Positions 1 through 31,687 of a stretch of DNA of 31,687 nucleotides are shown here, piece by piece. Made by a program: the position numbers and the translations under genes. The DNA lies in IMG/VR virus record IMGVR_UViG_3300025168_000024, positions 1-31,687 of that record. One strand, 5' to 3'. Position 1 is the stretch's first letter. Every line of letters starts with the position of its first letter. Origin of the DNA: a virus. The notes under the pieces were generated by a model, which had not been told where the DNA came from, searched no databases, and saw only the letters and a list, made by a program, of their open reading frames with translations.

Positions 1-127
1 CAATAGAGACTTTTGAGTATAAGAAAGATAAATCAATTATTATTCAAAATAATCTGCCTTATGGAAATAGGTTAGAAAATGGATGGTCTAAGAAAGCTCC
101 GAAAGGTATGGTTGCACTAACGTTAGC
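1..127. repeat. Terminal direct repeat, left copy (circular-assembly overlap)
   Basis: Bases 1-127 are identical to 31561-31687. The repeat lies inside one open reading frame that continues correctly across the junction, so it is most simply the overlap left when a circular or circularly permuted genome was assembled. 127 is a common maximum k-mer size, which suggests an assembler artefact, not a biological terminal repeat. Confidence 0.95.
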
Positions 128-164
128 TGAGATGCGAACCAAATATAGGAACGTGTTAATATGA
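1..164 (+). CDS. HK97 gp10-like neck/tail-completion protein, 3' part (wraps from 31323)
   Basis: This is the C-terminal end of the gene that starts at 31323. Joined across the circle it gives 133 residues. Codons start at base 3, and TGA at 162-164 overlaps the ATG of the next gene (ATGA). The full protein has S-P-V-D-F-G at residues 40-45, like the conserved (S/T)-P-V-D-T-G turn of the HK97 gp10 family, which joins the head connector to the tail. It sits between a head-closure-like gene and a tail-terminator-like gene, where this family is expected. Confidence 0.85.
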   Translation, partial: IETFEYKKDKSIIIQNNLPYGNRLENGWSKKAPKGMVALTLAEMRTKYRNVLI

Positions 165-595
165 CTTATGCATTAGAGCGAAAAGCGATTGAGGTGTATT
201 TAAGCGCTCAATGGGGAACAACAACTCCAATAGGTTTCGATGGTCATGAGTTCAGCCCTTCTTTTAATAGTATTCGAGTATCAATAGAAAACGGTTTAAC
301 TATGCAAGGATCTATTGGTGCAAATACGAACAGAATAGATTATACTGGCATTGTAACTATCCAGATCTTTACGGAGAACGGCAAGGGATCGGAGACTTGG
401 AGAGGTTACGCAGAAACATTAGACGGTATTTTCTTTGATAAAAGGATTGCGAATACGGGTGCAATAGCGACTACAAACGAATTTATTAGATTCTCACCAG
501 ATCAACAGCACCCATATATTTCTGGCGAGGTTTCTGATATACCATTTAACATTGCAACTTTTGTCGTACCTTTTGTGCGATACGAGTTTAAATAA
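161..595 (+). CDS. Tail terminator-like protein (DUF4128 type)
   Basis: A 144-residue protein without membrane segments or Cys clusters, rich in beta-type sequence with hydrophobic alternation near residues 60-70 (TGIVTIQIFTENG). Length and pattern match the phage tail-terminator family (DUF4128, lambda gpU-like), which caps the tail tube at its head-proximal end. Its start overlaps the preceding gp10-like gene by 4 bases, suggesting translational coupling. The next gene encodes the tail tube, the normal order. The family call rests on pattern and synteny, and direct homology was not searched. Confidence 0.7.
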   Translation: MTYALERKAIEVYLSAQWGTTTPIGFDGHEFSPSFNSIRVSIENGLTMQGSIGANTNRIDYTGIVTIQIFTENGKGSETWRGYAETLDGIFFDKRIANTGAIATTNEFIRFSPDQQHPYISGEVSDIPFNIATFVVPFVRYEFK

Positions 596-607
596 GGAGG
601 CCACAAC

Positions 608-1555
608 ATGACTGGCATTGCATCTAATCAGCTACGGAGCGCGTTTGTGGCTGAATCAACAGTGGGAACTACTCCCTCATCACCATCGTTCACAACAAGC
701 GATGTTCCAATAAATATGACTGCTGCTCCAAATGTAATCGAGCATCGATCACTCGCAGCAAAAGGCGAAGCTGTAGAAACGGCTATCGCAGGAATTGATG
801 TCACTGGTTCTATGTCAGGCACATTAGTTTATGGAGCTTACGACACATTCCTTGAGAGCTTGCTTCAAGGCGCTTATTCAACAAACGTATTAAAAAGTGC
901 AAAGGCAACTAAAACGGTTACTGTAGAGAACGGAATAAACGCAGGAGTTGGCGGTACGCTTACAATGATGCGTTACACAGGTGTCGAGGCAACTGGTGGA
1001 TCATTAACTCTTGCTTCCAATGCAGAGATCGGGTTTTCATTTGATCTCACTGGCATAGGTTCACTTGATACGACAACATCTGCAATCGGTAGCTCATCAT
1101 ATACAGATCAAACCGAAAGAGCGCCTTTAACATCAGGTGTTGACGTTGGAACGATAGCATTTGCAGGGTACACACTAGACGCTTTTGAGAGTGCGACTAT
1201 CAACTTCAACTATGAAGGCAGAGAAGCACAAACAAAGCTAGGAAGCTCTTTTACTAAGGATGGCATTACAAGAGGAGCTTTGCTTCCTGAGATAACTGCT
1301 CGTGTTTATGTAGATACTAACTTTGCAACTTTGTATAATGCAGCAAGAGATACAAATCACTCGCTCTTTGCAGTTACTTTTCCATTAGGTTCAGTATCGA
1401 GTAAAAAATACACTCTTGTATTTCCTAAGTGTAAGTTTGTGGGATCTAATATTGACTTCACTGGCACTAATGCAATGCAGGACGTAACAATCCGAGCAAT
1501 GTATGACGAAGCTACCGAGGATGCGTCAGTAAAACTAACGAGAGCAGTTTCATGA
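608..1555 (+). CDS. Major tail tube protein
   Basis: A 315-residue protein rich in Ser, Thr, Gly and Ala, with an N-terminal stretch (SAFVAESTVGTTPSSPSF, residues 11-28) characteristic of phage tail tube proteins of the TTP_2 kind. It would polymerise as hexameric rings around the tape measure to build the non-contractile tube. AAGGAGG at 595-601 is a strong ribosome-binding site 6 bases before the ATG, fitting a highly expressed structural protein. It follows the tail-terminator-like gene and precedes the chaperone pair. Its TGA overlaps the ATG of a small gene at 1552. Confidence 0.85.
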   Translation: MTGIASNQLRSAFVAESTVGTTPSSPSFTTSDVPINMTAAPNVIEHRSLAAKGEAVETAIAGIDVTGSMSGTLVYGAYDTFLESLLQGAYSTNVLKSAKATKTVTVENGINAGVGGTLTMMRYTGVEATGGSLTLASNAEIGFSFDLTGIGSLDTTTSAIGSSSYTDQTERAPLTSGVDVGTIAFAGYTLDAFESATINFNYEGREAQTKLGSSFTKDGITRGALLPEITARVYVDTNFATLYNAARDTNHSLFAVTFPLGSVSSKKYTLVFPKCKFVGSNIDFTGTNAMQDVTIRAMYDEATEDASVKLTRAVS

Positions 1556-1707
1556 TTGCTGTTCGTAAATTTCACGGAACTGTCGATGGTAAAGAGAAAA
1601 CTTTTTACGTTGGCGATCAAATTGATGCTAAGACTGTCAAAGAGTTAGGGTTGGCCGACAAACCCGAACTAGCCAAGGAATCCAAGGCTAAGAAAACACA
1701 AGAATAG
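1552..1707 (+). CDS. Small conserved-position protein after tail tube (51 aa)
   Basis: A 51-residue Lys-rich protein beginning MIAVRKFHGTVDG and ending in a Lys-rich tail. It starts by ATGA overlap with the tail tube stop, a strong sign of coupled translation. The N-terminal half resembles a small beta unit and the C-terminus is charged. A small protein here is common in marine siphoviruses, possibly tail-tube associated. I do not recognise its function. The reading frame is clean and coupled, so I consider the gene real. Confidence 0.65.
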   Translation: MIAVRKFHGTVDGKEKTFYVGDQIDAKTVKELGLADKPELAKESKAKKTQE

Positions 1708-1716
1708 CTAGCTATA

Positions 1717-1760
1717 GTGGGGTGGGTTGTCGGTATTCCTGCCCCACACAAAACCGACAA
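1717..1760 (+). promoter_or_regulatory. Interleaved inverted repeats forming a possible H-type pseudoknot upstream of tail chaperone
   Basis: GTGGGG (1717-1722) can pair with CCCCAC (1742-1747), and TTGTCGGT (1727-1734) with ACCGACAA (1753-1760). The two stems interleave, the arrangement of an H-type pseudoknot, with short connecting loops (about 4, 7 and 5 bases). They could instead be two mutually exclusive hairpins. The second stem ends one base before the AGGAG ribosome site at 1761-1765 of the gene starting at 1772. No U-run follows, so it does not look like a terminator. A translational control element is the likeliest reading. Confidence 0.55.
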
Positions 1761-1771
1761 AGGAGACACCG

Positions 1772-2251
1772 ATGCTTAAACTAAAGAAACCTCAATTATC
1801 AGATATGGTTTTTGAGAGTAATTTTTCCCCTGATATGGACTTTCTAGCTGATAAGGGCAAAACATATATCTCGATCAAATGTCGAGCAGGAGGTTGGGCG
1901 AACCCTGATTTAACAGTAAAACGTGAACAAGTGGTATTATATCAGGAAATGCAAACCCTCAAAGCAACTAAAATGATTGATAACGAGGATAAATACACAA
2001 AATTTAAGTTTGATTCCGATAAGGAAGTTGGCAAGAAGTTATTTGAAGCTCTTTATGATACTTGCGTTGTTTCATGGGAGACTAATATACAAAACGATGG
2101 CACTAAGATGATATGTGATAGGGATCATTTTCTGGCGCTTGCCGATGCTAAAATAAATGAATTATCCCAGTTTTTTATGGATTGGGCAAAGTACGTTGAT
2201 GAGTTAGGTAATTTTAGACAGGAAGTCGAAGAGGAAACGGTAAAAAACTAA
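1772..2251 (+). CDS. Tail assembly chaperone, short form (lambda gpG-like)
   Basis: A 159-residue acidic protein in the position of lambda gpG, between tail tube and tape measure. The start is the ATG at 1772, preceded by AGGAG (1761-1765, spacing 6). An in-frame TTG at 1727 would add 15 residues but lies inside the RNA structure and has no ribosome site. The C-terminus is acidic and ends GTA AAA AAC TAA, which contains a -1 slippery heptamer just before the stop. In this family the short form and the frameshifted long form bind the tape measure and tail tube subunits during assembly and are absent from the finished tail. Confidence 0.85.
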   Translation: MLKLKKPQLSDMVFESNFSPDMDFLADKGKTYISIKCRAGGWANPDLTVKREQVVLYQEMQTLKATKMIDNEDKYTKFKFDSDKEVGKKLFEALYDTCVVSWETNIQNDGTKMICDRDHFLALADAKINELSQFFMDWAKYVDELGNFRQEVEEETVKN

Positions 2252-2556
2252 TCGAGGCGCTTCTATGGTCTTTTAAGTACTCTGCAAAGGATGAGGCTTA
2301 CTTGATGGCAAAGGGCGCAATAGAGGTCAGAAATAAACCTAATCCTCAAAATATGATGTATTGGATTGGATATAACGATTTGAGACAAGGGCGGCAAATA
2401 GGATATTCTGGGTTTTCCCCTATACCGTTCAGTGAAATTATGTCATATTGCTCTCATATTGGTCTTGATGATCCTATTGAACGCCAAAGTTTTGCTCGTT
2501 GCATGATGGCCTTAGATATTACGGAGCGTAATTATTATGACAACATTAAGCCTTAA
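1772..2556 (+). CDS. Tail assembly chaperone, long form by -1 frameshift (lambda gpGT-like)
   Basis: Slippage at A AAA AAC (2242-2248) moves the ribosome to the -1 frame, which reads on without a stop to 2556. The product is about 261 residues: all 159 of the short form plus 102 new ones. The added part contains YWIGYNDLRQGRQIGYSGFS followed by a PIPFSEI-like stretch, typical of the T-domain of gpGT-type chaperones. The -1 frame is closed upstream by TAG at 2215-2217, so the shift must occur within 2218-2251, and the only suitable heptamer there is this one. Its end overlaps the tape measure start by 20 bases. Confidence 0.82.
2242..2248 (+). other. Programmed -1 ribosomal frameshift site A AAA AAC
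   Basis: The zero-frame codons are GTA AAA AAC TAA, which fits the X XXY YYZ rule, and the stop codon follows directly. The downstream -1 frame encodes a recognisable chaperone T-domain. No convincing stimulatory stem-loop was seen just downstream. The adjacent stop or the sequence of six A may suffice. Confidence 0.82.
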
Positions 2557-4132
2557 TATCGATGCTAGAGGCGCTCAGAAGGGCGCTAAAGATTTTAAAC
2601 GAGCTACCGATCAAGTTAAAACGTCAGCAATGCAAGCCGATAGCGCTGTTGATAAGATGGGTGCAAGCGTTGCTAAAACTGGCAAATCAATGTCAGGTAG
2701 AAATACCTTCATATTCCAAAACACTGCGAACCAGTTAGGCGACATCGCGGTACAGGCATCGATGGGAACAAATATGTTCCGAGTGCTTGGTATGCAAGTA
2801 CCTCAAATCGCAGGAGGCTTTGCGCTTCTTGGTGGCTCTCTTGGCGTTGTTGCTCCTGCACTTGGTGTTATTGCAGCTATTGTTTTTCCTATTCTTGCTT
2901 TGAGAGGTTTTGGTAAATCAGCAGGAGATGCAGCAGAAGAATTAAACAAAGTCGCAGATGCTATAAATGATTTAAAAGGTTTAGATAAGATAATTAAAAA
3001 CAATATTACTTTGCCAATCGATAAAGCAACAGATGCAACACAAAGATTAATAGATAGATTGAGAAGGCAAAAGTTTGAGGTTGTTAGAGGTGGAGTTTTA
3101 GATGGCCTTGCGCCTGCATTAGAACCATTTAAAACGCAAGTTCAAGATGTAACTAGTGAGATTAATCTTTTAAATTTTACTATCGGAAGAATGGAGGGAA
3201 TTGAATTTGAGAAAAGGCCTCTCGCAATAGTTAAAGAGCTTATCGCTCAGAAAGATCAAGTTGAGGCGCTTAATTTAGAACTGTTAGAAAGTAAGCAAGT
3301 AGTTGACGCAATTAATGACGCATTTAGTCAATCAACGAGTGCAAGAGCATTAGCAGAGAATCTATTATTAGCGAGAGAATCTATTGAAAATATGGAAGTA
3401 GATTCTAAGGAGCTACTCAAAACTTTTGATTCGGTTTTAGAAAGTAGTGGATTGCAAAACTTGCTGTTACAAAAACGAGAGGCTTTGCAAATAAAAATTA
3501 CGAAAGACCGAACAGAGGCAAATAAAGAAGCCGAAGAAAGCACAAAAAGACTTACACAAGAATTTGAGAGACAACTTAAAGCAACGCGACAAAGAATGCA
3601 GCCAATCCAAGATGCTGCTGATATGATTGGAAACTCATTTGAACGAGCCTTTATGAGTGCAATCGATGGAAGTATGTCAGCCAAAGATGCTTTCAGATCA
3701 ATGGCATCAACTATAATAGCAGAACTTTATAGAATATTTATCATCAAGAAGATCACAGGTTTTATATCTAGTTTCGTTGCCGATCCTGCTATGTTTGCAG
3801 GGTTAGGTGGAGGTGGGGCTGTAACTGGCCCTCGGATTAGACCGACTTCATTTGATGGTGGTGGATACACTGGAAACGGCCCTCGATCAGGTGGATTAGA
3901 TGGTCGAGGTGGCTTTATGGCTATGCTTCACCCAAATGAAACAGTTGTAGATCACTCAAGAGGAAACTCTGGTGGTGAGGTCGTAGTAAATCAAACTATC
4001 AATGTGACTACTGGAGTTCAGCAAACCGTCAGAACCGAAATACAAACACTGCTTCCACAGATAGCCGAGGCAAGTAAGGCGGCTGTTTTGGATGCTCGGA
4101 GAAGGGGTGGCAGCTTTGCCAATGCGTTCTAA
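2537..4132 (+). CDS. Tail tape measure protein
   Basis: A 531-residue protein in the position that defines tail length. The N-terminus is helical with Lys/Ala-rich repeats (residues 10-50), followed by a hydrophobic segment at about 91-122 and a long coiled-coil-type region (about 170-370). The Gly-rich C-terminus contains GGGYTG and the MLHPNETVVDHS stretch seen in lambda-type tape measures. Using the usual rule of about 1.5 angstroms per residue, the tail would be short, roughly 80 nm. The ATG lies inside the frameshifted chaperone frame, overlapping by 20 bases, as in many siphoviruses. Confidence 0.9.
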   Translation: MTTLSLNIDARGAQKGAKDFKRATDQVKTSAMQADSAVDKMGASVAKTGKSMSGRNTFIFQNTANQLGDIAVQASMGTNMFRVLGMQVPQIAGGFALLGGSLGVVAPALGVIAAIVFPILALRGFGKSAGDAAEELNKVADAINDLKGLDKIIKNNITLPIDKATDATQRLIDRLRRQKFEVVRGGVLDGLAPALEPFKTQVQDVTSEINLLNFTIGRMEGIEFEKRPLAIVKELIAQKDQVEALNLELLESKQVVDAINDAFSQSTSARALAENLLLARESIENMEVDSKELLKTFDSVLESSGLQNLLLQKREALQIKITKDRTEANKEAEESTKRLTQEFERQLKATRQRMQPIQDAADMIGNSFERAFMSAIDGSMSAKDAFRSMASTIIAELYRIFIIKKITGFISSFVADPAMFAGLGGGGAVTGPRIRPTSFDGGGYTGNGPRSGGLDGRGGFMAMLHPNETVVDHSRGNSGGEVVVNQTINVTTGVQQTVRTEIQTLLPQIAEASKAAVLDARRRGGSFANAF

Positions 4133-4753
4133 ATGGCTATAACTTATCCTTTAACACTTCCATCGCACACAGGTATTCGAAATATTACGCTCAGAGCAGT
4201 TAATACTGTCGGAATGAGTATGTCGCCTTTTACCTATCAACAACAGGCGGTGGCTCATGCAGGGCAAAGATGGGAAGTAGATGTGACGCTTCCCTCGATG
4301 AATAGAGCAGACGCAGAACAGTGGGTTGCTTTTCTCGTTAGCTTACGAGGTAGATTCGGCACATTTACGCTTGGAGATCCTGTCGGTGCAAGTCCTAGAG
4401 GTTCAGCAGGAGGCACTCCACTCGTAAACGGAGCTAGTCAAATAGGCGGCACGTTAAATATAGATGGTTGCACAAACTCGCAAACAGGATGGCTCAAGGC
4501 AGGAGATTATATACAGTTAGGAACAGCAGGAAGTGCAACGCTTCACAAAGTTCTAGCTGATGTTGATAGTAATGGATCTGGTCAGGTTGCAGTCGATATA
4601 TGGCCTTATATACGAACTGCTCCAAGCGATAATGCAACGGTTGTTGTGACTAATACAGTTGGACGCTTTCGATTAGCTAGTGACGAGCAGAACTGGAGCA
4701 TAAGAGAGACTGCTCTTTATGGAATAACTTTCGGTGGCGTTGAGGCTATCTGA
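4133..4753 (+). CDS. Putative distal tail / minor tail protein
   Basis: A 206-residue beta-rich protein beginning directly after the tape measure stop with no gap. Two regions stand out: MNRADAEQWVAFLVSLRGRF (about residues 57-76), a conserved-looking helix found in tail-tip proteins of marine and temperate siphoviruses, and a following FTLGDP turn. The C-terminus has a tube-like domain (SIRETALYGITFGGVEAI). Position after the tape measure suggests a distal tail protein joining tube and tip. Assignment is from position and pattern only. Confidence 0.6.
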   Translation: MAITYPLTLPSHTGIRNITLRAVNTVGMSMSPFTYQQQAVAHAGQRWEVDVTLPSMNRADAEQWVAFLVSLRGRFGTFTLGDPVGASPRGSAGGTPLVNGASQIGGTLNIDGCTNSQTGWLKAGDYIQLGTAGSATLHKVLADVDSNGSGQVAVDIWPYIRTAPSDNATVVVTNTVGRFRLASDEQNWSIRETALYGITFGGVEAI

Positions 4754-5325
4754 TGACTAGAACGATAATATCATCCATATTAAACGCACTTGATGATTCT
4801 GAAGTTTCTCCGTTTTATGCTGTAGAATTGTTTTTTGATACTGATACTATTCGTGTTTGGACAGGATATGGAGATATTACTATTACTTCTGGAAGCGGTC
4901 AGACATATAATGGTATAGGCGATCTTTTAACAATATCAGATGTACAAGAAAGTCAGGATATAAGCGCAAAAGGAATTACTCTTACTTTAAGCGGTATTCC
5001 ATCAAATTTACTAGTACACGCATTAAATACTCCTTATCAGGGCAGACTTTGTAATCTTCATTTTGGTTTTATAAATTGGTCAAGTCCTGCAAATCAAAAT
5101 GCTATGTTAGCGTTCACTGGTTACATGGACACTATGAATATTGATGAAGGGCCAGAAACATCAACTATAACGACATCCGTTGAGAGTAGATTGATTGACT
5201 TAGAAAAGCCAAGAAATCGCAGATATACGGCTGAAAACCAAAAGCAAAGATTTGCAGGAGATAAAGCATTTGATTTTGTTGAAAGCCTACAAAACCAAAG
5301 ATTACAATGGGGTGGCGGTGGCTGA
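4753..5325 (+). CDS. Putative tail-tip hub protein (GTA gp13 / DUF2163-like position)
   Basis: A 190-residue protein that starts one base inside the stop of the preceding gene (TGATG). The middle shows the SQDISAKGITLTLSGIP stretch (about residues 72-88) and TGYMDTMNIDEGPETSTI, patterns seen in tail hub proteins that sit between the distal tail protein and the NlpC/P60-like protein. Length and gene order match that role. I see no enzymatic motif. The alternative is a general minor tail protein of unknown role. Confidence 0.55.
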   Translation: MTRTIISSILNALDDSEVSPFYAVELFFDTDTIRVWTGYGDITITSGSGQTYNGIGDLLTISDVQESQDISAKGITLTLSGIPSNLLVHALNTPYQGRLCNLHFGFINWSSPANQNAMLAFTGYMDTMNIDEGPETSTITTSVESRLIDLEKPRNRRYTAENQKQRFAGDKAFDFVESLQNQRLQWGGGG

Positions 5326-5756
5326 TGCGTGTTCCAAATTGGGATATTAAGTTAGCTGAATATGTAAACAGCTTGCACGATTATCCTTTTGTTTGGGGCG
5401 AACATGATTGCTTTACGTTTATAAATAAGGCAGTCGAAATTATGCGCGGTCAAGGTTTTGCAGATGATTGCTTAGGTAATTATACGACACCAAAATCTGC
5501 TCTTTTGCATTATAGACGCAAATTAATGCACTTAGAATATGACACAGTTATAGATATGCTTGACGATAGATTAGAACGATTTAAGGGTAGATTTCCATCG
5601 AGGGGTTTTATTGTTGGTCGGCCTGTTGATCAAACGATTGGTGTTTTGCCTGTTGTATTGGGAGTAGTAGTGAGCGATCTAGGTGCTTTCATATGTGATA
5701 ATGGAATGATATTATGGCCTTTAGATGAGAATGATTTGTTTTGGAGCGTTGAATAA
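5325..5756 (+). CDS. Tail-tip cell-wall peptidase-like protein (NlpC/P60-like, DUF6950 type)
   Basis: A 143-residue protein with VWGEHDCFTFINKAVE near residues 24-39. The G-E-H-D-C-F core is the Cys-containing helix start of DUF6950 and NlpC/P60-like tail proteins (lambda gpK position). An in-frame ATG at 5307 lies inside the upstream gene. The ATG at 5325 forms a TGATG junction with the stop of the hub gene and begins nearer the usual family start, so it is preferred. The expected role is local peptidoglycan opening during DNA entry. Catalytic competence is unproven because no clear catalytic His is placed. Confidence 0.65.
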   Translation: MRVPNWDIKLAEYVNSLHDYPFVWGEHDCFTFINKAVEIMRGQGFADDCLGNYTTPKSALLHYRRKLMHLEYDTVIDMLDDRLERFKGRFPSRGFIVGRPVDQTIGVLPVVLGVVVSDLGAFICDNGMILWPLDENDLFWSVE

Positions 5757-8620
5757 TGCCACAGTTTGTTATTCCAATTATAGCAGGAGTAGTCGGATCA
5801 ACAGCGGTGGCTGCTGTTATATATTATGTTGGCGCAACTGTTATCACTTCATACGCTCTCAATGCTCTCTCAAAAAAAGCTACGAGGAAAGCAGCAGCAG
5901 CAGCCGCATCAGCACAAGCAGCCCAGAAGGGTTATGGATCAACTGTTAATGCTGTTGTTCCTGCGGCTGATCATGCAATCGTCTATGGAGTGCATCGTGT
6001 CGGTGGTATTATTTTTTATCGTTCTATTACAGACGATCAAAAGTATCTGCATACCTTGATTGCTTTGGCAGGACATGAATGTGCTGAAATTATCGATGTA
6101 TTTGCAGGAAATGTTACTCTTTCTTTAGACGGTAGCGGTTTCGCTACTAATGATGAATTTCAGATCAAGGATGATGATGGAAACGTAGTTAATTCAGCAT
6201 TACGAATAAAGAAACATTTAGGCACAAATAATCAACCTGCTGACACTGATTTAGTGGCTGAAGATACTGCATGGACAACTGCACATCAGGCAAAAGGTAT
6301 TTGTTATATTTATGTCAGGGCTGAATTTGATACTTCTGTATTTCCTCAAGGATTACCAATATTTAGCGCAACCGTAAGAGGTAAAAAAGTATATGATCCA
6401 AGAACAACATCAACAGCATGGTCTTCTAATGCTGCTTTATGTTTGCGAGACTATTTATTGTCAGATTATGGGCTTGGTGTAGCAGGAACAGAAATAAATG
6501 ATACTATATTTTCCACAGCCGCTAATGTTTGTGATGAAAATGTAAGTGTAGTAAGGGGAGGAAACGAAAATAGATATCAAACTCATGGATCATTTGTCAC
6601 CTCTTTACCACCAGACGATGTTATCACTGATCTTGTGGCATCTATGGCAGGAACAATTTTTTATAGTCAAGGTGAATGGGGTGTCAAAGCAGGAGAATTT
6701 ACATCATCAGTTTTGACGCTTACTGAGGATGATTTAAGAAGTAACTTACAAGTCAACACTCGGCATAGTCGAAGAGATAATTTTAATGCTGTTTCGGGTA
6801 TGTTTGCAGGCTTTGAATCAGATTATCAGCCGACAGACTACCCAATAGTCACATCAAGCACTTTTGAAACTGTTGATGGTGGTGAGAGAATAATCCAAGA
6901 CATTCCGTTGCCGTTTACTCCAACAGCATCTGCAGCGCAAAGAATAGCTAAAATTGCATTATACAAACAACGTGAACAACTTACTTTATCTGGCACGTTT
7001 GGTCTTAGAGCATTACAGCTTCAAATCGGTGATATCATAAGTCTAACAAACACAAGGCTTGGATTTAGCTCTAAGACTTTTGAAGTAGCTGACTGGAGTT
7101 TTGGGATTTCTCAAGATAAGGCTTTAGAGGTCACTATGGTTTTGCGTGAGATAAGTTCAGCCGTTTACGATTGGAACGCAGAAGAAACAGCCTTTGAACT
7201 TAATTCCACAACTCTCCCATCTGCAACCGATCTCCCAACTGTCGGACTAGGAGTTGATTTTGATCTGCGAGTTGTTAATCAAGCAGCCGTTGGTGTTCTT
7301 ATTATAGATGTTACATCCAATGAGCCATATGCAGTTGAATTTGAGGCTCAATATAAGAGAACTAGCGACACTAATTTTATTTCCGTAGGTAAGCAAAGAA
7401 ATGGATTATTCGAAGTAACTGGATTAGGTGATGATACTTATGATGTTAGGGCTAGAGCTTTTAATTCTTTTGGTGCAGCAGGGCCGTTTACCTCAATAGC
7501 AGGAAAGCAATTAACAGCCTTTGCAAGTCCACCAGATAACGTGACAAACTTCACTGGTAACGTAACAGGTAGCGCTTTGAATCTATCTTGGACACCAGTA
7601 AGCAATGCTGATTTATCGCACTATAAAGTCAGGTTTTCATCGGAGACTTCTGGCGCAAGCTATCAAAATGCAGTTGGCATAGTTGATAAGATTGCCCGTC
7701 CTGCAAATACGGCTGTTGTTCCTGCTAAAACAGGTACTTATTTCTTAAAGGCTGTTGATAAAATAGGCGGTGTTTCGGCAGCGGCTGCAAGTTTCGTTGT
7801 GCTAGTCGATCCAAACAACGTAGAGAACTTTAATGCTATTCAAACAATACAAGAAGATCCTGTCTTCGCAGGGGCTAGAAGCAATGTCGTAGTCTTAGAA
7901 GATAGTGAGGGCGATTATCTGGCTTTGGATACCGTAGATCAATTCGATAGCGGAACAGGCAATTTTGATGATGGTCTTGGTTTATTTGATGGATTTTCTG
8001 GAACGGTGACATCTGGAACATACGATTTTAATACAACGGTTGATTTTGGTGAAGTATATACAAGCCGAATATACCCGAAATTCAAGGTGGATTATTTAGA
8101 TTATGTTAACGATTTCGACAGTGCCACAGGGCTTTTTGATGCTCGTCTTGGAGATTTTGACGGAGATCCTGCCCAGTTTGACGTAACATCAGCAAGGTTT
8201 GAATTGCGCCACACTAATGATGATCCATCTGGTTCACCAACTTATACAGCGTATCAGCCGTTTATCGTTGCAGATATAACAGCCAGAGCGATGCAATTCA
8301 GATGTATATTAGAATGCACAAATGGCGCGGCTTCTCCTGCTATTAGAGAACTTAGAGCAGAAATTGATATGCCAGAGCGAACACAGTCAGAAGTAGATAT
8401 AACATTTACTGGAACTAAAGCGGTTACATTCCCTACTAAGTTCAAGGGAGTTCCTGCTTTGGGATTGTCGTTGGCGAACTTGGCAGATGGTGAGAGATAT
8501 GTTATTACGAATAAAACCAGAGCAGGATTTGATATAGAAGTATTTTCTGGTAGTAGTACAAGCACAAACTCAGTTACACTTGACTATGTGGCTAAAGGAT
8601 TTGGTAAGGAGATCGTTTAA
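5756..8620 (+). CDS. J-like tail tip attachment protein
   Basis: The largest protein, 954 residues. A hydrophobic N-terminal segment (about 5-37) is followed by an Ala-rich linker. A J-like tip domain then covers roughly 80-480, with motifs such as RIKKHLGTNN and a DYLLSDYGLG stretch typical of phage tip proteins. A fibronectin type III domain begins near residue 593 (DNVTNFTGNVTGSALNLSW). The C-terminal part repeats short DFDSATGLFD-like units, probably beta structure. It would form the central tip trimer and carry receptor specificity or anchor the next fibre. The start overlaps the upstream stop by one base. Confidence 0.82.
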   Translation: MPQFVIPIIAGVVGSTAVAAVIYYVGATVITSYALNALSKKATRKAAAAAASAQAAQKGYGSTVNAVVPAADHAIVYGVHRVGGIIFYRSITDDQKYLHTLIALAGHECAEIIDVFAGNVTLSLDGSGFATNDEFQIKDDDGNVVNSALRIKKHLGTNNQPADTDLVAEDTAWTTAHQAKGICYIYVRAEFDTSVFPQGLPIFSATVRGKKVYDPRTTSTAWSSNAALCLRDYLLSDYGLGVAGTEINDTIFSTAANVCDENVSVVRGGNENRYQTHGSFVTSLPPDDVITDLVASMAGTIFYSQGEWGVKAGEFTSSVLTLTEDDLRSNLQVNTRHSRRDNFNAVSGMFAGFESDYQPTDYPIVTSSTFETVDGGERIIQDIPLPFTPTASAAQRIAKIALYKQREQLTLSGTFGLRALQLQIGDIISLTNTRLGFSSKTFEVADWSFGISQDKALEVTMVLREISSAVYDWNAEETAFELNSTTLPSATDLPTVGLGVDFDLRVVNQAAVGVLIIDVTSNEPYAVEFEAQYKRTSDTNFISVGKQRNGLFEVTGLGDDTYDVRARAFNSFGAAGPFTSIAGKQLTAFASPPDNVTNFTGNVTGSALNLSWTPVSNADLSHYKVRFSSETSGASYQNAVGIVDKIARPANTAVVPAKTGTYFLKAVDKIGGVSAAAASFVVLVDPNNVENFNAIQTIQEDPVFAGARSNVVVLEDSEGDYLALDTVDQFDSGTGNFDDGLGLFDGFSGTVTSGTYDFNTTVDFGEVYTSRIYPKFKVDYLDYVNDFDSATGLFDARLGDFDGDPAQFDVTSARFELRHTNDDPSGSPTYTAYQPFIVADITARAMQFRCILECTNGAASPAIRELRAEIDMPERTQSEVDITFTGTKAVTFPTKFKGVPALGLSLANLADGERYVITNKTRAGFDIEVFSGSSTSTNSVTLDYVAKGFGKEIV

Positions 8621-10453
8621 ATGGCACAACATGATATGAATATAGCTAATCAGGGCTTTCCTGCTACGAGGGCTGATATAAACAATGCCTTGCAAGCACT
8701 AGCTTCGAATAACTCTGGTACATCTGCACCTAGCACAATGTTTGCTAATCAGTGGTGGTATGATACAACAAATAATAAGCTGTATATCCGAAATGAAGCG
8801 AATAACGCTTGGATACAAGTTGCGGTTTTAGACCAAACAAATAATGAATGGCAGATCACAACAGGTCAAATTTCAGCGTCTGACGGTGACGGACTTGTAT
8901 TCAAAACAGATGACGGAAACACAAGAATAACCTTATCAGACGGTGGTGATGTTACCTTTGCAGATGGCACTGATATTATTACTGCTACAGCAGGAACGTC
9001 TAATGTGAGAGTTGGTGTAAATGCAGGGAACTCTATTGCTTCTGGTGGGAACTATAATACTGTTGTCGGTGATGAAGCAGGAACAGCATTAACTACTGGT
9101 GATAGAAATACCGCTGTTGGTTTTGAAGCATTAAAAACTGCAACAACAGCGCAATATAATACTGCCATAGGCTACCAAGCTCTTGAGCTTAACACAGGAA
9201 ATAACAACACTGCTGTAGGTGACCAAGCACTTGAAGCAAATACTTCTGGTGCTAACAACTCAGCATTAGGTGATGACGCATTAGTGGCTAACACTACTGG
9301 CGCTAATAATGTAGCAATAGGGGCTAGTGCATTAGCAGCAAACACAACTGCAGAACACAACGTTGCAGTTGGTTATCAGGCAGCAGATGCGAATACTACT
9401 GGTGTTAACCTCACCGTTTTGGGTGCTGGTGCTTTAGGTGCAAATACTACAGGAAGCTCCAACACTGCAATAGGACGGGTAGCAATGCTATCTAATACAA
9501 CGGGTACTCAAAATGTTGGGGTCGGTGTCTCAGCACTAGAAGCAAATTCTACTGGCAGTAATAATACAGCAATGGGTAATAACTCTTTAGGTTTAAATAG
9601 CACCGCAAGCAACAACACTGCAGTTGGTTTTAATGCTATGGTATCAAATACAACTGGTGATGCTAATGTTGCTGTAGGTAAAAGTACGCTACAAGCACAT
9701 ACGACAGGAAGATTTAACACTGGTTGTGGCTATGAAGCTCTATACTCTAATACTACTGGGGGCTATAATACTGCTCTTGGACAGTTTGCAGTAGGAGCAA
9801 ATACAACAGGTACTTATAACGTTGGTTTCGGAAACAATGCTTTAGTAGGTGTAACAACAGGGAGTTATAATGTTGGGTCTACCAGAGGTGGTGAGGCTAT
9901 AACAACTGGTGAAGGTAATGTTTGTATTGGGTATCAAGCTAACACACCTGCTAATAATACTAACTACAGTATTGTTATGGGCTATCAACCAACAGGCGTT
10001 GGTAGTGAGAATTTTACTTTTGGTAAAGGGTCTACTGATAGCAACATTGCATTTGGTGCAACTTCTATTACAGCCCCTTCTGATATTAGGCTTAAAGAAG
10101 ACATTCAAGATGCAACAGCAGGATTAGGCTTTATTAAGGATCTCAGACCTGTAACTTTTAGATGGAAACAAGAAAAAGATGTTCCATCGGATATGAAGGC
10201 TCACGTTTCTGATTCTACTAAACGAGTAATGAACGAGCATTATAATCACGGATTTATAGCTCAAGAAGTTAAAACCGTAATAGATAGCCATTCTGATATT
10301 AAAGACGGTTTTGATATGTGGACTGAAGATGAGGCCGATGGAAGACAGCGTATAGGTGATGCTTCTCTTATGCCTATTATGGTAAAGGCACTACAAGAAC
10401 TCTCAGCAAAGAACGATGCATTAGAAGCTAGAATAGCTACACTAGAAGGATAA
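8621..10453 (+). CDS. Tail fibre with 17-residue repeats and S74 self-cleaving chaperone
   Basis: A 610-residue fibre with three parts. Residues 1-140 form an attachment region containing WWYDTTNNKLYIRN. Residues about 142-443 are some 17 tandem units of 17 residues with core N-x-A-x-G-x-x-A-L-x-x-N-T-T-G, like the stacked beta-helix of YadA-type heads. The C-terminus is a peptidase S74 intramolecular chaperone. Its S487-D-I-R-L-K492 matches the S-x-x-R-x-K catalytic dyad spacing, so cleavage is expected just before S487, releasing a chaperone of 124 residues after trimer folding. The gene follows the tip protein directly, marking it as a likely receptor-binding fibre. Confidence 0.9.
   Translation: MAQHDMNIANQGFPATRADINNALQALASNNSGTSAPSTMFANQWWYDTTNNKLYIRNEANNAWIQVAVLDQTNNEWQITTGQISASDGDGLVFKTDDGNTRITLSDGGDVTFADGTDIITATAGTSNVRVGVNAGNSIASGGNYNTVVGDEAGTALTTGDRNTAVGFEALKTATTAQYNTAIGYQALELNTGNNNTAVGDQALEANTSGANNSALGDDALVANTTGANNVAIGASALAANTTAEHNVAVGYQAADANTTGVNLTVLGAGALGANTTGSSNTAIGRVAMLSNTTGTQNVGVGVSALEANSTGSNNTAMGNNSLGLNSTASNNTAVGFNAMVSNTTGDANVAVGKSTLQAHTTGRFNTGCGYEALYSNTTGGYNTALGQFAVGANTTGTYNVGFGNNALVGVTTGSYNVGSTRGGEAITTGEGNVCIGYQANTPANNTNYSIVMGYQPTGVGSENFTFGKGSTDSNIAFGATSITAPSDIRLKEDIQDATAGLGFIKDLRPVTFRWKQEKDVPSDMKAHVSDSTKRVMNEHYNHGFIAQEVKTVIDSHSDIKDGFDMWTEDEADGRQRIGDASLMPIMVKALQELSAKNDALEARIATLEG
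9044..9951 (+). repeat. 51-bp degenerate tandem repeats in the fibre gene
   Basis: About 17 consecutive units of 51 bp, each encoding a 17-residue turn ending in N-T-T-G or a variant. One unit is 52-54 bp and another 48 bp. DNA identity between units is moderate while the protein pattern is strong, so selection is on structure. Such arrays can gain or lose units by recombination and so change fibre length. Confidence 0.9.
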
Positions 10454-10457
10454 ACAA

Positions 10458-10676
10458 ATGGACGAAATAACAGAAGAACAAATCGCACAAAACTACACAG
10501 CTATGGGTCATAGTGTTGATCTGTTAAACGCAGGGAAACCTGATGAGATGGAAGCAGACGATTGGACTGCAACCAAAGCTCGTAACGTAGAGCATTTAGA
10601 GTTGATGGTAGCTAAAGATTATTGGACTGACGAAAGTATGACGGCTGTTAACAAAGCAATTGCAGATAATTCATAA
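10458..10676 (+). CDS. Small acidic protein of unknown function
   Basis: A 72-residue acidic protein (MDEITEEQIAQNYTAMGHSV) rich in Asp, Glu and Ala, predicted to be helical, with Trp-containing turns at DDWTATKA and KDYWTDESM. It begins 5 bases after the fibre gene, whose end supplies a GAAGGA ribosome site. A small helical protein right after an S74 fibre is common in marine phages and may act as a fibre partner, but I do not recognise a family with known function. Confidence 0.6.
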   Translation: MDEITEEQIAQNYTAMGHSVDLLNAGKPDEMEADDWTATKARNVEHLELMVAKDYWTDESMTAVNKAIADNS

Positions 10677-10678
10677 TA

Positions 10679-10870
10679 ATGAATAAACGCAGCGCAGCAT
10701 CAGCCCATGAACGCATAGATGGCTTAGAGAAGCAATTAGTTGCGCTGCAAACTACTGTGGACATTCAAATGCGTGATTTATTCAATAGGGTAAAGAGATT
10801 AGAATATATGTATCTTGCAAGTTCTGGTTTCATTATTGCCTTATTGCTACGGATAACAGTGGTGGGGTGA
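10679..10870 (+). CDS. XhlA-like small membrane protein (coiled coil + C-terminal TM)
   Basis: 63 residues: an N-terminal amphipathic coiled coil (about 10-43, with HERIDGLEKQLVALQ) followed by one membrane segment (about 46-60). This is the architecture of XhlA-type holin-associated proteins. It is the first gene of a run of membrane proteins leading to the amidase, so a role in lysis is plausible. The start is two bases after the preceding TAA. No conserved catalytic residues are seen or expected. Confidence 0.6.
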   Translation: MNKRSAASAHERIDGLEKQLVALQTTVDIQMRDLFNRVKRLEYMYLASSGFIIALLLRITVVG

Positions 10871-10874
10871 TGCG

Positions 10875-11297
10875 ATGTCGGATAAACTGCCAAAGGTTAA
10901 TATAGCTGTCGCTGCAAGTGCGGTGGTAGCAATTGTATCAACTATAGGCGGTGGTATTTGGTATGCAAGTTCTCAAGCATCTATTATCGAAGGGCTAACT
11001 TCTCAAGTCGAGACATTGACTATTGAGAATAATGCAACTGATCGAACAAACCTTATTCGTGATGTCGAAGAAAATAGTGACTCGATAGAGTTTATTATTG
11101 AATACATCGAAGAGGTCGAAGAAGAAGGTGGAGAAACGATAGAAGACATATATTCGGAGTTCGAAATCGTCTATGATGATATGTCAGGTTTCTTAGTTCA
11201 GTTTAATCAGATCGTACAATTACAAGCACGTATCAAAACCCTCGAAAATACGTTAGAATATTTAACAAGAAGTCCTATTCATTCTGACGGTCGATAA
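10875..11297 (+). CDS. Membrane-anchored acidic coiled-coil protein
   Basis: 140 residues. One membrane segment at about 9-31 (IAVAASAVVAIVSTIGGGIW) is followed by an extended, very acidic helical region with IEYIEEVEEEGGETIEDIYS near 75-94 and a C-terminal coiled coil. The topology (short N-terminus, long outer domain) resembles an inner-membrane spanin or a tail/holin accessory protein. No outer-membrane partner lipoprotein is obvious, so a spanin role is only a guess. It lies in the lysis cassette, 4 bases after the XhlA-like gene. Confidence 0.5.
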   Translation: MSDKLPKVNIAVAASAVVAIVSTIGGGIWYASSQASIIEGLTSQVETLTIENNATDRTNLIRDVEENSDSIEFIIEYIEEVEEEGGETIEDIYSEFEIVYDDMSGFLVQFNQIVQLQARIKTLENTLEYLTRSPIHSDGR

Positions 11298-11299
11298 AA

Positions 11300-11761
11300 A
11301 TGGCTGATCCTTTTGTTCTGCTCGGAGCCATAAAAACTGGCATTATGGCAGGCAAAACCGTTGCTAGTTTAAGCAGAGAAATCAGTTCGTTCTTCGATGC
11401 TACCGATCAAGCTAAGAAGAAGATGAGCAAAAAGCGAGGCTCTCGCACTTCAAGCGTGAATAGTGAAGCCCTCGACATTTGGGCATCTGAGCAGAAAGCG
11501 GCAGAACTGGAGGAGGAATTACGCGAATGGATCTGTCGATCAAAAGGAATTTCGCATTGGCACTCTTTGCTCCGCATACGCAAGGAAGTATTACAAGAAA
11601 AGCGCGAGACAGAAGCCAGATTGAGGCGTGAGGCAATAGAACGTCAGGAGATGGCCTTGACCATAGCAGGAATAGTAGTGTTACTCACAGCGGCTGCTGT
11701 TGGCGCTACTGCTTATCTTCATTATATGGGTTGGCTTGATGTAAGGGATTATTTGCCATGA
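11300..11761 (+). CDS. C-tail-anchored protein common in marine phages, function unknown
   Basis: 153 residues. A helical N-terminal part with a Lys-rich patch (about 39-46) is followed by TSSVNSEALDIWASEQKAAE and ELREWICRSKG (residues 50-85), a stretch I recognise as recurring in marine tailed phages without known function. A charged helix (85-117) then leads to one membrane segment (about 119-141) near the C-terminus. It lies in the membrane-protein run before the holin and amidase. Its stop overlaps the next gene's ATG (ATGA). Confidence 0.55.
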   Translation: MADPFVLLGAIKTGIMAGKTVASLSREISSFFDATDQAKKKMSKKRGSRTSSVNSEALDIWASEQKAAELEEELREWICRSKGISHWHSLLRIRKEVLQEKRETEARLRREAIERQEMALTIAGIVVLLTAAAVGATAYLHYMGWLDVRDYLP

Positions 11762-11928
11762 TTTATGTTTTAGTATTCTTGCACTTTGTTAATACTGATT
11801 ATCTCAAATATTATCAGATAAAAACGTTCAGCGATCAGCAGGCTTGTGAACTAGAACGAGAGAAAAGCAGGGTTTTGATTATGCACTCAAGTCAAGAAGT
11901 GGTTTGCCTTGAAATTATTAGAGATTAA
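11758..11928 (+). CDS. Small protein with hydrophobic N-terminus (56 aa)
   Basis: 56 residues starting MIYVLVFLHFV, a short hydrophobic leader, followed by FSDQQACELEREKSRVLIM and a second Cys in EVVCLEI. The leader plus two Cys suggests export and one possible disulfide. It starts by ATGA overlap with the upstream gene, supporting translation. The leader lacks a clear lipobox, so a spanin lipoprotein is not supported. It is too short for standard gene callers and easily missed. Confidence 0.5.
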   Translation: MIYVLVFLHFVNTDYLKYYQIKTFSDQQACELEREKSRVLIMHSSQEVVCLEIIRD

Positions 11929-12018
11929 ACGTGGCTTGTATGCCGTATATACACATGACTATAAAAAGGTTATTATTATTACTAGGAATTTAAGAATAGC
12001 GAGAGGATTTGCATCGTT

Positions 12019-12366
12019 ATGACAGAGTTTAAGAAAGCTGACGTTAATGGAGATGGGGTCATTCAGCCCTATGAATGGGAAAAATTACGCCTCGAAGAAC
12101 GCAGATTAGAGATTAATGACCGAGATTTGAAGCGCGATGCAGAACGTAGATACACAGGCTTTGCACTCGCAGGAATGCTAATTTATCCGTTTATAATTTT
12201 ATTAGCTAGTGTTCTCGGCTTCGATCAGGCTGCATCGTTAATAACAGATATTGCAAGCGTCTATGTAATCGCTGCTAGTGGAGTTGTTGCGGCATTTATG
12301 GGATTCAATGCTTACTCTGCTAAGTCAGATAAGAAAACAACTATGAGCGTGGAGGGTGAGAAATGA
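12019..12366 (+). CDS. EF-hand membrane protein in lysis cassette (holin-like)
   Basis: 115 residues. Residues 8-19 (DVNGDGVIQPYE) form a canonical 12-residue EF-hand loop with D1, N3, D5, G6, I8 and E12 all in place. A charged helix (20-45) and two membrane segments (about 47-67 and 77-97) follow. The protein therefore has a cytosolic or periplasmic calcium-binding head on a two-helix membrane hairpin, placed directly before the 3TM holin and overlapping it by 4 bases. A lysis-regulating or holin-like role is inferred from position. The 90 bases before it hold no convincing gene. Confidence 0.65.
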   Translation: MTEFKKADVNGDGVIQPYEWEKLRLEERRLEINDRDLKRDAERRYTGFALAGMLIYPFIILLASVLGFDQAASLITDIASVYVIAASGVVAAFMGFNAYSAKSDKKTTMSVEGEK

Positions 12367-12764
12367 GCTTAGTGAATACCTTAGTCGGGCCAGTATCGAA
12401 CATTCTGGATAAGTTCGTTGAGGACAAAGATCAGAAAGCAAAACTTGCACACGAGATTGCAACGATGTCAGATCGACACGCGCAGGAAATCGCGTTGGCA
12501 CAGATTAGCGTCAACGCAGCGGAAGCTGCAAGTGGAAGCCTTTTTAAAGGTGGGTGGCGTCCTTGCGTTGGTTGGGTCTGTGCTATTGCTTTTTTCTATC
12601 ACTTTGTTGGTCAGCCTCTTATCATTTTTATCGTTGCGTTAGCAGGGGTAGAAATACCTGATCTTCCTGAGTTCGATATGGGTACGCTTTTAACTGTTCT
12701 TGGAGGTATGCTTGGAATTGGATCGTTGAGAACCTACGAGAAGCAAAAAGGGGTCACTAAATGA
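12363..12764 (+). CDS. Holin of the 3TM family
   Basis: 133 residues. An N-terminal amphipathic region (1-55) with LAHEIATMSDRHAQEIALAQ is followed by GGWRPCVGWVCA (residues 63-74), the W-R-P signature of the phage Holin_3TMs family, then membrane segments at about 69-100 and 105-122. It would form the inner-membrane lesion that lets the amidase reach peptidoglycan. It is coupled by ATGA overlaps to the genes on both sides, within the cassette that ends in the endolysin. Confidence 0.8.
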   Translation: MSLVNTLVGPVSNILDKFVEDKDQKAKLAHEIATMSDRHAQEIALAQISVNAAEAASGSLFKGGWRPCVGWVCAIAFFYHFVGQPLIIFIVALAGVEIPDLPEFDMGTLLTVLGGMLGIGSLRTYEKQKGVTK

Positions 12765-12958
12765 CCTACATGAAAGATATAGTTGTTCTGGTGATGGCAG
12801 TCGGTCTTATGTCGATTCTTGGGCTTATCATTTACGATGAGTTTGCAATGGCAAATGAGCATGGTGGTGAGCTAGACGAAAACATTATAGGACTATTACA
12901 GATGTCGTTGACAGGTATCATTGGCGTTGTCGGTGGATACGTTGGCGGCAAATCTTAG
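12761..12958 (+). CDS. Small two-TM membrane protein, possible second holin or antiholin
   Basis: 65 residues with two hydrophobic segments (about 5-25 and 43-62) joined by an acidic loop (DEFAMANEHGGELDENI). Topology and position, between the 3TM holin and the amidase and overlapping the holin by 4 bases, fit a second holin or an antiholin. The Gly-rich second helix (GIIGVVGGYVGGK) is typical of tightly packed membrane helices. No family was recognised. Confidence 0.55.
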   Translation: MTYMKDIVVLVMAVGLMSILGLIIYDEFAMANEHGGELDENIIGLLQMSLTGIIGVVGGYVGGKS

Positions 12959-12970
12959 AAAGGGAAAGAA

Positions 12971-13399
12971 ATGAGAGATATTGATGAAATAATTATTCAC
13001 GCAACTGCAACCAATCCGAGTTGGATGGCAGATAAACCTGTCGAAGATGTAGTTACTGAAATCCGTAGATGGCACGTTGAGGAACGAAAGTGGTCTGATA
13101 TAGGTTATCATGCCGTAATCCATAGAGATGGCTCAGTGGGCTTTGGACGGCCTGTCGAGCGATCTGGCGCTCATGTTGGCGGTAGAAACAAGACAACTAT
13201 CGGAGTCAGCCTAGTCGGTGGTCGAGGTGGAATAGCTGATGGTGAGTTCTCTGATAGCTTTACTCCAGAGCAGGAATCAGCATTGAGAAATCTAATCGAG
13301 GATTATAAAACTCAGTTTCCTAGCATCAAAGCAGTGACAGGCCATAACGAGTATGCGTCAAAAGCCTGTCCTTGTTTTAGCGTAAGATCTTGGCTTTAA
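12971..13399 (+). CDS. Endolysin: N-acetylmuramoyl-L-alanine amidase (T7 lysozyme-like)
   Basis: 142 residues, close to T7 lysozyme (151). It cleaves the amide bond between muramic acid and L-alanine. Zinc ligands are placed at H10 (IIIHATAT), H125 (TGHNEY) and C133 (KACPCF), with the catalytic pair Y46 (IGYHAVI) and K131. H68 in SGAHVGG is also conserved in the Amidase_2 fold. There is no signal peptide, so export relies on the holin genes upstream. Its last 23 bases overlap the end of the opposite-strand transporter gene. Confidence 0.9.
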   Translation: MRDIDEIIIHATATNPSWMADKPVEDVVTEIRRWHVEERKWSDIGYHAVIHRDGSVGFGRPVERSGAHVGGRNKTTIGVSLVGGRGGIADGEFSDSFTPEQESALRNLIEDYKTQFPSIKAVTGHNEYASKACPCFSVRSWL

Positions 13400-13895
13400 T
13401 AATTATCGCCGCCAGTAAACTAATAGCAATTTTTCCTATTATCTGACCTTCAATGTAGGCTAATGATTGGAAAGCTATAAAAAGAAATACAGCACTATCG
13501 AGGATCGAGCCTACGATTCCAGAAGCGGCTATCGCTAAAGCTCTGTCTTTTTTTCTGACGTAAGTATAAACGGCAAAGTCGAATAGTTCTGAAGTTGCAA
13601 ACGCAACAAAACTTGCCAGAGCGATAAAAGGGTCTGCAAGAAAATAAGATAAAACTGCTCCGAGAGTAATTGCAGCTATAGACCATTTAGTTCCAAAATG
13701 TTCCTGCACATAATCACGCAAAACTAACGCAAGTCCTACCATCAAAACGCCAGACGGTGCAGTATATCCAAAGCCAACAGGAATCATGCAAGGCCCATCA
13801 GGAACGCAGAAAGTTCCGACATTACCTATCATAAAGTTCGCTATTGGTATAGTTGCCATGTAACCAACTATAAAAGTCCATTTTGTTAAATTCAT
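13377..13895 (-). CDS. yhhQ: Queuosine-precursor transporter, VUT/YhhQ family
   Basis: 172 residues with about five membrane helices. The second half carries the YhhQ signature pattern: ATSELFDFAVYTYVRKK (about residues 100-116) and then GIVGSILDSAVFLFIAF, which matches the corresponding E. coli YhhQ segments (an L-D-x-x-V-x-x-R turn, then G-x-x-x-D-x-x-x-F-F). YhhQ imports 7-deazaguanine precursors such as preQ0 and preQ1. It is shorter than the E. coli protein (about 221) at the N-terminus. AGGAGG lies 6 bases before the ATG. It follows the DpdA-like gene on the same strand, so it probably supplies that enzyme's substrate. Confidence 0.82.
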   Translation of the reverse strand: MNLTKWTFIVGYMATIPIANFMIGNVGTFCVPDGPCMIPVGFGYTAPSGVLMVGLALVLRDYVQEHFGTKWSIAAITLGAVLSYFLADPFIALASFVAFATSELFDFAVYTYVRKKDRALAIAASGIVGSILDSAVFLFIAFQSLAYIEGQIIGKIAISLLAAIIIKAKILR

Positions 13896-13904
13896 TTTTT
13901 CCTC

Positions 13905-14504
13905 CTATAAATTAAAAATGGTTTGAGTATTTAGTTCTTTTAGCCAATTATTTAGTTTGACTTTATTTTTATCTGGCCCAAAAGCCAGAAAAGTTCCATC
14001 AACGCTATCGCAACCAAGCACAGCCGCTAAACGCAATCGTTTAAATGAATTGACGCGCCCCATATGAACCCATTTTGACCGTCTTTTACCTTCCGCTATT
14101 ATATCTCCTGCTGCTTGGCTTAGTTTCCACTCTGTGCTTCCACCAATAAAAACACTATCCATTTTTTCCCAATCTATAAGATCAGGTCTTTCTCCATCTT
14201 GACAAACGTAACTAGCTTGAAAGCCTAACTCTCGTATTATTTTTAACATAGGATAAGCCCTTAATCGCGTAGCTTCAGCATCTCCTACAACATCTGGAGC
14301 AGTTGCAAACAAACAGCTTTTTGCATCTAGTTTTTTTAGCCAATTTATAAAACCTTTATCAGAATATTTATCAGGTTGAACGAAGCAACCATTATCTGCC
14401 GCAAAAATGTTATGACCATTGATGCCTTGTTTTCCTGCATTGAAACTAAGCATTACACCAATTTGATCGGTGCATTGGATCTTTTTACCGCTTAAATAAA
14501 TCAT
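13905..14504 (-). CDS. dpdA: DpdA-like 7-deazaguanine DNA transglycosylase (TGT superfamily)
   Basis: 199 residues from the ATG at 14504, which overlaps the upstream stop by one base (TGATG). TTG and GTG codons just upstream are less likely starts. Motifs follow the TGT barrel in order: FAADNGCF (D37, like DSGGFQ), ATAPDVVGD (D71), YVCQDG (Q102, like the I-V-Q-G-G strand), FIGGSTEWK (G121-G122), HMGRVNS (147-153) and GCDSVDGT (D166/D169, nucleophile region). The tRNA-TGT zinc Cys cluster is missing and the protein is about half TGT length, as in short phage DpdA proteins. The expected reaction swaps guanine in DNA for a 7-deazaguanine. The adjacent transporter supports this. Confidence 0.72.
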   Translation of the reverse strand: MIYLSGKKIQCTDQIGVMLSFNAGKQGINGHNIFAADNGCFVQPDKYSDKGFINWLKKLDAKSCLFATAPDVVGDAEATRLRAYPMLKIIRELGFQASYVCQDGERPDLIDWEKMDSVFIGGSTEWKLSQAAGDIIAEGKRRSKWVHMGRVNSFKRLRLAAVLGCDSVDGTFLAFGPDKNKVKLNNWLKELNTQTIFNL

Positions 14505-14710
14505 CACCAAGGTCTTAGTTTGGGTGATACTGTGCGTGAAGCAACCTCGCTGATGTCACAGTAACCCATCTCTGCATTTATCTGATCGTAGAGCGTATTG
14601 CTATTCATTAGTACGCTCCAACAATCTTCCTCGCTAGAAAACCAAATACTGACATACATCATATTATCGAGGACTGTGTAACCAAGCGTTAAAAGCGTCC
14701 AGTAATCCAT
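14504..14710 (-). CDS. Small protein of unknown function
   Basis: 68 residues with two Cys (EEDCWSV, MGYCDIS), aromatic residues near the N-terminus and a basic C-terminus. The ATG at 14710 overlaps the preceding stop (TAATG) and the gene's own stop overlaps the DpdA-like start, so it sits tightly within the operon. MYVSIWFSSEEDCW looks like a conserved core. An internal ATG pair at residues 17-18 could be the true start. No function is assigned, although the coupling to DpdA makes it worth testing as an accessory. Confidence 0.55.
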   Translation of the reverse strand: MDYWTLLTLGYTVLDNMMYVSIWFSSEEDCWSVLMNSNTLYDQINAEMGYCDISEVASRTVSPKLRPW

Positions 14711-15093
14711 TAGATCTGTCGCCTGTCATTTTTACTCGGTATCGGTACAACTTGCTTACGAGGTAATCTATGTTTGAGAATGTCCTTCTGAATTGTACTT
14801 AATTGAAGCTCAAGAACATCAGCTATTTGATACTGCGTTAAGTTGTATTTAAGCATTTTATTTATCATTCTAATGCGAGGAGTGCCTTGTATAACGTCCT
14901 GTCGCCTATGCTTGTTTGCTTCATCCTTATTCCTTTGAACTGCCATAGACGAGGCTAATATCTTGTTCTCCTTCGATCTGGCGTTTAGCTTTTTATGTCC
15001 TTTGGTTATTTCCTGCATCAATTGACCAATTTCTTTTTCGGTTGGCCTTCTGCCTAATTCTTTTGCTAGTGTTAAAAGATGGTTAACAGTCAT
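14710..15093 (-). CDS. Putative helix-turn-helix DNA-binding protein
   Basis: 127 residues, strongly basic. The C-terminal half holds a helix-turn-helix pattern (about 84-108: NLTQYQIADVLELQLSTIQ), with a recognition helix preceded by a turn, resembling sigma-70 region 4-like or simple HTH folds. The N-terminus is helical and charged. Coupled by ATGA overlap to the upstream gene and by TAATG to the next. The start context GGAGTGAAAGTATGA resembles that of the genes at 15757 and 16024. It may regulate early transcription. The target is unknown. Confidence 0.6.
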   Translation of the reverse strand: MTVNHLLTLAKELGRRPTEKEIGQLMQEITKGHKKLNARSKENKILASSMAVQRNKDEANKHRRQDVIQGTPRIRMINKMLKYNLTQYQIADVLELQLSTIQKDILKHRLPRKQVVPIPSKNDRRQI

Positions 15094-15278
15094 ACTTTCA
15101 CTCCTTTTTTTCTTAGCTCCCTATTGAAATCTTTTAGTTCTTTCTCTGCGTAATAAAATTCTTGGTGAGCGCCTTTCTTAGCGTCAGCCAAATATCTCGC
15201 TCGGCTTGTACGGTCTAGCTGTTGAATCAGCCTTCTTCGTTCCCCTATCTCGTAGGGTGTTAGTTGCTCGTTGCCCAT
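15090..15278 (-). CDS. Small charged helical protein
   Basis: 62 residues, highly charged, with EIGERRRLIQQLDRTSRARY and a Lys-rich end. ATGA overlap with the following gene indicates translational coupling. Its first 95 bases overlap the end of the gene at 15184-15399 in another frame, which is unusual and may mean one of the two is misassigned or that the stretch is truly dual coding. No function is recognised. Confidence 0.5.
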   Translation of the reverse strand: MGNEQLTPYEIGERRRLIQQLDRTSRARYLADAKKGAHQEFYYAEKELKDFNRELRKKGVKV

Positions 15279-15399
15279 TTGAATTATCCCTGTTCTTATA
15301 TTGACACATACGGCGCATTGTAGCGCATCCGTAACAATCGCAATCTAGTTTTTGCTCTGGATCATCTTCGTAAAAATATGGATGTTCCCAAGGTTTCAT
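15184..15399 (-). CDS. Cys-rich small protein, possible zinc binder
   Basis: 71 residues. The ATG at 15399 overlaps the stop of the 31-residue membrane peptide gene (ATGA). A longer reading to 15483 is possible but starts inside that gene and lacks a ribosome site. DCDCYGCATMRRMC (residues 19-32) holds four Cys that could bind a metal. The tail is basic and disordered-looking, and it is this tail that overlaps the next gene. No known family is assigned. Confidence 0.5.
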   Translation of the reverse strand: MKPWEHPYFYEDDPEQKLDCDCYGCATMRRMCQYKNRDNSNGQRATNTLRDRGTKKADSTARPYKPSEIFG

Positions 15400-15491
15400 T
15401 GCATCACCATAAAGCTGTCTATGTTTAAAGCTGCTATGATTAAAACGATAACCATTAGCGCGAAAATTATTCTGTCCTGCCAATCAATCAT
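15396..15491 (-). CDS. 31-residue single-TM peptide
   Basis: MIDWQDRIIFALMVIVLIIA and eleven more residues form one membrane helix with a short charged N-terminus. The start overlaps the upstream stop (ATGA) and is preceded by AAGGAGAG, a strong ribosome site. Its own stop overlaps the next ATG. Coupling on both sides and the strong ribosome site support translation despite the length. The function is unknown. Small phage membrane peptides often target host membrane processes, but that is only inference here. Confidence 0.55.
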   Translation of the reverse strand: MIDWQDRIIFALMVIVLIIAALNIDSFMVMQ

Positions 15492-15757
15492 AAGTCTCTC
15501 TCCTTCCATTCATCGTAAGCGTAATCGTAATCGCTGATCTCAGCCTCGTATAATGCCTCATCTACTTTTCTCTCGTGATGCTTCTCAATGTGGTCTGTTA
15601 GTTTTTTACTTAACTCTCGTTCCTTTTTGGTTTCTGGGTTCGTCCACCAATACTCTTTGTTCTCGATACATTTGTCGCTATCAACATCGGCTGTGATGCA
15701 GATGGTTAGCTCAACGCCTTTGACCTCAATCTCTATGTCTGCTTGTACGCTACTCAT
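15488..15757 (-). CDS. Acidic protein of unknown function
   Basis: 89 residues, strongly acidic, with an N-terminal beta-type part (VQADIEIEVKGVELTICITA) and a helical, charged C-terminus. AAGGAGTGAGAT precedes the ATG, a ribosome context shared almost exactly with the next gene upstream (16024). ATGA overlap with the membrane peptide gene follows. Acidic early phage proteins are often host-factor inhibitors or DNA mimics, but nothing here proves that. Confidence 0.55.
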   Translation of the reverse strand: MSSVQADIEIEVKGVELTICITADVDSDKCIENKEYWWTNPETKKERELSKKLTDHIEKHHERKVDEALYEAEISDYDYAYDEWKERDL

Positions 15758-15760
15758 ATC

Positions 15761-16024
15761 TCACTCCTTCAATATCTCAGGCTCGTCATCAGTCATTAGT
15801 AAGTTGATGACTTTTTTATTAAGGCTGACAAGATCAAAATCTTCACCATGCTCCCGAATTAGTTCACGAGATAATCTTGCAGCCTCCTCTAATTCGTCAG
15901 CCCCACAAGGTGCGTAATGACCACCAGTTATTGCTTGCCACATAAAGCAAACATAAAGCTGTTCATTTGTTGGCTGATGATAAACAGGTTGCTCAAATAA
16001 TTTATTTTTAGTTTGGTATGTCAT
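15761..16024 (-). CDS. Early protein of unknown function
   Basis: 87 residues. The N-terminal half has VYHQPTNEQLYVCFMWQAIT and a Cys at residue 40. The C-terminal half is helical and acidic. The start overlaps the upstream stop (ATGA) and uses the AGGAGTGAGAT ribosome context. No catalytic or metal-binding pattern beyond isolated Cys and His is clear. Part of the coupled minus-strand train. Confidence 0.55.
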   Translation of the reverse strand: MTYQTKNKLFEQPVYHQPTNEQLYVCFMWQAITGGHYAPCGADELEEAARLSRELIREHGEDFDLVSLNKKVINLLMTDDEPEILKE

Positions 16025-16299
16025 ATCTCACTCCTATATTGATCATATTTGTTAATTGCGGCTTCATACCAAGTTGTTTTCATAATTGGTGATAAACCTC
16101 TTATATGATGCCAAGTTGATGTATCTCTTGCTCGGCCACAAGCAGATGTCAGAGTTTCATATATTTCTCCGACAGCGATGTATTCGGATTCTCCGTAAGG
16201 CTTATAAAGAATGTCAGCCTTTGCTTCATCTCCATCCTTAGAAACGTGGGCAATGATGTCAAAGCCACGTTTCTTATATGTCAAAGTTCTAGCCTTCAT
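16021..16299 (-). CDS. Early protein of unknown function
   Basis: 92 residues from the ATG at 16299, which overlaps the upstream TAA (TAATG). A TTG six bases earlier is a weaker start. The N-terminal part looks like a small beta sheet (KKRGFDIIAHVSKDGDEAKA), followed by GEIYETLTSACGRARDTSTW and a helical end. It has the look of a small DNA- or protein-binding domain, unassigned. Confidence 0.55.
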   Translation of the reverse strand: MKARTLTYKKRGFDIIAHVSKDGDEAKADILYKPYGESEYIAVGEIYETLTSACGRARDTSTWHHIRGLSPIMKTTWYEAAINKYDQYRSEI

Positions 16300-16580
16300 T
16301 AGCAAACCTCATCATCATAAACTTTAAAGCCCTTGGCTGACTCCACTCCATACTCTTGCAAGATCCCGTCAATTTGTCTTGCAAGATACTTTCTGGTGTT
16401 TGCTGTACTAGATTTGCGAACTTCTTCACCGTTGAGATCAAAATACATACTATACCGCCATGAACCGTAAGGATTTTTTACCTGCTTAGTTTCGCACCAG
16501 ATTTTAGCACCTCGATACTCATAAATGCCTTCTTTGTAGAAAAGACTTTCACCTACTTTGTTAAATTTATGTTTGCTCAT
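16299..16580 (-). CDS. First gene of minus early operon, unknown function
   Basis: 93 residues, basic. YEYRGAKIWCETKQVKNPYG and a sheet-helix layout (three strands, then a helix at 58-75) suggest a compact nucleic-acid-binding fold, perhaps integrase-arm-like, but this is only a shape argument. AAAAAGGAGATTCGAA precedes the ATG. This gene opens the operon that runs to the YhhQ-like gene at 13377, so its promoter lies in 16581-16762. Confidence 0.55.
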   Translation of the reverse strand: MSKHKFNKVGESLFYKEGIYEYRGAKIWCETKQVKNPYGSWRYSMYFDLNGEEVRKSSTANTRKYLARQIDGILQEYGVESAKGFKVYDDEVC

Positions 16581-16586
16581 TTCGAA

Positions 16587-16657
16587 TCTCCTTTTTGCTT
16601 ATATGTAAACTTTACCACTATAAAACGTAAAGCGCAAATGATATTTTAGGTAAATAA
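16587..16657. promoter_or_regulatory. Duplicated control block, copy A
   Basis: TCTCCTTTTTGCT (16587-16599), then GTAAACTTTAC (perfect 11-base palindrome around one C, 16605-16615), then GTAAAGC (16627-16633) followed by an A/T-rich segment ending in GTAAA. The same order recurs at 19423-19496. The 31 bases at 16627-16657 match 19466-19496 at about 25 positions with one gap. A shared operator for divergent early promoters is likely. Confidence 0.6.
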
Positions 16658-16660
16658 GCA

Positions 16661-16680
16661 AAAATAACACAAAATAACAC
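16661..16680. repeat. Two exact 10-bp tandem repeats AAAATAACAC
   Basis: AAAATAACAC occurs twice back to back at 16661-16670 and 16671-16680, one helical turn apart. This phasing is common for protein-binding sites. It lies between the minus-operon control block and the plus-strand promoter. Confidence 0.6.
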
Positions 16681-16706
16681 AAAGTGACGTTAGGTAACTT
16701 TAGCAA

Positions 16707-16755
16707 AGATTAATAATTTTAATCTGTTTATATCGATCTCGGTTCAGTGTATTCT
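16707..16755 (+). promoter_or_regulatory. Promoter with adjacent palindrome upstream of rusA
   Basis: A perfect 7-base inverted repeat AGATTAA/TTAATCT spaced by 5 (16707-16725) sits one base before TTTATA (16727-16732), a possible -35. TATTCT (16750-16755) follows at 17 bases as -10. Each box matches 4 of 6 consensus bases. The predicted start site falls at or within a base or two of the rusA ATG (16763), and no ribosome site is visible, so the transcript may be leaderless. Confidence 0.5.
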
Positions 16756-16762
16756 ATGCGCT

Positions 16763-17203
16763 ATGGAATTGATAAAAGTCGAAATCGAAGTATCTGGTCA
16801 GCCAAGAGGCAAAGGTAGACCGCGATTCACTCGCAATGGTCATACCTATACGGATGCAAAGACTAAAGAATATGAGAAGCGTATTCATGCGGCTGCTTGG
16901 CAAAAGATGCGAGAGCTAAAGCTAAAGCCTATCGGCAAGTTCTGCCATTTAGAATTAATTGCATTTATGGAGATCCCCACCTCATGGTCGAAGGTTAAAC
17001 AAATAGAAGCTGAGTTTGGTGCAATCAAACCGATAACAAAACCTGATTTAGATAACATAATAAAAGCAGCCAAAGATGGAATATCGGGTTTAGACGGCAT
17101 CATCCTCGATGATAAACAGGTAACGAGCATCAACGCTAAAAAGGTTTATTGCCATCCAGAGAGAGGGCCAGTGCTTTATATCTGTGTATCTTGGACTGAA
17201 TAA
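16763..17203 (+). CDS. rusA: RusA-like Holliday junction resolvase
   Basis: 146 residues with KPDLDNIIKAAKDGISGL (residues 93-110) and LDDKQV (115-120). D95, D97 and D116 or D117, with K101, match the RusA metal-binding Asp and Lys set. It would resolve branched recombination or replication intermediates and trim DNA before packaging. It stands alone on the plus strand between two minus operons. Its 3' end overlaps the HNH gene by 28 bases tail to tail. The start is the only in-frame ATG near the promoter. Confidence 0.88.
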   Translation: MELIKVEIEVSGQPRGKGRPRFTRNGHTYTDAKTKEYEKRIHAAAWQKMRELKLKPIGKFCHLELIAFMEIPTSWSKVKQIEAEFGAIKPITKPDLDNIIKAAKDGISGLDGIILDDKQVTSINAKKVYCHPERGPVLYICVSWTE

Positions 17204-17508
17204 GAATAATCAGCCCCATACAACTCGCGCCACTTTTTTTTATTATCGTGTATTGCAACAGCTTTTGATTTATCCCAGAGTGCTTGATGATGTCCATCAC
17301 ATAAGGGTATGGCTGCGAGATCACTAGTTTTTCGTGTGCCATACCTGTCGTGAATAGGATGATGGGCTGTTGTCGGTGATTGTTGAACCATTCCGAACCT
17401 CTGACAAACGCAACAAGGCATCGCTCGGATCTTATCGAGATATTTAGCGTTCTTTTTCGCTTTAGGCTTTTTAAGTCCTGTCGGTGGTCTATTTGCTAGA
17501 TTGGTCAA
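17176..17508 (-). CDS. Ref-like / DUF968-type HNH nuclease
   Basis: 110 residues. MPCCVCQ (C32, C33, C35), AHHPIHD (H49-H50) and PLCDGHHQALWDK (C70, H73-H74) form the Cys/His pattern of phage P1 Ref and DUF968 HNH proteins, which bind zinc and can nick DNA at RecA filaments. The basic N-terminus (GLKKPKAKKNAK) probably contacts DNA. The only possible standard start in the open frame before the Cys motif is TTG at 17508, since the frame closes at a TAG (17521-17523). The gene overlaps its upstream neighbour by 20 bases. Confidence 0.7.
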   Translation of the reverse strand: MTNLANRPPTGLKKPKAKKNAKYLDKIRAMPCCVCQRFGMVQQSPTTAHHPIHDRYGTRKTSDLAAIPLCDGHHQALWDKSKAVAIHDNKKKWRELYGADYSYSVQDTQI

Positions 17509-17890
17509 CTGGATCGTATCCTATCGCCTCTGTTAGTTTTTGCATGGCAAGTTCGAAGTAGTTATTAAACTCCTGTTGGCTCATATCATCAAACGAAATA
17601 CTGTCCATTACTCGCATATGAGCGCTTGCTAGTGAGTTCCATCGCATTTTGACATAACCACAAGCCCATTTCAATTCGCTATGTAGGTGATGCTCTGTAG
17701 GCCATCGCTGAGTTGTTTTGCATACATCTCTAAGCACTCCCCAATATAAATTATGATGAGGGTTCGATCTTTTGCCTGTCGAGGTTAAATTAAAGAAGCT
17801 GCCATCTTTGAAATCTTCCATCCGTTGGGCATCATATTTAGTGATGGGCAATAACTGCCCACCCTTAAATTCAACTTGTATCTTAGACAT
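17489..17890 (-). CDS. DUF1367/NinB-like recombination-associated protein
   Basis: 133 residues from the ATG at 17890 (MSKIQVEFKGGQLLPIT). A longer reading to 18028 lies inside the upstream gene and is not credible. The KRSNPHHNLYWGVLRDV core (about 46-62) and SISFDDMSQQEFNNYFELA (96-114) match the pattern of DUF1367 proteins from lambdoid recombination regions. Proteins of this kind sit with SSB and RusA and may load recombinases. The ATG overlaps the previous stop by 8 bases. Confidence 0.55.
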   Translation of the reverse strand: MSKIQVEFKGGQLLPITKYDAQRMEDFKDGSFFNLTSTGKRSNPHHNLYWGVLRDVCKTTQRWPTEHHLHSELKWACGYVKMRWNSLASAHMRVMDSISFDDMSQQEFNNYFELAMQKLTEAIGYDPVDQSSK

Positions 17891-18200
17891 TATCCCACTC
17901 GTTCCCATCAAAATAGCTGACTTTACGGTTTCGAGTCTGGAAGAACCCATCGTATTGAGGGAACTCATCCATAAATTTACGAGCGTAATGGCTAATCCAT
18001 CCATCGTTAAGTTTGTAGTCGGCTGCAACTTCTCCGATAGCTGTATCCCATCTCATGCGATGAAATATGGCTTTAGCTGAAAAGTAATCGCGTCTGGCGG
18101 CTACTTGCATTGCATATTTTACAAACCCTTCCCAGATATGAGGGTTTTCTTTGTCGTAGGATTCAAAGTTCTCTGTTGTATAATCTCCGTTAGCTTTCAT
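17883..18200 (-). CDS. Conserved phage protein of unknown function
   Basis: 105 residues with ESYDKENPHIWEGFVKYAMQ (13-32), IFHRMRWDTAIGE (45-57) and HYARKFMDEFPQYDGFFQTR (71-90). This pattern is widespread in temperate and marine phages near recombination genes, but I know of no proven function. It is mostly helical. AAGGAGAG precedes the ATG. It sits between SSB and the DUF1367-like gene in one transcript. Confidence 0.6.
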   Translation of the reverse strand: MKANGDYTTENFESYDKENPHIWEGFVKYAMQVAARRDYFSAKAIFHRMRWDTAIGEVAADYKLNDGWISHYARKFMDEFPQYDGFFQTRNRKVSYFDGNEWDNV

Positions 18201-18211
18201 TTTTGCTCTCC

Positions 18212-18586
18212 TTAAAATGGTATCTCATCGTCAAAGTCTTGGTTAGTATTATCAGAGTTCTCACTATTCTCTGATGTATCCTCGGATTGATCCTGAGTTG
18301 TTACTTTACGATCATTCCAGAATTTAATGTGGCTTGCTCGAACATTGTGAAATGTTTTAGTTCCTTTCTCCTCAATACTTAGAGATCCAGTCACTACGAC
18401 TTTCGTTCCTTTGAGTAAGTATTGTGCGATGTTGGTTTGATACGAGATACAGCTAAACCAGTTTGTTTTTTGATTGTCTCTTGAGCCTTCTGTAACCGCG
18501 ACAGAAAAGGTAATAAACTCCCCTTTCTGGTTCGATTGAACTTCAGCGCTTTTACCGAGATTCCCTGCAATTGTAATAACTTTCAT
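18212..18586 (-). CDS. ssb: Single-stranded DNA-binding protein
   Basis: 124 residues with an OB-fold N-terminal part (MKVITIAGNLGKSAEVQ; WFSCISYQTNIAQYLLKG; VVVTGSL) and a disordered acidic tail ending D-D-E-I-P-F, the SSB tip that recruits host partner proteins. It protects and organises ssDNA in replication and annealing. The ATG overlaps the stop of the annealing-protein gene (ATGA), the usual pairing of SSB with a phage recombinase. Confidence 0.92.
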   Translation of the reverse strand: MKVITIAGNLGKSAEVQSNQKGEFITFSVAVTEGSRDNQKTNWFSCISYQTNIAQYLLKGTKVVVTGSLSIEEKGTKTFHNVRASHIKFWNDRKVTTQDQSEDTSENSENSDNTNQDFDDEIPF

Positions 18587-19167
18587 AATCCTAACTCCAA
18601 TTTCTTTTGTTCGTAAACTTCTTCGACATATTGAGCGACATCACTGTTCGTAACGTATTTTTCGCTCCATCTTCTCCATTGTTCGATAGCTTCATCTAAC
18701 GATATTTGACTATCGCAGAATTTAAAACCCTTTCGCCACTTCTCTATGGCTCTCCTCATATCAGGCTCTAAATCCCTTAACGATTGTGCTAAGTTAAACT
18801 CATCGGCTTCGTCTTGGCTGTAAACATCACCATGCAAACCAACTAACTTTAATATAACTCGATCTTTGGCTCGTTTCTCTGCCATTGCAAAGGGGTAAGC
18901 GTTTTTATTGTTGTATGGAGCAGCTTCACCAATAGACCACTCTGATGCGTCTTTCATATGGCCTGTGACGCTTAAAACTGCATACTTTTCTTTTACCGAG
19001 CTTTCGATAATCTTAGGCTCGTCAAAAACTATACCGTTATGAGCAGCTATCTTTTCGCAGGCTTTATGCAATACGACAGGCGTTCCGTGACAATCCCATG
19101 TAGCTTGGCGCTCTGTTAATTTAACTTCTTTTAATAATTCTTGTAATCTCTCAGGCAGTTGTTTCAT
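18583..19167 (-). CDS. Probable single-strand annealing protein (Rad52/Erf/Sak-like)
   Basis: 194 residues. TWDCHGTPVVLHKACEKIA (23-41), EWSIGEAAPYNNKNAYPFAM (76-95) and AEKRAKDRVILKLVGLHG (96-113) match a phage family that usually sits with ssb. The strand-turn-helix core with A-x-x-R-A-x-x-R-x-x-L-K resembles Rad52-like annealing proteins. The expected role is annealing complementary ssDNA for recombination-dependent replication. The identification rests on genomic pairing and pattern, so a different DNA-repair role cannot be excluded. It overlaps its upstream gene by 17 bases. Confidence 0.6.
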   Translation of the reverse strand: MKQLPERLQELLKEVKLTERQATWDCHGTPVVLHKACEKIAAHNGIVFDEPKIIESSVKEKYAVLSVTGHMKDASEWSIGEAAPYNNKNAYPFAMAEKRAKDRVILKLVGLHGDVYSQDEADEFNLAQSLRDLEPDMRRAIEKWRKGFKFCDSQISLDEAIEQWRRWSEKYVTNSDVAQYVEEVYEQKKLELGL

Positions 19168-19417
19168 TATTACTCTCCCTACTGCTTATTTCTTTTTGTT
19201 TGTCGGCTAACTGTTTTACACGTTTAAGCTCTATTGTTTCTGCATCTTTCTCAGCATCATTATAAACCTTGTCGATGGTTGATTCTAAAATACCAAACGC
19301 TCCAACAGGAAACATTTCATGTAACGGTATTTCGTCACCTAATCCTTTTAAAGTATGCTCAAGAATAGTTTGAGATATTGCTAATTTAATTACTGCTCTT
19401 GATGGTCTATGACTCAT
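19151..19417 (-). CDS. First gene of second minus operon, unknown function
   Basis: 88 residues, helical throughout with a charged C-terminal half (ELKRVKQLADKQKEISSRES), probably a coiled coil. It opens the ssb operon. AAAAAGGAGAAAG precedes the ATG and lies within the sequence block shared with 16587-16657. It may be a partner of the annealing protein, with which it overlaps, but no family is recognised. Confidence 0.55.
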   Translation of the reverse strand: MSHRPSRAVIKLAISQTILEHTLKGLGDEIPLHEMFPVGAFGILESTIDKVYNDAEKDAETIELKRVKQLADKQKEISSRESNNETTA

Positions 19418-19422
19418 TTCTT

Positions 19423-19496
19423 TCTCCTTTTTGCTAATATCGGTTTACAACTTTTTATTTGTACTGTAAAGCCTAAATAATAATTTAGTAAACAAA
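19423..19496. promoter_or_regulatory. Duplicated control block, copy B
   Basis: TCTCCTTTTTGCT (19423-19435), the inverted pair TTTACA/TGTAAA (19444-19449 and 19465-19470) and the A/T-rich segment 19466-19496 repeat the layout of 16587-16657. It lies between the minus ssb operon and the plus XRE gene, where an autoregulated operator is expected. Confidence 0.6.
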
Positions 19497-19506
19497 GGAT
19501 GTAAAA

Positions 19507-19686
19507 ATGGAAGTGAGAACGATACTAAAGCTCGATGACATACGAGCGAAGCTAAAAGATCGAAACTTGACGGCTGTAGCAAAATCGGCAAATGTTAGCA
19601 GACCAGTGCTTTATCAGATAATGAGAGGTTCAACTGATCCTAAGTTTTCTACGATAGAAAAGTTATCTGATTATTTACAGAAGTAA
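19507..19686 (+). CDS. XRE/Cro-type transcription regulator (59 aa)
   Basis: 59 residues with a compact helix-turn-helix: LTAVAKSANVSRPVLYQIMR (21-40), including the A-x-x-x-x-V-S-x-x-x-L-Y-x-I turn and recognition helix of Cro/C1-type regulators, then SDPKFSTIEKL-like support helices. It binds DNA as a dimer. AAAGGATG before the ATG is a fair ribosome site, overlapping the shared control block. No integrase or long CI repressor accompanies it, so it is better seen as an early-gene switch than as a lysogeny repressor. Confidence 0.8.
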   Translation: MEVRTILKLDDIRAKLKDRNLTAVAKSANVSRPVLYQIMRGSTDPKFSTIEKLSDYLQK

Positions 19687-19690
19687 AAAA

Positions 19691-19712
19691 CCCTCAGCGA
19701 TTAAACTGAGGG
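19691..19712. terminator. Hairpin terminator after XRE gene, stronger on minus strand
   Basis: CCCTCAG (19691-19697) pairs with CTGAGGG (19706-19712) around an 8-base loop. On plus only CTTTAG follows. On minus a run of six T follows (the A-run 19685-19690 read in reverse), so termination would be more efficient against antisense transcripts entering the regulator. It may also partly stop plus transcripts. Confidence 0.6.
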
Positions 19713-19776
19713 CTTTAGCAAAAAAGAAGAAAACAACTGTGAGATATATTTTCTTAACTAACGGAGTAGTCAAACA

Positions 19777-20478
19777 ATGAGTAACCTAGTTTCAAACCTA
19801 ATACAAACTAAAAAGGTTGGCTCACTCACTAAGAAAGCGATCCTAATGTATATGGCTGACAAGGCCAGTGATGATGGAAGCGGTATATGGGTGAGCAAAT
19901 CAAATATGGCGGCTGATCTCGAAATGACAGATCGGGCTGTTCGAATACATATAAAAGATATGATTGCGATGGGCATAGTATCCGAATCAGGTCAGCGCCA
20001 ATGCAGATCAGGGTACACAATCGATTACAGTATAAACCTTAATATTATTCATGCTCTACAGCCTACCAGATCCACCCCTGAACGAGATTCACCCCTGAAT
20101 GACATTCAGCCCCACCCCTGCATGACGTTCACCCCTACCCCTGAACGAGGTTCAGGTAAACCATCCATAGAACCACCCTTAGAACCATCCTTATTAAATA
20201 ATAACTATTTTGATGAGTTTTATTCTGAGTATCCTAGAAAGGTAGGAAAAGGAGCAGCAAGAAAAGCATGGGCAAAGGCAATCAAGAAAGCTGACGTTCA
20301 TAACATAATAAGCTCGGCTTCTCTTTATGCTAAGAGTATAGTCGGAACAGATCAAACCTTTGTGCCTCATCCTGCAACTTGGTTAAATCAGGAACGATGG
20401 GAAGATGAATTAAAAGTAGATAATAACAACGAAACCTTTAATATATTAACAGAGATGGGATTGAACTACGATGCGTGA
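19777..20478 (+). CDS. Replication initiator (lambda O-like) containing the origin
   Basis: 233 residues. The N-terminal winged-helix part (about 10-75: LTKKAILMYMADKASDDGS, SKSNMAADLEMTDRAVRIHI) should bind the origin. A Pro/Thr-rich linker (about 95-140) is encoded by the iterons. The C-terminal part (YPRKVGKGAARKAWAKA; TFVPHPATWLNQERWEDE) is the domain common in phage O-type proteins and should contact the helicase loader. The layout mirrors lambda O, whose gene also holds its origin. The next gene, overlapping by 8 bases, is a likely partner. Confidence 0.8.
   Translation: MSNLVSNLIQTKKVGSLTKKAILMYMADKASDDGSGIWVSKSNMAADLEMTDRAVRIHIKDMIAMGIVSESGQRQCRSGYTIDYSINLNIIHALQPTRSTPERDSPLNDIQPHPCMTFTPTPERGSGKPSIEPPLEPSLLNNNYFDEFYSEYPRKVGKGAARKAWAKAIKKADVHNIISSASLYAKSIVGTDQTFVPHPATWLNQERWEDELKVDNNNETFNILTEMGLNYDA
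20075..20154. repeat. Four 17-bp iterons, likely replication origin
   Basis: CCCCTGMAYGASRTTCA occurs at 20075-20091, 20092-20108, 20115-20131 and 20138-20154. Start-to-start spacings are 17, 23 and 23. Each copy contains an inverted TGAAY...RTTCA pair, perfect in copies 2 and 4. Because spacings are not multiples of three, copies 1-3 are read in three different frames, so the DNA is what is conserved. They are followed by a 12-bp repeat and an A/T-rich stretch. Confidence 0.85.
20159..20194. repeat. Three 12-bp tandem repeats AACCAYCCWTAK
   Basis: Units at 20159-20170, 20171-20182 and 20183-20194 lie between the iterons and the A/T-rich region 20191-20224. They encode a repeated E-P-x-L motif, so they may reflect either protein or origin structure. 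Confidence 0.6.
20191..20224. other. A/T-rich candidate DNA-unwinding element
   Basis: About 34 bases of nearly pure A/T (starting TTATTAAATAATAAC) directly after the iterons. In lambda-type origins an A/T-rich tract beside the iterons is where strands open. The role is inferred from that layout. Confidence 0.5.
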
Positions 20479-20935
20479 GATAGAACTTAAAAACCGAACT
20501 ATGAAAATGCTTGCACGATTAAACGCTCCTAGAGCAGTGACAGGCAACGCAGAAGCAGCCAAGAGTGAGGCTGAGTTTCTATGCAAACGAATAAACGGAC
20601 TTGCCCCTTCTAGGCAAATCAATGAATGGTTTGATGATTTCGAGGAGGCCTTGCTAGGGAACTTGGAGACTCGATCATGGCCTACAGCTAGACAAATAAG
20701 CCAAGCCGCAAAAGAAATAGCTCCCAAACGTCCAGAGTTTATCGACTACACTCAGAGCAAAGGCTACGAGCCAAATGAGCTTAAAATAAACGCAGAACGT
20801 ATTAAACGAAACGAGGATGTTGGAGAAAGTTATATCATAGGAACCTTTGCTGAACAGATGGTTAGAAGTGGTTTAGTTACTCAAGAACAGCTAGAACCAT
20901 ATAAAAAATATCTTAACCATTGGAAAAAGAATTAG
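20471..20935 (+). CDS. Replication partner protein, possible helicase loader
   Basis: 154 residues, mainly helical. It directly follows the initiator and overlaps it by 8 bases, the place of lambda P and other helicase loaders. Features: INEWFDDFEEALLGNLETRS (49-68), SWPTARQISQAAKEIAPKRP (68-87), and a C-terminal region with MVRSGLVTQEQLEPYKKYL. No Walker A motif is present, so if it loads a helicase it is P-like rather than DnaC-like. The assignment is by position only. Confidence 0.5.
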   Translation: MREIELKNRTMKMLARLNAPRAVTGNAEAAKSEAEFLCKRINGLAPSRQINEWFDDFEEALLGNLETRSWPTARQISQAAKEIAPKRPEFIDYTQSKGYEPNELKINAERIKRNEDVGESYIIGTFAEQMVRSGLVTQEQLEPYKKYLNHWKKN

Positions 20936-20982
20936 ATTATGGTAGACTTTAATTGGACAATACATATACTCCCTCCCAGAGT

Positions 20983-21016
20983 GACAGGTTTTTACACTGC
21001 TTTTTTTCCGCCTGTC
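20983..21016 (+). terminator. Long-loop hairpin with T-runs, weak terminator candidate
   Basis: GACAGG (20983-20988) pairs with CCTGTC (21011-21016) across a 22-base, T-rich loop, followed by CTTTTAT. It stands just before the strong terminator at 21034 and may be a tandem partner. The large loop makes it doubtful alone. Confidence 0.4.
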
Positions 21017-21033
21017 CTTTTATAAAGTACACT

Positions 21034-21063
21034 GCCCTGCGTTCTTGCGTGGGGCTTTTTTTT
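21034..21063 (+). terminator. Rho-independent terminator of the replication operon
   Basis: GCCCTGCG (21034-21041) pairs fully with CGTGGGGC (21048-21055), including two G-U pairs, around the loop TTCTTG. Eight T follow (21056-21063). It separates replication genes from the methyltransferase and packaging genes. Confidence 0.85.
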
Positions 21064-21097
21064 AACTATAATAAGATAAACCGACAAAGAGATTATT

Positions 21098-22303
21098 ATG
21101 GAATGGCCCTCAGACAAAGTTGAACGAACAAGTATTAAATCAATTACACCGTATGCTCGGAATAGCAGAACTCACAGCGATGAACAGGTTGCACAGATAG
21201 CGGCAAGCATCAAAGAGTGGGGTTTCACAACGCCAATTTTAATAGATACCGATGGCGAAATCATAGCAGGACATGGCAGACTACTCGCTGCTCAACGGCT
21301 TGGACTCGAAGAAGTACCGACTATGACAGCCAAAGGATGGTCGGAAGCACAGAAACGAGCCTACGTCATCGCAGATAATAAACTTGCCCTCAATGCAGGG
21401 TGGAACGATGAGATGCTTAAAATAGAGCTAGATGGACTCAAAGAGTTAGATTTTGATCTGGATCTAGTAGGTTTTAGCGATGAGGAACTAGCCAAGTTAC
21501 TGCAAGAGCCTGAGAAAGAAGGGCTTACAGATGAGGACGATGTTCCCGAAGCACCAGAGAAACCTATTACTGTCGAGGGTGATATTTGGGTTCTAGGCAA
21601 TCATCGCCTTATGTGTGGGGATAGTACCAGTGTTGATGCAGTTGATATTCTTATGACAGGTGAAAAAGCTGATTTGATCCATACCGATCCACCCTATGGA
21701 ATTGGATATGGAGGATCAATGAAATTAGGGCAAGAAAAACATGGTTGGAAACAGCATAAAGGTGGTTGGGATGAAGAAAGGCCACCAAAGGAATTTTTTG
21801 ATCTGGCAGAATTACAATGTGAAAATCGGATTATATGGGGGGGCAACTATTTTAGTGATTTTTTACCTCCTACAATGGGGTGGTTAATTTGGGATAAAGG
21901 GCAAAGAGGATTTAGTTTAGCTGATGGGGAAATGGCTTGGACTTCTTTTAATAATGCTATGAGAATTAAAGAATATGCAAGAGCAAAGTCTAATCGAGAA
22001 GAAAGGCTTCATGCAACTCAAAAGCCCATAGAGTTAATACAGTGGGTTTTAGACTATGCAGATAGACATTCAAAGAAAAAACCTTATATTATATTAGATT
22101 TTTTTGGAGGTTCGGGATCAACTTTAATAGCTTGTGCAAAAACTAATAGAGTTTGTTATACTATGGAGCTAGATCCAAAATTTTGCGATGTTATTATAAA
22201 AAGATGGCAGGATTTCACAGGAGAGAAAGCTGTGCTACAATCATCAGGAAAAACATTTGATGAGTTGAAGTCAGAAAACGAGGCAGATCATGGCAAAAGG
22301 TGA
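21098..22303 (+). CDS. ParB-domain / DNA methyltransferase fusion (beta-class N4/N6)
   Basis: 401 residues. Residues 1-110 are a ParB/Srx-like domain with GHGRLLAAQRLGLEEVP, which resembles the ParB box. A linker precedes the methyltransferase domain: DPPYGIGY at 197-204 (motif IV, N6-adenine or N4-cytosine type) and FFGGSGST at 335-342 (motif I, S-adenosylmethionine site). Motif IV before motif I is the beta-class order. It would methylate phage DNA, probably against restriction. Its end overlaps terS by 14 bases, tying it to packaging. The specificity cannot be read from sequence. Confidence 0.88.
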   Translation: MEWPSDKVERTSIKSITPYARNSRTHSDEQVAQIAASIKEWGFTTPILIDTDGEIIAGHGRLLAAQRLGLEEVPTMTAKGWSEAQKRAYVIADNKLALNAGWNDEMLKIELDGLKELDFDLDLVGFSDEELAKLLQEPEKEGLTDEDDVPEAPEKPITVEGDIWVLGNHRLMCGDSTSVDAVDILMTGEKADLIHTDPPYGIGYGGSMKLGQEKHGWKQHKGGWDEERPPKEFFDLAELQCENRIIWGGNYFSDFLPPTMGWLIWDKGQRGFSLADGEMAWTSFNNAMRIKEYARAKSNREERLHATQKPIELIQWVLDYADRHSKKKPYIILDFFGGSGSTLIACAKTNRVCYTMELDPKFCDVIIKRWQDFTGEKAVLQSSGKTFDELKSENEADHGKR

Positions 22304-22676
22304 AGCAGGACGACCTGAAATAGAACTAACAGAAAAGCAAATTGATGAAGTAGAAACACTTGCAGCAGTTTTATCAACAGGAGATATTGCTGATTACTTT
22401 GGTATTGGTAGAACAACTTTCTATGCTTTAATGGAAAGAAACGCTCATATTTCCGAACGCTATAAAAAAGGAAGAGCCAAAGCAAAAGGTGCGATTGCAG
22501 GAAGTTTAATACAAAAAGCAAGATCGGGAGAGCTTGGAGCGCAGATATTCTATCTTAAAACTCAATGCGGATGGAAAGAAACTCAATCGCTAGAACACTC
22601 AAGCCCAGATGGATCGATGACTCCTACTAAAATAGAACGTATTATAATTGACAAATCTACAGATTCAGACTCCTAG
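22290..22676 (+). CDS. terS: Terminase small subunit
   Basis: 128 residues. A helix-turn-helix part (ADYFGIGRTTFYALMER, about 34-50) is followed by RAKAKGAIAGSLIQKARSGE and the QIFYLKTQCGWKE stretch (about 84-96), a signature of phage TerS. It recognises the packaging site and feeds DNA to the large subunit. The gene overlaps the methyltransferase gene by 14 bases and terL by 29. The C-terminus is acidic and disordered. Confidence 0.85.
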   Translation: MAKGEAGRPEIELTEKQIDEVETLAAVLSTGDIADYFGIGRTTFYALMERNAHISERYKKGRAKAKGAIAGSLIQKARSGELGAQIFYLKTQCGWKETQSLEHSSPDGSMTPTKIERIIIDKSTDSDS

Positions 22677-23865
22677 ATGGGCTTTGCCTTTATTAGAGGG
22701 CGCAAGTGGTCATCCTAGATACAGAGGTGCAAAGGGTGGTCGAGCATCTGGCAAGTCTCACTTCTTTGCCGAGGCTGTAATTGAACGACAGTTGATGAAC
22801 CCAGATAGCAGGGTTGTTTGTATTCGTGAGGTGCAGCGATCCCTCAAGTTCTCAGCTAAACAACTACTAGAGGATAAAATAACGGCTTTAGGCTTAGATC
22901 ATTTGTTTGAGATACAAACTACTGAGATAAAGAACTTACGAGGCGAAGGTGTTATAATCTTTCAAGGGATGCAGGATCATACGGCTGACAGCATTAAATC
23001 ACTAGAGGGTTTTGATTTGGCATGGTGCGAGGAAGCGCAAAGTTTATCGAAGCGATCAATCGAGTTATTAGATCCGACTATGCGTAAAGAAGGCGCAGAG
23101 CTTTGGTTTAGTTGGAACCCTCGACAGCCAAGTGACGCCGTAGAAGAAGTATTTAATACGAACGAAAACAGTCAGTTAGTACACGTTAACTATGATAATA
23201 ACCCTTTTGTTCCTGATGCGATGGTCGAACTGGCAGAGGTTGCTAAAGAGCGAGACTTTGAACGGTACTCTCATATCTGGTTAGGCGGTTACGAGGTCGT
23301 AAACGATGCTCAAGTCTTTCACGATAAATGGGGAATAGAGGACTTCGAGCCGATGCAAGGATGGCAAGGGCCATATTTAGGTGTAGACTTTGGCTTTAGA
23401 CCAGATCCTTTAGTTGCTGTTAAATGTTGGGTACACGATGAAAACCTATACATTGAGAAAGAGGCTTACGGAGTAGGAATAGAAATAGATAATACTCACA
23501 ACTTCATAACGAAGATAATACCAGAGTTTGATAGGTATACTTGCCGAGCCGATAGCGCAGAACCCAAGACAATTAGCTATCTACAAAGGCATGGTTTTCC
23601 TCGGATGGAAGGTGTAAAAAAGTGGCCTAATAGTATACAAGAAGGAATTAGGTTTATTCGTGGGTTTAAATCTGTCATAATAGCACCAAGCTGCAAGGGC
23701 GCTATTGACGACTTTAGGTTATATAGTCATAAGGTGGATAAATTGTCGGGTGATATAATGCCAGATATAATTGATGCTAACAATCATGCTCCCGATGCAG
23801 TTAGATACGCAATCGCGCCTTTAATTAAAGCACAGGCATCAGGTAAAATGGTGATTAGAATATGA
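22648..23865 (+). CDS. terL: Terminase large subunit (ATPase-nuclease), TTG start
   Basis: 405 residues. Walker A is GGRASGKS (30-37), Walker B is DLAWCEEA (123-130) with E128 or E129 as catalytic carboxylate, and the nuclease carries D247 in GVDFGF and D302 in RADSAE, with DANNHAPDAVRY near the end. It powers DNA packaging and cuts concatemers. TTG at 22648 is the only start in this frame before the motif-bearing N-terminus, since an in-frame TAA precedes it directly. The next ATG is outside the ATPase core. Confidence 0.92.
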   Translation: MTNLQIQTPRWALPLLEGASGHPRYRGAKGGRASGKSHFFAEAVIERQLMNPDSRVVCIREVQRSLKFSAKQLLEDKITALGLDHLFEIQTTEIKNLRGEGVIIFQGMQDHTADSIKSLEGFDLAWCEEAQSLSKRSIELLDPTMRKEGAELWFSWNPRQPSDAVEEVFNTNENSQLVHVNYDNNPFVPDAMVELAEVAKERDFERYSHIWLGGYEVVNDAQVFHDKWGIEDFEPMQGWQGPYLGVDFGFRPDPLVAVKCWVHDENLYIEKEAYGVGIEIDNTHNFITKIIPEFDRYTCRADSAEPKTISYLQRHGFPRMEGVKKWPNSIQEGIRFIRGFKSVIIAPSCKGAIDDFRLYSHKVDKLSGDIMPDIIDANNHAPDAVRYAIAPLIKAQASGKMVIRI

Positions 23866-25286
23866 GTAATTCAGTTGCAAACCGTTCTCCAGAAATAGAA
23901 ACAATGCTGAAAATGTCAGCGCCTTGTCGAGACCTTATGAAAGGTGGTCGATATATGCGTGAACAAGGTGAGACATACTTACCTAAGTTTCCACAGGAGA
24001 CAGAGGATGATTACGAGGCAAGATTAGCCTCAACATGGCTCTTTGATGGAGTAGGTAAAACAATCGATGATCTATCAGGCAAGGTATTCGAAACGCCTGT
24101 TGTACTTGCAGAAACAGGAACGGATCTGGATATTTGGGCTTTTAACGTAGATTTACAAGGTCGAGATATTGCACAGTTTTCAAGAGATATATTCGATGAG
24201 GCTCAAGCGTCAGGCATTTCTTTTATTATGGTGGATTCTCCTGCAAGAGGTGAATTAACTAGAGTGCAAGCTCAAGCAGGGAACTTTAGGCCGTATTTTG
24301 TTAACTTAACAATAGAAGATGTTCTTGGTTATAAAACAGACGTAATCGATAACGTGCCAACGCTAACTCAGATCCGTATTATGGAAACAATATACGAGGA
24401 TACTGATGATGAGTTCGAGCATAAACAGATAGAGCAAATTCGTGTTTGTACTTTGCCAGTAGAAGATGGTCGAGTAGTTGGAACGGTTAATCTTCGTTTA
24501 TTTAGGCAAAACGCAGATAATCAATGGAGTCTATACGATGAATATGAAACAGGTATGCCAAGAATATATATAGCTGCTTGTGATTTAGGTCGTGATGGTT
24601 ACTTGAAAGCCAAACCTCCACACGCTCGATTAGCGGAGATAAATCTAGCTCACTGGCGATCTCAATCAGATCAGGCCAATATTATGCACCATGCCAGAGC
24701 GCCAATGAAATACTTTCACGGCTACAGCAAGGAAGATTTAGAAGAGTTTACGGAAGGCGCAGGATACGCTTTTTTCTCAACTAACGAGAATGCTAAGATC
24801 GGAGTTGTTGAACATAGCGGAGCAGCTATCGATGCAGGACGAACTGAACTCAAGGATATGGAGTTTCAGATGCAAGCAATGGGTTTGCAGTTAGTTGTGT
24901 CGAGAACAGGATCATCTACAGCAACAGGTGATATGATTGACGAGCAAAAGATAAACAGTCGATTAGGAATGTGGGCTGATAATCTAAAGGATACATTAGA
25001 GCTTGCTTTTACTTGGATGGCTGAAATGGCTGATATAAACGCAGAAAAGATAGATATAGTCATAAACAAGGACTTTGCTGCAAACGCATTATCTCACTTG
25101 GAAATGGACGCTTTGAACAAGATGTATCTAACTGAGGTTATTTCTAAGCAGACATATATCAACGAAGCGAAACGCAGAAACATATTATCGGAAGAGGTTA
25201 GCTTTGACGATGAGCAAGATTATATGATGCAAGAGCCTATGGATGAACCTGATAGTATAGAAACGCAAGATGGCAATAACCGATGA
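23862..25286 (+). CDS. Portal protein (DUF4055 type)
   Basis: 474 residues. The N-terminal region with RDLMKGGRYMREQGETYLPKF and the FDGVGKTIDDLSGKVFETPV stretch (about 62-81) matches DUF4055 portals. The middle holds alpha-beta segments with TRVQAQAGNFRPYFVNLTIE. The C-terminus is acidic. Twelve copies would form the DNA channel at one capsid vertex. It lies right after terL (4-base overlap) and overlaps the MuF-like gene by 17 bases, the conserved packaging order. Confidence 0.85.
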   Translation: MSNSVANRSPEIETMLKMSAPCRDLMKGGRYMREQGETYLPKFPQETEDDYEARLASTWLFDGVGKTIDDLSGKVFETPVVLAETGTDLDIWAFNVDLQGRDIAQFSRDIFDEAQASGISFIMVDSPARGELTRVQAQAGNFRPYFVNLTIEDVLGYKTDVIDNVPTLTQIRIMETIYEDTDDEFEHKQIEQIRVCTLPVEDGRVVGTVNLRLFRQNADNQWSLYDEYETGMPRIYIAACDLGRDGYLKAKPPHARLAEINLAHWRSQSDQANIMHHARAPMKYFHGYSKEDLEEFTEGAGYAFFSTNENAKIGVVEHSGAAIDAGRTELKDMEFQMQAMGLQLVVSRTGSSTATGDMIDEQKINSRLGMWADNLKDTLELAFTWMAEMADINAEKIDIVINKDFAANALSHLEMDALNKMYLTEVISKQTYINEAKRRNILSEEVSFDDEQDYMMQEPMDEPDSIETQDGNNR

Positions 25287-27066
25287 TATTCTTGACGATA
25301 CCTTACGTCATGCACATTACTTAGAAAGATATAAATCAGGCGTAGTAAACAAAGTTGTCGGTTTGCTGAATAATGGCAACGATAAATATTACGCTCAAAT
25401 TTATCGATCTAAGATAGAAAACCTCAATCGAAGAGATGTTGATAAGCTACTTGTCAGGCTAAAGAAGTCTATCAAAGCAGGATATGAACCTGTTGTTGAG
25501 TTGCTCGATGGTGAGATCAGGGATCTAGGTGAGAGCGAAAGCAGATGGCAAAAGAAGATTATCGATGGATTAGTTCCTATCGAGCTAGATTGGGAAGCAC
25601 CAAGCGAAGAACAGATCTATGCTTCAGTAAACGCTAGGCCATTCGAAGGGCTTTTATTAAAGGATTGGTATAAAGGTCTGGAAGATGGAGCGTTTAGACG
25701 TATTAAGCAAAACATTATGCAGGGCTATGTCGAAGGGCAAACGACAGATCAGATCGTAAGAAATATTAGAGATGTATCAGAAGGTAGAAGTCGAAGGGCA
25801 GCAGAAACGGCTGTTAGAACGGCTTTAGCACATACATCAAACATCGCTCGAAACGAAAGCTATCGCAGAAATAAGCGTGTAATTAAGGCGATTGAGTGGG
25901 TGGCAACCCTAGACAATAGAACGACAGCCGTTTGTCGAGCAAGAGATGGAAAGACTTATCCATACAACAAAGGGCCAAGACCTCCTGCTCATGCAGGGTG
26001 CAGATCGACAACTATTCCAGTGCTTAAATCACTTAGGCAGCTAGGAATTAAGGCTGATGAAGTGCCAGTTAAATCAACTAGGGCATCGATGAACGGTCAA
26101 GTATCCAATGAACTCAACTATGATGGATGGCTTCGTAAGCAACCAGTAGAGTTCCAAGATGATGTTTTAGGCGTACAAAAGGGTAGATTATTCCGAAAAG
26201 GTTTAACGATGGAGCGATTTGTCGATAAGGAAGGTCGAGAGTTTACGCTTAAAGAGCTTGAATCACGCGAAGCAGAGATATGGGCAAAGGTTTATGGTGG
26301 TGATGTTAAACCTAAAGCCAAGCCAAGAAAGCCACCATCTAAGCCGAAAATAGATGTTATGTCTGTCATGACGGTCAAAGGGTTCACAAAGGACGAGCTT
26401 AACAGCAAGCTAAACAGTGGATTATCGCCACTAACTGCTAGAATTGCCGATAAGCTGCCAAAACCTAATAAAATCGTGGGCGGTAAAAACAAAGGTGTCT
26501 ATAGGTCTGGGCAAAGAGTGGTTGAGTCTGGTTTAGAGCGAGATGTAATGGCTCACGAATACGGCCATCACATTGATGGTATGCTCCAAGTTGATCCTAA
26601 TACTGGAAGTAAAGGCTTAAAGAAAAGATACTGGTCAACCGAAGGGCTAAAAGAAGCGTGGGAAAAAGATCGTGCAGCTAGTGGTCTTTTTCGAGTTAGT
26701 AAGGAAAAAAAGAATAAACGCCTCTTGGAGATAAAAGATGAATTGTTTAACACGACAACGGTAACTAAAACTCTTCCATCAGGCTCAACTTACGAAACTA
26801 CTAAACGTAATTTTAATTTTGATGGCGTCGATGGAATTTCTGATATCGTTGATAGTTTTGTTAAAGGCGACTTCAGGAGGAATTATAACGCTTACGGTCA
26901 CTCAAAATCGTACTGGAGTCAAAAATCTTCTGGAACGACAGAAGCATTTGCTAATCTCTATGCAATACAAAACCGTCCAGAAGCAGCCGCATACGCAAAA
27001 AAGAATTTCCCCAATCTTTATAGGGAGTTTATGAGAAAACTGGAGGAAGTAGATGCTAATCCTTAA
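25270..27066 (+). CDS. MuF-like minor head protein with C-terminal zincin domain
   Basis: 598 residues. The MuF motif covers about 218-250: TTAVCRARDGKTYP and PPAHAGCRSTTIPV, which includes paired Cys. After a Lys/Pro-rich linker (about 335-360) a second domain contains AHEYGHHIDG, an H-E-x-x-H zinc site with H429, E430 and H433, and a candidate third ligand E558 in TEAFANLYA. The protein may therefore be a capsid-borne or injected metallopeptidase. Extra domains on MuF proteins are often effectors delivered with the DNA, but the substrate is unknown. Confidence 0.82.
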   Translation: MAITDDILDDTLRHAHYLERYKSGVVNKVVGLLNNGNDKYYAQIYRSKIENLNRRDVDKLLVRLKKSIKAGYEPVVELLDGEIRDLGESESRWQKKIIDGLVPIELDWEAPSEEQIYASVNARPFEGLLLKDWYKGLEDGAFRRIKQNIMQGYVEGQTTDQIVRNIRDVSEGRSRRAAETAVRTALAHTSNIARNESYRRNKRVIKAIEWVATLDNRTTAVCRARDGKTYPYNKGPRPPAHAGCRSTTIPVLKSLRQLGIKADEVPVKSTRASMNGQVSNELNYDGWLRKQPVEFQDDVLGVQKGRLFRKGLTMERFVDKEGREFTLKELESREAEIWAKVYGGDVKPKAKPRKPPSKPKIDVMSVMTVKGFTKDELNSKLNSGLSPLTARIADKLPKPNKIVGGKNKGVYRSGQRVVESGLERDVMAHEYGHHIDGMLQVDPNTGSKGLKKRYWSTEGLKEAWEKDRAASGLFRVSKEKKNKRLLEIKDELFNTTTVTKTLPSGSTYETTKRNFNFDGVDGISDIVDSFVKGDFRRNYNAYGHSKSYWSQKSSGTTEAFANLYAIQNRPEAAAYAKKNFPNLYREFMRKLEEVDANP

Positions 27067-27232
27067 TGATGTTTTAGATATGTATATGAAAAAGTTTAAC
27101 TTAGACGAGGAGCCTATCTTACCGATGGGGTCAGCCGAGGAAGCAATAGAAATGCTTATGATAGCTATCGATACTAATAAAAAACTTACATTTGAGTGGG
27201 ATAATTTAGATCCAGATCAATATAGCCTATAG
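27053..27232 (+). CDS. Small acidic protein after MuF gene (59 aa)
   Basis: 59 residues, acidic and helical (MYMKKFNLDEEPILPMGSAE; EEAIEMLMIAIDTN). GGAGG (27042-27046) lies 6 bases before the ATG, a very good ribosome site inside the end of the MuF-like gene, with a 14-base overlap. A possible immunity or regulatory partner of the fused metallopeptidase domain, since small acidic proteins often neutralise a neighbouring enzyme, but this is only inference. Confidence 0.65.
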   Translation: MLILNDVLDMYMKKFNLDEEPILPMGSAEEAIEMLMIAIDTNKKLTFEWDNLDPDQYSL

Positions 27233-27245
27233 ATTATTAAGATGC

Positions 27246-27297
27246 GTACCAATCTTAGTAATTTAGACAGGAACTAACCTGTTAAGCGAAACGGTAC
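27246..27297 (+). promoter_or_regulatory. Nested hairpins in leader before scaffold gene
   Basis: ACAGG (27267-27271) pairs with CCTGT (27278-27282) around AACTAA. This lies inside GTACC (27246-27250) paired with GGTAC (27293-27297). The structure ends before the AAAGGA ribosome site of the scaffold gene. No T-run follows. Possibly an RNA stability or translation element for the high-demand capsid genes. Only short stems support it. Confidence 0.4.
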
Positions 27298-27316
27298 AGC
27301 GCAAAGGAACCATATC

Positions 27317-28012
27317 ATGGCAGAAGAAGCACAAGCAGTAGAAGAAACACAAGTCGAAACGGAAACTGTAGACAATCGAGATGATCTAATAGCTGATCTA
27401 AATAAGCAGCTAAAAGAAACTAATCAGAAGCTAGTCGATTCAAACGAAGAGGCTATGCGTAGACGCAAGACAAATGAGCGTCTGAAGTTAGAGGTCGAGA
27501 CTTTACAAAATAAGCCAGTTGAACAGGCCGACAATAGTAATGAGGCAATAATAGCGCAGATCAAATCGCAGTACGAAGAGAAGCTACAAGCAGAGCAATC
27601 TATTCGTCAGGATCTCGTAAAAAGAAATGCTATGAACGAGTTAAAATCAGAGTTAGCAGGACAAAATATTATATCTGATGGATTAGAACCGCTATCTCTC
27701 TTAGCAAAAGAAAGAATTGGGTTTGACGAGAATGGAAATATTCGTATAATGTCGTCAGATAAGTCTAAACCCCTCGCAGGATCGGGTGGCGATGGTTACG
27801 CAACTATTGCGGATCTAGCCAAAGAACTTGCAGCGTCAGGAACAGGTCAGCTTTTTGTAAAAGATGGTGGTGTTTCAGGAGGTGGTAAGCCTCCAGCGAG
27901 TTCAGGCGGCAAGTCTGGCGTTAAATCGGTGACGCGCTCACAATTCAATACAATGGGTCAAAGAGAACGTTCACTATTCTTCAAAGATGGCGGCAAGGTC
28001 GTTAATGGCTAA
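27317..28012 (+). CDS. Capsid scaffolding protein
   Basis: 231 residues, acidic N-terminus and long helical coiled coil (about 23-115, with DLIADLNKQLKETNQKLVDS), then a Gly-rich disordered segment (about 150-205) and a basic helical tail. This is the shape of phage scaffolding proteins, which guide coat assembly and then leave. It lies directly before the coat gene. No protease domain is visible, so scaffold exit or cleavage by the MuF zincin are both possible. Confidence 0.75.
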   Translation: MAEEAQAVEETQVETETVDNRDDLIADLNKQLKETNQKLVDSNEEAMRRRKTNERLKLEVETLQNKPVEQADNSNEAIIAQIKSQYEEKLQAEQSIRQDLVKRNAMNELKSELAGQNIISDGLEPLSLLAKERIGFDENGNIRIMSSDKSKPLAGSGGDGYATIADLAKELAASGTGQLFVKDGGVSGGGKPPASSGGKSGVKSVTRSQFNTMGQRERSLFFKDGGKVVNG

Positions 28013-28036
28013 CCGTTAAACAGAAAGGAAAATGTT

Positions 28037-29179
28037 ATGGCAAACGTCTTAACAGATCTGGCGGCAGACATTTATAGAGCTGCTGACATTGTAGGCCGAG
28101 AACTAACAGGCTTTATCCCTGCTTCAACTGTGAACGCAGGATCAGAAGAAGCTGCTGTTGGGCAGAACGTGCGTTCATTCGCTACTCCTGCTGCAACCGC
28201 AGTAACAATCGCACCAAGTATGACTATTCCAGAGGGAACAGATCAAACACTAACTAACAAAACGCTGACAATATCTAATCAGCGCGGTGTTCAGATCCCA
28301 TACACTGGGGAAGATGTACGCTTCTTAGATGGTGGCGCAGGATACGAAACAGTTTATGGCGCACAAATCCAACAGGCTATGCGAACACTTGTGAACGAAA
28401 TGGAAGCTGATTTAGCTGAAGAAGCATATAAGAACGCTTCTCGTGCAGTTGGTACAGCAGGAACAACTCCATTTGGTTCAAACTTCAACACAGTTGCAGA
28501 AGCTCGTCAAATCTTGGCTGACAACGGAATGCCAACAAATGATGGACTAATGAGCTTGGTTGTAAACACAAGTGCAGGAGTTAATCTTCGTAACTTAGCA
28601 ACACTTACTCAAGTAAACACAGCAGGAAGTGACGATACTCTTCGCAGAGGTGAGCTACTTAACTTGCAAGGTGTTTCACTGAAAGAAAGTAGCCAAGTGC
28701 AGAGCCACACCAAAGGCACAGGTACATCTTACCTTGTCAACAATGCTTCAGCAGCAATCGGTGATACTACAATCCCTGCTGATGGTGGTTCAGGTACAAT
28801 CGTTGCAGGAGATGTGATTACAATTGCAGGCGATACAAACGCTTATGTTGTAAATACTGCTCTCGCAGGCGGTAACTTGGTTGTAGGTGATACTGGTCTA
28901 CGAGTGGCAGTTGCAGATAACGCAGCGATCACAGTGGGCAATAACTACACTGCAAACGTTATGATGCACCAAGCAGGAATGGAAATCGCAATGAGAGCGC
29001 CTGCTAAACCAACAGGTGGCGATGCTGCTGAGGACATCATGGTCGTTCAAGATCCACTAACTGGAATGGTCTTTGAGGTTGCTGTTTATAAAGGCTTCAA
29101 CAAAGCAATGATCCAAGTTGGTGCAGTCTGGGGCGTAAAAGCATGGAACTCAGACGCAATCGCGGTTCTTATGGGATAA
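28037..29179 (+). CDS. Major capsid protein (P22 coat-like)
   Basis: 380 residues. The N-terminal arm has VLTDLAADIYRAADIVGREL and the ITIPEGTDQ-like stretch of P22 gp5-type coat proteins. A beta-rich insertion (about 230-300: PADGGSGTIVAGDVITIAGD) matches the I-domain position of that family. The C-terminus ends VGAVWGVKAWNSDAIAVLMG. AAAGGA precedes the ATG, and a strong terminator follows at 29187. It forms the HK97-fold shell around the scaffold. Confidence 0.85.
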   Translation: MANVLTDLAADIYRAADIVGRELTGFIPASTVNAGSEEAAVGQNVRSFATPAATAVTIAPSMTIPEGTDQTLTNKTLTISNQRGVQIPYTGEDVRFLDGGAGYETVYGAQIQQAMRTLVNEMEADLAEEAYKNASRAVGTAGTTPFGSNFNTVAEARQILADNGMPTNDGLMSLVVNTSAGVNLRNLATLTQVNTAGSDDTLRRGELLNLQGVSLKESSQVQSHTKGTGTSYLVNNASAAIGDTTIPADGGSGTIVAGDVITIAGDTNAYVVNTALAGGNLVVGDTGLRVAVADNAAITVGNNYTANVMMHQAGMEIAMRAPAKPTGGDAAEDIMVVQDPLTGMVFEVAVYKGFNKAMIQVGAVWGVKAWNSDAIAVLMG

Positions 29180-29186
29180 TTGATCA

Positions 29187-29204
29187 GGGGCGAAAGCCCC
29201 TTTT
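29187..29204 (+). terminator. Terminator after coat gene
   Basis: GGGGC (29187-29191), GAAA tetraloop, GCCCC (29196-29200), then TTTT. Compact and stable, likely to end or reduce transcription after the coat gene, so downstream genes may be expressed at lower level. Confidence 0.82.
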
Positions 29205-29207
29205 CTT

Positions 29208-29247
29208 CCTCACTGGGTTAGGTCACGCACTGCGAAGGTGAGGTTTT
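29208..29247 (+). terminator. Second hairpin after coat gene, tandem terminator candidate
   Basis: CCTCAC (29208-29213) pairs with GTGAGG (29238-29243) across a 24-base loop, followed by TTTT. It directly follows the first terminator and precedes the basic-protein cassette. Confidence 0.5.
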
Positions 29248-29265
29248 AATTCTAAGGAGATTGAT

Positions 29266-29355
29266 ATGCCAAAAGGAATGGGTACTTACGGAACTAAGAA
29301 GGGTCGTCCACCAAAGAAAAAGGGTGGTAAAAAAAAGGGTGGTAAGAAAAAGTAA
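29266..29355 (+). CDS. 29-residue Lys/Gly-rich basic peptide
   Basis: MPKGMGTYGTKKGRPPKKKG followed by more Lys-Gly repeats: about half of residues are Lys or Arg. AAGGAG is present at 29254-29259 before the ATG. Peptides with the MPKGMGTYG start recur in marine phages after the capsid gene. It may bind DNA or RNA inside the head. The stop overlaps the next ATG (TAATG). Confidence 0.65.
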   Translation: MPKGMGTYGTKKGRPPKKKGGKKKGGKKK

Positions 29356-29528
29356 TGGCAATAGGCGTTAAACATTACTTGCGAGATGGAACTGTCTTTA
29401 AGGGTAATTCTCACAGGATGCCAAACGGTCAGATTCATTCTGGCAAGACGCATGGTAGAACAAGCAAACGCTTATATCACTTTTCACAGTTAAGTATGAC
29501 AGCCAAGAAGAAGGCTAGAAAGAGATAA
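29355..29528 (+). CDS. Basic His/Lys-rich small protein (57 aa)
   Basis: 57 residues. The core MPNGQIHSGKTHGRTSKRLY is a conserved-looking motif seen in small proteins of aquatic phages and some large DNA viruses. The C-terminus is Lys/Arg-rich. Coupled by TAATG to the previous gene. No enzymatic motif is seen. A DNA-associated structural role is the best guess. Confidence 0.65.
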   Translation: MAIGVKHYLRDGTVFKGNSHRMPNGQIHSGKTHGRTSKRLYHFSQLSMTAKKKARKR

Positions 29529-29530
29529 CA

Positions 29531-29713
29531 GTGCCTAAAGGACGTAAATCAACCGTTAACGCAGCAGGAAACTACACAAAGCCTAAAATGCGTAAGCAGT
29601 TGTTTTACTCTATTAAACGTGGATCAAAAGGCGGTCGCGCAGGGCAATGGAGTGCTAGAAAGGCTCAAATGTTAGCTAGACGATATAAAGCAGCAGGAGG
29701 AGGGTACAGATAG
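29531..29713 (+). CDS. Basic small protein, DUF5872-like, GTG start
   Basis: 60 residues beginning at GTG (29531), 2 bases after the previous stop. NYTKPKMRKQLFYSIKRGSK, GQWSARKAQMLARRYK and a final AAGGGYR match the pattern of DUF5872-like proteins that occur in phages and nucleocytoplasmic large DNA viruses. Very basic. Function unknown, probably nucleic-acid binding or virion structure. Confidence 0.68.
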   Translation: MPKGRKSTVNAAGNYTKPKMRKQLFYSIKRGSKGGRAGQWSARKAQMLARRYKAAGGGYR

Positions 29714-29941
29714 ATGGCTCTCAAGAAGTCGCAAATATCGCTTAGAAAATGGACAGGTGAGAAGTGGGATTATACAGGCAAGAAGAAAAAGAGTCGTTAC
29801 TTACCAAAGTCTGTAAGAGATAGCTTAACCCCTGCACAAAAAGCAGCAGGATCACGAGCAAAGAATAAAGCTACAAAGTCAGGTAAACAATCGGCTAAAT
29901 ATACTAAGTCAGAACGCAGAGCATTAAGGCGAATAAGATGA
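29714..29941 (+). CDS. Basic small protein (75 aa), marine-virus family
   Basis: 75 residues, Lys/Arg-rich. LRKWTGEKWDYTGKKKKSRY, SLTPAQKAAGSRAKNKATKS and the end YTKSERRALRRIR form a pattern seen in aquatic virus proteins. The ATG follows the previous stop directly. Same cassette as 29266-30219. Confidence 0.65.
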   Translation: MALKKSQISLRKWTGEKWDYTGKKKKSRYLPKSVRDSLTPAQKAAGSRAKNKATKSGKQSAKYTKSERRALRRIR

Positions 29942-30219
29942 GTAAGCGAGATCCGAGAATAAAAAGGTTGGGTGTCGCAGGATATAACAAGCCAAAGAAA
30001 ACGCCAAGTCACTCGACTAAAAGCCATGTTGTATTAGCAAAGGTCGGAGATAAGGTTAAAACGATTAGATTTGGTCAGCAGGGTGTTAAGGGCGCAGGAA
30101 AAAACCCTCGAACTGCTGAACAGAAAGCTAGGAGAAAGTCTTTCTTAGCTCGACATAGAAAGAACATCCAGAAAGGTCGAATGAGTGCGGCTTTTTGGGC
30201 TGCAAAGGTTAAATGGTGA
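29938..30219 (+). CDS. Basic small protein (93 aa), DUF6321-like
   Basis: 93 residues. GVAGYNKPKKTPSHSTKSHV, KTIRFGQQGVKGAGKNPRTA and GRMSAAFWAAKVKW form a recognisable pattern of DUF6321-like proteins. The R-F-G-Q-Q-G-V core and the C-terminal W-x-x-K-V-K-W are striking. Overlap of 4 bases with the previous gene. Function unknown, and the strong conservation of the family suggests a defined role in the virion. Confidence 0.68.
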   Translation: MSKRDPRIKRLGVAGYNKPKKTPSHSTKSHVVLAKVGDKVKTIRFGQQGVKGAGKNPRTAEQKARRKSFLARHRKNIQKGRMSAAFWAAKVKW

Positions 30220-30223
30220 TAAA

Positions 30224-30454
30224 ATGAATCTTATTAAGATAAAGCATAAAGGCTCAAAAGATGGATGGGCGCTAGTCAATGAGGCAGATTTCGACAGCAA
30301 GAAACACGAGCGTTTTGAGGGCGAACCAAAACGAGCAAGGAATGATAAAGGTCAACTCATAGCAGATGATCCATCAACTCCTGATGTAAATGAAGCATAT
30401 GAAAGTGGCAAAAAGCCAGTAAAGAAGAAGAAAACGTCTACTAAGAAGGGATAA
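30224..30454 (+). CDS. Lys-rich small protein (76 aa)
   Basis: 76 residues from the ATG at 30224 (MNLIKIKHKGSKDGWALVNE). An in-frame start at 30185 lies inside the previous gene and is less likely. KHERFEGEPKRARNDKGQLI and a Lys tail follow. It resembles the short K-x-x-G-W-A-x-V-N-x-x-D-F head-associated proteins placed before the connector genes of siphoviruses. Role uncertain. Confidence 0.6.
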   Translation: MNLIKIKHKGSKDGWALVNEADFDSKKHERFEGEPKRARNDKGQLIADDPSTPDVNEAYESGKKPVKKKKTSTKKG

Positions 30455-30457
30455 GTC

Positions 30458-30958
30458 ATGGCGATAGTTACAACAGTAGGCGGCACAACAACAAACAGCT
30501 TTATTACTGTGGCTGAATACGAGGCTTTCTGGACAGAGAGAAACGTAAATATTTCGGGTAATACAGCCGCAAAGGAATCTCAACTGGTTCAAGCTGCTGA
30601 TTATATAAACAGAAGTTATACTTTTGTCGGTGAGCAACAATATCGCTATCAGGCGATGGTTTGGCCTCGTTTGACAGGTATTTATCTCGTTAAAGATTTC
30701 CCTATCGATCCTGATTTTATTCCACAGGATATAAAAGATGCTCAAGCAGAGTTAGCTTATATTATTCATCAGGGAACAAACGTATTTGCTACGGTCACAG
30801 GTGGCGCAAAGGTTCGAGAGAAGAACAAAGCAGGGCCAGTAGAAACAGAAGTCGAGTTTACCAACTTTAGAGAAACGCCTCGATTTGTGGCGATTGAAGG
30901 ATTGCTTTCGCCATATACTATTTACGGTGGCGCTCAACTTAAAATGGTGCGCGGATGA
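30458..30958 (+). CDS. Head-tail adaptor (DnaT-like family)
   Basis: 166 residues. TTTNSFITVAEYEAFWTERN (11-30) and AADYINRSYTFVGEQQYRYQ (46-65), then RLTGIYLVKDFPIDPDFIPQ, are the pattern of phage connector proteins annotated as DnaT-like in databases. It would sit on the portal as adaptor. The name does not imply a replication role. It precedes the head-closure-like gene with a 4-base overlap. Confidence 0.78.
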   Translation: MAIVTTVGGTTTNSFITVAEYEAFWTERNVNISGNTAAKESQLVQAADYINRSYTFVGEQQYRYQAMVWPRLTGIYLVKDFPIDPDFIPQDIKDAQAELAYIIHQGTNVFATVTGGAKVREKNKAGPVETEVEFTNFRETPRFVAIEGLLSPYTIYGGAQLKMVRG

Positions 30959-31326
30959 GTACAACAGTCACAGCAATCTCAGATGCAGCTTTCGATGCCG
31001 TTGATATAGCGGTAACGGATGTTATCTTTGACGCTGATGTAGAATATGAAACGCAAGGAACTTATAATCCTGCAACAGGTACTTATTCAGTTACAACAAC
31101 AACTCTCACAGGCAGAGCTTTATTTGATACTAGTACTCCTGCCAGAGATATATTTCCTGATTCGATTATCGGCTCTAATCGTCAGCTTGTTTTGTTGGAG
31201 GGTTTTAGCGAGGTTATAAAGGAAGGATACAAGCTAACTATTTCATCGATTGATTATGAAATAAAAGCAGCACAGAAGGTTGTCGGGTCTATTTCACTTC
31301 AATATGGAGTGGCGTTGCAGAAATGA
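30955..31326 (+). CDS. Head closure / stopper-like protein
   Basis: 123 residues, beta-rich and acidic at the N-terminus (AISDAAFDAVDIAVTDVIFD). The rest alternates strands (GRALFDTSTPARDIFPDS; LTISSIDYEIKAAQKVVG) as expected for a small barrel of the head-closure type. Its place between adaptor and gp10-like gene supports the role. A direct family match is uncertain. Confidence 0.62.
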   Translation: MSTTVTAISDAAFDAVDIAVTDVIFDADVEYETQGTYNPATGTYSVTTTTLTGRALFDTSTPARDIFPDSIIGSNRQLVLLEGFSEVIKEGYKLTISSIDYEIKAAQKVVGSISLQYGVALQK

Positions 31327-31687
31327 GTTATAAGAATTTTGAGATAAAGCTAAACAAAGATTTAGTCGATACCGATGAAAAGATCGAGGACGTTATCTCA
31401 TTGATTGCTATGGATAGTTTGCGAGGTATTGTTTTAAAGTCTCCTGTTGATTTTGGAACATTTAGAAGAAACTGGATCGTTAGCAAAAATAGAATGAACC
31501 CTGCAACTATTAAGGGTGTAGATAAAACAGGAACACAAACGATTGCTAAAGGTACACAGACAATAGAGACTTTTGAGTATAAGAAAGATAAATCAATTAT
31601 TATTCAAAATAATCTGCCTTATGGAAATAGGTTAGAAAATGGATGGTCTAAGAAAGCTCCGAAAGGTATGGTTGCACTAACGTTAGC
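31323..31687 (+). CDS. HK97 gp10-like neck/tail-completion protein, 5' part (continues at 1-164)
   Basis: The frame starts at 31323, overlapping the previous stop (ATGA), and stays open to the window end. Crossing the 127-bp overlap it continues to the TGA at 162-164, giving 133 residues. LKSPVDFGTFRRNW (residues 38-51) is the family signature, with a basic, helical N-terminus and a C-terminus ending in a Lys/Arg-rich helix. It joins the connector to the tail. Confidence 0.85.
   Translation, partial: MSYKNFEIKLNKDLVDTDEKIEDVISLIAMDSLRGIVLKSPVDFGTFRRNWIVSKNRMNPATIKGVDKTGTQTIAKGTQTIETFEYKKDKSIIIQNNLPYGNRLENGWSKKAPKGMVALTL
31561..31687. repeat. Terminal direct repeat, right copy (circular-assembly overlap)
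   Basis: Identical to bases 1-127. Removing one copy gives a 31,560-bp circular map with an intact gene across the join. Confidence 0.95.

Follow-up and report, generated by a model that had tools for sequence, protein, structure and literature searches.

The locus analysed here raises the question of whether two adjacent phage genes, one for a small protein of the tRNA-guanine transglycosylase (TGT) superfamily and the other for a YhhQ-type membrane protein, act together to bring in a 7-deazaguanine base and to place it in a nucleic acid and, if so, in which one. The window, by which we mean the whole stretch of DNA analysed, is a 31,687-base IMG/VR virus record, the linear and possibly fragmentary sequence of a marine phage whose terminase shares no more than 47% identity with those of a spread of phages. 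A sequence-only reading had placed the two ORFs 9 bases apart on one strand, and inspection of the coordinates and of the junction confirmed this (Table 1). Within the junction, TATAGGAGGAAAAAATG, the AGGAGG of the transporter gene overlaps the TAG stop of the transglycosylase gene, and the two genes form an operon. The 68-residue ORF just upstream, which matched nothing in Pfam or PHROG, is probably on the same transcript as the transglycosylase gene. On its other side, the transporter gene lies tail to tail with an amidase gene (12971-13399, plus strand), which it overlaps by 23 bases. The minus-strand genes farther upstream also include, by PHROG match, one for an HNH protein. The pair lies at the far downstream end of these minus-strand genes, which from their order look like an early DNA-metabolism block. 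Elsewhere in the window (21098-22303), a ParB-N domain is fused to an N6/N4 DNA methyltransferase (PHROG 498; a type II methyltransferase by PADLOC), a second possible DNA-modification gene of this phage.

Table 1. Positions of the gene pair, of its surroundings in the window and of one split relative in another phage.
Feature	Position	Strand	Remarks
Compact DpdA/TGT-superfamily transglycosylase	13905..14504	-	ATG at 14504, TAG at 13905; 199 aa
YhhQ/QPTR (Vut_1) type putative 7-deazaguanine-precursor transporter	13377..13895	-	ATG at 13895; 172 aa
Junction: transglycosylase stop overlaps Shine-Dalgarno of transporter gene (TAGGAGG)	13896..13907	-	Direct sequence reading
68-aa ORF upstream of transglycosylase gene	14504..14710	-	Stop overlaps transglycosylase start by one base (TGATG)
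Same-strand block upstream of the pair	17489..19167	-	PHROG matches
NinB/Orf-like recombination mediator	17489-18028	-	PHROG match
SSB	18212-18586	-	PHROG match
Split compact gene of Escherichia phage phiG7	L129:6896-7488 (record 13244-13836)		Just before DNA polymerase gene

Single-sequence searches with the 199-residue protein against Pfam, NCBIfam and the PDB returned nothing significant, and its profile matches to PDB chains (e.g. 2jve) were short and seem to be chance hits. The sole significant family was PHROG 15826, of unknown function (phrog_15826, E 1.7e-54). Because only this family was significant, and the protein fell into neither PHROG 887 nor PHROG 7068, we consider the compact enzymes a separate family. 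A search of viral contigs gave 116 related stretches, from which 80 loci were kept; relatives were also found in 24 phage records, 175 plasmid records and 32 bacterial-genome loci, and the family is present in actinobacterial genomes. The plasmid records are mostly from Pseudomonas (137), with some from Deinococcus, Nocardia and Streptomyces, and the relatives that they carry are distant (27-46% identity among the matches listed, e.g. L119 and L121). Some of the relatives in Mycobacterium, Arthrobacter and Rhodococcus phages are annotated as 'DpdA-like tRNA-guanine transglycosylase', and Bhagsy gp55, Aoka gp40, Sonali gp81 and ReqiPine5 gp03 are family members of the same length as the window's enzyme and 47-49% identical to it. 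Most members have about 190-230 residues, so that the protein, taken earlier for a short DpdA, is of normal size for its own family. With a length of about 200 residues typical of the family and an invariant active site (see below), a truncated or decayed DpdA can be ruled out. To our knowledge, few base exchangers with a TGT fold would be smaller than an enzyme of roughly 200 residues.

A structure prediction with AlphaFold2, based on 54 aligned relatives, produced a confident model (pLDDT 92.6, pTM 0.89) of a bare (beta/alpha)8 TIM barrel, in which D37, D71, Q102, GG121-122, H147 and D169 are located at, or just past, the C-terminal ends of the barrel strands. The chain stops just past the barrel helix and has no counterpart of the C-terminal zinc- and tRNA-binding part (CxCxxC) of E. 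coli Tgt. In a Foldseek search of the PDB, an archaeosine TGT ranked first (E 3e-5) and the bacterial DpdA 7ui4 was in the list; in VIA-align, TGTs were the best solved matches (Z 15.1, rmsd 2.9, 194 residues aligned). The superfamily assignment made from the sequence thus agrees with the predicted structure. Other TIM barrels came close behind, however (5umf, Z 14.7), and the fold alone is therefore not decisive. A comparison by hhalign with nine long phage DpdAs gave a match with a probability of 91% and an E value of 9.6e-7 over 159 columns. On the sequence evidence, it is this profile match, and not the fold alone, that settles the relationship of the compact enzyme to DpdA; together with the DpdA-type histidine described below, it bears out the DpdA-like character proposed earlier. 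No hhalign match was found to E. coli Tgt or to the DpdA2 of Vibrio phage nt-1 (YP_008125322), each represented by a single sequence, which makes a poor profile and hence weak evidence. The best viral structural match was BFVD A0A0F7L9Z1, a protein of an uncultured marine virus; as that protein has 499 residues, the compact domain may also occur fused to another domain.

We then scored the conservation of the active site over 54 relatives. The motif positions named in the sequence-only reading (D37, D71, Q102, GG121-122 and D166/D169) were all correct, and D37, P70, D71, Q102, G104, G122, H147, G149, R150, N152, D169 and G170 were invariant. G121 was kept in 51 of the 54 relatives, and D166 was variable (46 of 54). 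The catalytic set, that is, two base-binding aspartates, a glutamine, a GG loop and the aspartate nucleophile, is ordered as in E. coli Tgt. Although hhalign sets D166 opposite the aspartate of the long DpdAs, the distance from H147 to D169 equals the ungapped His-to-Asp spacing in a stretch of the DpdA 7ui4, VHLLGIARPESFADFIRLGVTSIDS. We conclude that D169 is the nucleophile, since it is invariant, D166 varies and the spacing in 7ui4 fits without a gap; the variability of D166, set against the invariance of D169, rules out the former. H147, present in all 54 relatives, aligns with histidine 196 of the DpdA of a Nonagvirus (SP8_0081). A histidine at position 196 has been named as conserved in DpdA (PMC6884629), and we took the numbering of the 9g protein to equal that of SP8_0081 from the genus that the two phages share. 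E. coli Tgt has a leucine at the matching position.

The DpdA of phages such as 9g, CAjan and Rosebush (PHROG 887; PMC6884629) also belongs to the TGT superfamily and has the same order of motifs as the compact family (DSGAF/DNGCF, LDxIGD/PDVVGD, GG, the conserved histidine and DS..D). Both kinds of enzyme occur in phages that also encode preQ0 genes or a YhhQ transporter. They differ in length, about 290-350 residues as opposed to about 200, and are distant in sequence (E 1e-6, profile against profile; PHROG 887 and PHROG 15826, respectively). In contrast to phage DpdA, the compact enzyme is usually encoded alone with a Vut gene or beside a long DpdA. DpdA2 of Vibrio phage nt-1, a phage DpdA encoded in a preQ0 cluster, is with 464 residues more than twice as long as the compact enzyme, and lacks the conserved histidine (PMC6884629) that the compact family keeps.

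The second protein of the pair, of 172 residues, matched Vut_1 of Pfam with an E value of 2.4e-12 (47.9 bits, above the cut-off of 27.2), TIGR00697 of NCBIfam (queuosine precursor transporter) with 9.5e-13 (48.4 bits, below the cut-off of 50.95) and phrog_4899 with 1.2e-37. It was modelled by AlphaFold2 with a pLDDT of 95.9 and six predicted membrane helices, and the model weakly resembles ECF S-components in the PDB. Its description as a YhhQ-type transporter is thus upheld by Vut_1, with TIGR00697 falling just under its threshold. The Vut_1 domain is common to it and to the YhhQ/QPTR proteins (COG1738, PF02592, TIGR00697). Unlike YhhQ, it stays under the cut-offs of both TIGR00697 and PRK11212; it is also shorter than the 221-position model of E. 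coli YhhQ, and its N-terminal part has diverged. E. coli YhhQ transports preQ0 (PMC5372724). The E. coli QPTR takes up both preQ0 and preQ1 but not queuine, which is taken up by another member (PMC11130926).

Is the pairing of the two genes peculiar to the window? Profile searches for Vut neighbours of the compact enzyme in 121 loci found a Vut gene adjoining the enzyme gene in 82, on the same strand in all 82, at a distance of 413 bases at most and of 50 bases or fewer in 73. Same-strand neighbourhood at this frequency is not expected by chance, and the pair recurs in many phages unrelated to one another as well as on some plasmids and in some genomes of bacteria. After clustering of the enzymes at 70% identity, a Vut neighbour was present in 44 of the 70 clusters (31 of 41 from IMG/VR and 10 of 23 from genome contigs). 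The remaining 26 clusters count against the joint import and insertion of a base proposed below; no clear replacement transporter was seen beside the compact gene in the loci that lack Vut. The Vut gene adjoins the compact gene, or is one gene away from it, in Bhagsy, ReqiPine5 and Aoka, and all 41 aligned Vut partners matched TIGR00697 at an E value of 0.01 or better. In the group to which the window belongs, the transporter gene follows the enzyme gene, and in most others, Bhagsy, ReqiPine5 and Aoka included, it precedes it; along the enzyme tree the order changed at least three times. Partners have changed too: one group of close relatives, L012 and L020-L027, has enzymes with 55-67% identity to that of the window, and the Vut protein, encoded upstream, is 37-48% identical to the window's; in other close relatives, the Vut protein is 63-73% identical to it. 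That order and partner are shuffled and adjacency is kept points to a functional tie between the enzyme and Vut. Among the four plasmid loci read, a Vut gene adjoins the compact gene in one, on a Streptomyces plasmid (L118). In a Vut-less locus (L045:8226-8654), the compact gene is followed by a gene that, by eye, resembles those for nucleoside deoxyribosyltransferases.

If the enzyme uses a 7-deazaguanine, the base has to come from somewhere, and the sequence-only reading had held that the phage makes no precursor itself. Profile searches of the window detected neither QueC nor PTPS (QueD), both of whose models matched in control genomes, and no long DpdA (PHROG 887), for which the control genomes also gave no match and other phages did. 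This part of the claim stands for the window, which as a 31.7-kb fragment limits what can be said of the phage. The complete phages Bhagsy, ReqiPine5 and Aoka, however, have the pair and lack QueC, QueD and long DpdA. Since Mycobacterium has no Q-pathway genes at all (PMC6884629), Bhagsy must import the base from outside the cell. A preQ1 riboswitch would have been independent evidence of the ligand; the window and 15 loci yielded none, which counts against the use of such a base.

Elsewhere, synthesis genes accompany the compact gene, as does a long DpdA (L028/L032, Sonali, R29Z, phiG7 and L063/G033). In L028 (5218-9830), as in L032, an uninterrupted row encodes long DpdA, QueF, QueC, FolE, the compact enzyme, QueD and QueE, placing two different transglycosylases within one preQ1-type operon. 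Sonali has no Vut gene; in its place it carries QueC, QueD, QueE and a long DpdA. Escherichia phage phiG7 (a Seuratvirus) carries a Vut gene, and its compact gene, split over two overlapping ORFs (Table 1), may be frameshifted. The position of the compact gene in or near preQ0-synthesis clusters in L028/L032, Sonali and R29Z supports a role in inserting such a base. Against it stands that those phages with preQ0 genes have a long DpdA as well, which leaves no evident need for the compact enzyme. Records with a Vut gene tended to lack synthesis genes and vice versa (Fisher p 0.035 over 42 related records), which is only a hint. Also against insertion, Mycobacterium phage Orion, which has DpdA only and is not among the compact-family matches, showed no detectable modification (PMC6884629).

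Taking these analyses together, we think it probable that the pair imports a 7-deazaguanine base and inserts it in nucleic acid, with phage DNA as the likeliest target. The YhhQ-type protein would raise the uptake of preQ0, preQ1 or a similar base, and the 199-residue enzyme would use the TGT mechanism to put the imported base in the place of guanine in a polynucleotide, with D37, D71, Q102 and the GG loop holding the base and with D169 as the covalent nucleophile. We infer the transport and exchange steps from the established functions of TGT/DpdA and YhhQ proteins. The polynucleotide would most likely be the phage's own DNA, in which a 7-deazaguanine would protect against restriction. DNA appears the likeliest target because the enzyme has a DpdA-type histidine, matches the DpdA profile and lacks the C-terminal tRNA-binding part, and also because the pair is used in phages whose host is without a Q-tRNA pathway. 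The distant copies on plasmids and in bacterial genomes, for which protection of phage DNA is not an obvious role, argue against this reading.

Could the target be tRNA? The enzyme might modify host or phage tRNA with an imported queuosine precursor and so help decoding: it has the TGT fold, its top solved matches are tRNA enzymes, the role of YhhQ in bacteria is salvage for tRNA queuosine (PMC5372724), and fusions of QPTR to bacterial TGT exist (PMC11130926). We nevertheless regard this as unlikely, because the protein consists of the barrel alone and lacks the C-terminal zinc-cysteine part of E. coli Tgt, has a DpdA-type histidine where Tgt has leucine, and matches phage DpdA by profile and not the single E. 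coli Tgt sequence; moreover, mycobacteria have no Q-tRNA pathway (PMC6884629) and yet their phages carry the pair. The coexistence of the compact protein with a long DpdA in L028/L032, L063, Sonali, R29Z and phiG7 would also fit an accessory subunit, or a partner conferring a second specificity, of the long phage DpdA or of a host enzyme, and TGTs do act as dimers, the eukaryotic TGT being a heterodimer (solved PDB entries). The catalytic residues are all invariant, however, which is unusual for a non-catalytic subunit, and most records, including those of the complete phages Bhagsy, ReqiPine5 and Aoka, are without a long DpdA, so that a partner subunit also seems an improbable explanation.

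Two further alternatives concern the reaction itself. Base exchange is reversible in principle, and with copies also on bacterial plasmids and chromosomes the enzyme might remove or recycle modified bases, for instance from modified host DNA, or exchange small molecules, with the transporter handling the released base. We found no recurring partner for nuclease activity or host-DNA degradation in the loci read, and the synthesis genes that accompany the enzyme in L028/L032 and Sonali speak for insertion; a reaction in this direction thus seems quite improbable. Finally, Cap10 of type IV CBASS, a member of the TGT family remodelled into a protein-conjugating enzyme (PMC11996544), has the TGT fold and was among the best structural matches of the compact enzyme (9ntn, Z 14.7), which raises the prospect that the compact enzyme attaches 7-deazaguanine to a protein. 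The Z score of Cap10 is tied with those of ordinary TGTs, though, and Cap10 works with Cap9 and a nucleotidyltransferase, whereas no CBASS nucleotidyltransferase or Cap9-like gene was seen beside the compact gene; PADLOC reported nothing for either protein of the pair. Conjugation to protein is accordingly very improbable.

Import and insertion of a 7-deazaguanine base by a phage is, as an idea, not wholly new, as the sequence-only reading had itself allowed: phage DpdA with a YhhQ transporter has already been published, and the components of the pair and the general idea are known. The regular pairing of the compact family with a transporter was undescribed in the literature searched, although the 2023 NAR and 2024 MMBR work on phage 7-deazaguanines may name the family; the same holds for its changes of partner, for the copies on plasmids and in actinobacterial genomes and for its coexistence with long DpdA. 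If import and insertion is correct, phages can modify nucleic acid without a synthesis pathway, using a base taken from their surroundings through an importer of their own, and the question left open in PMC6884629, namely the source of the base in DpdA-only phages, would be answered. In phages of Mycobacterium smegmatis, a host that lacks the whole pathway, there should then be no modification unless preQ0 or preQ1 is added. The small size of the compact enzyme would also make it useful for studying what decides between DNA and tRNA.

More tentatively, the compact family could be a functionally distinct, second kind of transglycosylase, a two-gene cassette that uses imported bases and that is added on top of the long DpdA in phages that make the base. 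What might set it apart, if so, is the sequence context, the base, the polymer or a role as a partner subunit, a view that we hold as possible but doubtful. It would then be a portable module common to phages and bacterial plasmids and not just a small DpdA. Genes for PP-loop proteins of the PAPS-reductase family were also seen at the compact gene: one is the next gene downstream in ReqiPine5 (L083:4601-5518), and another lies near the compact gene of Erythrobacter phage R6L (L130:6361-7404). By PADLOC, the PP-loop protein of ReqiPine5 weakly matches BrxP and DndC.
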